Positions 1 through 54,592 are shown, numbered from the stretch's first letter. The stretch: 54,592 bases of DNA from Bacillota bacterium (GCA_007122335.1 SKTZ01000064.1:1-54592), one strand, 5' to 3'. The notes: generated from the sequence alone by a model not told the origin. Numbers and translations are program-made.

Positions 1-2
1 TC

Positions 3-977
3 CTGGCAGGCGAGGGAATGCTGGGACTTGAAGCTTCCATTGCCAGCCTGGTTGAACCGGGCGAGAAGGTTCTCTGCCTGGCCAACGGCCTTTTCGGAAA
101 GGGGTTAGCAGATTTTGTACAAAGTTATGGGGGAAAACCTGTCCTGGTGGAAAAAGACTGGAGACTACCCCTGACTGTTGATGATATCGATAAAATTTTA
201 GGAAAAAACCCCGATATAAAACTGGCAACAATGGTTCACTGTGAAACCCCAACGGGAATCCTCAATCCACTGGAGGAGATCTGCCCTTATCTCTCGGAAA
301 AAGGAATAATTTCCATTGTTGATGCAGTTGCTTCCATTGGAGGGGACCGGGTTGATGCTGATCAAAACAGGATGGACGTAGTTTTGGGAGGAAGCCAGAA
401 GGCTCTTTCTGCTCCCCCGGGCTTATCCTTTCTCTCCCTGAGCCCACGGGCCTGGGAAAAAATCGAAAATAGAAAAGAACCCTATCGGGGGTTCTACTTA
501 AATTTAAAAGTATGGCAGGATACCTGGCTTGAAAAGGGAACCTTTCCCTACACCCAGCCTGCTCCAGATATCGCAGCCCTGGATGTAGCCTGTAAGATTG
601 CCCTTGAGAACTGGCCCGGGGTCCTTGAAAAACACGAAAAACTTGCAGCAGCAGTCCGGGCCAGCCTATTAAATAACGGCCTGGAGCTCTATCCCCTGAG
701 CAATTTTGCCAGCACCGTTAGCGCCTTTTTCATCCCCGAGGGAATTGACGATTACTCCTTCCGACAGCACCTCTGGGAACAGTACCGGGTTCAAATCGGG
801 GGCAGCCTGGGACCTCTCGATGGTTCAATCTGGCGTTTGGGCCATATGGGCTACAATTCCGATTCCGGGAGAATTTTCCGGACCCTTACCACCCTGGATA
901 AAGCATTTTCTGAATTTAACTTGAAAACTCACCTTGCAGTCTCATTCGCGCAAAAACTTAAAGAGCAAAGTGAATAG
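3..977 (+). CDS. Class V aminotransferase (alanine/serine-glyoxylate type), 5' truncated
   Basis: The frame is open from the first bases of the window, so the start lies outside; the first ATG at 18 is internal. The product is a fold-type-I PLP aminotransferase of the alanine-glyoxylate / serine-pyruvate family. Counting from the ATG at 18, the motif VDAVASIGG holds the cofactor-binding Asp (about 102) and GGSQKAL holds the Schiff-base Lys (about 128). The C-terminal small domain is complete (GGSLGPLDGSIWRLGHMG). Substrates cannot be read from sequence. B. subtilis PucG, a ureidoglycine-glyoxylate aminotransferase, belongs to this family, so a link to the purine genes some 7-38 kb away is possible but unproven. 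It is the only gene reading plus at this end and is followed by its own terminator. Confidence 0.9.
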   Translation: MAGEGMLGLEASIASLVEPGEKVLCLANGLFGKGLADFVQSYGGKPVLVEKDWRLPLTVDDIDKILGKNPDIKLATMVHCETPTGILNPLEEICPYLSEKGIISIVDAVASIGGDRVDADQNRMDVVLGGSQKALSAPPGLSFLSLSPRAWEKIENRKEPYRGFYLNLKVWQDTWLEKGTFPYTQPAPDIAALDVACKIALENWPGVLEKHEKLAAAVRASLLNNGLELYPLSNFASTVSAFFIPEGIDDYSFRQHLWEQYRVQIGGSLGPLDGSIWRLGHMGYNSDSGRIFRTLTTLDKAFSEFNLKTHLAVSFAQKLKEQSE

Positions 978-986
978 TTTAACAGT

Positions 987-1016
987 AAGGCCAATCCCCT
1001 GGGGTTGGCCTTTTTA
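987..1016 (+). terminator. Rho-independent terminator of the aminotransferase gene
   Basis: An 8-bp perfect stem AAGGCCAA/TTGGCCTT, with extra C/G pairs around the loop, is followed by a T run on plus. It begins 10 nt after the aminotransferase stop. On minus it lacks a T run, so it serves the plus-strand gene and abuts the end of the convergent methyltransferase. Confidence 0.85.
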
Positions 1017-1017
1017 T

Positions 1018-1680
1018 TTAAGTTTCAATTTTTTGGGCGGTTAACTGCCAGTAGGAGCTAAAATTTACAATGTCGTCCTGTTTCCAATAATACTCCCTTT
1101 TTTTCTTACTCAAAACTTCAAAACCGGTGCAAAAACAATCTATATCATTTGAATCCGAGAAATAATGTACTGCATCGGGGTGAGTGGAATTCTCACTCAG
1201 GAAAGTATGAGGTGCTATTTGCTCGCCGTCCCCATATTTACCATCGTCTCTGGTCGGGCAGGTTAAAAATAAAACCCCACCCGGTTTCAGGTATTTCTGG
1301 CAGAGATTTATGGCTCTAACCATCTCTTCTCGTAGCCCGTGATAGATTACATTGTAGCAGATGACCATATCAAAACTTTCGTCAGCAAATAGGGGTGCCC
1401 TGTAATCTCCAGGAATATTTTTTACCGGAACTCCCATTTTTTTCGCCCTCTCTTCAACCTGAGCAAGGGCTATTTGGGAAGAATCAACTGCTGTAACCTG
1501 GTATTCATGCCGGGCAAAAACCAGGGCATGTCGCCCCATTCCACAGCCCAGATCCAAAACCCGGGGAAATTTTTCCGGGGGATAGCTGGCAATTAATTCC
1601 AGGACAAAAGGATCCGGTTCTTTCCAGTAATCCTTTTCCTCACTTCCCGCCCAGAAAATATCCCAGTTGGAAAATTCCAT
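1018..1680 (-). CDS. Class I SAM-dependent methyltransferase
   Basis: Small Rossmann-fold methyltransferase of about 220 aa. Motif I is VLDLGCGMGRHALVFA with an acidic residue after beta2 (AVDSS). A post-I GDYRAPLF and a motif-IV-like DMVICYNVIYH follow. It resembles Methyltransf_25/TehB-like enzymes; the substrate is unknown. The start at 1680 is chosen because AAGGAGGG lies 7-8 nt upstream; a longer reading to 1722 has no such site and would absorb the promoter. It is a single-gene unit with its own promoter, convergent with the aminotransferase. Confidence 0.85.
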   Translation of the reverse strand: MEFSNWDIFWAGSEEKDYWKEPDPFVLELIASYPPEKFPRVLDLGCGMGRHALVFARHEYQVTAVDSSQIALAQVEERAKKMGVPVKNIPGDYRAPLFADESFDMVICYNVIYHGLREEMVRAINLCQKYLKPGGVLFLTCPTRDDGKYGDGEQIAPHTFLSENSTHPDAVHYFSDSNDIDCFCTGFEVLSKKKREYYWKQDDIVNFSSYWQLTAQKIET

Positions 1681-1712
1681 TTTCTTTTCCCTCCTTGTTT
1701 CCACAAGAATAA

Positions 1713-1741
1713 AATATAGCACAGGAGAGTTAATTTTTCAA
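1713..1741 (-). promoter_or_regulatory. Sigma-A-type promoter for the methyltransferase
   Basis: Read on minus: TTGAAA (1736-1741), a 17-nt spacer, then TATATT (1713-1718), about 33 nt before the ATG at 1680. The spacing is ideal and both hexamers are one base from consensus. Confidence 0.65.
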
Positions 1742-1828
1742 GGGCAAAGCAAGGAAAATTTAGCAGTAAAGGTTTCTTATTTAAAAGAAGTTAAGAAAAA
1801 AATCTGCCCAATTAAATATCAATATCCG

Positions 1829-1862
1829 AAAAAAAATACATCCCCCGGTGGGGATGTATTTA
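1829..1862 (-). terminator. Rho-independent terminator after the ferredoxin
   Basis: Inverted repeat AAATACATCCCC/GGGGATGTATTT with a 4-nt loop. On minus it is followed by a run of eight T. It starts about 7 nt past the ferredoxin stop and probably ends the transcript that includes the upstream DUF2089/DUF4097 genes as well. Confidence 0.85.
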
Positions 1863-1868
1863 ATAGAC

Positions 1869-2039
1869 CTATTCGGCGCTGATCGCCTCTACGGGACAGG
1901 CGTCCACACAGGCCTCGCAATCAATACAGGTTTCCGGATCGATATGGTACTTTTCCTCGCCCTCACTGATCGCATCAACTGGACATTCGTCTACACATGC
2001 ACCACAAAGGATGCACTCGTCAGAAATTACGTGGGTCAA
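1869..2039 (-). CDS. 2x[4Fe-4S] ferredoxin, 56 aa, TTG start
   Basis: Clostridial-type bacterial ferredoxin that carries low-potential electrons in the cytoplasm. Two Cys motifs are visible: CILCGACVDECP (residues 9-20) and CIDCEACVDACP (38-49), each CxxCxxCxxxCP, so two cubane clusters are expected. The start is TTG at 2037-2039, preceded by GGGAGGTGAGG; no ATG or GTG gives a complete protein with a better site. The length (56 aa) is typical. It lies 72 nt downstream of the YvlD-like gene on the same strand and is closed by a strong terminator. Its partner is unknown; the iron-sulfur enzymes of the purine island (PreT/PreA-like, molybdenum hydroxylases) are possible but unlinked. Confidence 0.93.
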   Translation of the reverse strand: MTHVISDECILCGACVDECPVDAISEGEEKYHIDPETCIDCEACVDACPVEAISAE

Positions 2040-2096
2040 GACCTCACCTCCCTGTATATTCTCCCCTTAAAATAATATAAATAAAGGCAAATTACC

Positions 2097-2110
2097 GTAA
2101 TCTAGATTAC
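2097..2110. repeat. Perfect 14-bp palindrome upstream of the ferredoxin
   Basis: GTAATCTAGATTAC is self-complementary over all 14 bases. It sits between the YvlD-like stop (2112) and the ferredoxin start (2039). No T run follows, so it is not an obvious terminator; it may be an operator. Its function is unknown. Confidence 0.4.
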
Positions 2111-2111
2111 A

Positions 2112-2483
2112 CTATCTCCTGTACTCTTTTCGATCATAGACCAGGCCGCTGATTATTCCACCGAAAATTGCCATTAATACTGCAGCCCAGACTGCAGGCC
2201 AGAAACCTGCAACGTAAAAACCTCCAACTAATCGCCCGGTAAGCATGATCATCAGGGCATTAACCACAAAGGTAAATAAACCAAGAGTTAAAATGTTTAA
2301 CGGTAAAGAAACGATTATCAGAACCGGCCTTATAATTGCATTCGCCAGGCCCAGAACAAGCCCTGCAGCCACAACCGCCCAGAACCCGTTAATTTGAAGC
2401 CCTCCCAAAAGACCCGCAACAATAAATAATAAAACGGCGTTAAGAATCCAGCGGAATAGAAAACTCTTACGATCCCAGAACAT
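2112..2483 (-). CDS. YvlD-like membrane protein (phage holin 4_2 family, PF04020)
   Basis: Integral membrane protein of 123 aa with four hydrophobic segments. A basic cap (MFWDRKSFLFRW) precedes the first. The middle carries the family pattern GLANAIIRPVLIIVSLPLN, followed by two more helices and a short basic tail. B. subtilis YvlD belongs to this family and is encoded with YvlB, a DUF4097 protein; the same pairing is seen here. The start at 2483 is preceded by GAGGAGGG; an in-frame start further up would overlap the lipoprotein gene. It is probably the last membrane component of the DUF2089/DUF4097 operon. No phage context exists, so a holin role is unlikely. Confidence 0.85.
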   Translation of the reverse strand: MFWDRKSFLFRWILNAVLLFIVAGLLGGLQINGFWAVVAAGLVLGLANAIIRPVLIIVSLPLNILTLGLFTFVVNALMIMLTGRLVGGFYVAGFWPAVWAAVLMAIFGGIISGLVYDRKEYRR

Positions 2484-2502
2484 CGGAAACCCTCCTCTCT
2501 TA

Positions 2503-3396
2503 TTATCTCTCCTTAACCTCAATATTGCCGTTAGAAGTGCTGAGGTCAATTTTAACCTGCACGGGCATATTGGAAAAATCCTGAGTCTGGATTAAACCAT
2601 CCCGCAGGTTGATCACCCGGGACAGATTGCTATGATTAAAAGTTCCATTGGACGTTTGAGCCCTGATTTCAAATCCCGTATTTCTATCCCGGGGCAAAGT
2701 CAGGCTGATATTTCCGTTGGAAGTTCTAGCCAGCATTTCCGGCCGGTCAGATAAAAACTCCGGTTCCAAAACCATGCGAGAATTGGAGGTTCGAAGCTCA
2801 AATACTCTTGCTGCTCCTTCCAGATTAACACTTCCATTCGAAGTTTCCAGCTGAAGCCTGTCTCCAAAAATACCCGAAGTTCGAAGGGAACCATTGGAAG
2901 TGACCCCGTTTAAATAATCAAAATTAATATTGGTCAGGTTCAGGCTGCCGTTAGAAGCCTGCAGGCGAACCTCTCCCAGTTCCAATTCTTCCAGGGTAAT
3001 ACTCCCGTTAGAAGTTCTTACAGTTAAATCATAATAAAGATCTCGGGGAACTACGGCAACTATCCGGGCACTGATTCTTGAATCATCAACACCTATTCTG
3101 AGCAAACCGGTTTGATTTTCGACTACAACATTTTCCTCTGCTACTCTTTCTGCTTCAGACCGGGTTACAGTCCGAACCCGCATTTCCATTTCCACCTTAA
3201 AATCTGATCCCTCAACAGGTTTAACTGTTACCGAACCATTGCGGCTGAAAAAGTCCAGTTCCGCCCATTGGGCCGGGGTTGCAACCAGTTCCCCGGTTAT
3301 TTCCTCCCTTAAAACATAGCCATTGTCATAACAACCTCCGAGGGAGACAGTAAGCACTAAAAACAAAAAAATTAGAGGCAAAATTTTTCTTTTCAT
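2503..3396 (-). CDS. DUF4097 beta-repeat lipoprotein
   Basis: 297 aa. The N-terminus is a lipoprotein signal: KRK, hydrophobic core, then lipobox LGGC with Cys at about 22, so it should be anchored outside the membrane. The rest is a DUF4097 (YvlB/adhesin-like) parallel-beta repeat in which the motif [RQEVS]TSNGxhxh recurs about every 20 residues (for example RTSNGSITL, ETSNGSVNL, RTSNGNISL, STSNGNIEV). One copy is degenerate (RTSNSRMVL). The molecular role of the family is not established. It lies between the larger cytoplasmic DUF4097 protein and the YvlD-like membrane protein, suggesting an inside-outside pair. The repeats make the DNA look internally repetitive on both strands. Confidence 0.85.
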   Translation of the reverse strand: MKRKILPLIFLFLVLTVSLGGCYDNGYVLREEITGELVATPAQWAELDFFSRNGSVTVKPVEGSDFKVEMEMRVRTVTRSEAERVAEENVVVENQTGLLRIGVDDSRISARIVAVVPRDLYYDLTVRTSNGSITLEELELGEVRLQASNGSLNLTNINFDYLNGVTSNGSLRTSGIFGDRLQLETSNGSVNLEGAARVFELRTSNSRMVLEPEFLSDRPEMLARTSNGNISLTLPRDRNTGFEIRAQTSNGTFNHSNLSRVINLRDGLIQTQDFSNMPVQVKIDLSTSNGNIEVKER

Positions 3397-3419
3397 TTTT
3401 CTCTCCTTCTTTTTAACTA

Positions 3420-4547
3420 CTAGCCCAGGTAAATGCTTCCCATGGATGTCTGAGCTTCAATCTCAACTTTAATCCTTTTCTCCTGATAACCACGGGTTTT
3501 CCCAACTGCTTTCTTCCTGGAGTAGCTTTCCTGTTTTTCACTGTATTCGATTTCTGGAAGTTCGATATTTAAACTACCCATGGAGGTGCTGGCCTCCAGG
3601 CTGTATCCAATATCTTCTCCCCGGGGCAGGTGGAGTTTGATCCGTCCGTTTGAAGTATCGGCTTTTATTTCCCCATCAGCTTTAAATTTTGGTTCAATAG
3701 TAATGCTTCCATTGGAGGTATCTCCATTGAAAAACTGGCCTTCCCCCTGGATATAGATGCTTCCATTAGAGGTATCTGCAATAAATTCATCACCCTTAAC
3801 ATTTTTCATCTCTATTCGGCCATTAGAGGTATCAGCCCGGAAAATTTTCCCGGACATATCCCGGAAAACAATTCTGCCGTTGGAAGTATCAGCCTCAACC
3901 TTGTCGGCCTGGAGTCCGGAGATTTCAACCCGGCCATTGCTGGTATCCAGATTCAGATTATAAAGATGTTTTTTAGGCAGGCTGAGCCGAACATTGGCGA
4001 CAATTTCTCTCTCTGTTACCCGGAAAGAAAGGCGGTTACTTTCTTTCTGGATTTCCATTCCCCGGCTTTTTTTATTTTGCGCTTTTTCTTCATTTTCTGC
4101 TCGCACCCGGGAATTGATTTCCAGTTCAAACTGGTCTCCTATAGATTCAGTTATTTCAATATTCCCATTTCGGGTATCCAGGTCAATTTCAACCTTATCC
4201 CCGGTAAAAGATCCTGTTTCCCTGTCGGTAAAGTTATATCCTCCCCCCACAACACCAGTGGAAAAAGAATCGAAAATACTCTTCAGGAATGACCCCAGGC
4301 CTTCCGTTTCCTTTTCAATTTCGGTTCTTCCTTTCTGCAGCCCATCCCTGGCGTCAGAAATGCCTTTTTCCATTCCATCCTTTAATCCCTGCAGACCTTT
4401 TTTAAAGTCCCGGGACCAGTCTTCTTCAGCCAATTCCTCGCTCCTGGCATAAAGGGCCTCCAGTAATTCATTGGCCTCTTCAAGGGTAATTTTCCCCTCG
4501 TCCAGCATTTTAAGAATCATCAATTTTTCATCCTGCTTGGAACTCAT
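3420..4547 (-). CDS. Cytoplasmic DUF4097 protein with N-terminal SHOCT-like helix pair (YvlB-like)
   Basis: 375 aa without signal peptide or membrane segment. The N-terminal 35 residues form a SHOCT-like module (ILKMLDEGKITLEEANELL). A charged coiled-coil-prone stretch follows (to about residue 100), then a DUF4097 beta repeat with DTSNGRxxh recurring about every 20 residues, ending in two STSMGSLxI-type copies. The architecture matches B. subtilis YvlB. The start at 4547 follows AGGGGGGAG; the longer in-frame reading to 4625 lacks a site and overlaps the next gene. The SHOCT module is shared with the DUF2089 protein and the 5261 gene, implying that these proteins interact or respond to the same signal. 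Biochemical function is unknown. Confidence 0.88.
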   Translation of the reverse strand: MSSKQDEKLMILKMLDEGKITLEEANELLEALYARSEELAEEDWSRDFKKGLQGLKDGMEKGISDARDGLQKGRTEIEKETEGLGSFLKSIFDSFSTGVVGGGYNFTDRETGSFTGDKVEIDLDTRNGNIEITESIGDQFELEINSRVRAENEEKAQNKKSRGMEIQKESNRLSFRVTEREIVANVRLSLPKKHLYNLNLDTSNGRVEISGLQADKVEADTSNGRIVFRDMSGKIFRADTSNGRIEMKNVKGDEFIADTSNGSIYIQGEGQFFNGDTSNGSITIEPKFKADGEIKADTSNGRIKLHLPRGEDIGYSLEASTSMGSLNIELPEIEYSEKQESYSRKKAVGKTRGYQEKRIKVEIEAQTSMGSIYLG

Positions 4548-4558
4548 TTTTCTCCCCC

Positions 4559-4888
4559 CTAAATAAGGCGAATTTCCATAAAAAAATCCTCGTCCCTGAT
4601 CCTGACCAGAACCAGGGAACCGCAAAATCTCAGTTCGGTAAAAAACCAGTGGGGCATTTTCAAAATCCGCAGTATTTCCCGGGATTTAAGTTCGAAAGGT
4701 AATTTCCTGTTAATTTTAGCCTGGATTTTTGTGTTGGAAGTTAACCTGATTACCCAGTACAAAATCCAGCAGATTGCTTCAACAAAATCCTGGGCAAGAG
4801 AAAGAGGAATGGGTATGGAAAACCTCCCCCTTCCCTTCTTAAAACTTATGAGGCAAAATGAATTGTACCTCCAGGGAATACCAGCCAT
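4559..4888 (-). CDS. Short paralogue of the YvlB-associated domain, lacking SHOCT
   Basis: 109 aa hypothetical protein. Its core (FSIPIPLSLAQDFVEAI, then LVLVRIRDEDFFMEIRLI at the C-terminus) aligns with the next gene (VNITLPLSLARVALKFV and LVDIKDGDDSVEIYIE). It is therefore a divergent copy of the same C-terminal domain without the SHOCT helices and without the acidic linker. The start at 4888 is chosen for the AGAGGGG 7 nt upstream; an ATG at 4909 is the alternative and would overlap the neighbour by 8 nt. It fits the operon spacing (11 nt to the next gene). Opposite-strand frames here look non-coding. Function unknown. Confidence 0.6.
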   Translation of the reverse strand: MAGIPWRYNSFCLISFKKGRGRFSIPIPLSLAQDFVEAICWILYWVIRLTSNTKIQAKINRKLPFELKSREILRILKMPHWFFTELRFCGSLVLVRIRDEDFFMEIRLI

Positions 4889-4901
4889 GAGTGCACCCCT
4901 C

Positions 4902-5261
4902 TTATTCAATATAAATTTCTACGCTATCGTCTCCATCCTTAATGTCAACCAGTTTTCCTTCCGGGAGCTCGTTGCTGACCGAACTTAAAAGGTCTTCAAT
5001 GTCGACCCCTTGTTCTTCCAGTTCTTTTTTTGCTTCAGCAGGAACAAACTTGAGGGCAACCCTCGCCAGGGAAAGAGGCAAAGTAATATTAACTTTTTCA
5101 GTTCCAGCCTCCCTGATTCGGACCTTTAAAAGACGCCGGGCTCTCTCGGGAACTCCCCTGGTTTCGCTTCTTTCCAGGGTATTTAAAAGATCGTCGGCTT
5201 CTTCGGGGCTGACTTTCCCCTCGGCCAGCATCTCCAGGATCCTTTTTCTTTCTTCACTCAT
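4902..5261 (-). CDS. SHOCT-like domain protein associated with DUF4097 operons
   Basis: 119 aa cytoplasmic protein. Residues 1-30 form the SHOCT-like helix pair (RILEMLAEGKVSPEEADDLL). After a linker comes a domain with pattern LLKVRIREA..KVNITLPLSLA, an acidic segment (ELEEQGVDIEDLL) and a C-terminal beta-rich LVDIKDGDDSVEIYIE. Proteins with this pair of domains are common next to DUF4097 genes in Bacillota; function is not established. ATG at 5261 follows GGAGGTG with 7-nt spacing; a GTG at 5270 lies inside that site and is not the start. It is the second gene of the operon, 23 nt after the DUF2089 gene. Confidence 0.85.
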   Translation of the reverse strand: MSEERKRILEMLAEGKVSPEEADDLLNTLERSETRGVPERARRLLKVRIREAGTEKVNITLPLSLARVALKFVPAEAKKELEEQGVDIEDLLSSVSNELPEGKLVDIKDGDDSVEIYIE

Positions 5262-5284
5262 TTTAAACACCTCCAGAATTTATT

Positions 5285-5662
5285 TTAAAGGTCTTTAAGC
5301 ATCTTAACAGCTTCTTTTGAAGTAATTTCGCCTTTGTTCAACATTTCCAGTATATCACGGCGCTTGGCACCGGTTTCATCCTCGGGAGCGGTTTGGACAT
5401 CATATCCCATTGCCTTGATTACATTATCCAGCTTGGAGCGGACGGTGGGATAGGATATTCCAAGTTCTCTCTCAACCTCTTTAATGTTCCCTCTTGATTT
5501 TATAAATACTTCCACGAAACGAAGCTGGTCTTTTCCCAGGCGGCAGAAACGGCATATCTCGAATTTTCCTTCTACTGCAGTCTGGCAATAGGGACACTCC
5601 AGTCGGGTAACGTTCATTCCTTCATTACAAACCGGACATTTTCCTACTATTGGATTGGCCAT
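5285..5662 (-). CDS. DUF2089 protein: zinc ribbon, HTH and SHOCT-like tail, probable local regulator
   Basis: 125 aa. The N-terminal zinc ribbon has CPVC and CPYC knuckles followed by CRFC. A sigma-70 region 4-like helix-turn-helix follows (NIKEVERELGISYPTVRSKL), and the C-terminus is a SHOCT-like pair (ILEMLNKGEITSKEAVKMLKDL) like those in the two downstream proteins. The architecture is that of DUF2089, a putative DNA-binding family. ATG at 5662 is favoured because GGAGG lies 9 nt upstream; a second ATG at 5668 is too close to the site. It is the first gene after a near-perfect promoter containing an inverted repeat, which it may bind itself (inference). Confidence 0.85.
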   Translation of the reverse strand: MANPIVGKCPVCNEGMNVTRLECPYCQTAVEGKFEICRFCRLGKDQLRFVEVFIKSRGNIKEVERELGISYPTVRSKLDNVIKAMGYDVQTAPEDETGAKRRDILEMLNKGEITSKEAVKMLKDL

Positions 5663-5722
5663 TTTCATCCCCCTCCTTCCATTCTTAATTATTTTAAGGA
5701 ATATTTTAATTTTCTTAATATA

Positions 5723-5751
5723 ATTATAGGGTCCCGTAAGGACCCTGTCAA
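5723..5751 (-). promoter_or_regulatory. Consensus promoter with palindromic spacer for the DUF2089/DUF4097 operon
   Basis: Read on minus: exact TTGACA (5746-5751), a 17-nt spacer (5729-5745), exact TATAAT (5723-5728). The spacer is GGGTCC-TTACG-GGACCC, a 6-bp inverted repeat centred between the two hexamers. A perfect promoter with an occupied spacer suggests tight repression or a MerR-like twisting activator. No T run follows the hairpin on either strand at terminator distance, so a uvrC terminator is less likely. The DUF2089 start is about 60 nt downstream of the -10. Confidence 0.85.
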
Positions 5752-5810
5752 GAGTTTTTTTAAATTTTTTAATATTTATATTAAAAAATTGCATTTATTT
5801 TATAATTTTA

Positions 5811-7628
5811 TTAACTTTGCAGATTTTCCTGGAACCAATCCCGGATTCTTTCCGCAGTTTTTTTATTTATCCCCGGGACCTTGCTTAATTCTCTAACATT
5901 TGCCTGCCGGAGAGCAGCAAGAGAACCGAAATGATCCAGAAGGGCCTTCCTCTTCTTGGGCCCGATGCCGGGAATATCCTCCAGGAGGCTGTGAGTCATG
6001 CTCCGTAGCCGCAGGCGCCGGTGATAGCCCAGGGCAAACCGATGGGCTTCGTCCCGAACCTTTTGCAGAAGCTGTAAGCCGCGATTGCCCAGATCCAGTC
6101 GTAGTCCTTCTTTCTGCCCGGGAAAAACAATTTCTTCTTCTTTTTTCGCGAGCCCAATTAAAGGAATCTCCCCGAAATTAAATTTTTCCAGGACGGAATG
6201 GACCCGATTTACCTGTCCTTTTCCCCCGTCAATTAATATCAGATCGGGAGTGGTCCCACCACCATTTTTTAATCGTTCCAGGCGCCTTTCAAGAACTTCT
6301 CCCATCATGGCCACATCATTGCTGCCTTCAACGGTCCGGATCTTATAACGGCGGTACCTTTCACCTGCAGGCCGGCCATGGACAAAAACGACCATGGAAC
6401 CAACTGCTTCTTCTCCGCCAATATTAGAGATATCATAACCTTCTATAATCTCGGGAAAAGTTTCCAGCCCGAGGGCATTTTTAAGCTGCTTCAAATCCTT
6501 TTCTTCTTTCTTTCGCTTTTCCTCCTCCATGAGGTTTTCCTGTTCAAGCTGGTATTCTGCATTCTCCCGGGCCAGTTTCAATAACCTGAATTTTTTCCCT
6601 TTCTGGGGAACGGTTAAAACCACCCGGTGCTCTGCTTCTTTGTTCAGCCAGTTCTCGATCAGCTCCCTTTCCTCCGGAGCCTCCGGGAGAATTATTTCCC
6701 GCGGGGCGCCTCTTGAACCCAGGTAATACTGCTGCATGAAGGCCGTTACAATCTCCCCCGAGGTCCTCTCCCCTGTTCCTTCCAGGAAAAAGTGTTCCCG
6801 CCCTAAAAGCCTGCCGTGACGGATTTGAAAAACCTGGATACAGGACCGGTCCCCTTCTCGGGCCAGGCCCAGAATGTCCTTCTCTTCGTCACCCTTCCAG
6901 ACTACTTCCTGGCGTTCTCGGACTTTTTCCATGGCCAAAAGAGCGTCCCTGTACTCGGCCGCCTGCTCGTATTCCTGGTTAAGGGCTGCTTTTTGCATGT
7001 TGTTTTCCACCTGCTCCAGAAGTTCTTCCTGTTTACCCTCTAAGAAAAGAATTACCTTCTCCACCCACTGCCGGTATTCCTGGGGATCAACTGCGCCAAT
7101 ACAGGGACCCAGGCACTTTTTTATATGGTAATTTAAACAGGCCCGTTCCCACTTCTCACCCGCAGTAATCTTCCTCTTGCAGGTCCGCAGAGGAAAAAGG
7201 CGGAGCAGCCATTTCAGAGTCCGGTTTACAGCTTCAACGCTGGTGTAAGGACCAAAATAGCGGGCTCCGTCCCGCCGAAACTGCCTTGTTTTTATTATTC
7301 GGGGAAAACCTTCCTGCAGGGTAACCTTTAAATAGGGATAGGTTTTATCATCCTTCAACCGGATATTAAAGGGGGGTTGGTGTTTTTTAATCAGGTTGCT
7401 CTCCAGAATCATGGCCTCGACTTCATTGGAGGTAATGTAAACCTCAAAATCACCGATTCTTTCCTGGAGCATCCTTGTCTTGGGGGAAGCAACACCCTTT
7501 TGGAAATATGAACGCACCCTGCTCCGTAAGGATTTTGCCTTACCAACGTACAGAACTTCCCCCACTTGATCTTTTAAAATATATACCCCGCTCTGGGCAG
7601 GTAATCGACTGAGTTTTTCTTTTAACAA
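5811..7628 (-). CDS. uvrC: UvrABC excinuclease subunit C
   Basis: Nucleotide excision repair nuclease making the 3' and 5' incisions around a lesion bound by UvrB. The order of domains is standard: GIY-YIG nuclease at the N-terminus (GVYILKDQ...VLYVGKAKSLRSR), a Cys-containing region, a UVR helix pair that contacts UvrB (about 205-235), the RNase H-like endonuclease domain (EGYDISNIGGEEAVGSMVVF), and two helix-hairpin-helix units near the C-terminus (IPGIGPKKRKALL, VPGINKKTAERI). The length (about 605 aa) is normal. TTG at 7628 is spaced 9 nt from GAGG; a GTG three codons earlier lies inside the ribosome binding site. It is 14 nt downstream of the permuted xdhC, so it is probably co-transcribed with it, and is separated from uvrBA by more than 33 kb. 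Confidence 0.97.
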   Translation of the reverse strand: MLKEKLSRLPAQSGVYILKDQVGEVLYVGKAKSLRSRVRSYFQKGVASPKTRMLQERIGDFEVYITSNEVEAMILESNLIKKHQPPFNIRLKDDKTYPYLKVTLQEGFPRIIKTRQFRRDGARYFGPYTSVEAVNRTLKWLLRLFPLRTCKRKITAGEKWERACLNYHIKKCLGPCIGAVDPQEYRQWVEKVILFLEGKQEELLEQVENNMQKAALNQEYEQAAEYRDALLAMEKVRERQEVVWKGDEEKDILGLAREGDRSCIQVFQIRHGRLLGREHFFLEGTGERTSGEIVTAFMQQYYLGSRGAPREIILPEAPEERELIENWLNKEAEHRVVLTVPQKGKKFRLLKLARENAEYQLEQENLMEEEKRKKEEKDLKQLKNALGLETFPEIIEGYDISNIGGEEAVGSMVVFVHGRPAGERYRRYKIRTVEGSNDVAMMGEVLERRLERLKNGGGTTPDLILIDGGKGQVNRVHSVLEKFNFGEIPLIGLAKKEEEIVFPGQKEGLRLDLGNRGLQLLQKVRDEAHRFALGYHRRLRLRSMTHSLLEDIPGIGPKKRKALLDHFGSLAALRQANVRELSKVPGINKKTAERIRDWFQENLQS

Positions 7629-7651
7629 AACCTTCACCTCAATTTACTTCC

Positions 7652-8653
7652 CTATTCAACGGATTGAATAAAAACCGAAAAAGAACCCCCACAAATCATA
7701 CCCTCTTCTTCCGCAATGTCCTGGTCCAGTTCAAAATCCAGCAAAACCTTGCTTCCCGATCCCTGAATCTCTCGGGCTTTTTGAATTACCTTCCCTTCAC
7801 CCAGGCCTCCTCCTATAGTCCCCACCAGAGATCCATCGGGCTGCAAAAGAAGGCGGGCTCCAGCTCCACGAGGGGTAGAGCCGCTGGCAGAAACTATTGT
7901 AGCCAGTACGCTGCCTTTTTGCAGGACGGGGAGAATTTCCTGCCAGTTACCCGGTTCCCATTTACCCTTTTTAACCTTAATAACTTCGGCAATAATGCTA
8001 ACAGCTATTTCTCCCGGGCTTTCCGCACCAATATCAAGGCCAATAGGAGCATAAATCCTCTTTATTTCTTCCTCTGTAAAACCTTCTTCTCTTAATTTAT
8101 CAAAAACTTCTTTAACCTTTCGCTTGCTACCAATCATCCCTATATAGGAAGCCCTGGTTTGTAGTGCCTTGCGCGCACAACTCAGATCGTGCCTGTGACC
8201 GCGGGTTACTATCACCAGAAAATGTTCCTGACCGGGCTGGAATTCCTCGAAAAATTCGCCGTATTCCCGGGTAATTGCTTTTTCTACACCAGGAAAGCGT
8301 TCCCGGGAGGCAAATTCTTTCCGGTCGTCAACTACCCAGGTTTTCATCCCGATTAATTTTCCCATTTCCGCAAGGGTTTTGGCAATATGCCCTCCTCCCA
8401 GAATTACAAGGATGGGAGTCGGGGCCACTAATTCTCCGTAAATCCTGCCTTCGGGGGTTTTTCTTAAGTCGGGTTTGGGTGAATTCAAAACCTCTTTCCT
8501 GATACCCGAAGGAACAAAGTCAGCTCCCTCAAGCAAGTTTCCGCCGGAATCATAAAGAGCAAGCCGTCCCGGCTCCCGGTCAAGATCAATAAAAAATAAC
8601 CCTCTTTCCCCTGCTTCAATCAATTTTTGTAGTTTATGGAAAACTCCGCTCAT
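7652..8653 (-). CDS. XdhC/CoxI family molybdenum-hydroxylase maturation protein, permuted domain order
   Basis: 333 aa. XdhC-family proteins help sulfurate and insert the molybdenum cofactor into xanthine dehydrogenase-type enzymes. The Rossmann domain comes first (ILVILGGGHIAKTLAEM, VVDDR, VIVTRGHRHD, YIGMIGSKRK, with IGAESPGEIAVSI) and the CoxI-like segment comes last (VLATIVSASGSTPRGAGARLLL, then GTIGGGLGEGKV). Most XdhC proteins have the opposite order, with Cys in GGCLE; here that Cys is Gly. A clear GGGAGGGG precedes the ATG. It is divergent from the THEP1 gene and 14 nt upstream of uvrC. It is likely to serve the two molybdenum hydroxylases encoded at 21.8-28.2 kb. Confidence 0.87.
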   Translation of the reverse strand: MSGVFHKLQKLIEAGERGLFFIDLDREPGRLALYDSGGNLLEGADFVPSGIRKEVLNSPKPDLRKTPEGRIYGELVAPTPILVILGGGHIAKTLAEMGKLIGMKTWVVDDRKEFASRERFPGVEKAITREYGEFFEEFQPGQEHFLVIVTRGHRHDLSCARKALQTRASYIGMIGSKRKVKEVFDKLREEGFTEEEIKRIYAPIGLDIGAESPGEIAVSIIAEVIKVKKGKWEPGNWQEILPVLQKGSVLATIVSASGSTPRGAGARLLLQPDGSLVGTIGGGLGEGKVIQKAREIQGSGSKVLLDFELDQDIAEEEGMICGGSFSVFIQSVE

Positions 8654-8675
8654 TGCCTTCCCCTCCCTCTAAATA

Positions 8676-8704
8676 TTGACTTTCCCTTCCCCGTGTGCAA
8701 TAAT
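8676..8704 (+). promoter_or_regulatory. Promoter for the THEP1-methyltransferase pair
   Basis: TTGACT (8676-8681), a 17-nt spacer and AATAAT (8699-8704), 33 nt before the ATG at 8738. Each hexamer is one base from consensus. On the other strand a weaker TTGCAC-N17-AATATT overlaps it and could drive xdhC, which would make a compact divergent control region. Confidence 0.55.
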
Positions 8705-8737
8705 GGCTTTAAATTTAGTACCCTGGAGGAGGAACAA

Positions 8738-9283
8738 ATGGCCAATAACTTTTTCCTCACCGGTCCCCCGCGCCGGGGAAAATCATCCTTAATAATTAAT
8801 TTCATCCCAAAAATCAAGGGTTCTGTTGGGGGTTTTGTTGTCCAGCGCATGCTTCTTTCCGGGAAAACAATAGCCTTCCGGCTTGCTGATCTGGGGGAAG
8901 AACCATACCGCCTAACTCAACCCTTCCAGGGACGCATCCCGGACCCTGTAATATATAAAAAGGAAAACAGTTCCCGCTGGACGCCGGTCCTGAGCACCTT
9001 CAATCAAAAAGGTGTCCGGGCTTTAAAACGGACAGCCAATTGCTCCCTGGTAATAATGGACGAGCTGGGAATTTTTGAAGAAGAAGCCCTTCCTTTTCAG
9101 CAGGCCGTGCTGGAAAGATTAAATTCACCCCAGCCCGTTCTGGGAGTAATCAAGGACAAAGCCAGTCCATTTCTGGACCGGGTCAGGGCTACCCCGGGAA
9201 TGGAAATACACAGGATCGAGGAGAAGGAAACTCCTTCCCTTTTGGAAGGTTTTCTCCGTGAAAGGAGGCTTTTGGCCCGATGA
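8738..9283 (+). CDS. THEP1-type nucleoside-triphosphatase (NTPase_1)
   Basis: 181 aa P-loop NTPase. Walker A is GPPRRGKSSL near the N-terminus, Walker B is LVIMDELG in the middle, and the family hallmark VLGVIKDKASPFLDRV lies in the C-terminal third. THEP1 enzymes hydrolyse NTPs slowly in vitro; the physiological partner is unknown. ATG at 8738 follows GGAGGAGG; an upstream in-frame ATG at 8636 overlaps the divergent xdhC and is rejected. Its stop overlaps the next ATG (ATGA), so it is translationally coupled to a methyltransferase. It is one of only two complete plus-strand genes in the window. Confidence 0.85.
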   Translation: MANNFFLTGPPRRGKSSLIINFIPKIKGSVGGFVVQRMLLSGKTIAFRLADLGEEPYRLTQPFQGRIPDPVIYKKENSSRWTPVLSTFNQKGVRALKRTANCSLVIMDELGIFEEEALPFQQAVLERLNSPQPVLGVIKDKASPFLDRVRATPGMEIHRIEEKETPSLLEGFLRERRLLAR

Positions 9284-9978
9284 GATGGAATACTGACCGC
9301 CTTCGCTGGTATTTGCAGGCAGGAAAGCACTCCGATTATCCCCGGGTATTTATCGAAAAAATCAAACCATTCCTCCGCCCCGAGGATGTCCTTTTAGATA
9401 TTGGTTCTGGTCCCGGCCTTTTTTCCCGGGAATTAGTTGCTCATGTGAAAAAGGTTTACAACCTGGAGCCCGATCCTCTTCCCCGAAAATACCTGGAAAA
9501 GGTCACCGGGAATTGTGAAAAAATCGAAATCCTTCCGGGGTCCTGGCCTGAAGAATTTCCCGAAGAAATTTTTGCCGATGTAACCATCTCTGCTTTTTCC
9601 GGATCGCAGGTCATGAGCAGAGAAGAGAGTTTAAAGAAAATCTGCAGACATACCTGCCGCCACGTTTTCTTAATCGCCCCGGCCGGGCCCAAAGATTTTG
9701 GCAGTGGGTTGGAAAGGGCTACTTCTCCCCTACCTTACAGGGAAACAGAAGCAGCCCTGAAAAAACTGGATTTAATTTACCAACTGGAATTGATATCTTT
9801 TGATTTTGGACAGCCAGTTCAGGACATGGAAGAAGCCACTTCCTTTTTATCACAGCAACTTCGCATTTCCCCCCAGATGGCCCGTAACCACGCCAGCCGA
9901 ATCGCCCGCCCCGACGGAGAAGGACTGTACCTTCCCAACCTCCGCCGGAGCGCTCTGATCCGCATAGATCTTTTTTAA
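9280..9978 (+). CDS. Class I SAM-dependent methyltransferase coupled to THEP1
   Basis: 232 aa. Motif I is LLDIGSGPGLFSRELV with an acidic residue at the end of beta2 (NLEPDP), and motif IV is near DVTISAFSGSQV. The C-terminal half is unusual, with a helical stretch (FLSQQLRISPQMARNHASRI) that might contact the substrate. The substrate is unknown. The start overlaps the THEP1 stop in ATGA, with AAAGGAGG upstream. Co-occurrence with THEP1 and divergent xdhC could indicate a role around corrinoid or molybdopterin-linked metabolism, but nothing in the sequence proves this. Confidence 0.75.
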   Translation: MRWNTDRLRWYLQAGKHSDYPRVFIEKIKPFLRPEDVLLDIGSGPGLFSRELVAHVKKVYNLEPDPLPRKYLEKVTGNCEKIEILPGSWPEEFPEEIFADVTISAFSGSQVMSREESLKKICRHTCRHVFLIAPAGPKDFGSGLERATSPLPYRETEAALKKLDLIYQLELISFDFGQPVQDMEEATSFLSQQLRISPQMARNHASRIARPDGEGLYLPNLRRSALIRIDLF

Positions 9979-9998
9979 AGCCCCCAGGGGCTTTTTAC
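9977..9998 (+). terminator. Terminator of the THEP1-methyltransferase pair
   Basis: Stem AAAGCCCC/GGGGCTTT with a 2-nt centre followed by T on plus, starting at the methyltransferase stop codon. It separates this pair from the convergent ROK kinase gene ending at 9998. Confidence 0.75.
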
Positions 9999-10933
9999 TA
10001 TTTCGCTCGGAAATCCCTGGCCACCATCGCTGCCCCGAGAGCTCCACCTATATCTCCGAGTTTGGCCGGCAGGAGCTGCAACCGTTCTCCATAACCGGGC
10101 ATCAGGTAGTCTTCCAGTGCAGCCTGGATGCGGGGTAAGAGCAGCTCTGCCGCGGCCATTACTCCTCCACCAAGGACAAAGGCCTGGGGGTCAAGAATGT
10201 GGGTCAGGTTGGCCAGACCCAGGCCCAGGTAGCGAGCCTGTCTGTCGATTATTTCAATTGAGGGCTGGTCACCTGCTTTGGCCCAGTTGGTAATTGTTGA
10301 ACCAGTTATTCCGTCGGGGCTGGGACCTTCTGGCCACTGCCCCTGTTCCATAGCTTCTCGGCCCATACGCGCCAGTGCTTTACCCGAGGCCATGGCTTCC
10401 AAACAACCCTGATTGCCGCAACCACAGGTGGGGCCTGTGGGATCAATAATCATGTGGCCGATTTCTCCTCCAGCCCCATGGGCTCCCCGGTAAAGCTTCC
10501 CGTCTAAAATCAGTCCTCCGCCAATCCCGGTGCTGACAGTCATGTAAATAAAATGGTCGAAGTCCTTCCCTGCGCCCAGAGTTTTCTCACCCCAGGCAGC
10601 GACCAGGGCGTCGTTTTCCAGGTAAACTGGTAAATCAAGGTGCTCTGCAAAAAGATCCACTATAGCAACATTTTTCCACCCCAGATTGGGAGCAAGGGTT
10701 ACAACCCCCCGGGAAAAGTCAATGGGCCCGGGAACACCAAGTCCAACGGCAGTTATTTTCTCTTCCCCGGTTATCTTTTTAATCGACCCAACAATTCTTT
10801 CCACAACACGCCGGGGTCCTTCCTCAGCCATGGTTTCAATTCGATCTCTTTTTAAGGTTAACCCATCTCCTGAAACCAGGGCCAGCATTACCTTGGTTCC
10901 TCCAATATCAACACCCAGATATTTCTCCTGCAT
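9998..10933 (-). CDS. ROK family sugar kinase (glucokinase-like)
   Basis: 311 aa. The N-terminal phosphate-binding motif is GVDIGGTKVMLAL, a second phosphate loop is near MTVSTGIGGGLI, and the ROK zinc motif is CGCGNQGCLEAMASG. An intact LENDA segment provides the catalytic Asp. Glucose or a related hexose is the likely substrate (phosphorylation at O6). It has no DNA-binding domain, so it is a kinase and not a ROK repressor. It lies 75 nt downstream of the amino-acid ABC transporter but has its own promoter (10962-10990), so the link is probably positional only. Confidence 0.9.
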   Translation of the reverse strand: MQEKYLGVDIGGTKVMLALVSGDGLTLKRDRIETMAEEGPRRVVERIVGSIKKITGEEKITAVGLGVPGPIDFSRGVVTLAPNLGWKNVAIVDLFAEHLDLPVYLENDALVAAWGEKTLGAGKDFDHFIYMTVSTGIGGGLILDGKLYRGAHGAGGEIGHMIIDPTGPTCGCGNQGCLEAMASGKALARMGREAMEQGQWPEGPSPDGITGSTITNWAKAGDQPSIEIIDRQARYLGLGLANLTHILDPQAFVLGGGVMAAAELLLPRIQAALEDYLMPGYGERLQLLPAKLGDIGGALGAAMVARDFRAK

Positions 10934-10961
10934 AACCGGTCAAACCTCCCCTCTACAGCTA

Positions 10962-10990
10962 ATTATAGCATCACCGATTAACCCGGTAAA
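10962..10990 (-). promoter_or_regulatory. Promoter for the ROK kinase gene
   Basis: Read on minus: TTTACC (10985-10990), a 17-nt spacer, exact TATAAT (10962-10967), then GGGGAGG before the ATG at 10933. The -35 matches consensus at four of six positions. Confidence 0.6.
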
Positions 10991-11008
10991 GAAAACCCCA
11001 TTTTGCAT

Positions 11009-11677
11009 TCATTTATGGTATTCAAAACCGGGAATTTTCACCCTGCGTTCCAGCCAGCTAAACATTTCGGAAAAAACCAGCACAACCACTAAATAGATTA
11101 AAGCAGCAAAAAGGTAGGTATGGAAATATTCGTAGTTCCTGCTGGCAACAAAGCGGGCCTGGGCCATTAATTCCTGGGTACCAATAATATAGGCCAGCGA
11201 AGTGTACTTTAAAAGGTAAATAAATTCGTTAGTCCACGGGGGAATTACCCGACGTAAAGCCTGGGGCATAATAATCGAAATAATTCCCTGCCAGCGAGTC
11301 ATTCCCATGGATAGTGCCGCCTGCATCTGGCCGCTGGGAATGGATTGAATAGCCCCACGCAAATATTCGGCCTGATAGGCACCGCTATTAACCGAAAAAG
11401 CTAACACAGCAGCCTCCAGAGGAGAAAGTCGGATTCCATAAGGAGGAAGGCCAAAATAAAAGATGAAAATCTGGACCAGAAGCGGGGTTCCCCGAATAAT
11501 TTCAATGAAGGCTGTACAGAACCAGCGAATGGGTTTCAGGCCGTAAACCTTCCCCAGGGCCAGAATTAAACCTAGGGCAAGCCCGAAAACAATGGATAAA
11601 AGAGTCAGCTGAATAGTGACCTGAAGTCCATCCATCAGGGGTCCCCAGGAATGCTGAACTACCTGCCAGAAAGTCAT
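11009..11677 (-). CDS. Polar amino acid ABC transporter permease
   Basis: 222 aa HisM/GlnP-family inner-membrane subunit with about five helices. The transporter signature region is seen (EYLRGAIQSIPSGQMQAALSMGM, the EAA loop that docks on the ATPase, with ALRRVIPPWTNEFI after it). The family imports polar amino acids; the exact ligand cannot be read. ATGA overlap with the upstream ATPase gene shows tight coupling. It is the second of two permeases, which would form a heterodimer. Confidence 0.93.
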   Translation of the reverse strand: MTFWQVVQHSWGPLMDGLQVTIQLTLLSIVFGLALGLILALGKVYGLKPIRWFCTAFIEIIRGTPLLVQIFIFYFGLPPYGIRLSPLEAAVLAFSVNSGAYQAEYLRGAIQSIPSGQMQAALSMGMTRWQGIISIIMPQALRRVIPPWTNEFIYLLKYTSLAYIIGTQELMAQARFVASRNYEYFHTYLFAALIYLVVVLVFSEMFSWLERRVKIPGFEYHK

Positions 11678-12441
11678 TTTTCATCCTCCTCCCCGAAGAG
11701 ACTGCTCAAACGAGATAGAAATTCACCCGTCCGCTCAACCCTGGGGTTGCTGAAAAGCTGGGCCGGGGGACCCTGTTCAACAATTATCCCACCTTCCATG
11801 AAAATAACTTCATCTGCTACTGAACGAGCAAAACCCATTTCATGGCTGACAACAAGCATGGTCATCCCCTGGTTGGCAAGTTTTTTCATTACGGTCAATA
11901 CCTCTCCGATCAATTCGGGGTCAAGGGCTGAAGTGGGCTCATCAAATAAAATAAGCTGTGGATCCATGGCCAGGGCCCGGGCAATAGCAACCCTCTGTTT
12001 CTGCCCCCCGGAAAGCTGTGCAGGATAGGAAGAAGCTTTATCCCCCAGACCCACCTGCTTTAACTCCTCCATGGCTTTTTCCCTGGCCTTTTTTCTGTCC
12101 ATTCCCTTAACCTTGGTAAGGCCAATGCTGACATTTCCCAGGGCAGTCAGGTGGTTAAAAAGGCTGAAATCCTGGAATACAAAACCGATTTTCTGCCGGA
12201 GCAAATTAACCTTCCGGCTCGCAGTAATTTCATCATTTAAAAGCCAGATCTTACCCGAATCGGGAGGGGTAAGCATATTAATACAGGTTAATAAGGTGCT
12301 TTTTCCTGTTCCGCTGGGGCCTATCAAAATTTTGGTTTCGCCCCTTTTTATTTCAAGAGAAACTCCCCGCAAAACGTGATTGTCTCCAAAGCTTTTGTGC
12401 AAATCTTCAATTCTCAATACGGAACCTTTTTCCTTATTCAT
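11674..12441 (-). CDS. Polar amino acid ABC transporter ATP-binding protein (GlnQ/HisP family)
   Basis: 255 aa ATPase. Walker A is GPSGTGKSTLL, the Q-loop is FVFQDFSLF, the signature is LSGGQKQRVAIARAL, Walker B is LILFDEPTSALDPE, and the switch His is VVSHEMGFA. It energises import by the flanking permeases. ATGA overlaps join it to both neighbours, which is strong evidence for one operon with the substrate-binding protein upstream. The length is normal and all catalytic residues are intact. Confidence 0.95.
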   Translation of the reverse strand: MNKEKGSVLRIEDLHKSFGDNHVLRGVSLEIKRGETKILIGPSGTGKSTLLTCINMLTPPDSGKIWLLNDEITASRKVNLLRQKIGFVFQDFSLFNHLTALGNVSIGLTKVKGMDRKKAREKAMEELKQVGLGDKASSYPAQLSGGQKQRVAIARALAMDPQLILFDEPTSALDPELIGEVLTVMKKLANQGMTMLVVSHEMGFARSVADEVIFMEGGIIVEQGPPAQLFSNPRVERTGEFLSRLSSLFGEEDEK

Positions 12442-13115
12442 CGGGCACGCTCCTCTACGCCAATACCCGGAATGCGAAGCCTTTTCTCCAGGCGTCCCAG
12501 GGTATTGTTGCTCAACAGTGTCAGAATGAGATAAATAGCAGCAATGGTGAGGTAAATAAGCAAAGGTTCCCGGGTTGCCACTATAATATACCTTCCCTGG
12601 CGGACCAGCTCAACAACCCCCAGGGCAAAAGCCATCGAGGTATCCTTGAGCACTATTGTCAGCTCGTTGGTCCAGGGAGGAATGGCCAGGCGAAGGGCCT
12701 GGGGCATGACTATATGCCGGAAAGCTTTAATTTTATTCATACCCATTGCCAGGGCAGCCCGAAACTGGTTTTCCGAAATAGACAGAATTGCGCCCCGAAA
12801 AATCTGGGACTGGTAGGCTGAACTCCTTAACCCAACCCCTATAACAGCAGCGGTAAAAGGAGCAAGCCGGATGCCAAAAGACGGAAGTCCATAAAACAAT
12901 AAAAACAAAGTTACTAAAAGGGGGATGCTCCGCAGCACCCTCTCGTAGGCCGAGGCCAGTAAACGGAAGGGTTGGGGCGCAAAGATCTGGAGGAATGAAA
13001 TCGGAATGGCAACCGCCAGACCCAGCCCCAACCCTAACACCGTCAGGTGGATTGTTATCTTAGTCCCCGTCCAGAGAGCCGGGAGCGCATCCCAGACTAA
13101 CTGGATTTTTTCGAT
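12438..13115 (-). CDS. Polar amino acid ABC transporter permease without a standard start codon
   Basis: HisM/GlnP-family permease with the EAA loop region (RGAILSISENQFRAALAMGM) and family ending. The homologous reading extends upstream of the GTG at 13040: about 25 more codons read EKIQLVWDALPALWTGTKI, a typical first segment. That extension has no ATG, GTG or TTG before the in-frame stop at 13151. A good AGGAGAGG site lies before an ATC at 13113-13115, where ATG would be expected. Either ATC is a rare start, the position is a point mutation or base error, or the protein begins at GTG 13040, which has no ribosome binding site. The coordinate given assumes ATC. The ATGA overlap to the ATPase gene is intact. 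Confidence 0.7.
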   Translation of the reverse strand: MEKIQLVWDALPALWTGTKITIHLTVLGLGLGLAVAIPISFLQIFAPQPFRLLASAYERVLRSIPLLVTLFLLFYGLPSFGIRLAPFTAAVIGVGLRSSAYQSQIFRGAILSISENQFRAALAMGMNKIKAFRHIVMPQALRLAIPPWTNELTIVLKDTSMAFALGVVELVRQGRYIIVATREPLLIYLTIAAIYLILTLLSNNTLGRLEKRLRIPGIGVEERAR

Positions 13116-13161
13116 AGCAGATCCCTTCCTCTCCTTTTGTTTGCCTGTTTAATTTAAAATT

Positions 13162-13896
13162 TTACTGGAAATACCTGTCGATTAATTCTCCCATCTTTCC
13201 TGAATCAATTACTCTCTGCAGGCCTTCATTTAATTTCTGCAACAGTTCTTCGTTGCCCCGATCAACTGCAATCCCATACTCCTCGTGGGTAATAATTTCT
13301 CCAACAAGAATCAAGGGACGGTCCTCAACGAATCTTTCTGCAACAGGCCTGTCCAGAACAAGGGCTTCAACATTCTCATTCACCAGGTCTTCTATTGCCA
13401 GGTCAAATGTTTCGTAGCGAACAACCCGTCCGGTGAGAATCCCTCGATCATAAAGCCTCTCTGTTACCCAGAGATCCCCGGTGGTGCCCGTCTGGGCTCC
13501 AATCCGATTATCTCCGAATAAGACAGTCAGGTCATAATCCAGGCCTTCTTTTACAATAACACTCTGGTTTGCTACATAGTATGGATCTGAAAAGCTTACG
13601 GCCTGTTTTCTTTCCTCGGTAATTGTCATGGCAGCGATGACAATGTCAATTGTTCCCGTTCGCAGCCCGGGGATCAGCGAGTCGAAGCTAATATCGCGAA
13701 ATTCAATTTCAAAATCCATTTCATCGGCGATAGCCCGCATCAGGTCCATATCAAACCCGACAAACTCTCCGTCTTCAATATACTCGAAGGGAGGAAAGTC
13801 TGCGCTGGTACCAACAACATAAGTCTGGGCAAAAACCTGCCCCCCAAGGCCCAACATTAATGCCAAAACCAAAACCAGGTACAATAACTTTCTCAA
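13162..13896 (-). CDS. Polar amino acid ABC transporter substrate-binding protein
   Basis: 244 aa family-3 solute-binding protein. A cleavable signal is present (MRKLLYLVLVLALMLGLGGQVFAQ) with an AxA-like VFA site and no lipobox Cys. Mature motifs are typical: VGTSADFPPFEYIEDGEFVGFDMDLM, the FDSLIPGL loop and the AAMTITEERKQAVSFSDPYY hinge. The start is TTG at 13896, 6 nt after GGAGGGG. Lack of a lipid anchor is unusual for a single-membrane Bacillota member; the protein may be retained another way. It is the first gene of the four-gene ABC operon, about 64 nt after yqeC. Confidence 0.92.
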   Translation of the reverse strand: MRKLLYLVLVLALMLGLGGQVFAQTYVVGTSADFPPFEYIEDGEFVGFDMDLMRAIADEMDFEIEFRDISFDSLIPGLRTGTIDIVIAAMTITEERKQAVSFSDPYYVANQSVIVKEGLDYDLTVLFGDNRIGAQTGTTGDLWVTERLYDRGILTGRVVRYETFDLAIEDLVNENVEALVLDRPVAERFVEDRPLILVGEIITHEEYGIAVDRGNEELLQKLNEGLQRVIDSGKMGELIDRYFQ

Positions 13897-13960
13897 GAAA
13901 ACCCCTCCTTATTAAAAATTTTCTGCCCTTTCCCAGTACTATATTTGGACAAATTTTCCT

Positions 13961-14707
13961 CTATTCCTGCCTTCTTCTGAGCAATTTCCATAAGATGGGT
14001 TGGTCTTTCAGGTTGGCCAGGTAAATATTTCCCACCCGGCTTTTTCGAAATAAAATCACCCCGATTCTCTTGGCTTCATTTTCCTGCCACATGCCCCTAA
14101 CTCCATTTAAAATCACTGAAATTTTTTTCCCTTCCAGCCGTGGTAAATATGACTTAGGGTGGAGCAGCAAATCAGCGATGTGTTCACCTTCTATGAGCTG
14201 CCCTTCTTTCCAGTTAAGGTAACGCCGGGCCAGCTCCGGCCGGTGAAAAATTTTCTCTGAAAAGGGCTGGCCCAGAGCCCAGGCTCCGATAACCAGGAAA
14301 ACCCTGCCCGGGGGAAAAGGCAAAGCAGGTTCATGTTCTGCAGGGAATTTCAAAGGCAAACCTCGCGCTCCATCTGCTTCAACAATAACCCGGTCCGCCC
14401 CGTTCTGCAGGAAATCCTGAACTGTTTCTCGCTCAATACCAATTACCTTTTCGCCTGTAATTTCTGCTCCAACCTGAATCAGGGAGTGAGTTTTTAATAG
14501 TTCCCCTGCCTTTTGGGCTCTTTTCTCCCTGTCTTCTTCCAGGAGCAGGGGAACACCCTCCCTTTCAACAGGGAAAACCTTTGTTGTAGTGGTAAGCACC
14601 ACCTTTTCCCCCATTCGGGAAGAACAATCCCCAAAATAATATAGAATTGAGGTTTTTCCTCCTGCCCCAATCAGGGAAATAACAGGGTCAATCCCGTGTT
14701 TAAACAT
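13961..14707 (-). CDS. yqeC: YqeC-like selenium-dependent molybdenum hydroxylase accessory protein
   Basis: 248 aa. A P-loop-like GAGGKTSILYYF lies at the N-terminus, followed by VLTTTTKVFP and the central VIVEADGARGLPLKFPAEHEP, which is characteristic of the YqeC family. The family co-occurs with selenium-dependent molybdenum hydroxylases and their YqeB/MocA partners; its exact reaction is not known. ATG at 14707 follows GGAGGG and overlaps the end of yqeB. It forms a tight set with yqeB and the MocA-like gene. Confidence 0.88.
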   Translation of the reverse strand: MFKHGIDPVISLIGAGGKTSILYYFGDCSSRMGEKVVLTTTTKVFPVEREGVPLLLEEDREKRAQKAGELLKTHSLIQVGAEITGEKVIGIERETVQDFLQNGADRVIVEADGARGLPLKFPAEHEPALPFPPGRVFLVIGAWALGQPFSEKIFHRPELARRYLNWKEGQLIEGEHIADLLLHPKSYLPRLEGKKISVILNGVRGMWQENEAKRIGVILFRKSRVGNIYLANLKDQPILWKLLRRRQE

Positions 14708-15509
14708 TTTTTCTTCCCTCCAGGAAAAGCAAGGCTTCCAGGACACCTCCTGCAATGTTTCTGGCCTTATCAGAAATTGTAAAACAGTACTCCCGAACTC
14801 CCCGAGGGTCAATATCTCCCAGTTTTGTCCCTTTTTCAACCTTTAATCCTGGATAAACCAGCCCCCGAACCACTCCTGAAATTTTTGCATAGACCGCGTC
14901 CTGCTTTTCAATTACCCCTATTTCATCTCCTGCTTCAACCTCATCCCCAATTTCCCGGAAAGGTACAAACTCTCCTTTTGCCGGGGATCTCAAAACTCTT
15001 TCCCAGGTATAACCAAGAATTTCGCCGGGTTCTCCGGTATTGGGTGCAGCAATCCCCTGGAAATATATCCGGCCAAGGTGATGCCCTCTCTGGGTTTCAA
15101 TTACGGCGTGGACATCTTCAGGGGCCCGAAATCCAGGCCCCAGGCCAATAACAACAGGCGCTTCTCCCCAGTAGGTATCAGTCTTTTCTTTGACCAAAGT
15201 GGCATCAACCAGGGCCCTGGGATCTAATTCTTCCAGTTCTTCACTGGTAAAAGTCCTGGGAAGAACTGGAACAAATCCCTGGCTTATGACCTCAATTATT
15301 TCCGATATTTTTTGCACCCGGCAGGCAGTTACATCTTCAACTGTGTGCTCTCCAGTAAAAACCGCCTGAGCAAAGGAAACTCCTCGGCGAACAGCCCGGG
15401 GTTGGGGAAGTTCAGTCATCACCACCTCCAGGCCAGCTCGAAATAGCTTATGGGCAGTTCCCGAGGCCATTTCTCCAGCACCTTTAATGATTACCGGTCC
15501 CTTTTTCAT
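14700..15509 (-). CDS. yqeB: YqeB (EF2563-type) selenium-dependent molybdenum hydroxylase protein
   Basis: 269 aa. An N-terminal nucleotide-binding segment (IIKGAGEMASGTAHKLFRAG) is followed by the family features ELPQPRAVRRGVSFA, DATLVKEKT and VIGLGPGFRAPEDVHAVIET. The C-terminal half carries a lipoyl-like beta region (GDEVEAGDEIGVI). The family is a genomic marker for molybdenum hydroxylases carrying labile selenium. The 4-nt overlap with the MocA-like gene and 8-nt overlap with yqeC show one transcription unit. It is likely to act on the hydroxylases encoded at 21.8-28.2 kb. Confidence 0.93.
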   Translation of the reverse strand: MKKGPVIIKGAGEMASGTAHKLFRAGLEVVMTELPQPRAVRRGVSFAQAVFTGEHTVEDVTACRVQKISEIIEVISQGFVPVLPRTFTSEELEELDPRALVDATLVKEKTDTYWGEAPVVIGLGPGFRAPEDVHAVIETQRGHHLGRIYFQGIAAPNTGEPGEILGYTWERVLRSPAKGEFVPFREIGDEVEAGDEIGVIEKQDAVYAKISGVVRGLVYPGLKVEKGTKLGDIDPRGVREYCFTISDKARNIAGGVLEALLFLEGRKNV

Positions 15510-16114
15510 TTCCCTTCCCTCCTGTAATGAAAATAATCCTCGGGATAGTCCAGGTCAATAGTAACTCCTGGATCTTTTACATCCTTCCATAAAACCTGAT
15601 CCTGGTACCTTTTTAACAGGGGACGTAGCCCCCCCGGACTATCAGGCATTTCCAGAATTTCCGCCAAGAAATCAGAGGACATAAAAACCGGATGCCCTCT
15701 ATTTCCCCGGTAAACAGGCACAATAATTTTATGTTCTCCTTCCCGAAAAACTCTTGTCAATTCAGTATAGGTTCCTGGAGAAATCAGGGGTTGATCGGCA
15801 AGCGCTATAAAAAATCCTTCCACTTCTCCTGGTAATGACTCCAGTCCTGTTTTTATGGAAGAAATCATTCCTTTTTTGTATTCTTGGTTTCTCCGAATCT
15901 CCAGCCGGGAGTCAGAATATTTCTCAAAATTTTTCTGCACCTGATCCGCTTTTGCTCCAATTACCACCCGGATGGGTCCTTCAATCTCCTTGCAGGCCAG
16001 GATAATTTCTAAGCTGGCCTGGGCCAGGTTAAAACCTTCTTTCCAGGGCAAGGTTTGTTTGAGTTCCTTCATCCGGCTTCCCTCTCCGGCAGCGAGGAGA
16101 ACGGCTGCAATCAT
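15506..16114 (-). CDS. MocA-like molybdenum cofactor nucleotidyltransferase (YgfJ type)
   Basis: 202 aa. The nucleotidyltransferase signature LLAAGEGSRMKELKQTLPW is at the N-terminus, the metal-binding FIALADQPLISP is near residue 110, and NRGHPVFMSSDF binds the cofactor side. MocA transfers CMP to molybdopterin to make the dinucleotide cofactor of xanthine dehydrogenase-family enzymes. The gene opens the yqeB-yqeC block just after the purine permease terminator. Cytidylyl rather than guanylyl specificity is the usual finding for this context but is inferred. Confidence 0.9.
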   Translation of the reverse strand: MIAAVLLAAGEGSRMKELKQTLPWKEGFNLAQASLEIILACKEIEGPIRVVIGAKADQVQKNFEKYSDSRLEIRRNQEYKKGMISSIKTGLESLPGEVEGFFIALADQPLISPGTYTELTRVFREGEHKIIVPVYRGNRGHPVFMSSDFLAEILEMPDSPGGLRPLLKRYQDQVLWKDVKDPGVTIDLDYPEDYFHYRREGK

Positions 16115-16131
16115 TTGCCCAACCCCCTGTT

Positions 16132-16160
16132 AGAAAAAAAAGGAGGGGTTGCCCCCTCCT
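16132..16160 (-). terminator. Terminator at the end of the purine operon
   Basis: Inverted repeat AGGAGGGG/CCCCTCCT with a short loop, followed on minus by a run of eight T. It lies 8 nt past the permease stop and separates the purine transcript from the MocA/YqeB/YqeC block, whose first ATG is at 16114. Confidence 0.88.
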
Positions 16161-16167
16161 CTTTTTG

Positions 16168-17481
16168 TTATTCGATAAATATAAAGTAAAGGATGAAGAG
16201 AGCTCCCAGGGTATAAACCAGGGGATGCACTTCTTTGCTTCGGCCTGTGAAAACCTTGATGATCGGGAAGAAAATAAAACCGAGAGCAATCCCGTGGGAT
16301 ATGGAGTAAGCCAGAGGCATTGTAATCATGCAGATAAAAGCAGGTAACACCTCGGTATAGTCATCCCAGTCAATTTTGAGGATATTGCTCATCATCATGG
16401 TTCCCACTATTACCAGGGCAGGTGCCGTAGCAGCCCCGGGAACGATTCCCACAATGGGCATAAAGAAAATGGAGAGCAGGAATAAAAAGGCAGTAACCAG
16501 GCCTGTTAAACCAGTTCTACCACCCTCAGCAACACCAGAAGCAGATTCAATATAAGTAGTTACTGTCGAGGTTCCAAAGATGGCCCCACCTGTTGTTCCA
16601 ATTGCATCAGCAAGCAGGGCTCGATTGGCCTTGGGCAGGTTTCCATCTGCGTCCAGGTATCCCGCCTGAGTGCTGACCCCGACCAGGGTTCCAGCAGTAT
16701 CAAAAAGGTCGACAAAGAGGAAGGCAATAATTACACCGATTAAACCAATATCAATAGCTCCCCGCACATCGAGTTGTCCGAAAACCAGTCCCCAGCTTGC
16801 AAAATCAGGCGGGGCAAAAATACCCTCAAAAGGTGGAGTTACACCAATCCCGGGCAGTGCGCCGAAGGCTGTTGCAGCCAGAATCCCCCATAAAAGGGAA
16901 CCTTTAACCTTGAGGGCGTAAAGTATTCCCATAACGATGGTTCCAAATAAGGCTACGAGGGGAGGTCCTGAAGACAGGTCACCGATGGTCACCATGGTTG
17001 CTTCATAACCAACAATTATTTCCGCATTTTGCAGACCAATAAAGGCGATAAAGAGACCGATCCCCGCGGCGATTGCAGATTTTAAGCTCATGGGAATGCT
17101 GTTTACTATCATCTTGCGGACCGGGGTGATGCTTAAAATAATAAACAAAATACCTTCAAGGAAGATAATCCCCAGGGCCACCTGCCAGGGTACTCCCATA
17201 CCAATAACAACGGTGTAAGCAAAAAAGGCGTTCAGCCCCATCCCCGAAGCAAGGGCAAAGGGATAGTTGGTCAGAAAAGCCATGGCAACTGTTCCCAGGA
17301 TAATACCGGCAATTGTAGCCATGAAAACGCCTTCCCAAGGCATGCCCGCATCGGCCAGGATACTGGGGTTAACAAAGATAATATAGGCCATCGTCATAAA
17401 GGTAGTAATCCCGGCAATTATTTCCGTCTTCAGGTTCGTTTTATTGGCCTTTAATTGAAACTGGCGTTCAATAAAATCCAT
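16168..17481 (-). CDS. AzgA-family purine permease (guanine/hypoxanthine/adenine type)
   Basis: 437 aa NCS2 permease with about 12-14 membrane segments. Sequence features of the AzgA branch are clear: the N-terminal TEIIAGITTFMTMAYIIFVNP, GMGLNAFFAYTVV, and FDTAGTLVGV in the central binding-site region. AzgA-type carriers are proton symporters for adenine, guanine or hypoxanthine. Placement directly after adenine deaminase suggests adenine or hypoxanthine uptake. No purine riboswitch is visible in the 79-nt gap upstream. It ends 8 nt before a strong terminator. Confidence 0.92.
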   Translation of the reverse strand: MDFIERQFQLKANKTNLKTEIIAGITTFMTMAYIIFVNPSILADAGMPWEGVFMATIAGIILGTVAMAFLTNYPFALASGMGLNAFFAYTVVIGMGVPWQVALGIIFLEGILFIILSITPVRKMIVNSIPMSLKSAIAAGIGLFIAFIGLQNAEIIVGYEATMVTIGDLSSGPPLVALFGTIVMGILYALKVKGSLLWGILAATAFGALPGIGVTPPFEGIFAPPDFASWGLVFGQLDVRGAIDIGLIGVIIAFLFVDLFDTAGTLVGVSTQAGYLDADGNLPKANRALLADAIGTTGGAIFGTSTVTTYIESASGVAEGGRTGLTGLVTAFLFLLSIFFMPIVGIVPGAATAPALVIVGTMMMSNILKIDWDDYTEVLPAFICMITMPLAYSISHGIALGFIFFPIIKVFTGRSKEVHPLVYTLGALFILYFIFIE

Positions 17482-17560
17482 AAATTAAGTACCTCCTTTG
17501 CAGTTATGTTACCTCAAGCAATTATAAAGCTTATTATTTTAACCCTCCTACCACCTCCTA

Positions 17561-19267
17561 TCAATCGACAACCAGGGATACCGGTTGGAATTTCTTGCTA
17601 TCAAAAAGACCTTTGTCAGTCAGTTTAAGTTCGGGAATGACGGGAAGAGCCAGAAAACTCAGGGCCATTGTGGGATTTTCCAGTTTTATACCCATTTCTT
17701 CTGCCTTATCGTTTAACATGGCCATTTGCCGGGCAACCTGGCCTATAGGTTCCTCACTCATCAGCCCGGCTATGGGGAGGGGAACTGAAGCCTGCACCTG
17801 GTCATCTGCAACCAGAACAACCCCACCGCCCATTTTTTCGATTTCCTTTACGGCCCTTAACATGGAAGGGTCATCTGCCCCTGCAACAATAACATGGTGG
17901 GAGTCATGGGCTACAGAAACTGCAAGGGCGCCTTTTTTAAGCCCCAGTCCAGCTAAAAGTCCCAGCCCTACGTTTCCCGAAGCATGATGTCTTTCCACAA
18001 CTGCAAGTTTAACAAGCCCCTCCTCTATTATATTCGCAATCTGCCCCTCTTTCACCTCTAGTTCTTTAATTAAATAGCGAGTTGTTATCTGCCCGGGAAC
18101 CATTTCGATAACCCGAAACCTTTTTCCTGAAGGGAGTTTAAAGCGTTCGAGCTCAAGGGAACCAATATTTACAGAATTCCTGATCCGGGAATTCTGTAAG
18201 GGTTTAGCGGCAGAAAATAAAGCTTCTCCTTCTTTACCTACCAGTTTCCCATCTTTATAAACTTCTAAGGCCCTGAATTTTTCCAGGTCTTCAAGAACCA
18301 CCAGGTCTGCCCGATAACCGGGCGCGATGGCTCCCAGATCCTTCACCCCGAAGGCAATAGCCGGGTTCAATGTAGCCAGGCGCAGTGCGAGCAGGGGATC
18401 AAGGTTTTCCTTTACTGTGAGTTCAAGCAGGTAGTTGATATGCCCCTGGTTCAAAAGGTCTTCCGGGTGACGATCATCAGTGGCCAGGATAAATCTGTCC
18501 TGGTTTTTGGCATCCAGGGCCCGGAGTATTTCCCGGAGATTTTGGGCTCCCGAAGCCTCTCTGACCATAACAAGCATGCCCGCCGCTACTTTCTGACGGG
18601 CTTCTTCGGCGCTTATCACTTCGTGGTCTGCCTTTATATCTCCCAGGAGATAGGCATTTAGTTCCATTCCCGTTACCCCAGGAGCATGCCCATCTTTAAA
18701 CATTCCCGCGAAAGCATCTAACTTTGCCCAGATTTTTTCATCTCCGTTAATTACCCCGGGGTAATTCATTACCTCCCCCAGGCCGAAAACATTCTCTTCA
18801 TTGTAAAATTCCAGGAGGTCTTCCACCTCCAGGACTGCCCCGGGAGTTTCAAAGGGAGAGGCCGGAACACAGGAAGGAAGCATCAGGTTGAAATTCCAGG
18901 GGTATTTTCTCCCTTCCTCCAGCATATACCTGATACCCTCTTTCCCGGCAACATTGGCAATTTCATGGGGATCAGTATAAATAGAGGTGGTCCCAAGGGG
19001 AATAACCTGGCGGGCGAATTCCCCAACACTGACCAGGGAACTTTCCACGTGAAGATGTCCATCAAAAAACCCGGGGACCAGGATGTGCCCATCCAGGTCA
19101 ATTTCCTCTTTCCCCCTGTAATTACCAATTCCCAGGATCACTCCCTCCGATACAGCAACCCTATCAGAGACTAATTTCCCATTAAAAACATCAGCAATCC
19201 GGCCGTTTTTGAAAACCAGGTCCGCTTTTTCTTCTCCCCGGGCCTGGGCCAGAAGTTTATTTTTCAT
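17561..19267 (-). CDS. ade: Adenine deaminase
   Basis: 568 aa, the usual length. It converts adenine to hypoxanthine plus ammonia. The metal ligands HLHVES appear early (GFFDGHLHVESSLV), a conserved Glu lies near GLGEVMNYPGV, and TDDRHPEDLL and the C-terminal SVAHDSHHVIVAG complete the family pattern. It works upstream of the xanthine dehydrogenase-type enzymes, feeding hypoxanthine into the pathway. It is 26 nt downstream of the PreA-like gene and just before the AzgA permease, all on minus. The start follows GGGGAGGG. Confidence 0.96.
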   Translation of the reverse strand: MKNKLLAQARGEEKADLVFKNGRIADVFNGKLVSDRVAVSEGVILGIGNYRGKEEIDLDGHILVPGFFDGHLHVESSLVSVGEFARQVIPLGTTSIYTDPHEIANVAGKEGIRYMLEEGRKYPWNFNLMLPSCVPASPFETPGAVLEVEDLLEFYNEENVFGLGEVMNYPGVINGDEKIWAKLDAFAGMFKDGHAPGVTGMELNAYLLGDIKADHEVISAEEARQKVAAGMLVMVREASGAQNLREILRALDAKNQDRFILATDDRHPEDLLNQGHINYLLELTVKENLDPLLALRLATLNPAIAFGVKDLGAIAPGYRADLVVLEDLEKFRALEVYKDGKLVGKEGEALFSAAKPLQNSRIRNSVNIGSLELERFKLPSGKRFRVIEMVPGQITTRYLIKELEVKEGQIANIIEEGLVKLAVVERHHASGNVGLGLLAGLGLKKGALAVSVAHDSHHVIVAGADDPSMLRAVKEIEKMGGGVVLVADDQVQASVPLPIAGLMSEEPIGQVARQMAMLNDKAEEMGIKLENPTMALSFLALPVIPELKLTDKGLFDSKKFQPVSLVVD

Positions 19268-19293
19268 GGCGATAATTCCCTCCCCGTAGCCTA

Positions 19294-20496
19294 TTACTTC
19301 TTTTCCTCAACTCGTTCCATTTCCAGGCAGTACACAGGGCAGATAGTTGTGCAGAAAGCACACCCAACGCATTCTTCTTCATCAATCTGGGGGATCCTGT
19401 CTTCCCCAATGGTTATGGCCTGATGCCCTCCATCATTACAGGCAACATAACAGCGCCCGCATTTAATACAGCGATCCTCGTCAACACGGGAAACAACCCT
19501 GTTATCCCGGGACAGGGTCCCGTGATCCACAAGTTTAGGTAAAGATTTTCCAACTATCTGCTCCACCGAGGAGAAGTTCATTTCTGCCATGTAATTGGCC
19601 AGTCCTTCCTTCAAATCACCGACCAGGTCAAAACCGTACTGCATAGCTGCGGTACAGACCTGGAGGTTGCGGGCACCGAGGAGCAAAAATTCTACTGCGT
19701 CCCGCCAGGTAGTAATCCCGCCGGAAGCTGTTACGGGAATATCAACACTCCGGGTTATCTCTGCAACACAGCGGAGAGCAACTGGTTTAATTGCAAGCCC
19801 CGATACTCCTCCAATTGTTGATTTATCTCTAACCTTGGGATAAGGGACAAAATCATAAATATCCACTCCCAGTATGCCTTTAACGGTATTAATAGCGCAA
19901 ACCCCGTCTGCCCCACTCTTTTTTACAGCTTCAGCAGCAACTGTAATATCAGCAATCTGCGGGGTTAGCTTAATTACTATGGGAACTCTCTTCGCAGCTT
20001 CTTTTACCCAGCGAGCGGTTTTTTCCACAAGCTCAGGATTCTGCCCTATGGTGCTGCCCATCCCTTTTTCGGGCATGCCGTGAGGACAGGAAAAACTGCA
20101 TTCAATCAGGTCAACTCCTGCCGCTTCAAGTCTCTGCACCAGTTCCTGCCAGTGTTCTTTGGCTTGTCCCATTATACTCGCAGCGACTACCCGGTCGGGG
20201 AATTCTTTTTTCAGGTTTCGAACTCTCTTTTCTACAACATCAATATGATGGTGAGAAATCAGGTCAATATTCTCAAGAGCAGCAAGCCTCTTGTTATCAT
20301 AATCAAGTCCGGCCATCATGGGGTACACCAGGCTTACGTCTTCAGTTTCCACTGAGGTGGTCTTTAAAATTGCTCCGCCCCATCCAGCCTCGAAAGCTCT
20401 GGCAACCATTTCTTCCTTGTCTGTAGTAGGAGCAGCAGCGAGAACAAAAGGGTTCGGATATTTTATTCCACAAAACTCCAGAGATAGGTCGGTCAT
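19294..20496 (-). CDS. PreA-like reductase subunit (dihydropyrimidine dehydrogenase family), candidate purine reductase
   Basis: 400 aa. An FMN-binding TIM barrel of the dihydroorotate/dihydropyrimidine dehydrogenase type covers residues 1-330. The motif CSFSCPHGMPEKGMG keeps the active-site Cys (about 137) that in dihydropyrimidine dehydrogenase protonates the ring. Two [4Fe-4S] motifs (CIKCGRCYVAC and CVGCAFCTTICP) close the protein. In PreTA the partner is a GltD-like subunit, present here as the next gene upstream (20500-21744). No other pyrimidine genes are nearby; all neighbours are purine genes. It may therefore reduce an oxopurine ring instead of uracil/thymine (inference). The alternative is an ordinary pyrimidine reductase working with HyuA. 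Confidence 0.88.
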   Translation of the reverse strand: MTDLSLEFCGIKYPNPFVLAAAPTTDKEEMVARAFEAGWGGAILKTTSVETEDVSLVYPMMAGLDYDNKRLAALENIDLISHHHIDVVEKRVRNLKKEFPDRVVAASIMGQAKEHWQELVQRLEAAGVDLIECSFSCPHGMPEKGMGSTIGQNPELVEKTARWVKEAAKRVPIVIKLTPQIADITVAAEAVKKSGADGVCAINTVKGILGVDIYDFVPYPKVRDKSTIGGVSGLAIKPVALRCVAEITRSVDIPVTASGGITTWRDAVEFLLLGARNLQVCTAAMQYGFDLVGDLKEGLANYMAEMNFSSVEQIVGKSLPKLVDHGTLSRDNRVVSRVDEDRCIKCGRCYVACNDGGHQAITIGEDRIPQIDEEECVGCAFCTTICPVYCLEMERVEEKK

Positions 20497-20499
20497 AGT

Positions 20500-21744
20500 T
20501 TACACCCCTCTTCCTTTGGCTTCCTGGAAATAGGCCATAATTTTCCCCGCGGCCTCTTTTCCTTCTGCTACTGCCTGGACCACTGTGGCATCGCCTCCAG
20601 CAGCATCTCCTGCAAAAAAGACCTTCTCTCTTCCCTCCAGTTTTTCCAACAGGGGGTTCTCAAGCTGCCCCAGGGCTGTAATCACCATCCCGGCGGGAAA
20701 ATCAAATTCCTTTCCCTCAATGGGAACCGGGCGGGGCCGGCGGCCTTCTTCAGGGACAAGGCGTGTGGGAACAAGTTTAATTGCCTCCAGCTTTTTCTCG
20801 CCGAGAATTTCCACTGGAGCCGTTTGCAGCATAAATTCAACGCCCCGCTCCTGGGCTTTTTGAATTTCTGCTTTCCAGGCAGGCATTTCTTCCCAGGACC
20901 GGCGGTAAACGACAATACTCCTTTCTGCTCCGGCTTCCTTTGCTGCCATTGCGGCATCCATTGCCGTATTACCTCCACCAATTATGAGAACAATCTTTCC
21001 TTCAGGGGAAGGAACTCCATTTTCATCTGTATTATGGGCCCTGAGAAAAGTTACTGCATCTACAGTTCCTTCCAGATCAGCTCCTTTTATGCGGAGGGCA
21101 GATCCCTCCCCCAGCCCACAGGAAACCAGAACGGCATCATATTCATTGAGCAAATCCTCTACCTGAATATCTTCGCCTATGCGGGTATTATATTTAATGC
21201 TGTGCAGTTGTTTTTCAATCTCTTTAATTTCCCGCTCCAGCGTTTCCCGGGAAAGACGCCAGGGAGGAATTCCCCAGAAGGGTGTCCCACCGGGCCCCTT
21301 TTGGGCTTCAAATACATCCACCTGATGACCTGCTCTGGCCAGCCGGTAGGCTCCAGTCATTCCGGCCGGCCCGGCACCTATTACGGCAATTTTCCGGGGG
21401 TTTTTGGTTTTTTCTTCCTCGGGAAATTCAATTTCTCCCCCCATTTCAACAGCATAAGCCTGAAGTTGGCCAATTGAAACAGCCCTGCTTACCTGACCTT
21501 TGTTGCAGTTCTCCTGGCAGAGCTCTTCCACGGGACATACTGCAGCACAGGTTGCTGCGAATAAATTTTTTTCGTACAAAACCCGCTTGGCTCCTTTGAA
21601 ATCCCCGGTTTTTATCTTATAGATAAACCTGGGAATATCAATCCCAGCAGGACAGTCTTCCTGGCAGGGCGGCTTATAGCATTTTAAACAATTGGCAGCT
21701 TCCAAAAGAGCGGCTTCTTTGCTAAGTTTCTTTTCCTCAGCCAT
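20500..21744 (-). CDS. PreT/GltD-like FAD-NAD(P)H oxidoreductase subunit
   Basis: 414 aa. An N-terminal Fer4_20 iron-sulfur region (CLKCYKPPCQEDCPAGIDIP, then CAAVCPVEELCQENC) precedes an FAD Rossmann motif (IGAGPAGMTGAYRLA) and an NAD(P) motif (IIGGGNTAMDAAMAA), ending with the FAD-binding FFAGDAAGGDATVVQAV. This is the electron-entry half of PreTA and of mammalian dihydropyrimidine dehydrogenase; E. coli YgfK contains a related module. The start at 21744 follows GGAGG; the longer reading to 21789 has no site. Three nucleotides separate it from the PreA-like gene, so the two should form one complex. Confidence 0.9.
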   Translation of the reverse strand: MAEEKKLSKEAALLEAANCLKCYKPPCQEDCPAGIDIPRFIYKIKTGDFKGAKRVLYEKNLFAATCAAVCPVEELCQENCNKGQVSRAVSIGQLQAYAVEMGGEIEFPEEEKTKNPRKIAVIGAGPAGMTGAYRLARAGHQVDVFEAQKGPGGTPFWGIPPWRLSRETLEREIKEIEKQLHSIKYNTRIGEDIQVEDLLNEYDAVLVSCGLGEGSALRIKGADLEGTVDAVTFLRAHNTDENGVPSPEGKIVLIIGGGNTAMDAAMAAKEAGAERSIVVYRRSWEEMPAWKAEIQKAQERGVEFMLQTAPVEILGEKKLEAIKLVPTRLVPEEGRRPRPVPIEGKEFDFPAGMVITALGQLENPLLEKLEGREKVFFAGDAAGGDATVVQAVAEGKEAAGKIMAYFQEAKGRGV

Positions 21745-21791
21745 CAACAATCCTCCTATCTCGCAAAGTTTTGTTGCAAACTCTTCCAACT

Positions 21792-24542
21792 TTAATTTCC
21801 TTTTAAATCACTGCTGGAAACCGGTAGGTGAGTAATCAACCTTCCCGTGATATTATAAATTGCGTTAACCACTGCAGGAGCCACCGGCCCCCCGGGAAGT
21901 TCCGCCATCCCCTTGGCCCCAAAAGGGCCGTCAGGGTGATTATCTTCTACGACCAGAGAGATTACCGGAGGCATATCCTTTGCCCGCAGGAGCTTTAGGC
22001 GGGCAAGGTTATTCTGGACCGGGAAACCATCCTTCAGATAATAATTTTCTCCCAGGACATAGCCCAGCCCCATGGCAACACCTCCCTGGATCTGGCTTTC
22101 AACCCCCTGGGGACTTACCTGTCGGCCCACATCATGAGCGGCGAAAACCTTGTGAACTTTAATTTTACCCTTATCCTCATTAACTTCCACAATAACCCCA
22201 TGTGCTCCGAAACAGTAAGCAAAATGCAGGTGGTGTTTTTCCTTTGAACTGGGTTCTGCAGGAATATCTTCCAGGGGCAGGGGATGGGTTTCAGGGGGCT
22301 GGTAAAAATAATCATTGCGGTTATTGGGAAATAGTTTTCCCAGTTCCTGCAGGCTCAGAACTTCCTCTCCAGTTGATATCCTAATAAAAATTCTGCCGTT
22401 AAGCTCCAGGTCCCCCGTTTTTAGCCCGGTTTTTTCAGCTACTATCCCAGTTAATTTTTCTTTAAATTCCCGGGCACATCCCGCCACAGAATTACCGCTC
22501 AGAAATACCATCCGGGAGGCCGTAGTTACACCAACATCAGGGGTTAACTCGGAATCGGCTGAAACAACAGTAATATCCCCGAAAAAACAATTTAAAACTC
22601 CTGAAGCAATTTGGGCCATTGCCGTATCTGAACCCTGACCCGAATCCACACACCCTACAAAGAGGGTGAAGGTTCCATCGGAATTGAGCTGCAGACCGGA
22701 ACCGGTTTTTTCGGGCAAACCTGCTCCCATGCCAACATTTTTATAGCCACCGGCAATACCAACTCCGATCTTCCCCCCAATTTTAGGAGAGGGAAGTTTT
22801 TCTTTTTCCAGGGCTTCTTTTAATTTAAGCAGGCATTCTTTAAAGCCAACTCCTCCCCCAAGAATATGGCCGGTTATTGTCGCTTCGCCTTCCTGCAGGG
22901 CATTTTTCAGGCGGAATTCCAGGGGGTCCATCTTTAACTCCCGGGCCAGTTGGTCCATCTGCAGTTCAGCTCCAAAATTTACCTGGGGACTCCCGAAACC
23001 CCGGAAAGCCCCTGCTGGAGTATTGTTGGTATAAACGGAAAAGGTCTGGACCCGGACATTGGGCACCACATAAGGGCCCAGGGCAAAAGCGGTGTGCCGA
23101 AGGGCAACAGGTTCTCCCAGGGAGGCATAGGCCCCGGTGTCACTGAAGATTTTAACCTCTCCTGCTAGAATTTTCCCATCTTTGCTAACTCCAGTCCGGT
23201 AAAACATCCTTGTTGCATGGCGCTTGGTTGACATCCTGATTGTTTCTTCCCGGGATAGAATGATTTTAACGGGTCGCCCGATCAGCATCGCTCCCAGAGC
23301 ACAGTGAATCTGAACTGTTGGCTCTTCTCTGCCTCCAAAAGCACCTCCTGTTTTCGTTGTAATAACCCGGACTTTATCCAGGGGCAGATTCAGGCTTGCA
23401 GCAATCATTTCCCGGAACTGATGCGCTCCCTGGTTCGGACACCATACCGTTATTTTCCCATCGCTGTATTCGGCAAGTCCTCCATCTGGTTCCAGGTAAG
23501 CGTGTTCACCAAAGGGGGTTCTGTATTCTCCTTCAACGATAATATCCGATTTTTCCATGGCCTCATCAGGAGAGCCCTTTATTATATTTAATTCTGTAAG
23601 GGTGTTTCCTTCTGCATGGATTTTTTCGGCATGTTCCTTCAGGGAATCTTCCGGGCTGAAATAAGCGGGGAGTTTTTCATACATAACCTTTATCCGGGCA
23701 GCGCCTTCTTCTGCCGCAGACCTGCTTTCGGCCAAAACCAGGGCCACCGGATCCCCTGTATAGCGAACTTTATCTCCCGCAAGAACGGGCTGATGGGGAA
23801 TTTTTAGCCCGAATGTATTCCGGCCCGGGATATCCTCTGAAGTAAGAACTTTAACAACTCCTCGAACCTGGAGAGCCTCTTCAAAATCCACCTGAACAAT
23901 TTTAGCATGTGGTTCCGAGCTCAGGTGAAGTTTCCCGTAAAGCATGTTCTCCCTGTAAAGATCATCGACGTAAAATGGTTCTCCTCTTGCTTTGGCTACT
24001 GCATCGTTTTTAATAATACTTTCCCCGACCCTGGCAATTATATCTTTTTCTTCTTCTTTCCTCTTTCCCCGGAGATAATTGGCTCCTAGCCTGACTGCTT
24101 CCACAATCTTAATATAGCCAGTACACCGGCAGAGGTTGCCCTGCAGGGCCTTTTTAATTTCCTCTTCGGTAGGATCAGGTTCCCCGTCCAGAAGTGCTTT
24201 TGCGGACATAATCATCCCTGGAGTACAGAAACCACATTGAACAGCACCGGTTTCAGCGAATGCAATCTGCAGGGGATGGAGCTCTGCATTCCTGGAAAGG
24301 CTTTCTATTGTTTCCACACTTGCCCCGCCCAGATCCGCCATCTTCAGCCGACAGGCCAGACGGGCCTGGCCATCAACAATAACCGTGCAGGCCCCGCAGT
24401 GTCCCTCTGAACAACCGTCTTTTGTACCGAGGAGTTTCAATTCATCCCGCAGGTAGCGCAAAAGGGTCCTGGTTTCACCCTCCAGAATTGTTTGCTCAAA
24501 CCCATTAATTTTAACGACATTTTCGCCGGGCAATCCAATCAC
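21792..24542 (-). CDS. XdhD-like fused molybdenum hydroxylase (2Fe-2S plus Mo-cofactor domains)
   Basis: 916 aa. Residues 1-160 hold two [2Fe-2S] sites: plant-type [15 protein letters not shown] (Cys 44, 49, 52, 64) and the helical CGFCTPGM...NLCRCTG (Cys 103, 106, 138, 140). The rest is the xanthine dehydrogenase Mo domain with [20 protein letters not shown] and, near the end, [11 protein letters not shown] carrying the base Glu. No FAD domain is present; the FAD subunit may come from 27322. The architecture matches E. coli XdhD. It probably hydroxylates a purine such as xanthine or hypoxanthine. GTG start at 24542 has a weak site. YqeB/YqeC nearby point to a labile selenium ligand. Confidence 0.92.
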
Positions 24543-24547
24543 CTTCT

Positions 24548-26857
24548 TTAGAAATTTTTGCTTGCTCGGGCCTGCAGCGCCTGTAAAATTTCGTCAGGAG
24601 TTACCGGTGTGTGGTAAAACCTGATTCCCGTAGCATTGTAAATTGCGTTAATAATTGCCGGGGCCGCTGGTAATAGGGCCGGTTCACCTACTCCCTTGGC
24701 TCCGTATGGGCCAGCGGCATCACCGCTTTCCACGATATCAGTAATTATCTCCGGCATATCCAGGGAAGTGGGAATCAAGTAGGTTGAAAGGTCGGCGTTT
24801 TTGGTAATACCCTCTTCTATTACCTGTTTTTCCATCAGAGCCATGCCCAGACCCATGACCGTTCCTCCCTCGCTCTGGCCTTCAACACCAACGCGGTTAA
24901 TAACCCTGCCAACATCGGGGACTGCAACCACGCGTAAAACTTTGGTTTCTCCGGTATATTTATCAATCTCTACTTCGGTTATGTGGGTATTGAAGGTGTA
25001 GGCAACATAAACGAGTCGGCCCTGGCCGGTTGCTTCGTCAGGAACATCAGTCCGGGGAAAATAGCAGCCTTCGGCCTGGAGGGGATCTCCTTTTTCCCGG
25101 GAAATTCTGGCAAGTTGGGCTAGAGAAATCCTGGTTTCTGTTCCCTGTAGCACAACTTCTCCGTCCCTAACCAGAAACTGGGGGTGATGCTTGGAAAGTT
25201 CCAGGGAAGCCCTGTGGTAAATTTTCCCTAAAAGTTCTTCTGCGGCGAGTTTCGCGGCATTTCCAGAAAAAATTGTCTGCCTGGTTGCCGAGGTTGACCC
25301 GGCATTCCGGGTTGCGTGGGTGTCGCCCGGAGCCATTTCCACAAGATCCATCGGAATATCCAGGACTTCAGCCACAATCTGGCAGACCACGGTCAAAATT
25401 CCCTGCCCTACATCAGCGGCAGCAGACCTGACCAGGATTTTCCCTTCACGGGTTACCTCCAGGTCAACAATCGAATGGTCAGGAAAACCTTCGCCATAAC
25501 CACAGCCAAACATGGAAGAGGAAACTCCCACTCCCCGGATTTTGCCATTGACCTCTTTACTGAGCCGACCCGGCTCGTACCCGAATATTTCCGCCGCTTT
25601 ATCCAGCGTTTCTTTAATCCCAACACTTGTGGTTAGGATCTGTCCATTGGGAGTTATCGAACCGAGTTCATAGGCGTTTTTCCGCCGGAACTCAAGGGGA
25701 TCAATCCCGAGTTCTGCAGCGATACAATCCATCTGGGTTTCATAGGCGAACGCAGCCTGGGTTGCCCCAAAGCCCCGCATTGCCCCCGCATAGGTGTTGT
25801 TGGTATAAACAGTGTAAGAAACTCCCTTCAGGTGAGGAACGTTGTAGGGCCCCGTGCACATATAAAGAGCCTGGTGCACTACGGCTGACCCGGTCGAAGC
25901 ATAGGCCCCAGTATCTCCAATAACCTCTGCCTCCCAGGCCGTAATGGTTCCGTCCTTTTTCACCCCGGTCTTGTAGCGGAAAATAATGGGGTGCCGCTTA
26001 TTCTGGGTTATCATCAATTCTTCCCGGGTCATTTCCATCTTAACCAGCCGCCCGGTTAAAATTGACATAAGACCAATAATAATGTGGACGGAAACATCTT
26101 CCCTTTTCCCGAAGGCTCCTCCTATGGCCGGTTGAATAATTTGAACCTGTTCGGCCTTCAGGTTAAGGGCCTGGGCTACATCAGCTTGAATATCATGCAG
26201 CCACTGGGTAGCCACCCACATGGTGCAAACTCCGGTATCTTTGTCATATTTTGCCACTCCTGCTTCAGGTTGCAGGGCAACGTGTTCAACATGGGGGGTT
26301 CGGATTTCGTTCTCTATTATTTTATCCGCCTCGGCAAAACCTTTCTCAACATCTCCTCTTTCCAAACGGTGGGAACAGAGGAGGTTTCCTGGATTATAAC
26401 CAGGTTCGCAATTTTCTTCCCTGGGTTCGTGAATATAGGGAGCCTTTTTGTCCATTGCCTGGAGAGGATCCGAGAGAACCTGCAGTGGTTCATAATCTAC
26501 TTCAATATAATCCAGGGCCTGCCTGGCTATTGCCGGAGTTTCTGCTGCCACTATTGCCAGGGCGTCTCCCATGTAGCGGGTTTTTTCCCGGACAAGAACC
26601 TCCTGGTCCTTAAAAATCATGCCAAAGTTTTTTACCCAGGCGATATCCTTTGCAGTAATTGCCATTACAACCCCGGGAATTTTCCTGGCATTGGTTACGT
26701 CCACGGAATTAATCCGGGCATGGGGGTGAGGAGCCCGCAAGACTTTTAAATAAAGCATGTCTTCCTGGTAAAAATCAGCAGAATAAAGAGCTTTTCCCGT
26801 TACCTTGTCCCGGGCATCAACCCGGTCAATCCTCTTGCCAACAAATTTATTTGTCAT
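24548..26857 (-). CDS. Xanthine dehydrogenase-type molybdenum-binding subunit
   Basis: 769 aa large subunit of a three-part molybdenum hydroxylase (XdhA in E. coli naming). Mo-cofactor motifs are AIGGAFGKRED, YAGAMRGFGATQ and DVGQGILTVV, and the active-site Glu lies in GAKGVGEPALLPAAP near the C-terminus. It oxidises the purine ring by adding water-derived oxygen. The start at 26857 follows GGAGGGGAG and overlaps the 2Fe-2S gene by 11 nt. It is a paralogue of the Mo domain of the XdhD-like protein downstream, so two distinct purine hydroxylases are encoded. Confidence 0.93.
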   Translation of the reverse strand: MTNKFVGKRIDRVDARDKVTGKALYSADFYQEDMLYLKVLRAPHPHARINSVDVTNARKIPGVVMAITAKDIAWVKNFGMIFKDQEVLVREKTRYMGDALAIVAAETPAIARQALDYIEVDYEPLQVLSDPLQAMDKKAPYIHEPREENCEPGYNPGNLLCSHRLERGDVEKGFAEADKIIENEIRTPHVEHVALQPEAGVAKYDKDTGVCTMWVATQWLHDIQADVAQALNLKAEQVQIIQPAIGGAFGKREDVSVHIIIGLMSILTGRLVKMEMTREELMITQNKRHPIIFRYKTGVKKDGTITAWEAEVIGDTGAYASTGSAVVHQALYMCTGPYNVPHLKGVSYTVYTNNTYAGAMRGFGATQAAFAYETQMDCIAAELGIDPLEFRRKNAYELGSITPNGQILTTSVGIKETLDKAAEIFGYEPGRLSKEVNGKIRGVGVSSSMFGCGYGEGFPDHSIVDLEVTREGKILVRSAAADVGQGILTVVCQIVAEVLDIPMDLVEMAPGDTHATRNAGSTSATRQTIFSGNAAKLAAEELLGKIYHRASLELSKHHPQFLVRDGEVVLQGTETRISLAQLARISREKGDPLQAEGCYFPRTDVPDEATGQGRLVYVAYTFNTHITEVEIDKYTGETKVLRVVAVPDVGRVINRVGVEGQSEGGTVMGLGMALMEKQVIEEGITKNADLSTYLIPTSLDMPEIITDIVESGDAAGPYGAKGVGEPALLPAAPAIINAIYNATGIRFYHTPVTPDEILQALQARASKNF

Positions 26858-27329
26858 GCTCTCCCCTCCCTTCGTTGAAGAATTCAATTGCTTCTACAAT
26901 TTTCACATAGCCAGTGCAGCGGCAAAGATTTCCCGAAATTCCTTCTTTAATTTCCTCCCTGGTGGGGCGAGGATTTTTTTCCAGTAAGTCGAAGGCAGAT
27001 AGAATAATTCCGGGAGTGCAATAACCACACTGCACTGCTCCTTTTTTAATGAAAGCTTCCTGCAGGGGGTGGAGAGCTTCGGGGGAACCCAACCCCTCAA
27101 TGGTCATAATCTCCCGGCCGTCTGCCTGGGGAGCAAGAACCAGGCAGGAGTTAACGGTTTTTCCATCCATAATTACCGTGCAGGTCCCGCATTCCCCTTT
27201 TCCGCAACCCTCTTTGGTGCCAATCAATCCCAGCTCATCCCTTAAAAGGTCCAGCAACCTGGTTGCAGCTTCTACTTCCAGGGAATGTTCTTTTCCATTT
27301 ACTTTCAAATTTACTTTTACTTTAGCCAT
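26847..27329 (-). CDS. Xanthine dehydrogenase-type 2Fe-2S subunit
   Basis: 160 aa electron-transfer subunit. The plant-type cluster site is GCGKGECGTCTVIMDG with a further Cys (SCLVLAP), and the helical domain site is QCGYCTPGI...NLCRCTG. All eight ligand Cys are present. It passes electrons from the Mo subunit to the FAD subunit. ATG at 27329 is preferred over GTG two codons upstream, which lies in the site GGAAGGGGTGAG. It overlaps both neighbours, as expected for a stoichiometric complex. Confidence 0.93.
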   Translation of the reverse strand: MAKVKVNLKVNGKEHSLEVEAATRLLDLLRDELGLIGTKEGCGKGECGTCTVIMDGKTVNSCLVLAPQADGREIMTIEGLGSPEALHPLQEAFIKKGAVQCGYCTPGIILSAFDLLEKNPRPTREEIKEGISGNLCRCTGYVKIVEAIEFFNEGRGEHDK

Positions 27330-28197
27330 TTTCACTCACCCCTTCCTGGGAAAGAACTTCCTGCAAACCTTTTCGGAGAAGGTTACCCAGGACTCTGGCC
27401 CTGTAAACTCGTGTTCCCCGGATATCATCTATTGGGCTGGCTTCTTTTTCTAACTGATCTGCCGCTTTTTCCAGGGGAAGATTATCCAGTTTCTGGCCCT
27501 GTAAAATCTTCTCTGTTTCCCTGGCCCTGAGAGGAATTGGAGCAACTGAACCAGCGGAGAGTCGGACTTCTTCCACTTTTCCCTGCCTGCAGCTGAGGGC
27601 TATAGCAAGGCTGGCCACGGCAATCGCCAGGGCCCTGCGTTGCCCTACTTTCAGGAAGGTATTCCGGAAATCACCAACGGGAACATTGAATTCTACCCCG
27701 GTAATTATTTCATTGGGATTTTTCCTGGTCTTCCCCGGTCCGGTAAAAAACTCATCGAGGTTAAAAGATCTTTCCCCATCAGGTCCGGCAAGCAAAATCC
27801 TTGCTCCCACCGCAATGAGCGGGGGCGCCAGGTCAGCAGCAGGAGAAGCATTGGCCATATTTCCACCCAGGGTTCCCTGATTTCTGATCTGTGGAGCCCC
27901 AACACTTTTTGCAGCCCTGCACAGAAAAGGAACCTTTTTCTGAAGGTCTGGGTTGCGGTAGATTTCTTCATGAGTTGTTAAGGCCCCGAGGAATATTTTT
28001 TCTCCTTCAATCACAATTTTTTTCAATTCCTCCAGGCGGGAAATATCCAGAACATTGCCCATTTTTTCCCGGGCATCAAAGTACTTAACTAAAAGGTCCG
28101 TTCCCCCGGCAAGGATTAAAAAAGAAGAATCTTCCCCCAAAATTTCCAGGGCTTCTTCCAGGGAATCCGGGGCGCGGTACCCCAGATCAATCAGCAT
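27322..28197 (-). CDS. Xanthine dehydrogenase-type FAD-binding subunit
   Basis: About 291 aa. FAD contacts are in the LAGGTDLLVKYFDAREK loop and in IRNQGTLGGNMANASPAADLAPPLIA; the C-terminal CO-dehydrogenase flavoprotein domain follows. It hands electrons to NAD+ or another acceptor. ATG at 28197 is 9 nt from GGAGG; ATG at 28203 is the alternative with poor spacing. It overlaps the NCS2 permease end by several nucleotides. It might also serve the XdhD-like enzyme, which has no FAD domain of its own. Confidence 0.92.
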   Translation of the reverse strand: MLIDLGYRAPDSLEEALEILGEDSSFLILAGGTDLLVKYFDAREKMGNVLDISRLEELKKIVIEGEKIFLGALTTHEEIYRNPDLQKKVPFLCRAAKSVGAPQIRNQGTLGGNMANASPAADLAPPLIAVGARILLAGPDGERSFNLDEFFTGPGKTRKNPNEIITGVEFNVPVGDFRNTFLKVGQRRALAIAVASLAIALSCRQGKVEEVRLSAGSVAPIPLRARETEKILQGQKLDNLPLEKAADQLEKEASPIDDIRGTRVYRARVLGNLLRKGLQEVLSQEGVSENG

Positions 28198-29533
28198 CAA
28201 CATCAGCCTCCTTTTCTTCTCTGGGAATAATTAAATTCAACAGGCAGGTCACAATTGCCGTTGTAGCGATGGGTTGCTCAAAAATACTGGCCACGACAGC
28301 GGGGAGCTGCTCTGTGGCTTCTGGGACATACTGAACTCCCATCCCCAGGGCCAGACCAATTGAGAGGATAAACATGTTCCTCTCAGTTAGGCCGCCCCGG
28401 GAAACAATCCTGATCCCGGAAGTAGCTACCAGGCCAAACATTGCGACAGTTGCCCCTCCCAAAACAGGGCGGGGCATTACACTTACTAAAGCCCCAATTT
28501 TGGGTAGAAAACCCAGGACCAGGAGAATGGTTCCACAGGCCAGTCCGACAACCCTGCTGCCGATCCGGGTCAGGTGAATTACTCCAATGTTCTGGGAGAA
28601 AGTAGTGTTGGGCATGGAGTTAAAAATGGCCGCAATAGCGGATCCAACACCATCGGCAAGAACACCTCCCCGGAGTCGCCTGCTATGTAACTTTCCGGTA
28701 ACCGGTTCCCCGGAGGCTTCTGCGGTTGCAGTAAGGTCACCTATGGTTTCAATTGAAGTAATAAAATAGGCTACTACCCAGGGAATTACAGCAGCCCAGC
28801 TGAAGCTCAGGCCATACGCGACAGGCCTGGGGAGGGTTATCCACCCAGAAGCAGCAACGGGACCAAAGTCAACCAGCCCCAGGGGTAAGCTGACCAGGTA
28901 ACCAACAATTATACCCATTGCAACTGCCCCTATCCGGGCCAGCCCGCGCCCAAAACGGTTGAAATAAATAATAATTGAAAGAACAAACAGGGCCAGAATA
29001 ATGTTGCGGGGGCTGGCAAAATCCGCCGCACCCACTCCACCCAGGAAATCATTCATCCCAGAACCGATAAGGCTGAGTCCGATCATCATTACGACAGATC
29101 CGGTAACTACAGGAGGAAATATTCTACGGGCCTGTTCGACAAACCTGGCAAGGACCATTTCCACGGGCGAAGTAATAAGAGCCATTCCAAAAATAAGGGG
29201 TAAGCCTCCGGCCAAACCTGCAGAAATTGCTGGTGGCAGGAAAGTAAAACTGGTTCCGTGAACACCCAATAGCCCAGATCCAATTGGCCCCAGAGTTTTT
29301 ATCTGCAACCAGGTTGCGATACCCGATGCAATAAGGGCCATGGATACGATAAATGCTGTGGATTCAGTATCCAGTCCGATTGCACCCGCAACAATCAGGG
29401 GTGGAGTTATTATTCCCACAAACATTGCCAGCATGTGCTGCAGCCCCAGGAGTATCGTTTCCATTAGAGGCGGTCTATCCTCGAGCTTGTAAAGCACTAT
29501 AGCTTTTTCTTCAAGCTGTTTTTTGTCTTCCAT
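28187..29533 (-). CDS. NCS2 (NAT/UraA-XanQ branch) purine permease
   Basis: 448 aa proton symporter with about 14 membrane segments. The first helix has QHMLAMFVGIITPPLIVAGA. The NAT signature reads QNIGVIHLT; a leading Gln is usual in xanthine/urate carriers, whereas uracil carriers have Glu at that position. Xanthine or urate is therefore the likely cargo. It lies between ssnA and the xanthine dehydrogenase genes and overlaps the FAD subunit gene, so substrate import is coupled to oxidation. Start follows GAGGAGAAG. Confidence 0.92.
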   Translation of the reverse strand: MEDKKQLEEKAIVLYKLEDRPPLMETILLGLQHMLAMFVGIITPPLIVAGAIGLDTESTAFIVSMALIASGIATWLQIKTLGPIGSGLLGVHGTSFTFLPPAISAGLAGGLPLIFGMALITSPVEMVLARFVEQARRIFPPVVTGSVVMMIGLSLIGSGMNDFLGGVGAADFASPRNIILALFVLSIIIYFNRFGRGLARIGAVAMGIIVGYLVSLPLGLVDFGPVAASGWITLPRPVAYGLSFSWAAVIPWVVAYFITSIETIGDLTATAEASGEPVTGKLHSRRLRGGVLADGVGSAIAAIFNSMPNTTFSQNIGVIHLTRIGSRVVGLACGTILLVLGFLPKIGALVSVMPRPVLGGATVAMFGLVATSGIRIVSRGGLTERNMFILSIGLALGMGVQYVPEATEQLPAVVASIFEQPIATTAIVTCLLNLIIPREEKEADVDAD

Positions 29534-29550
29534 TAATCACTTCTCCTCTT

Positions 29551-30879
29551 TTAAATTTCCTTCCAGACCCGTTGAGCCCTTTCCCGGGCTCTCCGGAATA
29601 TTTTTTCCTCGTCCAGGCCGACCAGTTCCCTGTTTTCCAGAAGAACCCTGCCATCAACAAGAACGGTTTCTACCATCCGGCCGGAGATTCCCATTAGGAT
29701 ATGCATGTAATAGTTCTCTGCGGTAAGGGGAGTTCGGGGTTTATAATCGAGGATAATTATATCGGCCCGGTTTCCTGGCGCAATTACACCGATTTTCTGC
29801 CTGAACTGCCGTTCAACTATCTCAATATTGTTGGCAAAAGCCATTTCCTGAATTTCTCCCCAGGCCGCAGAAGGATTGCCCTCGCCATGTTTGTGCAGAA
29901 GGTTGGCTACCTTAATACCTTCAAACATATCAGTGGTATAACCATCAGTTCCCATCCCAACCAGAAGCCCTTTTTCCAGCATTCTTAAAACCGGAGCCCG
30001 GCCGACGGCATTACCCATATTTGATTCCGGGTTGTGAATTACTGCAGTATCCCTTCCCTGGAGAATATCCATTTCCTCCTCATCAATATAAACTCCATGG
30101 ATTGCAAGGCTTAAATCATTCCAGACACCCCATTTATCAAGCCTTTTTACCACTGGCATCCCATGTTTTTCCATTGAGGCTTCCCGGTCCGCTTTCCCCT
30201 CGGCGGTATGGATATGATACCCAATACTCCTGTCACCTGCCGCTTCCCGGCATTTTTCCAGGGTTGAATCCGAAAGAGTAAATGAAGCGTGCAGGCCAAA
30301 AGAAGATGCAATTAAGGGGTTATTCTCCCCTTGACAGCGGTCAAAAAAGCGAATATTTTCTTCAATTCCCTTTTGGGCTGCTTCCTCTCCATCCCGATCC
30401 GATACTTCATAGGCCAGGCTGGCTCTTATTCCCAGCTCATTGCAGGCCCTGGCAATCTGATCAAGAGACCCGGTTATTGCCCCCGGGCCAGCATGGTGGT
30501 CCAAAAAGGTAGTAGTCCCGTTTTTTATTCCCTCAATGGCCGCAACCAGGGTACTGTAGTAAATATCTTCTCCCTGCAAAACCTTATCCAGTCGCCACCA
30601 TAGCTTCTCCAGGATCTGGGTAAAATTCTGGGGTGGACTGGTTTTAAGGTCCATTCCCAGGGCAAAGGAACTATAAAAATGCATGTGGGAATTGATCATT
30701 CCCGGCATCACAATTTTGTTTTTGGCCTCAATAAATGAAGCCTGGGGATAACGCTGTTTTAACTTGTGGGTGGGACCTATTTCCTGGATAACACCATCCC
30801 AAACTGCTATTGCTCCATCTTCCAGCAGGGGGTGGTCAGGATCATGGGTAATAACAGTTCCATTTCCAATTATCAGCAT
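29551..30879 (-). CDS. ssnA: SsnA family amidohydrolase/aminohydrolase
   Basis: 442 aa metal-dependent amidohydrolase. The metal-binding HxH is in MINSHMHFYSS (His 65, 67), further ligands are in SYEVSDRDG, GYHIHTAEG (His) and GTDGYTTDMF (Asp). Length and ordering match SsnA. In E. coli ssnA lies in the yge-ygf cluster and has been linked to anaerobic urate degradation; its direct reaction is not certain. Paralogous to the 8-oxoguanine-type deaminase immediately upstream (4-nt gap). Start follows AAGGGTGAT. Confidence 0.9.
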   Translation of the reverse strand: MLIIGNGTVITHDPDHPLLEDGAIAVWDGVIQEIGPTHKLKQRYPQASFIEAKNKIVMPGMINSHMHFYSSFALGMDLKTSPPQNFTQILEKLWWRLDKVLQGEDIYYSTLVAAIEGIKNGTTTFLDHHAGPGAITGSLDQIARACNELGIRASLAYEVSDRDGEEAAQKGIEENIRFFDRCQGENNPLIASSFGLHASFTLSDSTLEKCREAAGDRSIGYHIHTAEGKADREASMEKHGMPVVKRLDKWGVWNDLSLAIHGVYIDEEEMDILQGRDTAVIHNPESNMGNAVGRAPVLRMLEKGLLVGMGTDGYTTDMFEGIKVANLLHKHGEGNPSAAWGEIQEMAFANNIEIVERQFRQKIGVIAPGNRADIIILDYKPRTPLTAENYYMHILMGISGRMVETVLVDGRVLLENRELVGLDEEKIFRRARERAQRVWKEI

Positions 30880-30883
30880 AATA

Positions 30884-32248
30884 TCACCCTTTCTCGAGCA
30901 TGGCCCGGGACTTTTGGGCTGCTTCCCGGTTTAAATCTTCCTCAGCAAATTCTTTTAATCTTCCCTCCTGAACCAGGACTTTTCCGCCAACAACTGTAAG
31001 GTCAGCCTGAAAACTATCCCCACAGGTAAGCAGGGCTGTTACCGGGTCCGTCTCCGCTCCTGCATAGCCAACACTCCTTTTGTCAACCATAAAAAGATCT
31101 CCAGCCTGGCCAGTAGCTATACTCCCCAGGTCCGGCCGTCCCAAAAGTTCTGCTCCTCCCCGGGTTGCAATTTCCAAAACATCTCGCGAGCTAATAGAAT
31201 CAATTCCCCAGTAAAGCTTGTGCAGGAGGAGGGCGCTTTTCATTTCAACCAGCATATTGGACCCATCATTGGAAGCACTACCATCAACAGCAAGCCCCAC
31301 CGGGATGCCTTTTTTGAGCATTTCAGGAATTCGGGCAACTCCAGAAGATAATTTCTGGTTGGATACCGGGCAGTGGGCAACCCCGGTCTTTGTTCTGGCC
31401 AGGACATCGAGTTCATCATCAAGGAAATGAATACCATGGGCATACCAGATGTCCTGTCCCAGCCAGCCCACCTTTTCCATGAATTCCAGGGGCCTCATGC
31501 CCAGTTCCTTCTCGCAGTAATCGTCCTCATCCCTGGTTTCAGCAAGATGGGTATGACACCTGATCCCGTATTGCCTGGCCAGCACAACTGTTTCCCGGAG
31601 AAGTTCAGGGGTTACTGAAAAAGGAGAGCAGGGTGCCAGGACAATCTGGCACATTGAATAGGGGCTGGGGTCGTGGTATTTTTCTATCAGCCGGAGAGAA
31701 TCATCGAGAATTTCGCTTTCCTTCTGGACAACTTCCCTGGGAGGCAGCCCTCCCTCGTCTTCCCCGCGGGACATGCTCCCCCGGCAGGGATGGAAGCGGA
31801 CACCCATTTCCCGTGCGGTTTCAATCTGGTAATCTATCAGTTCAGGATCCTGCCCCCGGGGAAAAACATAGTGGTGGTCGCTGGCAGCCGTACAACCGCT
31901 TTTTAATAGTTCTGCCAGGGCAATCCTGGTGCTGGCTGTAACCCCGTCGGGTGTAAGCCGGGCCCAGATTGGGTAAAGGGTTTTCAGCCAGGGAAAAAGT
32001 TCCGCACCCTGGACTTCTCCAAGACACCTGGTCAAGGTCTGATAAAAATGGTGATGGGTATTGATTAATCCGGGAAAAACCCACTTATTCTCGGCATCTA
32101 TAATCTTCCAGTCGGGCTGAGCCTGTATCTCTTTTTCCAGCCTTGTGATAATTCCATCTTCAATTAAAAGGCTGTAACCTTTTAACTCTCTCCTCTTTTC
32201 ATCCATTGTAACCAGGAAATCTATATTTTTCAGTAAGAGTGAACCCAC
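30884..32248 (-). CDS. 8-oxoguanine / guanine-type deaminase (AtzA-TrzN amidohydrolase branch)
   Basis: 454 aa amidohydrolase. Metal ligands are in LINTHHHFYQTLTR (His 65, 67), HTHLAET (His, Glu) and VDGSASND (Asp). The HHHFYQTLTR string and the length match characterised 8-oxoguanine deaminases of this branch; guanine deaminases proper are shorter on this pattern. It would yield urate from 8-oxoguanine (or xanthine from guanine), supplying the downstream steps. GTG start with GGAGGG 7 nt upstream. It lies between hyuA and ssnA with 18-nt and 4-nt gaps. Confidence 0.82.
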   Translation of the reverse strand: MGSLLLKNIDFLVTMDEKRRELKGYSLLIEDGIITRLEKEIQAQPDWKIIDAENKWVFPGLINTHHHFYQTLTRCLGEVQGAELFPWLKTLYPIWARLTPDGVTASTRIALAELLKSGCTAASDHHYVFPRGQDPELIDYQIETAREMGVRFHPCRGSMSRGEDEGGLPPREVVQKESEILDDSLRLIEKYHDPSPYSMCQIVLAPCSPFSVTPELLRETVVLARQYGIRCHTHLAETRDEDDYCEKELGMRPLEFMEKVGWLGQDIWYAHGIHFLDDELDVLARTKTGVAHCPVSNQKLSSGVARIPEMLKKGIPVGLAVDGSASNDGSNMLVEMKSALLLHKLYWGIDSISSRDVLEIATRGGAELLGRPDLGSIATGQAGDLFMVDKRSVGYAGAETDPVTALLTCGDSFQADLTVVGGKVLVQEGRLKEFAEEDLNREAAQKSRAMLEKG

Positions 32249-32266
32249 AACTTTCCCTCCTTGATT

Positions 32267-33634
32267 TCAACGTCGGCCTTTTATCAACTGTCCTCCTGAA
32301 TCTTTTCCAATAAAATCCCCGTCCCGAACCTTAACCTCGCCCCGGAGCATTGTAAGCCTGACCCTCCCTTTTATCTCCAATCCAGAAAAAGGCGAATATC
32401 CGGCCTCCGAGTGGAGATCTTCATCTTTTAAAACCCACCTGGGCTGGGGATCATAAACTACAATATCTGCATCCGAACCTATTTCCAGGCTTCCTTTCTG
32501 GGGGTATAGCCCGAATATTTTTGCCGGATTTTCACTTAAAACCCGAACCAGCCTCTCGACCGAAAAACGTTTGCTCTCCACACCGTAAGAATAGGTCAGG
32601 GGCAGCAGGGTTTCTACACCGGGTATACCTGGAAGAATTTCCAGGGCATTTTCTGCATTAAGTTTTCGTTCTTCAGTAAAAGCACAGTGGTCAGTAGCAA
32701 CAACATCAATACTCCCACCTGCAAGCCCCTTCCACAGGCATTCCCGGTCAGCTCCCCGCCTTAACGGGGGAGTCATAATATTCCTTGCAGCACGGGGATA
32801 ATTGAAAAGGTTCTCATCGAGCAGGAGATAATGAGGTGTTGTTTCGCCAAGCATGGGCAGGCCTCTATCCCTGGCTTCTGCCAAAACCTCCCAGGCTCCC
32901 CCGGTGGAAATGTGAACAATATACATCGGGCAATCGGTTTTCTCTACCATTCCCCTGAGCCACTTAACAGCCTCCACTTCAGCTTCTGCAGGACGGTGGC
33001 GGGAATGATATTTAAAATCTAAAAGCCCTGCCTTCCGGTAGCTTTCAGTCTTCTCTTCTATTATAGAATTATCCTCGGCATGAACAGTTACCAAAAGCCC
33101 GATTTCCTTACATTTTTTAAGGATATCGGGCCACAGGTTTTCCGCCAGCATATAGCCAGCATCGGGATAGGTTGTAAAAAGTTTAAGGGAGGTAATTCCC
33201 ATCGAAACAAGATCTTTTAATTCGGACAGGCGATCAACTGTAAAATGTTTATTTAAAACCAGGTGAAAGTGATAATCAACAGGGCATTGGGAAAAGACTT
33301 TTTTTCTTTTTTCAATGCTTGCTCCAATTGGCTCCTCCGGAAGAAAATCGGCATAGTCAATTACTGTTGTAACTCCTCCCCATAGAGCTGAAACCCCACC
33401 TGCACGGGGATCATCATCGCTAACCGTCCCCCGGGCTTCCAGCGAAAAATGAGTATGACTATCAATAATTCCCGGAAAAAGGTAACAGCCTTCCAGATCG
33501 AAAACTTCTTCCCCCTGCCGGGGTTCAAGTTGATTTCCAACTTCGGCAATCTTTTCCCCTACAACCCGAAGGTCTCCTTTTTGGGTTTTGGTTCCGGTCA
33601 CAATTTTGCCCTTTTTAAAAAGCATTGCGGTCAT
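32267..33634 (-). CDS. hyuA: HyuA-type hydantoinase/dihydropyrimidinase
   Basis: 455 aa cyclic amidase. Binuclear-metal ligands: HTH in GIIDSHTHFS (His 60, 62), the Lys to be carbamylated in GITSLKLFTTY (about 151), His residues in VHAEDN and MYIVHIST, and Asp in VVATDHCAF. It opens dihydropyrimidine-like or hydantoin-like rings. Next to a dihydropyrimidine-dehydrogenase-like pair (19.3-21.7 kb) it could hydrolyse a reduced purine ring, as HyuA is implicated to do in the E. coli cluster. ATG at 33634 is near AAGGA; GTG 33637 and ATG 33625 are alternatives. Confidence 0.92.
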   Translation of the reverse strand: MTAMLFKKGKIVTGTKTQKGDLRVVGEKIAEVGNQLEPRQGEEVFDLEGCYLFPGIIDSHTHFSLEARGTVSDDDPRAGGVSALWGGVTTVIDYADFLPEEPIGASIEKRKKVFSQCPVDYHFHLVLNKHFTVDRLSELKDLVSMGITSLKLFTTYPDAGYMLAENLWPDILKKCKEIGLLVTVHAEDNSIIEEKTESYRKAGLLDFKYHSRHRPAEAEVEAVKWLRGMVEKTDCPMYIVHISTGGAWEVLAEARDRGLPMLGETTPHYLLLDENLFNYPRAARNIMTPPLRRGADRECLWKGLAGGSIDVVATDHCAFTEERKLNAENALEILPGIPGVETLLPLTYSYGVESKRFSVERLVRVLSENPAKIFGLYPQKGSLEIGSDADIVVYDPQPRWVLKDEDLHSEAGYSPFSGLEIKGRVRLTMLRGEVKVRDGDFIGKDSGGQLIKGRR

Positions 33635-33642
33635 CACTTCCT

Positions 33643-34191
33643 TTAGAAATGAGGTGGAGTTATTGAAGAAACAAAAACCAGTTCATCTTCGCCAACATTG
33701 GTAATCTTGTGTGGGATTGAAGCGTAATAATAAATACTATCTCCCTCATCAAGATTGTATACCTTTTCCCCGATCTGAATCTCCATCTTACCCTTTATAA
33801 CCAGAGTGCACTCCTCCCCGTCGTGGGCCAGGGGTTTGGGACAGGTAAAAGATCCGGGAGGGATCCGCCCTTCCAGGACCTCCATCTTGCGGTTCAGGTC
33901 AGGAGAAAGGAGTTCAAAAGTCAACTCGTATTCTGGAAAACGCAGGGTTTTTCTCTTTTCCCGCCGGACCACCGGGTCATATTCGTGGGTATCAATCAGG
34001 AAATAGAAAATTGGGACTTCCAGGACTCGGGCAATTTCCCTGAGGGAAGTAATTGAAGGCTCAACCAGGTTTCGTTCAACCTGGGATAAAAAACTGGAGG
34101 TTTTACCAATCTTTTGGCTTACATCCTGCAGGCTCATCCCTTTTTCCCGTCTCTTTTCCCTGATTTTTTCCCCCAGGTGTCCATTTCTCAT
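33643..34191 (-). CDS. XRE-cupin transcriptional regulator of the purine operon
   Basis: 182 aa. The N-terminal lambda-repressor-like HTH covers residues 8-62 (MSLQDVSQKIGKTSSFLSQVE); the C-terminal cupin barrel begins near 105 (CTLVIKGKMEIQIGEKVYNL, IPHKITNVGEDE). Regulators of this type sense small amines, amino acids or purine intermediates. Its ATGA overlap with the ThrC-like gene and position inside the operon argue for auto- and local control, with the likely target being the control region at 39.2 kb. The inducer is unknown. Confidence 0.9.
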   Translation of the reverse strand: MRNGHLGEKIREKRREKGMSLQDVSQKIGKTSSFLSQVERNLVEPSITSLREIARVLEVPIFYFLIDTHEYDPVVRREKRKTLRFPEYELTFELLSPDLNRKMEVLEGRIPPGSFTCPKPLAHDGEECTLVIKGKMEIQIGEKVYNLDEGDSIYYYASIPHKITNVGEDELVFVSSITPPHF

Positions 34192-35438
34192 TGTTCTCTC
34201 AACTCCTCCTTACTCACTACTTCTTCCATGCGGGACAGATCGGGGGGGAGTTGGTATGGTTCCCCTGCGGCCTTGCGGGCGCTGTCAATGTCCTTTAACC
34301 CGTTGCCGGTTATTATTACTGCAACTTTTTGTCTTTTCCCGATAATTCCCTTCCGGACGGCACGCTTAATTCCCGCAAGCCCTGCTACACCTGCAGGCTC
34401 TCCAAATATTCCACTCTTACGTCCCAGAACCCTCATCATCTCCAGGATTTCCTCGTCTGGAACGTTAACCATTGCCCCTTCAGTCGCCTTGATGGCCCGG
34501 ATTGCCTTTTTCCAGTTGCGGGGATTACCAACCGCGATACTATCGGCTAGGGATCCTTCAGCACAGACCTGGAGGGGTTCCTTCTGTTTCCAGGCCCTGG
34601 TAATTGGAGCACAACCCTCAGCCTGAACCCCAAGCAGCCGGGGCTTATTTGCAATAAAACCGAGTTCCTGGAGGTCCTGCAGAGCTTTTCCCGCTCCGGC
34701 GATTGTACAGCCATCACCAACGGTAAGGACAATCCAGTCAGGCATCTTCCAATCCAGCTGTTCAGCAAGTTCCAGGACTGCCGTTTTCTTACCCTCCATC
34801 AGATAAGGATTTATGGCTGCATTGCGATTATACCAGTTCCAGCGCTTAATCGAAGATGCGGACAGGTCATAAGCCTCACTGTAACTCCCCTGGACTGAAA
34901 TAACCAGTGCTCCAAATATCATGAGCTGCGCGACCTTGCCGGAAGGGGCTCTTTTGGGAACAAATATTACTGCCTTAAGGCCACTCGCTGCAGCATTTCC
35001 CGCCAGGGAGGAAGCAGCGTTTCCGGTGGAAGAACAGGCCACAATTTTCTTCCCTGCTTCTTTGGCTTTAACCACCGCCAGGGAAGAAGCCCTGTCTTTT
35101 AAGGAACCAGTGGGGTTGAGTCCATCATCTTTTATCCAAATTTCTGTTAAACCCAGTTCAGATCCGAGGACCCTGTTCTGATAAACAGGAGTTCCACCCA
35201 CCCGAAGAGGTGGGCGGATAGTCCCCGGCTCTACAGGTAAAAGGGGTAAATAACGCCAGTGGCTGGAATCAGGATTATCAACAAGTTTTTTCTTGTCCCA
35301 ATTTCTGCGAATAATTTCATAATTGTACTCAACTTCCAGCAGTCCACTGTCACCGCATTCCGAACAAAGGTAACGGTCGGGCTCGGGTGAATAGCTTTTG
35401 CCACAGTTGGTACAGCTTAAACCCCGGACATTTTGCAT
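34188..35438 (-). CDS. Threonine synthase-like PLP enzyme, fold type II
   Basis: 416 aa. A zinc-ribbon-like start (CTNCGK at Cys 9/12 and CSECG at 25/28) is followed by the fold-II PLP core. The Schiff-base Lys is in PTGSLKDRAS (about 114), the phosphate-binding loop is in CSSTGNAASSLAG, and the C-terminus has VAVIITGNGLKD. The closest recognised family is threonine synthase. No homoserine pathway gene is nearby; the context is purine catabolism. It could instead be a beta-eliminating ammonia-lyase acting on a diaminopropionate-like product (inference). It is 13 nt downstream of the 488-aa PLP gene and overlaps the regulator by 4 nt. Confidence 0.85.
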   Translation of the reverse strand: MQNVRGLSCTNCGKSYSPEPDRYLCSECGDSGLLEVEYNYEIIRRNWDKKKLVDNPDSSHWRYLPLLPVEPGTIRPPLRVGGTPVYQNRVLGSELGLTEIWIKDDGLNPTGSLKDRASSLAVVKAKEAGKKIVACSSTGNAASSLAGNAAASGLKAVIFVPKRAPSGKVAQLMIFGALVISVQGSYSEAYDLSASSIKRWNWYNRNAAINPYLMEGKKTAVLELAEQLDWKMPDWIVLTVGDGCTIAGAGKALQDLQELGFIANKPRLLGVQAEGCAPITRAWKQKEPLQVCAEGSLADSIAVGNPRNWKKAIRAIKATEGAMVNVPDEEILEMMRVLGRKSGIFGEPAGVAGLAGIKRAVRKGIIGKRQKVAVIITGNGLKDIDSARKAAGEPYQLPPDLSRMEEVVSKEELREQ

Positions 35439-35451
35439 ATTATCCCCTTCC

Positions 35452-36918
35452 TTACAATAGACCGGTCTCCTTGTTAAATTCGGTTATGGCCCGGTCGATT
35501 TCTTCAGCCTGCTGGCGAAATTCGTTCCAGTAATTATCATAATCGTACCACTGGGCGTTCAGCTCATCCAGCTCTCTTCCCTGCTGTTCGATCCAGGTAA
35601 AATATTTAAGCTGGTGGATTCTCTTTTTCCCTATATAGGTCATTTCTTCCAGGAAGTCGATCCCCAGTCCCTGCAGGCTGCGGTGATAGGCAATAGCAGC
35701 AGCTTCGGCATTGAAATCACCATGTTTTTCCTGCATTTCTTCCAGACGAGATCCGTAAAGTTCCATGGAATCGGTGAAAACCGTCATAATTATATCCTGG
35801 CTACCCAGTTCATAATACTTGGCCATTTTAATAGCTCCGGCCAGGTTAGCCACACCGGAAATTCCTAGTAAATCCAGTTTCCCAATTATCTCCTTGGAAA
35901 CCCCCTGTCTTTCCAGGTAGCGTTTCCCTTCTTCATCGTTGAAGAGTCGAACTGCGGCCATAACATCGTTGTCATCAATACCTATAACCATATCGGTATT
36001 TCGGGCATTATGGATCCAGGGAACGTGCTTATCACCTATTCCTTCCAGGCGGTGGTCTCCATAACCATTCTGGAGTAGGGTGGGGCACTGCAGGGCTTCT
36101 CCCACCGCAAGGCGGCTCTCAGGGTAAATTTCTTTGAGAAACTCCCCGGCCCCCATGGTTCCGGCTGAACCGGTTGTGAGAACTGTTCCCGCCAGCCGAT
36201 CTTCGGGGCCCATCTCATCCCGGAGGACTTCAGCCATGGCATTTCCAGTTACTTCATAGTGCCAGAGATGGTTGCCAAGTTCTTCAAACTGGTTAAAGAT
36301 AACAATATTATCCCTGGTTCGACGCAATTCCCAGCATTTATCAAAAATCTCTTTAACATTGCTCTCCGTTCCCGGAGTTCCTATAACCTCCCCGGCTATC
36401 CGGGAGAGCCATTCGAATCTTTCCCTGCTCATCCCTTCGGGAAGAATTGCAATGGATTCGCAGCCCAGAAGCTGGGAGTTGTAGGCCCCTCCCCGGCAGT
36501 AATTTCCCGTTGAGGGCCAGACAGCTTTTTCCCTCGTTGGATCAAACTGACCGGTAATCAAACGGGGAACGAGACAGCCAAAAGTAGCTCCCACTTTATG
36601 GGCTCCTGTTGGGAACCACTTCCCTACAATCCCAATTATCCGGGCAGGCACACCGGATATTTCCGGGGGGATCTCAAGATAATTGACGCCCCCGAAAAGA
36701 CCGCCATCCTCTATTGGCTCGTTTTTCCAGGTAATCCGAAAAAGGTTTAGGCTATTTACGTCCCACAGTCCAACTCCACGCAGTTTTTCTTTGATTTTTT
36801 CGGGTATTAATTCCGGGTTTTTCTGCTGGGCCATGGTGGGAATTAAAACCTGTTTTTCCCGGGCCCGTTCAATTGCATTTTTCCGTCCTTCTGGATTAAT
36901 AGTTAAATCGATTCTCAT
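35452..36918 (-). CDS. Large fold-type-II PLP enzyme (cysteine synthase-like), 488 aa
   Basis: The PLP Lys is in FPTGAHKVGATF (about 108). The phosphate-binding SGNYCRGG-type loop appears as STGNYCRGGAYN and the Gly-rich GSAGTMGAGEF lies in the middle. The protein is longer than YgeX (about 400 aa) and lacks its KDES...NAFK active-site string, so it is not YgeX. A C-terminal extension is rich in aromatic and acidic residues (YDYDNYWNEFR). The substrate is unknown. It overlaps ygeW in ATGA and precedes the ThrC-like gene, making a pair of different PLP enzymes where the E. coli cluster has one. The start follows GGGAGGGAG. Confidence 0.85.
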   Translation of the reverse strand: MRIDLTINPEGRKNAIERAREKQVLIPTMAQQKNPELIPEKIKEKLRGVGLWDVNSLNLFRITWKNEPIEDGGLFGGVNYLEIPPEISGVPARIIGIVGKWFPTGAHKVGATFGCLVPRLITGQFDPTREKAVWPSTGNYCRGGAYNSQLLGCESIAILPEGMSRERFEWLSRIAGEVIGTPGTESNVKEIFDKCWELRRTRDNIVIFNQFEELGNHLWHYEVTGNAMAEVLRDEMGPEDRLAGTVLTTGSAGTMGAGEFLKEIYPESRLAVGEALQCPTLLQNGYGDHRLEGIGDKHVPWIHNARNTDMVIGIDDNDVMAAVRLFNDEEGKRYLERQGVSKEIIGKLDLLGISGVANLAGAIKMAKYYELGSQDIIMTVFTDSMELYGSRLEEMQEKHGDFNAEAAAIAYHRSLQGLGIDFLEEMTYIGKKRIHQLKYFTWIEQQGRELDELNAQWYDYDNYWNEFRQQAEEIDRAITEFNKETGLL

Positions 36919-37922
36919 GGTCTCCCTCCCATTGTAAGAGCCATAATAGCTTTCGCTGTATGCAAGCGGTTTTCTGCTTCGTCATAAACAATTGACTGGG
37001 GTCCATCAATTACCGGATCGGTTACCTCGTTACCCCTATCCGCAGGAAGAGCGTGCATGTAATAGGCGTTTTTATCAGCCAGGCCCATTCTCCTCTCATC
37101 GCATATCCAGTCCTTGTTTTTCTCCAGGTTTTCCTTCATCTGAGCTTTTCCCTCTTCACTGTAAGGATCCTCAACTCCCAGGAAACCTCCCCAGCTCTTG
37201 GGAATTACAATCTGGGCATCAGCAAAACCCTCGTCCATATCATGGGTTATTCTGAGTTTACCTCCACTATCTTCTGCATTCTTTTTAGCCTGTTCCATAA
37301 TGGGCTCCATTAGAGGAAACTCCCGGGGATAAGCAAAGGTAACATCCATGCCGTAACGGCTGAAAAGTAGGGCCTGGGTTTGGGGCACTGAAAGAGGCTT
37401 GGCATGGCTGGTAGCATAAGCCCAGGAAATCGTAATTTTCACACCCCTGGGATCTCCCAGTTTTTCCCGTATTGTCATCAAATCTGCCAACCCCTGCAGG
37501 GGGTGGTAAAAATCGTCCTGCATATTAATTATAGGAATATCGGAGTTTTCGGCCAGGGTTCTTAAGTACTTGTTGCCTATTCCATAATCACAATAACGGA
37601 TAGCGATCCCGTGTCCAAAACGGGACAGCACTTTAGCAGTGTCCCGGGCAACCTCCCCGTGGGAAATCTGAAGTTTGTCGGGAGTCAGGTCGTGGGCATG
37701 GCCTCCCAGTTGAGTCATACCAGCTTCAATCGAATTCCGGGTTCTGGTGGATTGTTCGAAAAACATCATAAAAAGGGTTCTTGCCCGCAGGATATGGTCT
37801 GTATAGTCATTCTGGGCAAATTTCAGCTTGAATTCCCTGGATAGATCAAACACCGTTTCCAGCTGATCTTTGGACCATTCCTGGGTAGTAATAAAGTCTT
37901 TTCCTCTAAAAATCGTATTCAT
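36915..37922 (-). CDS. ygeW: YgeW-type (knotted) carbamoyltransferase
   Basis: 335 aa transcarbamylase fold. The carbamoyl-phosphate loop is STRTR (residues 58-62, in FFEQSTRTRNS), and the second signature HPLQ is at 140-143 (FYHPLQGLADLMTI). The C-terminal half has an unusual SWGGFLG segment of this subgroup. YgeW-like proteins are implicated in anaerobic purine catabolism; run in reverse the reaction would release carbamoyl phosphate, which can make ATP. A carbamate kinase is not in the window. It lies 25 nt after ygeY and overlaps the next gene by 4 nt. Confidence 0.9.
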   Translation of the reverse strand: MNTIFRGKDFITTQEWSKDQLETVFDLSREFKLKFAQNDYTDHILRARTLFMMFFEQSTRTRNSIEAGMTQLGGHAHDLTPDKLQISHGEVARDTAKVLSRFGHGIAIRYCDYGIGNKYLRTLAENSDIPIINMQDDFYHPLQGLADLMTIREKLGDPRGVKITISWAYATSHAKPLSVPQTQALLFSRYGMDVTFAYPREFPLMEPIMEQAKKNAEDSGGKLRITHDMDEGFADAQIVIPKSWGGFLGVEDPYSEEGKAQMKENLEKNKDWICDERRMGLADKNAYYMHALPADRGNEVTDPVIDGPQSIVYDEAENRLHTAKAIMALTMGGRP

Positions 37923-37946
37923 TACGACACCTCCATTATTTTTTCC

Positions 37947-39140
37947 CTAAACCTGATGGGGTAAATGTGCGTAAAAAGCTGCTGCCTGCCAGAGATCCTC
38001 TATCGGAACCTGGTCATTGACAGTGTGGGCATAAATTTCATTACCAGGACCAAAACCAATACAGGGAATATCCAAAAGACCCATTATCGCCACACCATTT
38101 GTGCTGAAATTCCACTTGTCCACCTTGGGCTCTTTTTCGAACAATTCTTTGAAGGCCCGGACCGAGTTTTCAATCACTGGATGTTGGGGCGGAACAACCC
38201 AGGTGGGATAATACTTTTCTGTTGGATAGACCAGACCTGTATAGCTGGGTGTTTCATAATGAAGCATTTCCACCCGGGCTTCAGTACCCGCTTTTTCAAT
38301 TACCTCTTTAACTTGGTTTATTGCAAGTTCTTTATCTTCACCATCTGTAAGGCGCCGATCCAGGTAGGCCACGGTTCGATTGGGTACAGCATTCAGGCTG
38401 GGTGTTTCGTTGGTTATATGGGTCATGGTTATAGTTCCCTTCCCCAGAAACTCATCTACATGTAAAAGGGGGTTAAGTTCTTTGATTCCCTGGATTATCG
38501 GTCCCATTTTGTAGATCGAATTAATTCCTCGTTCCGGGGCACTCCCGTGACAGGAAACTCCTTCGGTTATAACTTTCATTTCCATCCTGCCCCGCTGGCC
38601 CCGGTATATGTTTAAGTCAGTTGGTTCAGTTACAACAACAAATTCAGGATTGAGCCCTCCCTCCTTTACAATATACTGCCAGCACAAACCATCACAGTCT
38701 TCCTCCTGGACGGTTCCCACAAAATATATACTGAAATCTTTGTGCAGGTTTAAATCTTTAATAACCTTGCCGGCGTAAACCATTGCAGCCATTCCGCTTT
38801 TCTGGTCACAGGCCCCCCGACCATAGATTATCGCATCCTCCATCTTTCCTGCAAAAGGATCCCACTGCCATTCATCCGGGTTACCCACTCCCACACAATC
38901 AATATGAGCGTCATAGGCAATTACCCTTTCCCCTGAACCAATTCGACCCAGGATATTTCCCATCGGATCAATGGTAACATCGTCAAAACCAACTTTCTCC
39001 ATTTCCTCTTTTATCCTCTGGATCACTTCTTTTTCCTTGCAACTCTCACTGGGAATGGCCACAATATCCCGCAAGAACTGCACCATTTCCGGTTCATAGC
39101 TTTTCGCCCTTTCCTTAATCTTTTTTGCTATCTCCTGCAT
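37947..39140 (-). CDS. ygeY: YgeY-type M20 metallohydrolase
   Basis: 397 aa. M20-family metal sites: HID in YDAHIDCVGVG (His 79, Asp 81), GRGACDQKSGMAAM (Asp 112), and the catalytic EE in VGTVQEEDCDG (146-147). A family-typical His occurs near the end (NEIYAHTVNDQVPIE). YgeY is predicted to hydrolyse an acyl/carbamoyl-amino acid; family name links it to selenium metabolism. It is the first gene of the purine operon, with an AT-rich leader of about 250 nt upstream. Confidence 0.92.
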   Translation of the reverse strand: MQEIAKKIKERAKSYEPEMVQFLRDIVAIPSESCKEKEVIQRIKEEMEKVGFDDVTIDPMGNILGRIGSGERVIAYDAHIDCVGVGNPDEWQWDPFAGKMEDAIIYGRGACDQKSGMAAMVYAGKVIKDLNLHKDFSIYFVGTVQEEDCDGLCWQYIVKEGGLNPEFVVVTEPTDLNIYRGQRGRMEMKVITEGVSCHGSAPERGINSIYKMGPIIQGIKELNPLLHVDEFLGKGTITMTHITNETPSLNAVPNRTVAYLDRRLTDGEDKELAINQVKEVIEKAGTEARVEMLHYETPSYTGLVYPTEKYYPTWVVPPQHPVIENSVRAFKELFEKEPKVDKWNFSTNGVAIMGLLDIPCIGFGPGNEIYAHTVNDQVPIEDLWQAAAFYAHLPHQV

Positions 39141-39200
39141 CTCTTTTTGGGCCCCCTATTTAAAGTTATAGTTAATATTCAATATGGGACTTCAATATAA

Positions 39201-39228
39201 ATTAAATATTTCCTGCTCTTTTTTTCAA
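39201..39228 (-). promoter_or_regulatory. Candidate promoter of the purine operon
   Basis: Read on minus: TTGAAA (39223-39228), a 16-nt spacer, TTTAAT (39201-39206), about 60 nt before the ATG at 39140. A TTGACA at 39234-39239 is nearby but has no -10 at proper spacing. The surrounding 39141-39320 is very AT-rich and shows no gene. Confidence 0.4.
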
Positions 39229-39321
39229 TTCTCTGTCAATTTAAAATTGTTCATTTTCCAATTATTGTTAACTTAAAAAACCTTATTCTCTTATGGTAAA
39301 ACGGTGGCCGGGTTTAAGTAA

Positions 39322-39378
39322 AAATAAAAACTCCCCGGAAAGCGGAGATTGGTTTTCCAATCTCAAGGTTCCGGGGAG
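39322..39378 (-). terminator. Compound-hairpin terminator of the S41-like gene
   Basis: An outer stem CTCCCCGGAA/TTCCGGGGAG encloses an inner stem GAGATTGG/CCAATCTC with an AAAA loop, followed on minus by a T-rich tract. It lies 15 nt past the stop at 39393 and isolates the purine operon from the genes upstream. Confidence 0.85.
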
Positions 39379-39392
39379 AAAAAATTATTCTT

Positions 39393-40925
39393 TTATTCCA
39401 CTTCAATCAATTCTTTTACAGCTTCATGGTATGGGTCAATTCCTTCAATAAGGTGTTCCCTTCGCCAGTCCACCTCATGGTGGGGAGCTACACCCTTTCC
39501 AAACAGCTGAACCTCACCTTTCCGCCAGAAATCACCGAAAGAATAATTTACCTGTCCTTCGGAAATTCTCATGGAAAGAGATTCCCCTGCAGACCCTGCA
39601 GTGGGGCATCCCACTATTGTGCCCCTTCCACTATCTTTAAAAGCGGCAATAAATAATTCTGCATTACCCATGTTAATCGTGTCTACCAGTAGAATTACTT
39701 CTCCAGTAAAAACGGGCTCCCGAGGTTGGATGTCGTAGTTAAAAGTCGACCTCCAGGCCTTGTGAGGCAGTCGGGAAGGGTATTTTTCTTCTCCGTACTC
39801 CAACCTTTCGCTAAAAAATCGACCCGCAATTAACTCCGCGAGATAAAGGCTCCCTCCCCGGTTTTCCCGCAGGTCTAGGACCACGAATTCTTTATCCAGA
39901 TATTGATTGAGGGCGTTATCAAAATCTCCCAGCAGATCTGGGGCAAGCTGGGTGAAAAACGTGTTGATTTCGATCAGAACGGCGTTTTCTGCGAGCTCTT
40001 CCACAACAAGGTAAGCTGATTGAGTTTCCCCGTAATATTCATCATCCCATTTAATATTTCGGGTAATTTCTTCTCCAGCAGGGGTTTCATAAACTATTTC
40101 TATTTCTTCTTCCGGCCCCAGTGTTAAAAGCCTGGAATAACTGTTGTATTCCTTGAGCTGTGGCGAAGAAGCACGTAATTCCTTTTCAGTGATTGACCCG
40201 ATGTATTCCTCGACTTCCATTCCTTCTCTTTTTATTATCCGGGCACCCGGTTCCAGGCCCTCGTAATTCGCCCCGGATCTTACCCAGACCAACAGAGCCT
40301 GGCCATCAATCTTTCTTACCAGGCCCAGCCAGCGGTCTTCCAGAGGCAGGTTATCACTAAAAACACCGACCCCCGGGTCATTGAGTTCTCCCAAAAATTG
40401 TTGGGTCAGCGGGTAGAATTCATCAGGAAAGCTGCTCTGGGCAAAAAGAGGACGATACTTTTCCTCCAGTTCATCCCAGTCAACTTGATAGGCATAATTA
40501 GAACTTAAAATTCTGAACATCCTGTTAAAATTGGCTTCAGAAGTCCCCCTGATTGGCGGGAAAATCCCCAGGAGATAGAGCTGAATGATGATCAGAATTA
40601 ACAGGACTCCGATTATTCCTCTGCGCCCTAAGCGAAGGTTTTTTTCAAGGCGTGCAGCTTCCTTTTTCCTGCCAATAACGGATAGGAATTTATGCCTGGT
40701 GGTTAAAGATAGGTTAATTATTCCAACTAGCAGTCCCCCGAGGAACTGAACCAGGGAATTATCAATTTCCAGAGGCCCGAAAAATAAAAACCAGCCCAGG
40801 AGAAAACCGAGAAAAAAATGGAATCCGATAATAAAGCCGGTCTTAATTACCTCTCTGCGGTTTTGCTTAAACCACTTGTTAAAACGCTTTTTTTCTTTTT
40901 CCGAAAACTTTTCAGTTATTTTCAT
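39393..40925 (-). CDS. S41-protease-like membrane protein lacking catalytic residues
   Basis: 510 aa. Three hydrophobic helices in the first 130 residues are followed by an S41 (C-terminal processing protease) fold: VVLDLRENRGGSLYLAELIAGRFF and GEVILLVDTINMGNAELFIAAF. At the catalytic Ser position (SASASE in Tsp) it reads NMGNAE, so Ser is Gly, and the Lys position of GKGTVQ reads AGSAGE, so Lys is Ser. It is thus probably a non-enzymatic homologue (scaffold or peptide sensor) or uses other residues. No clear PDZ domain is seen. An intact CtpA is encoded at 47.2-48.5 kb. It lies downstream of uvrA, whose terminator precedes it. Confidence 0.75.
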   Translation of the reverse strand: MKITEKFSEKEKKRFNKWFKQNRREVIKTGFIIGFHFFLGFLLGWFLFFGPLEIDNSLVQFLGGLLVGIINLSLTTRHKFLSVIGRKKEAARLEKNLRLGRRGIIGVLLILIIIQLYLLGIFPPIRGTSEANFNRMFRILSSNYAYQVDWDELEEKYRPLFAQSSFPDEFYPLTQQFLGELNDPGVGVFSDNLPLEDRWLGLVRKIDGQALLVWVRSGANYEGLEPGARIIKREGMEVEEYIGSITEKELRASSPQLKEYNSYSRLLTLGPEEEIEIVYETPAGEEITRNIKWDDEYYGETQSAYLVVEELAENAVLIEINTFFTQLAPDLLGDFDNALNQYLDKEFVVLDLRENRGGSLYLAELIAGRFFSERLEYGEEKYPSRLPHKAWRSTFNYDIQPREPVFTGEVILLVDTINMGNAELFIAAFKDSGRGTIVGCPTAGSAGESLSMRISEGQVNYSFGDFWRKGEVQLFGKGVAPHHEVDWRREHLIEGIDPYHEAVKELIEVE

Positions 40926-41033
40926 TTTTCCACCTGCTTTTTTTTTCTTCCCTTTTCTTCTTTGCCGGATATCTTTTTCCTTCTCCCCGGCCTAAATTAT
41001 TCTCTGTATTTCCCTGGTTAAAAGGACGAATAA

Positions 41034-41059
41034 ATTAAAAAGGACCGGGGGTCCTTTTT
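41034..41059 (-). terminator. Terminator of uvrBA
   Basis: Inverted repeat AAAAAGGACC/GGTCCTTTTT around a GGG loop; on minus the stem is followed by T residues. The repeat overlaps the uvrA stop codon at 41058-41060. Confidence 0.85.
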
Positions 41060-43907
41060 AATTGATAGCTTCAACTCCAGATTGCCCCCGATTGAGCATG
41101 GGGCGTAAAAAGCGTCCGGTATAGGATTCTTTTACCCGGGAAACCTCTTCCGGGGTGCCCTGGGCAATAACATAGCCTCCCTTTTCCCCGCCTTCAGGAC
41201 CGAGGTCAATCAGGTAGTCAGCACTTTTGACCACATCAAGGTTGTGCTCTATTACCACCACTGTATTACCACCTTCCCGCAGTCTAGAAAGAACAGCCAG
41301 AAGGTTTTTTATGTCGGCAAAATGGAGGCCCGTTGTCGGTTCGTCCAGGATATAAAGGGTTCGACCTGTACTCTTTTTACAGAGTTCCGAGGAAATTTTT
41401 ACCCGCTGGGCTTCCCCTCCGGAAAGCGTTGTCGCGGGTTGACCCAGCCGGATATAACCGAGGCCTACATCATACATGGTTTGCAGTCGCCTTTTTATGG
41501 GCGGAATATTGCTGAAAAACTCCAGAGCTTCTTCCACAATCATATCCAGGACCTGGGCAATGGTTTTCCCCTTGTACTTGATTTCCAGGGTCTCCCGATT
41601 ATAGCGGGCTCCACCGCAAACCTCGCAGGGAACATAAACGTCAGGCAGAAAGTGCATTTCTATCTTGATTATTCCATCCCCCCGGCATGCTTCACAGCGC
41701 CCTCCCTTTACATTAAAGCTAAACCTTCCCTTGTTGTAGCCCCTGCGGCGGGCTTCTGCAGTCTGAGCAAAAAGTTCCCGGATATGGTCAAAAACCTTGG
41801 TATAGGTTGCAGGGTTAGAGCGGGGTGTCCTTCCAATAGGGGACTGGTCAATGGTAACCACCTTGTCCAGGTGTTCAAGCCCTTCAATTTTATCGTGTTC
41901 CCCGGGCCTATCCAGGGAATTATAAAAATGACGCATCAGGGAGCGGTGGATGATTTCATTAACCAGGGTAGACTTACCTGAACCTGAAACCCCGGTAATA
42001 CAGGTAAAGGTTCCCAGTGGAATAGCAACATCGATATTTTTCAGATTATGCTGGCGGGCTCCTTTTACCTCCAGAAACTTTCCGTTGGGCAGATATCTCT
42101 CACTGGGCACTTCAATCCGGGCTCTTCCGGCCAGGTAATCTCCAGTTAATGACTTGCGGTTGCGAGTTATCTGTTCTGGCGTTCCCTGGGCTACAATTTC
42201 TCCACCATGACGCCCTGCGCCAGGACCAATGTCAATTACATGGTCCGCGGACCTGATGGTTTCTTCATCGTGTTCCACAATAATTACAGTGTTCCCCAGG
42301 TCGCGCAATTCTTTGAGCATATTGATCAGCCGATTATTATCCCTCTGGTGGAGCCCAATAGAGGGTTCGTCCAGGATATATAATACCCCCACGAGCTGGG
42401 AACCGATCTGTGTTGCCAGGCGAATCCGCTGGGCTTCACCTCCAGATAGAGTTCCCGCTTTTCGACTCAGGGTAAGATATTCCAGGCCCACGTTAATCAA
42501 AAAAGATAGCCTGGTTTTTATTTCCTTAATTATTTCACTGGCGATCATTTCATCCCGGGCTTTTAGTTTAAGTGAATTGAAAAACTCAAAGGACTTATCC
42601 ACAGACATCCGGGTAACATCCATAATGGATATTCCCCCAACAGTCACAGCAAGGGCCTCGGGGCGCAGCCGGTCCCCCTTACACCGCGGACAGGGATTTC
42701 TTTCCATGAACTGGGCCAGAGAATCTTTCACTCCATCAGAACCTGTTTCATCAAGCCTGCGCCGCAGGTAACTAATAATTCCCCGGAAGTAGGTGTTGTG
42801 CTGGCGGGTTCTTCCCCAGCGGTTGGTATAGCGGAAGGAAACTTTTTCGTCCAGCCCGTAGAGAAGCTTTTGGATTTTTTCTTCAGGGACATCCTTTAAA
42901 GGTGTTTTCATAGAAATCCCCAGAGCTGAAGCAGCCGCTTCCTGGAGTTGTTCAAAATAGCGGCTCGATGAGTTCCGCCAGGGCCTGATAGCGCCCTGGG
43001 CAAGGGAATAATCTCGATCCAGAACCAGGTCGGGGGAAAATTCGTGCATTTCTCCAAGCCCGTCACAATAGCTGCAGGCGCCAAAAGGACTGTTAAAAGA
43101 AAACAACCTGGGAGTTAATTCTTCAATATTTATCCCACATTTTATACAGGCAAAATTTTCGCTCAAAATTATATCTTCTTCTCCATTCCGGTCTATTACA
43201 ACAATACCCTGGCCGATCTGGAGCGAGGTTTCCAGAGAGTCAGCAAGTCTTTCCCGAATTCCCTCTTTAATTATTATCCGGTCAACCACTACTTCAATGG
43301 TATGCTTGATGTTTTTCTCCAGTTTGATATCTTCATCGAGAGAATGAATCTCTCCATCAACTCGAACCCGGACAAAACCATCCCGGCGGGCCTGGTCAAG
43401 GATCTGCTGATGTTCACCCTTCCTGCCCCGAACCAGGGGAGCCATAATCTGGATTTTAGTCTTCTCGGGCAGGTCCAGGACCCTGTCCACCATTTCATCA
43501 AGGGACTGGGAGGAAATGGTTTCCCCACATTCAGGACAGTGTGGTTTACCAACCCGGGCGTAAAGGAGGCGCAGGTAATCATAGATTTCAGTTACTGTCC
43601 CCACTGTTGAACGGGGATTGCGATGAGTTGTCTTCTGGTCAATAGAAATAGCGGGCGAAAGTCCTTCAATATAATCAACCTTGGGCTTCTCCATCTGGCC
43701 CAGAAACTGCCGGGCGTAAGCCGAGAGAGATTCAACATAACGCCGCTGTCCCTCGGCATAAATGGTATCAAAAGCCAGGGTTGTTTTTCCCGAACCACTG
43801 ATCCCCGTAATAACAACCAGCTGGTTGCGGGGAATTACCACGTCTATATTTTTCAGGTTGTGCTCTGCGGCACCCCTGATTAAAATTCTATCTTTACCCG
43901 ACTTCAT
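41058..43907 (-). CDS. uvrA: UvrABC excinuclease subunit A
   Basis: 949 aa ABC-type ATPase that detects bulky DNA lesions and loads UvrB. It has two ATP sites: Walker [15 protein letters not shown] near the N-terminus and [13 protein letters not shown] near 640, with signatures [12 protein letters not shown] and [12 protein letters not shown]. Zinc-binding Cys clusters are present ([27 protein letters not shown]). Full length. The first codons overlap the end of uvrB by 14 nt, so the two are co-translated under a LexA-controlled promoter. Confidence 0.98.
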
Positions 43908-45897
43908 GTGCTGTCAGCTCCTGTTCCAGTTCTTTAATTTCGTCTCTAATCTGCGCAGCCAGCTCAAATTCCAGCCGGTCCGCTGCTTCCTTCATTTCTT
44001 TTTCCAGCTCTATTATAAGTGCCCTGATTTCCCGGGGACTTCTTTCTTTCTTTTCACCGGCACTGCTGATCCTGTCTTCCCGCAGTTTATCGGCCACCAT
44101 ATCAACCGGTCTAATTACATCTCGAACCGCCTTGATAATCGACTGGGGCTCTATTCCGTGTTTTTCATTAAACTCTTTTTGCTTTTGTCGGCGGCGCTCA
44201 GTTTCCCCAATCGCAGCTTCCATGGAGGGAGTTATCTGATCTGCATACATGACCACACGCCCCCTTACATTCCGGGCCGCCCTGCCTATGGTTTGAATCA
44301 GGGCCCTTTCGGAACGGAGGAAACCTTCTTTGTCGGCATCCAGTATAGCAACCAGGGAAACTTCGGGTAGATCAAGCCCCTCCCGCAGGAGGTTAATCCC
44401 AACCAAAACGTCAAATTCTCCCAAACGCAGGTCCCGGATAATTTCCAGCCTTTCCAGGGTATCAATCTCGGAGTGCAGGTACCGAACTTTTATCCCCATG
44501 TCAGCAAGGTACTCGGTTAAATCTTCAGACATCCTCTTGGTCAGCGTTGTAACAAGGACTCTTTCCCCCCTGGATGTTACTTCCTCGATTTCCGAATAGA
44601 GGTCATCAACCTGCCCGCTTACTGGCCGGACCAGAACTTCGGGGTCGACCAGTCCGGTGGGCCTGATAATCTGCTCTACAATCCGGGTGCTGTTTTTATC
44701 TTCATAGGGCCCCGGGGTTGCAGAGACATACATGGCCTGGGGAACAAGGCGGGCAAATTCCTGGAAATTCAGGGGACGGTTATCGAGAGCAGAAGGCAGC
44801 CGGAAGCCGTATTCCACAAGTTTTTCCTTGCGGGACCGGTCTCCTGCGTACATACCACCAATCTGGGGAATTGTCATATGGGATTCATCTATTATAACAA
44901 GAAAATCGTTTTCCGGGAAGTAATCCAAAAGGGTGTGGGGTCTGCTGCCCGGGGGCCGGCCAGCAAGGTGCCGGGAATAATTTTCAATTCCGGTGCAAAA
45001 ACCCATCTGGTCCAGCATTTCCATGTCATACCTGGTTCTCTGCTCCAAACGCTGCGCTTCCAGGAGTTTGTCCTGTTCTTTAAATTCAGCCAAGCGCTCT
45101 TCCAGTTCTCCTTCAATGGTTTTTAGCGCTTTTTTTATCTTCGCCTCCGGGGTTACAAAGTGAGATGCAGGATAAATGGTAACATGGTCAAGTTCTTCCA
45201 AAACTTCCCCCGTCAGAGTATCCACCCTGACAATTCTATCTATTTCATCTCCGAATAACTCAACCCTTAAAGCCCGGCTATCATACGCCGGGAATATTTC
45301 CAGAGTATCTCCCCTGGCTCGAAAACGCCCAAAAGTCAAATCAAGGTCATTGCGTGAATACTGCATGACGATTAACTGCCGCAATATTTCTTCCCGGTCC
45401 TTTTCCATGCCCCGGGCCAGTTCACATCTAAGATCAAGGTAATCTGCAGGGGAACCCAGGCCATAAATACAGGAAACCGAAGCTACAATAATCACATCTC
45501 TTCTCTCCAGGAGCGAAGATGTTGCTGCCAGCCGAAGCCGCTCAATATCCTCGTTAATCGTAGCATCTTTTTCAATATAGGTATCAGATTGAGGGATATA
45601 TGCTTCGGGCTGGTAATAATCGTAATAGGAAACAAAAAATTCAACGGCGTTATCAGGAAAAAATTCCCGAAATTCGCTGCAAAGCTGGGCAGCAAGTGTT
45701 TTGTTGTGTGCAATAACCAGGGCAGGTTTTTCCAGACGGGCGATGGTATGGGCCATCGTAAATGTTTTTCCTGATCCGGTAACTCCAAGCAAGGTTTGAC
45801 CCGGAGAACCGGCCTGAAAACCCTCCACCAGTTCATTAATGGCCCTGGGTTGATCTCCCCTGGGAGCCATTTCGGTTTTTAGATCAAAAACACCCAA
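43894..45897 (-). CDS. uvrB: UvrABC excinuclease subunit B
   Basis: 667 aa DNA helicase-like damage verifier. Walker [13 protein letters not shown], the beta-hairpin region [21 protein letters not shown] split around residue 95, DESH (Walker B), helicase motif [11 protein letters not shown], and a C-terminal UVR helix pair that binds UvrC. TTG at 45897 lies 6 nt after GAGGTG; the GTG at 45906 sits inside that site. Next gene is uvrA with a 14-nt overlap. It is the first gene of an SOS-type operon. Confidence 0.97.
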
Positions 45898-45916
45898 TCT
45901 CCTCACCTCTAAAATA

Positions 45917-45930
45917 CGGACATACGTTCT
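45917..45930 (-). promoter_or_regulatory. LexA (DinR) box in front of uvrBA
   Basis: CGGACATACGTTCT matches the Bacillota LexA consensus CGAACRNRYGTTYC at 12 of 14 positions. It lies 5 nt downstream of the -10 box and 20 nt before the uvrB start, where bound LexA would block transcription. Confidence 0.75.
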
Positions 45931-45935
45931 ATAGT

Positions 45936-45964
45936 ATTATAACCCAAATAATCTACTCGTGCAA
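45936..45964 (-). promoter_or_regulatory. uvrBA promoter
   Basis: Read on minus: TTGCAC (45959-45964), a 17-nt spacer, exact TATAAT (45936-45941), followed directly by the LexA box. The -35 is weak, the -10 perfect. Confidence 0.7.
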
Positions 45965-45975
45965 TCAAAAATTTA

Positions 45976-46006
45976 GAAAAAAAAGAGCCAGTATCAGCCC
46001 TGGCTC
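45976..46006 (-). terminator. Terminator of the glycosyltransferase gene
   Basis: Stem GAGCCAG/CTGGCTC spans the stop codon at 45994 and is followed on minus by a run of eight or more T. It separates the GT gene from the uvrB promoter about 12 nt on. Confidence 0.8.
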
Positions 46007-47166
46007 CTGGTTGTTTCCTTTTGAGCATCCTGATGTCCGAGCAGCTTCCGGTAAAGCTTTTCCAGCCTGAGCCCCATTTCCACCGAGGAAAGGGAACGGG
46101 CTTTGGTTCTGGCGTTGGCTCTTAATTCATCACGATACTGGGGATTTTCTAAAATCTGGAGTAGACCCTGTTTAAAACTTGTTTTATTGGGTTGAACAAG
46201 AATCCCATCCTTACCGGAATCAATTACCGTGGCAGGACCCTCTCTATTCATAGCAACAACCGGCAGACCTGCTGCCATGGCTTCAAGAATAACAAGCCCC
46301 TGGGTTTCTGTAACAGATGGGAAAACAAAAATATCTGCTCCCAGGTAATAATCCACAACCTTGTGGGGACTAACTACTCCAGTAAAAATTATCCTGTGTT
46401 CCAGATCCCAATCGTTAACCATCCGCCTGAATTGCTTTTCATCAGGGCCTCCACCAACCAGAAGGAGATACAAACTGGGATTTTTTTTCATTAAATCCCT
46501 GACCACTTCCAGTAGGAAAGGCAGATTCTTTTCTTCCCCCAGGCGCCCTACAAAAAGAAGGATTTCATCCTCCTCCTGGAACCTGTACCGCCGGCGAAGC
46601 CAGGTAGTGCTTCCATCCCGGAATTTATCGAGTTCAACACCCGTAGGTATAACTTCTATTGGTGTTGTAATGCCCTCGCTTTCAAGCATTTTTTTAACAT
46701 ATCCCGTTGGGGCAACTACAGCATTGCAGCGCTGGCAAAAGTCCCGGGTGAGTTTAATTGTTACTCTGCGGGCAGTTTTACGAGCGAAGGGAACATAATG
46801 AACATACTGCTCATACTTGGTATGGTAGGTGAAAACAAGAGGCAGTTTAAGCTTCTTGGCCAGGGCGGAGGATAAGCGTCCCATCAGAAAGGGAGAGTGG
46901 GTATGGATAATGTCCAATTCCAGGTTTTCAATTGTTTCTGTTAATTTGGGCAAATAGGGAATGGGCAGGCGAAAACCCGGTGCATTGGGTGTGGGCACCG
47001 AGGGAAAGCGGTAAACAAATTCTTCATCGCTGCTGTCATAATAATCCGGGGCAAAAATATAGACCTCGTGACCCAGATTCCGCAATTCCCTGCTAAAAAG
47101 GTCGATGGAGCGGACAACTCCGCTTATATATGGGTAATAACTCTCGCTAAAAAACCCAATTCGCAC
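45994..47166 (-). CDS. GT4 family glycosyltransferase (diacylglycerol glucosyltransferase-like)
   Basis: 390 aa GT-B enzyme. The N-terminal acceptor domain starts RIGFFSESYYPYISGV, and LDIIHTHSPFLMG is the typical lipid-acceptor region. The donor domain shows VIPTGVELDKF, LLFVGRLGEEKNL and the Glu motif FPSVTETQGLVILEAMA. Nearest relatives are enzymes that glycosylate diacylglycerol or mannosyl-lipid acceptors, so a membrane glycolipid product is likely. GTG at 47166 follows AGGAGGT; the longer frame overlaps ctpA. It lies just after ctpA on the same strand. Confidence 0.87.
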   Translation of the reverse strand: MRIGFFSESYYPYISGVVRSIDLFSRELRNLGHEVYIFAPDYYDSSDEEFVYRFPSVPTPNAPGFRLPIPYLPKLTETIENLELDIIHTHSPFLMGRLSSALAKKLKLPLVFTYHTKYEQYVHYVPFARKTARRVTIKLTRDFCQRCNAVVAPTGYVKKMLESEGITTPIEVIPTGVELDKFRDGSTTWLRRRYRFQEEDEILLFVGRLGEEKNLPFLLEVVRDLMKKNPSLYLLLVGGGPDEKQFRRMVNDWDLEHRIIFTGVVSPHKVVDYYLGADIFVFPSVTETQGLVILEAMAAGLPVVAMNREGPATVIDSGKDGILVQPNKTSFKQGLLQILENPQYRDELRANARTKARSLSSVEMGLRLEKLYRKLLGHQDAQKETTRSQG

Positions 47167-47188
47167 CGGCCTACCTCCTGTCCCTTGG

Positions 47189-48505
47189 TTATTTATCAGA
47201 AAGGAACCTGATTGCTTCTTCGAGTTGTTTATCCTCCTCAAGGTCATCGCTTCTCTCTACAATAATATCCGGTTCAACACCATCTTCTTCAATAAAGACC
47301 TGTTTGGAGGTGTAATAGCGGGCGGTGGTTAATCGCAGAGCTGACCCATCGGGGAGAGGAAGAATTGATTGGACAGTTGCTTTCCCAAATGTGCTCTCTC
47401 CAATCAGGGTTCCAACTTCCTGCTCCTGGATTCCTGCAGCAACTATTTCCGAACCGCTGGCGCTTCCCAGGTCAACCAGGACCACGAGGGGCAGGTCAAG
47501 GGACCTGTAGTTGGGATTGGTTTCCAGGACTTCCCTGATGCCACTTCGGTCCGCGACATGAACCACAGGTCCTCGGGGCATAAACAGGCTGGCAACATTA
47601 ACGGCTTCTTTTAGGAGGCCGCCAGGATTGCCCCGGAGATCAAGGATAAATTTATCTGCGCCCTGTTCCTTTAAATCATATATTTTACCGGCAACTTTTT
47701 CCCCGGTATTTTCCATGAACTGCATTATCGAAATATAGCCAATATTGTTTTCCTTCATTTCCCCGGTAACATTTGGTATTTCTATTGTTTCCCGGGTAAT
47801 GTCAACATCAAATTCTTCCTCCGTTTCCGGCCGGAATATCGTCAGGTTGACCTGGGTTCCCTTTGGTCCCCTAATTCGACTGGAAACATCATTCAGGATC
47901 ATACCTTCGGTAGATTCTCCATTTACCTCCATTATTACATCTCCAGGTTTCAGGTTAGCCCGGTACCCAGGAGTACTGTCAAATGCTTCAACAACCGTGG
48001 CTCTCTCATCCCGAAGAGTTATCAGGATTCCGATTCCTCCATATTCTCCTTCCATTTCCCTCTGCATTTCTTCGTACCTTTCAGGGTTCATATAATTGGA
48101 ATATGGATCTAGTTCCCCCATCATGCCGGCAAGGGCACCTTCAACAACCTCGTCGGGATCAATTTTATCCCGGTATTCATCAAGAACCAACCGGTAAAGA
48201 TTCTCTACTCCCCGGAAGGGTGAGCGAGAAGAAGGATTGTTATCTAATGTTTCTATTAATCTTTCCCAGTCAGATTCTGCAAGCTCATCCCGGAATTCCT
48301 CAAGGACTTTTCGGGTCCCCTCAACCGCACCTTCGGCCAGTTTTTCTGCCTCTACATCTTCGACATAATAATGCTGAATATATTGATAGGCGTATTCCAG
48401 CATATAGATACGCCTGTCTGATCCCTGAATCTCCTGTGGTGATACCAGGCTCCGCAGTAAAACAATTGCCAGTACAAGCAAAACCAAACGTGAACGCATT
48501 GCCAT
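47189..48505 (-). CDS. C-terminal processing protease (S41), CtpA type
   Basis: 438 aa. A signal/membrane anchor is at the N-terminus (LVLLVLAIVLLRSL), a PDZ domain follows (GYRANLKPGDVIMEVNGEST) and the S41 core has the intact catalytic Ser in VDLGSASGSEIVAA and Lys in STFGKATVQSI. It should degrade or trim envelope proteins outside the membrane. The start at 48505 is chosen for GAGG 6 nt upstream. It contrasts with the inactive S41-like protein encoded at 39.4 kb. Together with the GT gene it forms a two-gene unit upstream of uvrB. Confidence 0.95.
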   Translation of the reverse strand: MAMRSRLVLLVLAIVLLRSLVSPQEIQGSDRRIYMLEYAYQYIQHYYVEDVEAEKLAEGAVEGTRKVLEEFRDELAESDWERLIETLDNNPSSRSPFRGVENLYRLVLDEYRDKIDPDEVVEGALAGMMGELDPYSNYMNPERYEEMQREMEGEYGGIGILITLRDERATVVEAFDSTPGYRANLKPGDVIMEVNGESTEGMILNDVSSRIRGPKGTQVNLTIFRPETEEEFDVDITRETIEIPNVTGEMKENNIGYISIMQFMENTGEKVAGKIYDLKEQGADKFILDLRGNPGGLLKEAVNVASLFMPRGPVVHVADRSGIREVLETNPNYRSLDLPLVVLVDLGSASGSEIVAAGIQEQEVGTLIGESTFGKATVQSILPLPDGSALRLTTARYYTSKQVFIEEDGVEPDIIVERSDDLEEDKQLEEAIRFLSDK

Positions 48506-48611
48506 CACCAACCTCTTTTTGGGTTTCAATTAACTAATTCTATAAGCAAATTCCTAATCCTCTTACCAATATTCCCCCGGGAAATAATCAATTCCCTACC
48601 AAAATGAAGAT

Positions 48612-48641
48612 TCTTTTCTAGAATACTATACCTCTAGAGGT
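48612..48641. repeat. Two adjacent inverted repeats between yitT and ctpA genes
   Basis: ATTCT-TTTCT-AGAAT (48612-48626) and the perfect palindrome ACCTCTAGAGGT (48630-48641). They lie in the 184-nt stretch 48506-48689, which contains no gene. Neither has a T run placed for a minus-strand terminator. Regulatory role for ctpA possible, unproven. Confidence 0.35.
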
Positions 48642-48689
48642 TTTGGCAACCTCCGGAAACTGGATAAAAACTTCTCTGGAGAAGGAAGG

Positions 48690-49544
48690 TTAGATATTCT
48701 TCCAGTCCTCCTTAAATCCTTCACCTAAAACTTCATTTGCCGCTGTAATAATAACAAAAGCTCTGGGATCCACCATGCTGACAATTTTTTTCAGCTTGGA
48801 AATTTCCGTCCTGGAAATAACACAGATCAGAACATCCTTCTCCCGGCCTGTATAACCCCCGGTGGCTCGTAAACTGGTTACCCCCCTACCCAATCGCTCG
48901 ATAATCTGCTCCTGAACCTCCCTTTTCTGATCGGTAACAATCAATGCCGCTTTGGCAAAACCAATACCTTCCTGGACCAGGTCAATTGATTTGCCCAGGG
49001 CAAAAATTGAAATCGCGGCATAAAGGGCCAACTCTGGACTAAAAACTACTCCCGCTGCCAGAACAATAAGTCCATCAACAAGGATAAGACCCTGACCGAT
49101 GGAAATACTTGAAAAATGATTGAACAGTCGCGCAGCAAGGTCTGTTCCACCTGTTGTCCCCCGGGCCCGGAAAACCAAACCCATTCCCAGTCCAGAAACA
49201 ATACCTCCATAAAGGGAAGCCAGCAGGGGATCATTTGTTACGGGCTCCAGGTACGGAGCCAGTACATCCAGGGAAAGACTTAAAAACAATGTAGCAAAAA
49301 GAGTTCTCCAGCCCATCTGCCAGCCCCATAAAAATAAACCTATGGTAAAGAGGGGCACATTGATCAGTAAAATAACTATCCCCACAGGTAAACCCCAGAT
49401 ATGGTAAATAATTGTGGCCAGTCCGCTGGCGCCCCCTGCAGCAATTTTATTGGGAATAAGAAAAATCAGGAGGGCCGCAGCAGTAATCAAACAACCCGCA
49501 ATTATCATAAGCAGGTCGAAAATTACCCCCCAGAATTTATTCAC
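48690..49544 (-). CDS. YitT family membrane protein (DUF161 plus DUF2179)
   Basis: 284 aa. About five to six hydrophobic helices, with the conserved PNKIAAGGASGLATI and GTTGGTDLAARL of the DUF161 membrane part; the cytoplasmic C-terminal DUF2179 domain covers roughly the last 80 residues (LRATGGYTGREKDVLICVISR). Family function is not firmly known. The start overlaps the WecG gene's end by 8 nt, so it is in the same operon. No clear terminator follows it. Confidence 0.9.
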   Translation of the reverse strand: MNKFWGVIFDLLMIIAGCLITAAALLIFLIPNKIAAGGASGLATIIYHIWGLPVGIVILLINVPLFTIGLFLWGWQMGWRTLFATLFLSLSLDVLAPYLEPVTNDPLLASLYGGIVSGLGMGLVFRARGTTGGTDLAARLFNHFSSISIGQGLILVDGLIVLAAGVVFSPELALYAAISIFALGKSIDLVQEGIGFAKAALIVTDQKREVQEQIIERLGRGVTSLRATGGYTGREKDVLICVISRTEISKLKKIVSMVDPRAFVIITAANEVLGEGFKEDWKNI

Positions 49545-50283
49545 TCCGTGACCCTCCCTTCAATTTAACTGAAAGAACCAGTAAACCAAATCGGGGCAGA
49601 GAAAGAAACCTGTCCCAGCGCCCCATTTTTATTATCCTGTATAACCATTCCAGGCCGATCCGCTGAAAAAAAACTGGGGCCCTCCTGCTCCTTCCAGCCA
49701 GGCCATCCAGGGTCCCTCCCACAGCAAGGCTAACGGGGATTTCCAGGGTTTCCCCATATTCAGCGATGAAACGTTCCTGGCGGGGGAAGCCCAGACCGAC
49801 CAAAAGGACATCAGGGGTTGCCTGTTTCAGTTCTTCGATTATTTTTTCGGTTTCTTCCCCTGAAAAATAACCGTGGCTGGTTCCAGCCACCTTTAACTCC
49901 GGATATTCGTCTTTAATCCTCTGGCCCGCTTCCCGGGCAACTCCTGGTTTTCCTCCCAGCAGAAAAACTTTGTAACCCCGGCGGGCACATTCAGGCAGAA
50001 TTGCTCTAACCAGATCAAAACCTGCAACTCTTTCAGGTATTTTTTTGCCGAGAAAGCGAGAAGCCCAGACCACTCCTATTCCATCCGGGAGATTTAAAGC
50101 CCCTTTTTTTAGTATTTCTGCAAAAGAGGGGTCTTTTTTCGCCGCCATTATTATCTCGGGGTTTATGCTGAATATTGCATTGCCCCTTTGGTTCTCCGAG
50201 AGCAATGAAAAAACCCTTTCCCGGGCCTGGGAAAGGGTTCCCGGGTGAACTGGAACTCCTAGGACGTCAACTTTCTCACCCAT
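49537..50283 (-). CDS. WecG/TagA/CpsF glycosyltransferase (GT26)
   Basis: 248 aa. Family motifs: NLPDGIGVVWASRFLG, GGKPGVAREAGQRI, VLLVGLGFPRQERFIAEY and AVGGTLDGLAGRSRRAPVFF. These enzymes add ManNAc (or a similar sugar) to undecaprenyl-linked GlcNAc, making the linkage unit for wall polymers. ATG at 50283 follows GGGGGGAAA. It overlaps csaB by 8 nt and yitT by 8 nt. Co-location with csaB suggests a pyruvylated secondary cell wall polymer. Confidence 0.93.
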   Translation of the reverse strand: MGEKVDVLGVPVHPGTLSQARERVFSLLSENQRGNAIFSINPEIIMAAKKDPSFAEILKKGALNLPDGIGVVWASRFLGKKIPERVAGFDLVRAILPECARRGYKVFLLGGKPGVAREAGQRIKDEYPELKVAGTSHGYFSGEETEKIIEELKQATPDVLLVGLGFPRQERFIAEYGETLEIPVSLAVGGTLDGLAGRSRRAPVFFQRIGLEWLYRIIKMGRWDRFLSLPRFGLLVLSVKLKGGSRSE

Positions 50284-51376
50284 AAAATTTCCCCCCAATA
50301 AAATCCCTGAGCAGGTTCATACCCTTGCGAGCTTTTTCCCGAAGGTTTTCAACCTTCTCTCCCAGTTCTTTTTGTTCAACACAACCCCCGTCTAAAATCC
50401 TTTCCGCCCTCAAGGCCACAGCTGAAGGAGAAAAATCGCCTAATTCAAAATCGGAAGGAAGCCCCAGCTGCCCCAGAAGGGTCTTCACCTTGGGGTCATA
50501 GGAAATTCCAAGTAGATTGCTACCTGCTACAGCTCCCAGTAAAAGAGCGTGGAAACGAACACCAATTACCAGGTCTGTTGCCTTAAGTATTTCCAAAATC
50601 CGGGGTAAAGAGTAGGTCCCTTCCAGAACGGAAACTCCTGAAACCCCTTCGCTAATAGCCTTGCTCAATTCAAAATCCTGCTCAAAGTGCATGGGCCAGA
50701 TAATTATTGCGGCGCCGAGTTCATACTGGAGCCGCTTGCAAACTTCAATCCAGGGTTCAGGCTTATGGTTCTTTTCCCCCGGGCTGGTCCGGGGAGCAAT
50801 TATTACTCTGGGCCCCCGCCCTGATATTCCTTCCCTTTCCAGGAAATCCTCTCCCTGTCCCTTCTCCGGCGCCGAAAGAAGAAAAACCGGATCAGGAATT
50901 ATCTCAATATCCTTTTTAACCCCTATATCTTCGAGCAGTTCACGAGAATATTCGTCCCGAACTGATAAAAAATCAAATTTATCCAGTTCTTGGCGGCTTA
51001 ACCACCTTAAATAAGGTCTATTAATGGGGCCAACACCGCAGGAAAAAAGAGCAGTCATGGCCCCTTCTTTCCGGGCAATTTTATTCAGTCCCAGATAATA
51101 GGGAATGGATTTCACACCGGTTTTATCCTGCAGGAGACTCCCCCCGCCGGTTATGAAGAAATCACAATCCTCAACTGTTTTCTTTACCTCCGGAAGAGGC
51201 CAGCGGGGTGCACTGAAGACGCTATGGGTCTGAGAAGTAAAATTTTCATTTCCAGACAGGACGGTAACAATTAAATCTTCATCCCAGCTTTTTATTCCTT
51301 CCAGAAAGGCGTGAAGAATTGCTTCGTCACCCAGATTATTAAAACCGTAATACCCAGAGATAACTAATTTCTTCAT
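50276..51376 (-). CDS. csaB: Polysaccharide pyruvyl transferase CsaB
   Basis: 366 aa. N-terminal GYYGFNNLGDEAILHAFLEGI and GGGSLLQD are hallmarks of the family, and the C-terminal half has VRFHALLLGAVAGSNLLGISYDPK. CsaB adds ketal-linked pyruvate to secondary wall polymer sugars, on which S-layer proteins with SLH domains dock. No SLH protein gene is in this window. It overlaps the DUF5693 gene by 4 nt (ATGA) and the WecG gene by 8 nt. Confidence 0.94.
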   Translation of the reverse strand: MKKLVISGYYGFNNLGDEAILHAFLEGIKSWDEDLIVTVLSGNENFTSQTHSVFSAPRWPLPEVKKTVEDCDFFITGGGSLLQDKTGVKSIPYYLGLNKIARKEGAMTALFSCGVGPINRPYLRWLSRQELDKFDFLSVRDEYSRELLEDIGVKKDIEIIPDPVFLLSAPEKGQGEDFLEREGISGRGPRVIIAPRTSPGEKNHKPEPWIEVCKRLQYELGAAIIIWPMHFEQDFELSKAISEGVSGVSVLEGTYSLPRILEILKATDLVIGVRFHALLLGAVAGSNLLGISYDPKVKTLLGQLGLPSDFELGDFSPSAVALRAERILDGGCVEQKELGEKVENLREKARKGMNLLRDFIGGKFYG

Positions 51377-53256
51377 ATTTTTTCCCTCCCCAGGACTCCT
51401 TCTAACCAGCGAACAATTAAAACCATAAGCAGACCCAAACCCGCACCCAACAAAATACTCAGGATACTTCGCCAGAGGCTAACCCAGAGCGGAGTATGGA
51501 AATGGGTAAATGAATTTATCATTGTAATTAAACCCATGCAGCCCAGGAGAATAGAAAAACTTGCAATCCAGGGCCACTTCTTCTGCCGGAAAAGGTATAA
51601 ACCCGCCAGGAGAAAGGGGTGCCCCCACATAAATTCCTTAAAACGCGGCCTGATTACAAGGACCCTCTCCAGAAATTCCCTCAGGGCAATTTCCCATTGG
51701 GGAACAGGAATGAGAGGGAAATTTCCCGAACGATTGATATAAAAAAACAGGGCTACGGCCAAAAACCCCAGGCTGAGAATAACTGGTAATGAAGGAAGCA
51801 TCTCCTTCCACTTTCCGGCAAATCTTTCCCGGTAAAGATAATAAGCTAAAACTATAAGGGGAAGTAAAAGGGCGACCTTCACTCCCCGAAAAACCTCCAA
51901 CCCCAGGATAAATGATCTGTTTGCCCCCAGGGCTCCAATAAAAAATGTACCCAGGAGAGTCCCCAGGGAAATTATGAGCCAGTCCAACCAAAAAGGACCC
52001 TTCCTTTTTTCCAGGACCAGCAGCAGGGGTAAAAGGGGTAATACAATGGCCCCTCCCAGCAGGGCTCCCTGCAGGAAAAGAGTTCTAAACCCAATTAAAT
52101 AAATTCCCGCCCCTCCCAGCCAGCCCAGGACAAAAAGTAGTAGCTGATTTTTCCGGGAAAGCTGGTAAAAAAATTCCAGAACCAGTAATCCTGCTGAAAC
52201 CAGGCCTGCCCAGACAATTAAGGCCATCCACCCCTTGATTTCGAGAGGCTGGAAGTATCCTCCTTCTCCGAAACTATACCCCAGCCCTTCCAGACGTTCC
52301 TTTAGATTATTTAAGAGAGTTTCATTATGCGCAAGCAGGTCCACCCTGTTCGCGGCAAGAACGGGTCGGAAATAAAGCAGGCGGATATTCCTTTCCCGGA
52401 CACTACGGATATACCGAGAAATTATTCGTTCTGAAGACTGACTGTCCATTTCACCCTGCTGAATACTGTGCAATCGAATAACTCTGTCTTCTTCAAGCAA
52501 ACCCAGGTCTCTCATTCCTTTTTGCTGAGCCAGAAAAGGTTCTACAAAACCAAGGTAGATATCTTTTCCTTCAAGCAAACCAGCGGTTTCTTCTAAATTG
52601 TCTGGAAAACCCCAGACTTCACCACCATCAAAAAGGAGCCCTTCCAGTCGAGGTAATTCCCCGAGCAATGTCTCTGGGTCATAGTCTCCTTTATTCTGGT
52701 CCACATTGGGGCGGCCCACCATTGGCCAACCAGTTTGGGAAATCAATTCAATATCTTCATCGTTAAACCCAAGGGGGATACCAGGGAAAAGTGTGTTTTC
52801 CTCCCGGGGGGGTGCGGAATAATTGTTGTCCCCTCCCAGGGGAACCGGCTTGAAAAAATCGGGGAGGCGGGAAAACATGAATTCTTTCTTTTCTTCCGAT
52901 AAGAAATGGAGATAATAACCAGTAAATCCGGTTGTCCGACCATCTCCAAGGTCAGAGGGTACCGGTATTGGCCGATCCGGGAAAAGGACAGGCCACAAAA
53001 AAGTAAAACCTCTATCTGTCATCTTCCGCGGAGTCCAGGGACTTATTGCAACAGCAGGATCAGCGATTTCCAGGCGGGAGTAAACCTCCTCAACACTGGC
53101 CCCGGTTTTTCTGGCCAGGCGAAACATACTGTGGTCATCAAAAATTAGCTTAATACTGCGGTTTTCCTGTTCCACTTCCCAGCGGGCAGCATAGGGAAAA
53201 AGAGCAATAGCAAAGGCAATAAAGATTATCCCCCAGAATATTTTGGAATTCCTCAA
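51373..53256 (-). CDS. DUF5693 multi-spanning membrane protein
   Basis: 627 aa. A single N-terminal helix (IFWGIIFIAFAIALFPYAA) leads to an extracytoplasmic domain of about 330 residues rich in short charged strands. About eight further hydrophobic segments form the C-terminal half (from MALIVWAGLVSAGLLVLEF on). The family often precedes csaB, and this context suggests a role in polymer export or assembly; none is proven. TTG start at 53256 is 8 nt after GGGGG. ATGA overlap with csaB. Confidence 0.83.
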   Translation of the reverse strand: MRNSKIFWGIIFIAFAIALFPYAARWEVEQENRSIKLIFDDHSMFRLARKTGASVEEVYSRLEIADPAVAISPWTPRKMTDRGFTFLWPVLFPDRPIPVPSDLGDGRTTGFTGYYLHFLSEEKKEFMFSRLPDFFKPVPLGGDNNYSAPPREENTLFPGIPLGFNDEDIELISQTGWPMVGRPNVDQNKGDYDPETLLGELPRLEGLLFDGGEVWGFPDNLEETAGLLEGKDIYLGFVEPFLAQQKGMRDLGLLEEDRVIRLHSIQQGEMDSQSSERIISRYIRSVRERNIRLLYFRPVLAANRVDLLAHNETLLNNLKERLEGLGYSFGEGGYFQPLEIKGWMALIVWAGLVSAGLLVLEFFYQLSRKNQLLLFVLGWLGGAGIYLIGFRTLFLQGALLGGAIVLPLLPLLLVLEKRKGPFWLDWLIISLGTLLGTFFIGALGANRSFILGLEVFRGVKVALLLPLIVLAYYLYRERFAGKWKEMLPSLPVILSLGFLAVALFFYINRSGNFPLIPVPQWEIALREFLERVLVIRPRFKEFMWGHPFLLAGLYLFRQKKWPWIASFSILLGCMGLITMINSFTHFHTPLWVSLWRSILSILLGAGLGLLMVLIVRWLEGVLGREKI

Positions 53257-53283
53257 CCTGTATACCCCCAGACCAGCTTTTCT

Positions 53284-53943
53284 TTAATCTGATTTTAATA
53301 TTAGTTTGTCCTGCCCCACGTTAACTTCCTGGACTCGAAAGGGAAGGGGGAAACGGTCAAGATCTATTTCCAGCCTGACCCTTTCCAGGATATTTTCAAC
53401 CCAGGCACCGGGGATTTCCAGACCTTCAAGAATAACACCCGTTGGAGAAAAAACCAGATATTTTTCCTCCCTGATACTCAGGCCTCCCCTTACCATAACG
53501 TCAACCGGGGAACCGAAAACCTCCACCGCCGTCCTGGCCCGAACGGAGCCAGGCTCAAAAAATAGTTCAATATTGTGTGGTTCAAGGTATTCATTTAAAT
53601 CCTGAGCAAGCAGGACCAGTTCCAAAATTTCCATATAACCTGTCACCTGATCATCTTCAATTTGAAGACCGGTGTAAAAAGCATAAAAGGTATCGAAATA
53701 AAGTCCCTCAGTTTTTATTCTGCTTCCGCTTATTTCAAGCGAATCAGCCCTTTCCTGCAATAATTTAAAAGCAGGGCGGGCCTCTACCTGAACTTCAAGG
53801 GTGGAATAATCCTCAAAATAATCGGTTAAAGCATTCTTTATTTCCATTTCCGCATACTCGGGAAGCAAAATCTGGCTTAAAAAAAACACCCCGGCAAGGA
53901 TTACTAGAATTATCAAGAAAACAAAAAGAATTTTTTTATTCAT
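53284..53943 (-). CDS. DUF2993 (LmeA-like) membrane-anchored protein
   Basis: 219 aa. The N-terminal transmembrane helix ([19 protein letters not shown]) is followed by one extracytoplasmic beta-rich domain typical of DUF2993 ([21 protein letters not shown], then [18 protein letters not shown]). The actinobacterial member LmeA binds phospholipid, so lipid contact is plausible. ATG at 53943 lies 10 nt after GGGGGG; ATG at 53952 is too near it. Overlaps prfB by 8 nt and is 27 nt before the DUF5693 gene. Confidence 0.8.
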
Positions 53944-54592
53944 TGTTGTCATTCCCCCCCGCCTGCCACTGCAGGTAAGCCTGGATAAAAGGGTCCAGGT
54001 CTCCATCCATTACACCCTGGATATTCCCCACCTGCTTTCCGGTTCTCAAATCTTTTACCAGGGAATAGGGGTGGAAAACGTAGGTCCTGATCTGGCTACC
54101 CCAGGCAATGTCTTTCTGATCCCCCCGAAATTCATCCATTTTTTTCTGCTGGTCTCTTTCCTCGAGTTCTTTTAGCCTTGACTTGAGAATCCGCATTGCA
54201 GTCGCCTTATTTTTATGCTGGGATCTTTCATTCTGGCACTGAACCACAGTTCCAGTGGGCTGGTGGGTAATTCTGACGGCAGAATCTGTTTTGTTGACAT
54301 GCTGACCTCCCGCCCCACTGGCGCGGTAGGTTTCAATCCTTAGATCGTTGGTATCAATTTCGACTTCAACATCCTCTCCCACATCCGGCAGGACCTCCAC
54401 CGAGGCAAAGGAAGTATGCCGCCGGCCCGAAGAATCAAAGGGAGAGATTCTTACCAGCCGATGAACCCCCTGTTCACCTTTAAGGTTTCCATATACATAA
54501 TTTCCCTTTACCAGCATAGTAGCGCTTTTAATTCCTGCTTCATCCCCGGGGTTAAGATCAAGGACCTCTACTTCCCAGTCCTGTTTTTCACA
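53936..54592 (-). CDS. prfB: Peptide chain release factor 2, 5' truncated by window edge
   Basis: 218 codons visible; the frame is open to the last base, so the N-terminal domain, including any programmed frameshift site, is outside. The codon reading before the ATG at 54517 continues the RF2 pattern ([17 protein letters not shown]). The catalytic GGQ is in [15 protein letters not shown], and the C-terminal [17 protein letters not shown] is typical of RF2. It terminates translation at UGA and UAA. It overlaps the DUF2993 gene, a local arrangement that is probably transcriptional coupling only. Confidence 0.97.

Follow-up and report, generated by a model that had tools for sequence, protein, structure and literature searches.

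A predicted TTAA-N5-TTAA operator and a conserved SHOCT partner at DUF2089 operons of Bacillota suggest an autorepressed envelope-stress system

The DUF2089 regulator heading a six-gene operon in the window (the whole stretch of DNA analysed here, 54,592 nucleotides of a Bacillota bacterium, GCA_007122335.1 SKTZ01000064.1:1-54592) is probably the autorepressor of an envelope- or antimicrobial-stress operon, relieved through SHOCT contacts with membrane-side partners; we give this reading a probability of about 0.6. The dyad TTAA-N5-TTAA is strongly supported, by comparison of promoters, as an operator at DUF2089 promoters, and DUF2089 is regularly followed by a SHOCT gene. DUF2089 was called (E<=0.001) in 158 of 398 sampled Bacillota genomes, or about 40%. 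With a defined predicted operator, this family of predicted stress regulators opens to direct assays of binding, to reporter work and to prediction of its regulon, and the operator sites link Toastrack and SHOCT proteins to antimicrobial efflux.

The six genes are co-directional on the minus strand (2112-5662), separated by intergenic gaps of 11-23 bp, with uvrC as the neighbour on the upstream side and a ferredoxin gene on the downstream side. The host draft genome belongs to the Halanaerobiales, its nearest named records being Halobacteroidaceae and Halanaerobiales MAGs. Pfam supplies domain names throughout, save for the whole of gene 3 and one half of gene 2:

5285..5662, minus strand: gene 1, DUF2089 regulator, 125 aa (Pfam, AlphaFold2 model, invariant residues)
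4902..5261, minus strand: gene 2, 119-aa protein with an N-terminal SHOCT module and a C-terminal domain, SMALLC (Pfam/NCBIfam, locus profiles, AlphaFold2)
4559..4888, minus strand: gene 3, 109-aa protein with a gene-2-type C-terminal domain and without SHOCT (hhalign to the gene-2 profile)
3420..4547, minus strand: gene 4, 375-aa protein with SHOCT (PF22746, 35.6 bits) and Toastrack (DUF4097; PF13349, 61.3 bits), without a signal peptide
2503..3396, minus strand: gene 5, 297-aa Toastrack protein (PF13349, 61.0 bits) that begins with a signal peptide and has a lipobox-like SLGGC (sequence reading)
2112..2483, minus strand: gene 6, 123-aa YvlD-like membrane protein (PF04020, 110.9 bits; cut-off 28.8)

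Co-directional genes, short gaps, a promoter and domain matches bear out the six-gene operon proposed in a preliminary description of this DNA. Its view of the second Toastrack protein as a lipoprotein agrees with the signal peptide and lipobox-like motif read in gene 5, and its YvlD-type assignment of the last gene with the PF04020 score and five hydrophobic stretches of gene 6. A third Toastrack gene is present in the same genome (contig C101:9081-9581).

Gene 1 comprises a zinc ribbon (residues 9-40), a helix-turn-helix domain (HTH, 42-87) and a C-terminal SHOCT helix pair (100-125). It can be assigned to the DUF2089 regulators with its HTH (PF09862, 88.8 bits) and zinc ribbon (PF22747, 50.7 bits), both above the Pfam cut-offs, and with the four cysteines (C9, C12, C23, C26) that are invariant across 48 sequences, as is the motif RGNIKExE..SYxTV. 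The C-terminal helix pair is visible in its AlphaFold2 model (pLDDT 83), and a Foldseek search with this model returned generic HTH matches only.

The promoter, the operator dyads and the regulon were missing from the earlier reading. The following elements lie upstream of gene 1:

5746..5751, minus strand: -35 hexamer TTGACA, part of a promoter matching the sigma-70 consensus at 12/12 positions with a 17-bp spacer
5723..5728, minus strand: -10 hexamer TATAAT of the same promoter
5760..5772, unstranded: predicted operator dyad O1, TTAA-N5-TTAA, its centre lying 15 bp before the first base of the -35 box
5706..5718, unstranded: predicted operator dyad O2, TTAA-N5-TTAA, covering the expected transcription start
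5685..5697, unstranded: predicted operator dyad O3, set exactly 21 bp away from O2 and past the transcription start
5728..5746, unstranded: GC-rich inverted repeat filling the promoter spacer, with compensatory arm changes among congeners

The general tandem formed by O2 and O3 (5685-5718) is the single exact match in the 2.41-Mb genome. As to the inverted repeat, the arms of this spacer hairpin read AGGGTCC..GGACCCT or AGTCCCC..GGGGACT within the window's genus (loci L003-L007), with a G-U form in L005; in this genus the hairpin takes the place of the -35-overlapping operator half-site found elsewhere, and in the sister genus it is shifted over the -35 box. Its GGGTCC form was considered as a DUF2089 site and dropped, as the sequence varies within the family and moves over the -35 in the sister genus.

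The dyad was discovered by aligning the promoters of DUF2089 genes, with dinucleotide shuffles as the null. When spacings of 0-15 were compared, N5 was the most prominent, and the next, N8 and N9, join neighbouring dyads. Upstream of DUF2089, 30 of 70 non-redundant loci hold 41 TTAA-N5-TTAA sites against 4.0+-2.0 expected (z 18), 21 GC-richer loci hold 15 sites of the form TTRA-N5-TYAA against 0.5 expected (z 19.5), and 18 of 24 validation loci outside the discovery set hold 33 sites against 1.7 expected (z 23). The density of dyads is 3.66 per kb upstream of DUF2089 and 0.25 per kb in the other intergenic DNA of the same loci. Of 49 pairs of neighbouring dyads, 33 are spaced by exactly 21 bp. 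Across 43 good promoters the dyad centres, counted from the first -35 base, fall mainly at +6 (21 sites), -15 (15, or 15 of 64 mapped sites, the register of O1) and -36 (7), so that the -35 hexamer TTGACA often doubles as the left half-site (aTTGACAatATTAAT). In those Clostridia whose operon begins with another gene, the ladder of dyads sits before that gene. DUF2089 genes thus appear to carry what an autorepressor should have, a conserved predicted operator at their own promoter that overlaps promoter elements. The dyad sites are AT-rich, and the canonical register is missing in some loci, notably the Bacillus group and several GC-rich ones; eight Bacillus-group DUF2089 promoters without the -35-locked register have another AT-rich stretch in common (TTTWATAAATAATTTTAAA), perhaps a variant operator.

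A blind scan, in which gene positions were ignored, covered the 398 Bacillota genomes with the 34-bp tandem TTRAN5TYAAN8TTGACAN3TYAA and used the reversed pattern as control. The tandem gave 27 matches and the reversed pattern 6. At least 16 of the 27 lie at DUF2089 operons: 14 are 99-387 bp before a DUF2089 gene (identified by HMM), one is inside a DUF2089 operon before the SHOCT gene, and one precedes a contig-truncated DUF2089; most of the remainder look like chance matches inside genes. Genomes with a match number 19 among the 158 having DUF2089 and 7 among the 240 others. Many DUF2089-bearing genomes yielded no match to this tight pattern. At the level of sequence, comparative genomics demonstrates a predicted operator, the register that it keeps, its confinement to DUF2089 operons and the linkage of DUF2089 to SHOCT genes.

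Beyond the DUF2089 operons, the candidate targets encode exporters of the MFS and ABC types, tiny peptides and small membrane proteins. One relative (G034), with seven predicted operons, has arrays of this form before a Mef-like MFS exporter, before three copies of a paired operon for tiny peptides and before two operons for membrane proteins. The tandem also precedes the Mef-like type in five other genomes (G052 to G056), another MFS gene in a Fermentithermobacillaceae genome, and, in G011, a DrrA-type ABC exporter (ATPase 331.7 bits, NCBIfam cut-off 312) and an MsbA-like pair. Exact or near matches stand at an MsbA-like exporter and at an operon for a tiny basic peptide in the genus of the window; these candidates are weaker, since the window's own genome matches only when one mismatch is allowed, and a one-mismatch scan of it gave 13 matches against 5 in the control, so that any extra targets there are tentative. 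Tiny charged proteins of 26-45 aa, some of which share an IENK-type motif, are encoded in twos or threes by operons with the same predicted operator in front, observed at nine loci and in the window's own genome (contig C124, L194 about 2010-2280, minus strand), and the proteins apparently form an undescribed family. The leaderless bacteriocin cluster of enterocin DD14 has an 89-aa 'DUF2089 family' protein beside its peptides (PMC7332713), possibly a second link of the family to antimicrobial peptides.

A SHOCT-like module had been described in three consecutive products; three products do carry it, but these are genes 1, 2 and 4, with gene 3 in between. PF22746 scores above its cut-off in genes 2 (42.1 bits) and 4 (35.6 bits), and the module of gene 1, at 20.9 bits under the cut-off of 27, is recovered by a locus-built profile (3e-11) and as the helix pair of the AlphaFold2 model. 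From 80 DUF2089 loci collected from GTDB genomes, which also supplied the profiles, 75 were usable for the following gene, and in 70 of these the gene immediately after DUF2089 carries SHOCT. All 65 complete loci (at least 3.5 kb of downstream sequence) have a SHOCT gene, 56 have the gene-2 C-terminal domain, 36 Toastrack and 12 YvlD, Toastrack being missing from 29 and YvlD from 53; in Bacillus loci, for example, DUF2089 is accompanied by a SHOCT protein of 129 aa and a gene-3 homologue of 89 aa, without Toastrack. Among 61 genomes around the window, DUF2089 occurs in 36 and DUF4097 in 19; 17 of the 19 also have DUF2089, and 19 of the 36 are without DUF4097. Because SHOCT is present in 65/65 loci, Toastrack in 36/65 and YvlD in 12/65, the conserved unit, as judged from these loci, is DUF2089 with a SHOCT partner, and the Toastrack (beta-solenoid) and membrane genes are accessories. 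By the yardstick of independent occurrence that the preliminary description set for itself, then, Toastrack and YvlD count as additions and DUF2089 with SHOCT as the core. From its proposed signalling chain we keep the tie between the regulator, SHOCT partners and an envelope-type operon, and set aside a general chain from lipoprotein through Toastrack to regulator: the earlier anatomy was mostly right, the grand six-gene chain claimed too much, and what is chiefly gained is the predicted operator.

Genes 2 and 3 have in common an unnamed domain of about 75 residues (window 4905-5126 and 4559-4888), widespread beside DUF2089. The C-terminal part of gene 2 is without a Pfam or NCBIfam family and gene 3 without a match in either, and gene 3 aligns to the profile of the gene-2 C-terminal domain with an hhalign probability of 88 (E 3e-6). 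Homologues of gene 3 comprise 31 ORFs, the 89-aa third gene of Bacillus among them, and in some Clostridia related genes are likewise found immediately before DUF2089. The AlphaFold2 model of gene 2 has pLDDT 88-96 in the SHOCT hairpin and 60-73 in the C-terminal part; with this model, weak in the C-terminal domain, Foldseek gave nothing in the PDB better than E 1.1. No credible relative in the PDB was found by a profile search with gene 2 or by a single-sequence search with gene 4.

In the mechanism that we favour, DUF2089 dimers would bind TTAA-N5-TTAA dyads every 21 bp over and around the operon promoter, a spacing of two helical turns that would place them on the same DNA face, the ladder suggesting cooperative dimers; bound DUF2089 would block RNA polymerase. 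We strongly infer both that DUF2089 itself binds the dyads and that it represses; the assignment of DNA binding to this protein comes from co-occurrence. Repression is favoured because a dyad overlaps the -35 box and the promoter matches the consensus. Activation, in which dyads with their centres some 50 and 71 bp before the start would recruit RNA polymerase under envelope stress, we hold to be unlikely: the 15 sites at -15 and 7 at -36 do lie upstream of the -35 box, at positions that activators also use, and the modelled HTH is similar to LuxR/GerE and sigma region 4 domains, but 21 sites overlap the -35 box itself, the window's 12/12 promoter should need no activator, and two of the window's dyads lie over and downstream of the start site. 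It is less likely still, and indeed improbable, that the dyads are UP elements or are bound by another, unlinked regulator, DUF2089 being merely a member of the regulon. AT-rich DNA just upstream of the -35 is typical of UP elements, and the binder of the dyads is named by inference; a fixed N5 spacing and an exact 21-bp ladder, however, are not UP-element features, the tandem turns up roughly once in a genome and does so at DUF2089 operons, and the tight pattern has 0 matches in 13 relatives (families f3 and f6) that are without DUF2089.

For release from repression, the likely input is the SHOCT tail of the regulator, a module common to partners without DNA-binding domains. The tail would pair with a partner SHOCT (gene 2 in most genomes, a SHOCT-Toastrack protein in many), and partners at the inner membrane face would report the state of the membrane; on membrane damage the regulator would leave the DNA and the operon would be derepressed, in some lineages together with efflux pumps and tiny-peptide operons having the same operator. 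The SHOCT-SHOCT contact, the membrane tethering and the inducing signal are thus presumed parts of the scheme. The signal is likely to be damage, antimicrobial or to the membrane, because Toastrack, LiaX and YvlB relatives act in cell-envelope antibiotic responses and because exporters are among the candidate targets. The SHOCT modules could instead be independent membrane anchors, with signalling through other surfaces such as the gene-2 C-terminal domain. Ravi et al. 2024 (PMC11237479) predict inner-leaflet anchoring of disparate domains; an obligate membrane anchor on a DNA-binding protein is less plausible than a common pairing module, and SHOCT neighbours are nearly universal beside DUF2089, so we consider anchoring the weaker reading, at somewhat under one chance in three. 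Returning to pairing and repression, a wider generalization is tentative, a little short of even odds: DUF2089 may be a broad Bacillota family of envelope-stress repressors with a common -35-locked TTAA-N5-TTAA 21-bp code, in which SHOCT-SHOCT exchange with membrane-associated partners takes the place of a kinase or anti-sigma factor and to which some lineages have added exporters and tiny-peptide operons.

Several known systems resemble this one. Classical PSP shares with the window the envelope-stress theme and a Toastrack partner, but membership fails because PspA/IM30 (PF04012) is absent from the window's own genome (97.8% complete; positive controls found). Bacillus subtilis yvlABCD and Listeria lmo2487-2484, the latter induced by the bacteriocin garvicin KS, likewise contain the SHOCT-Toastrack protein YvlB and YvlD; they have PspC, and control of yvl lies in part at least with sigma-W, whereas the window operon has a DUF2089 regulator of its own and no PspC match in Pfam. 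In Enterococcus LiaX an N-terminal domain is accompanied by a C-terminal one that restrains signalling, and LiaXYZ is under a two-component system (LiaFSR); genes 4 and 5 match LiaX at 91.9 and 72.3 bits, short of the 350-bit cut-off for membership (NF038025). Closest is the context in Ravi et al. 2024 (PMC11237479), who, in the portions available to us, recognize in DUF2089 a zinc ribbon, an HTH and a SHOCT-like part and place it with Toastrack in a four-gene context as a likely membrane-stress system, so that the earlier statement of functions unknown for every member is dated; the window has the same zinc ribbon-HTH-SHOCT DUF2089 beside Toastrack genes. In those portions we found no operator, regulon, gene-2/gene-3 domain or autoregulation, and in the literature on DUF2089, as far as it was accessible, no binding site and no demonstrated function. 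Because the DUF2089/Toastrack context is already described there, the system is not categorically new; its new part is the cis-code, the predicted operator.
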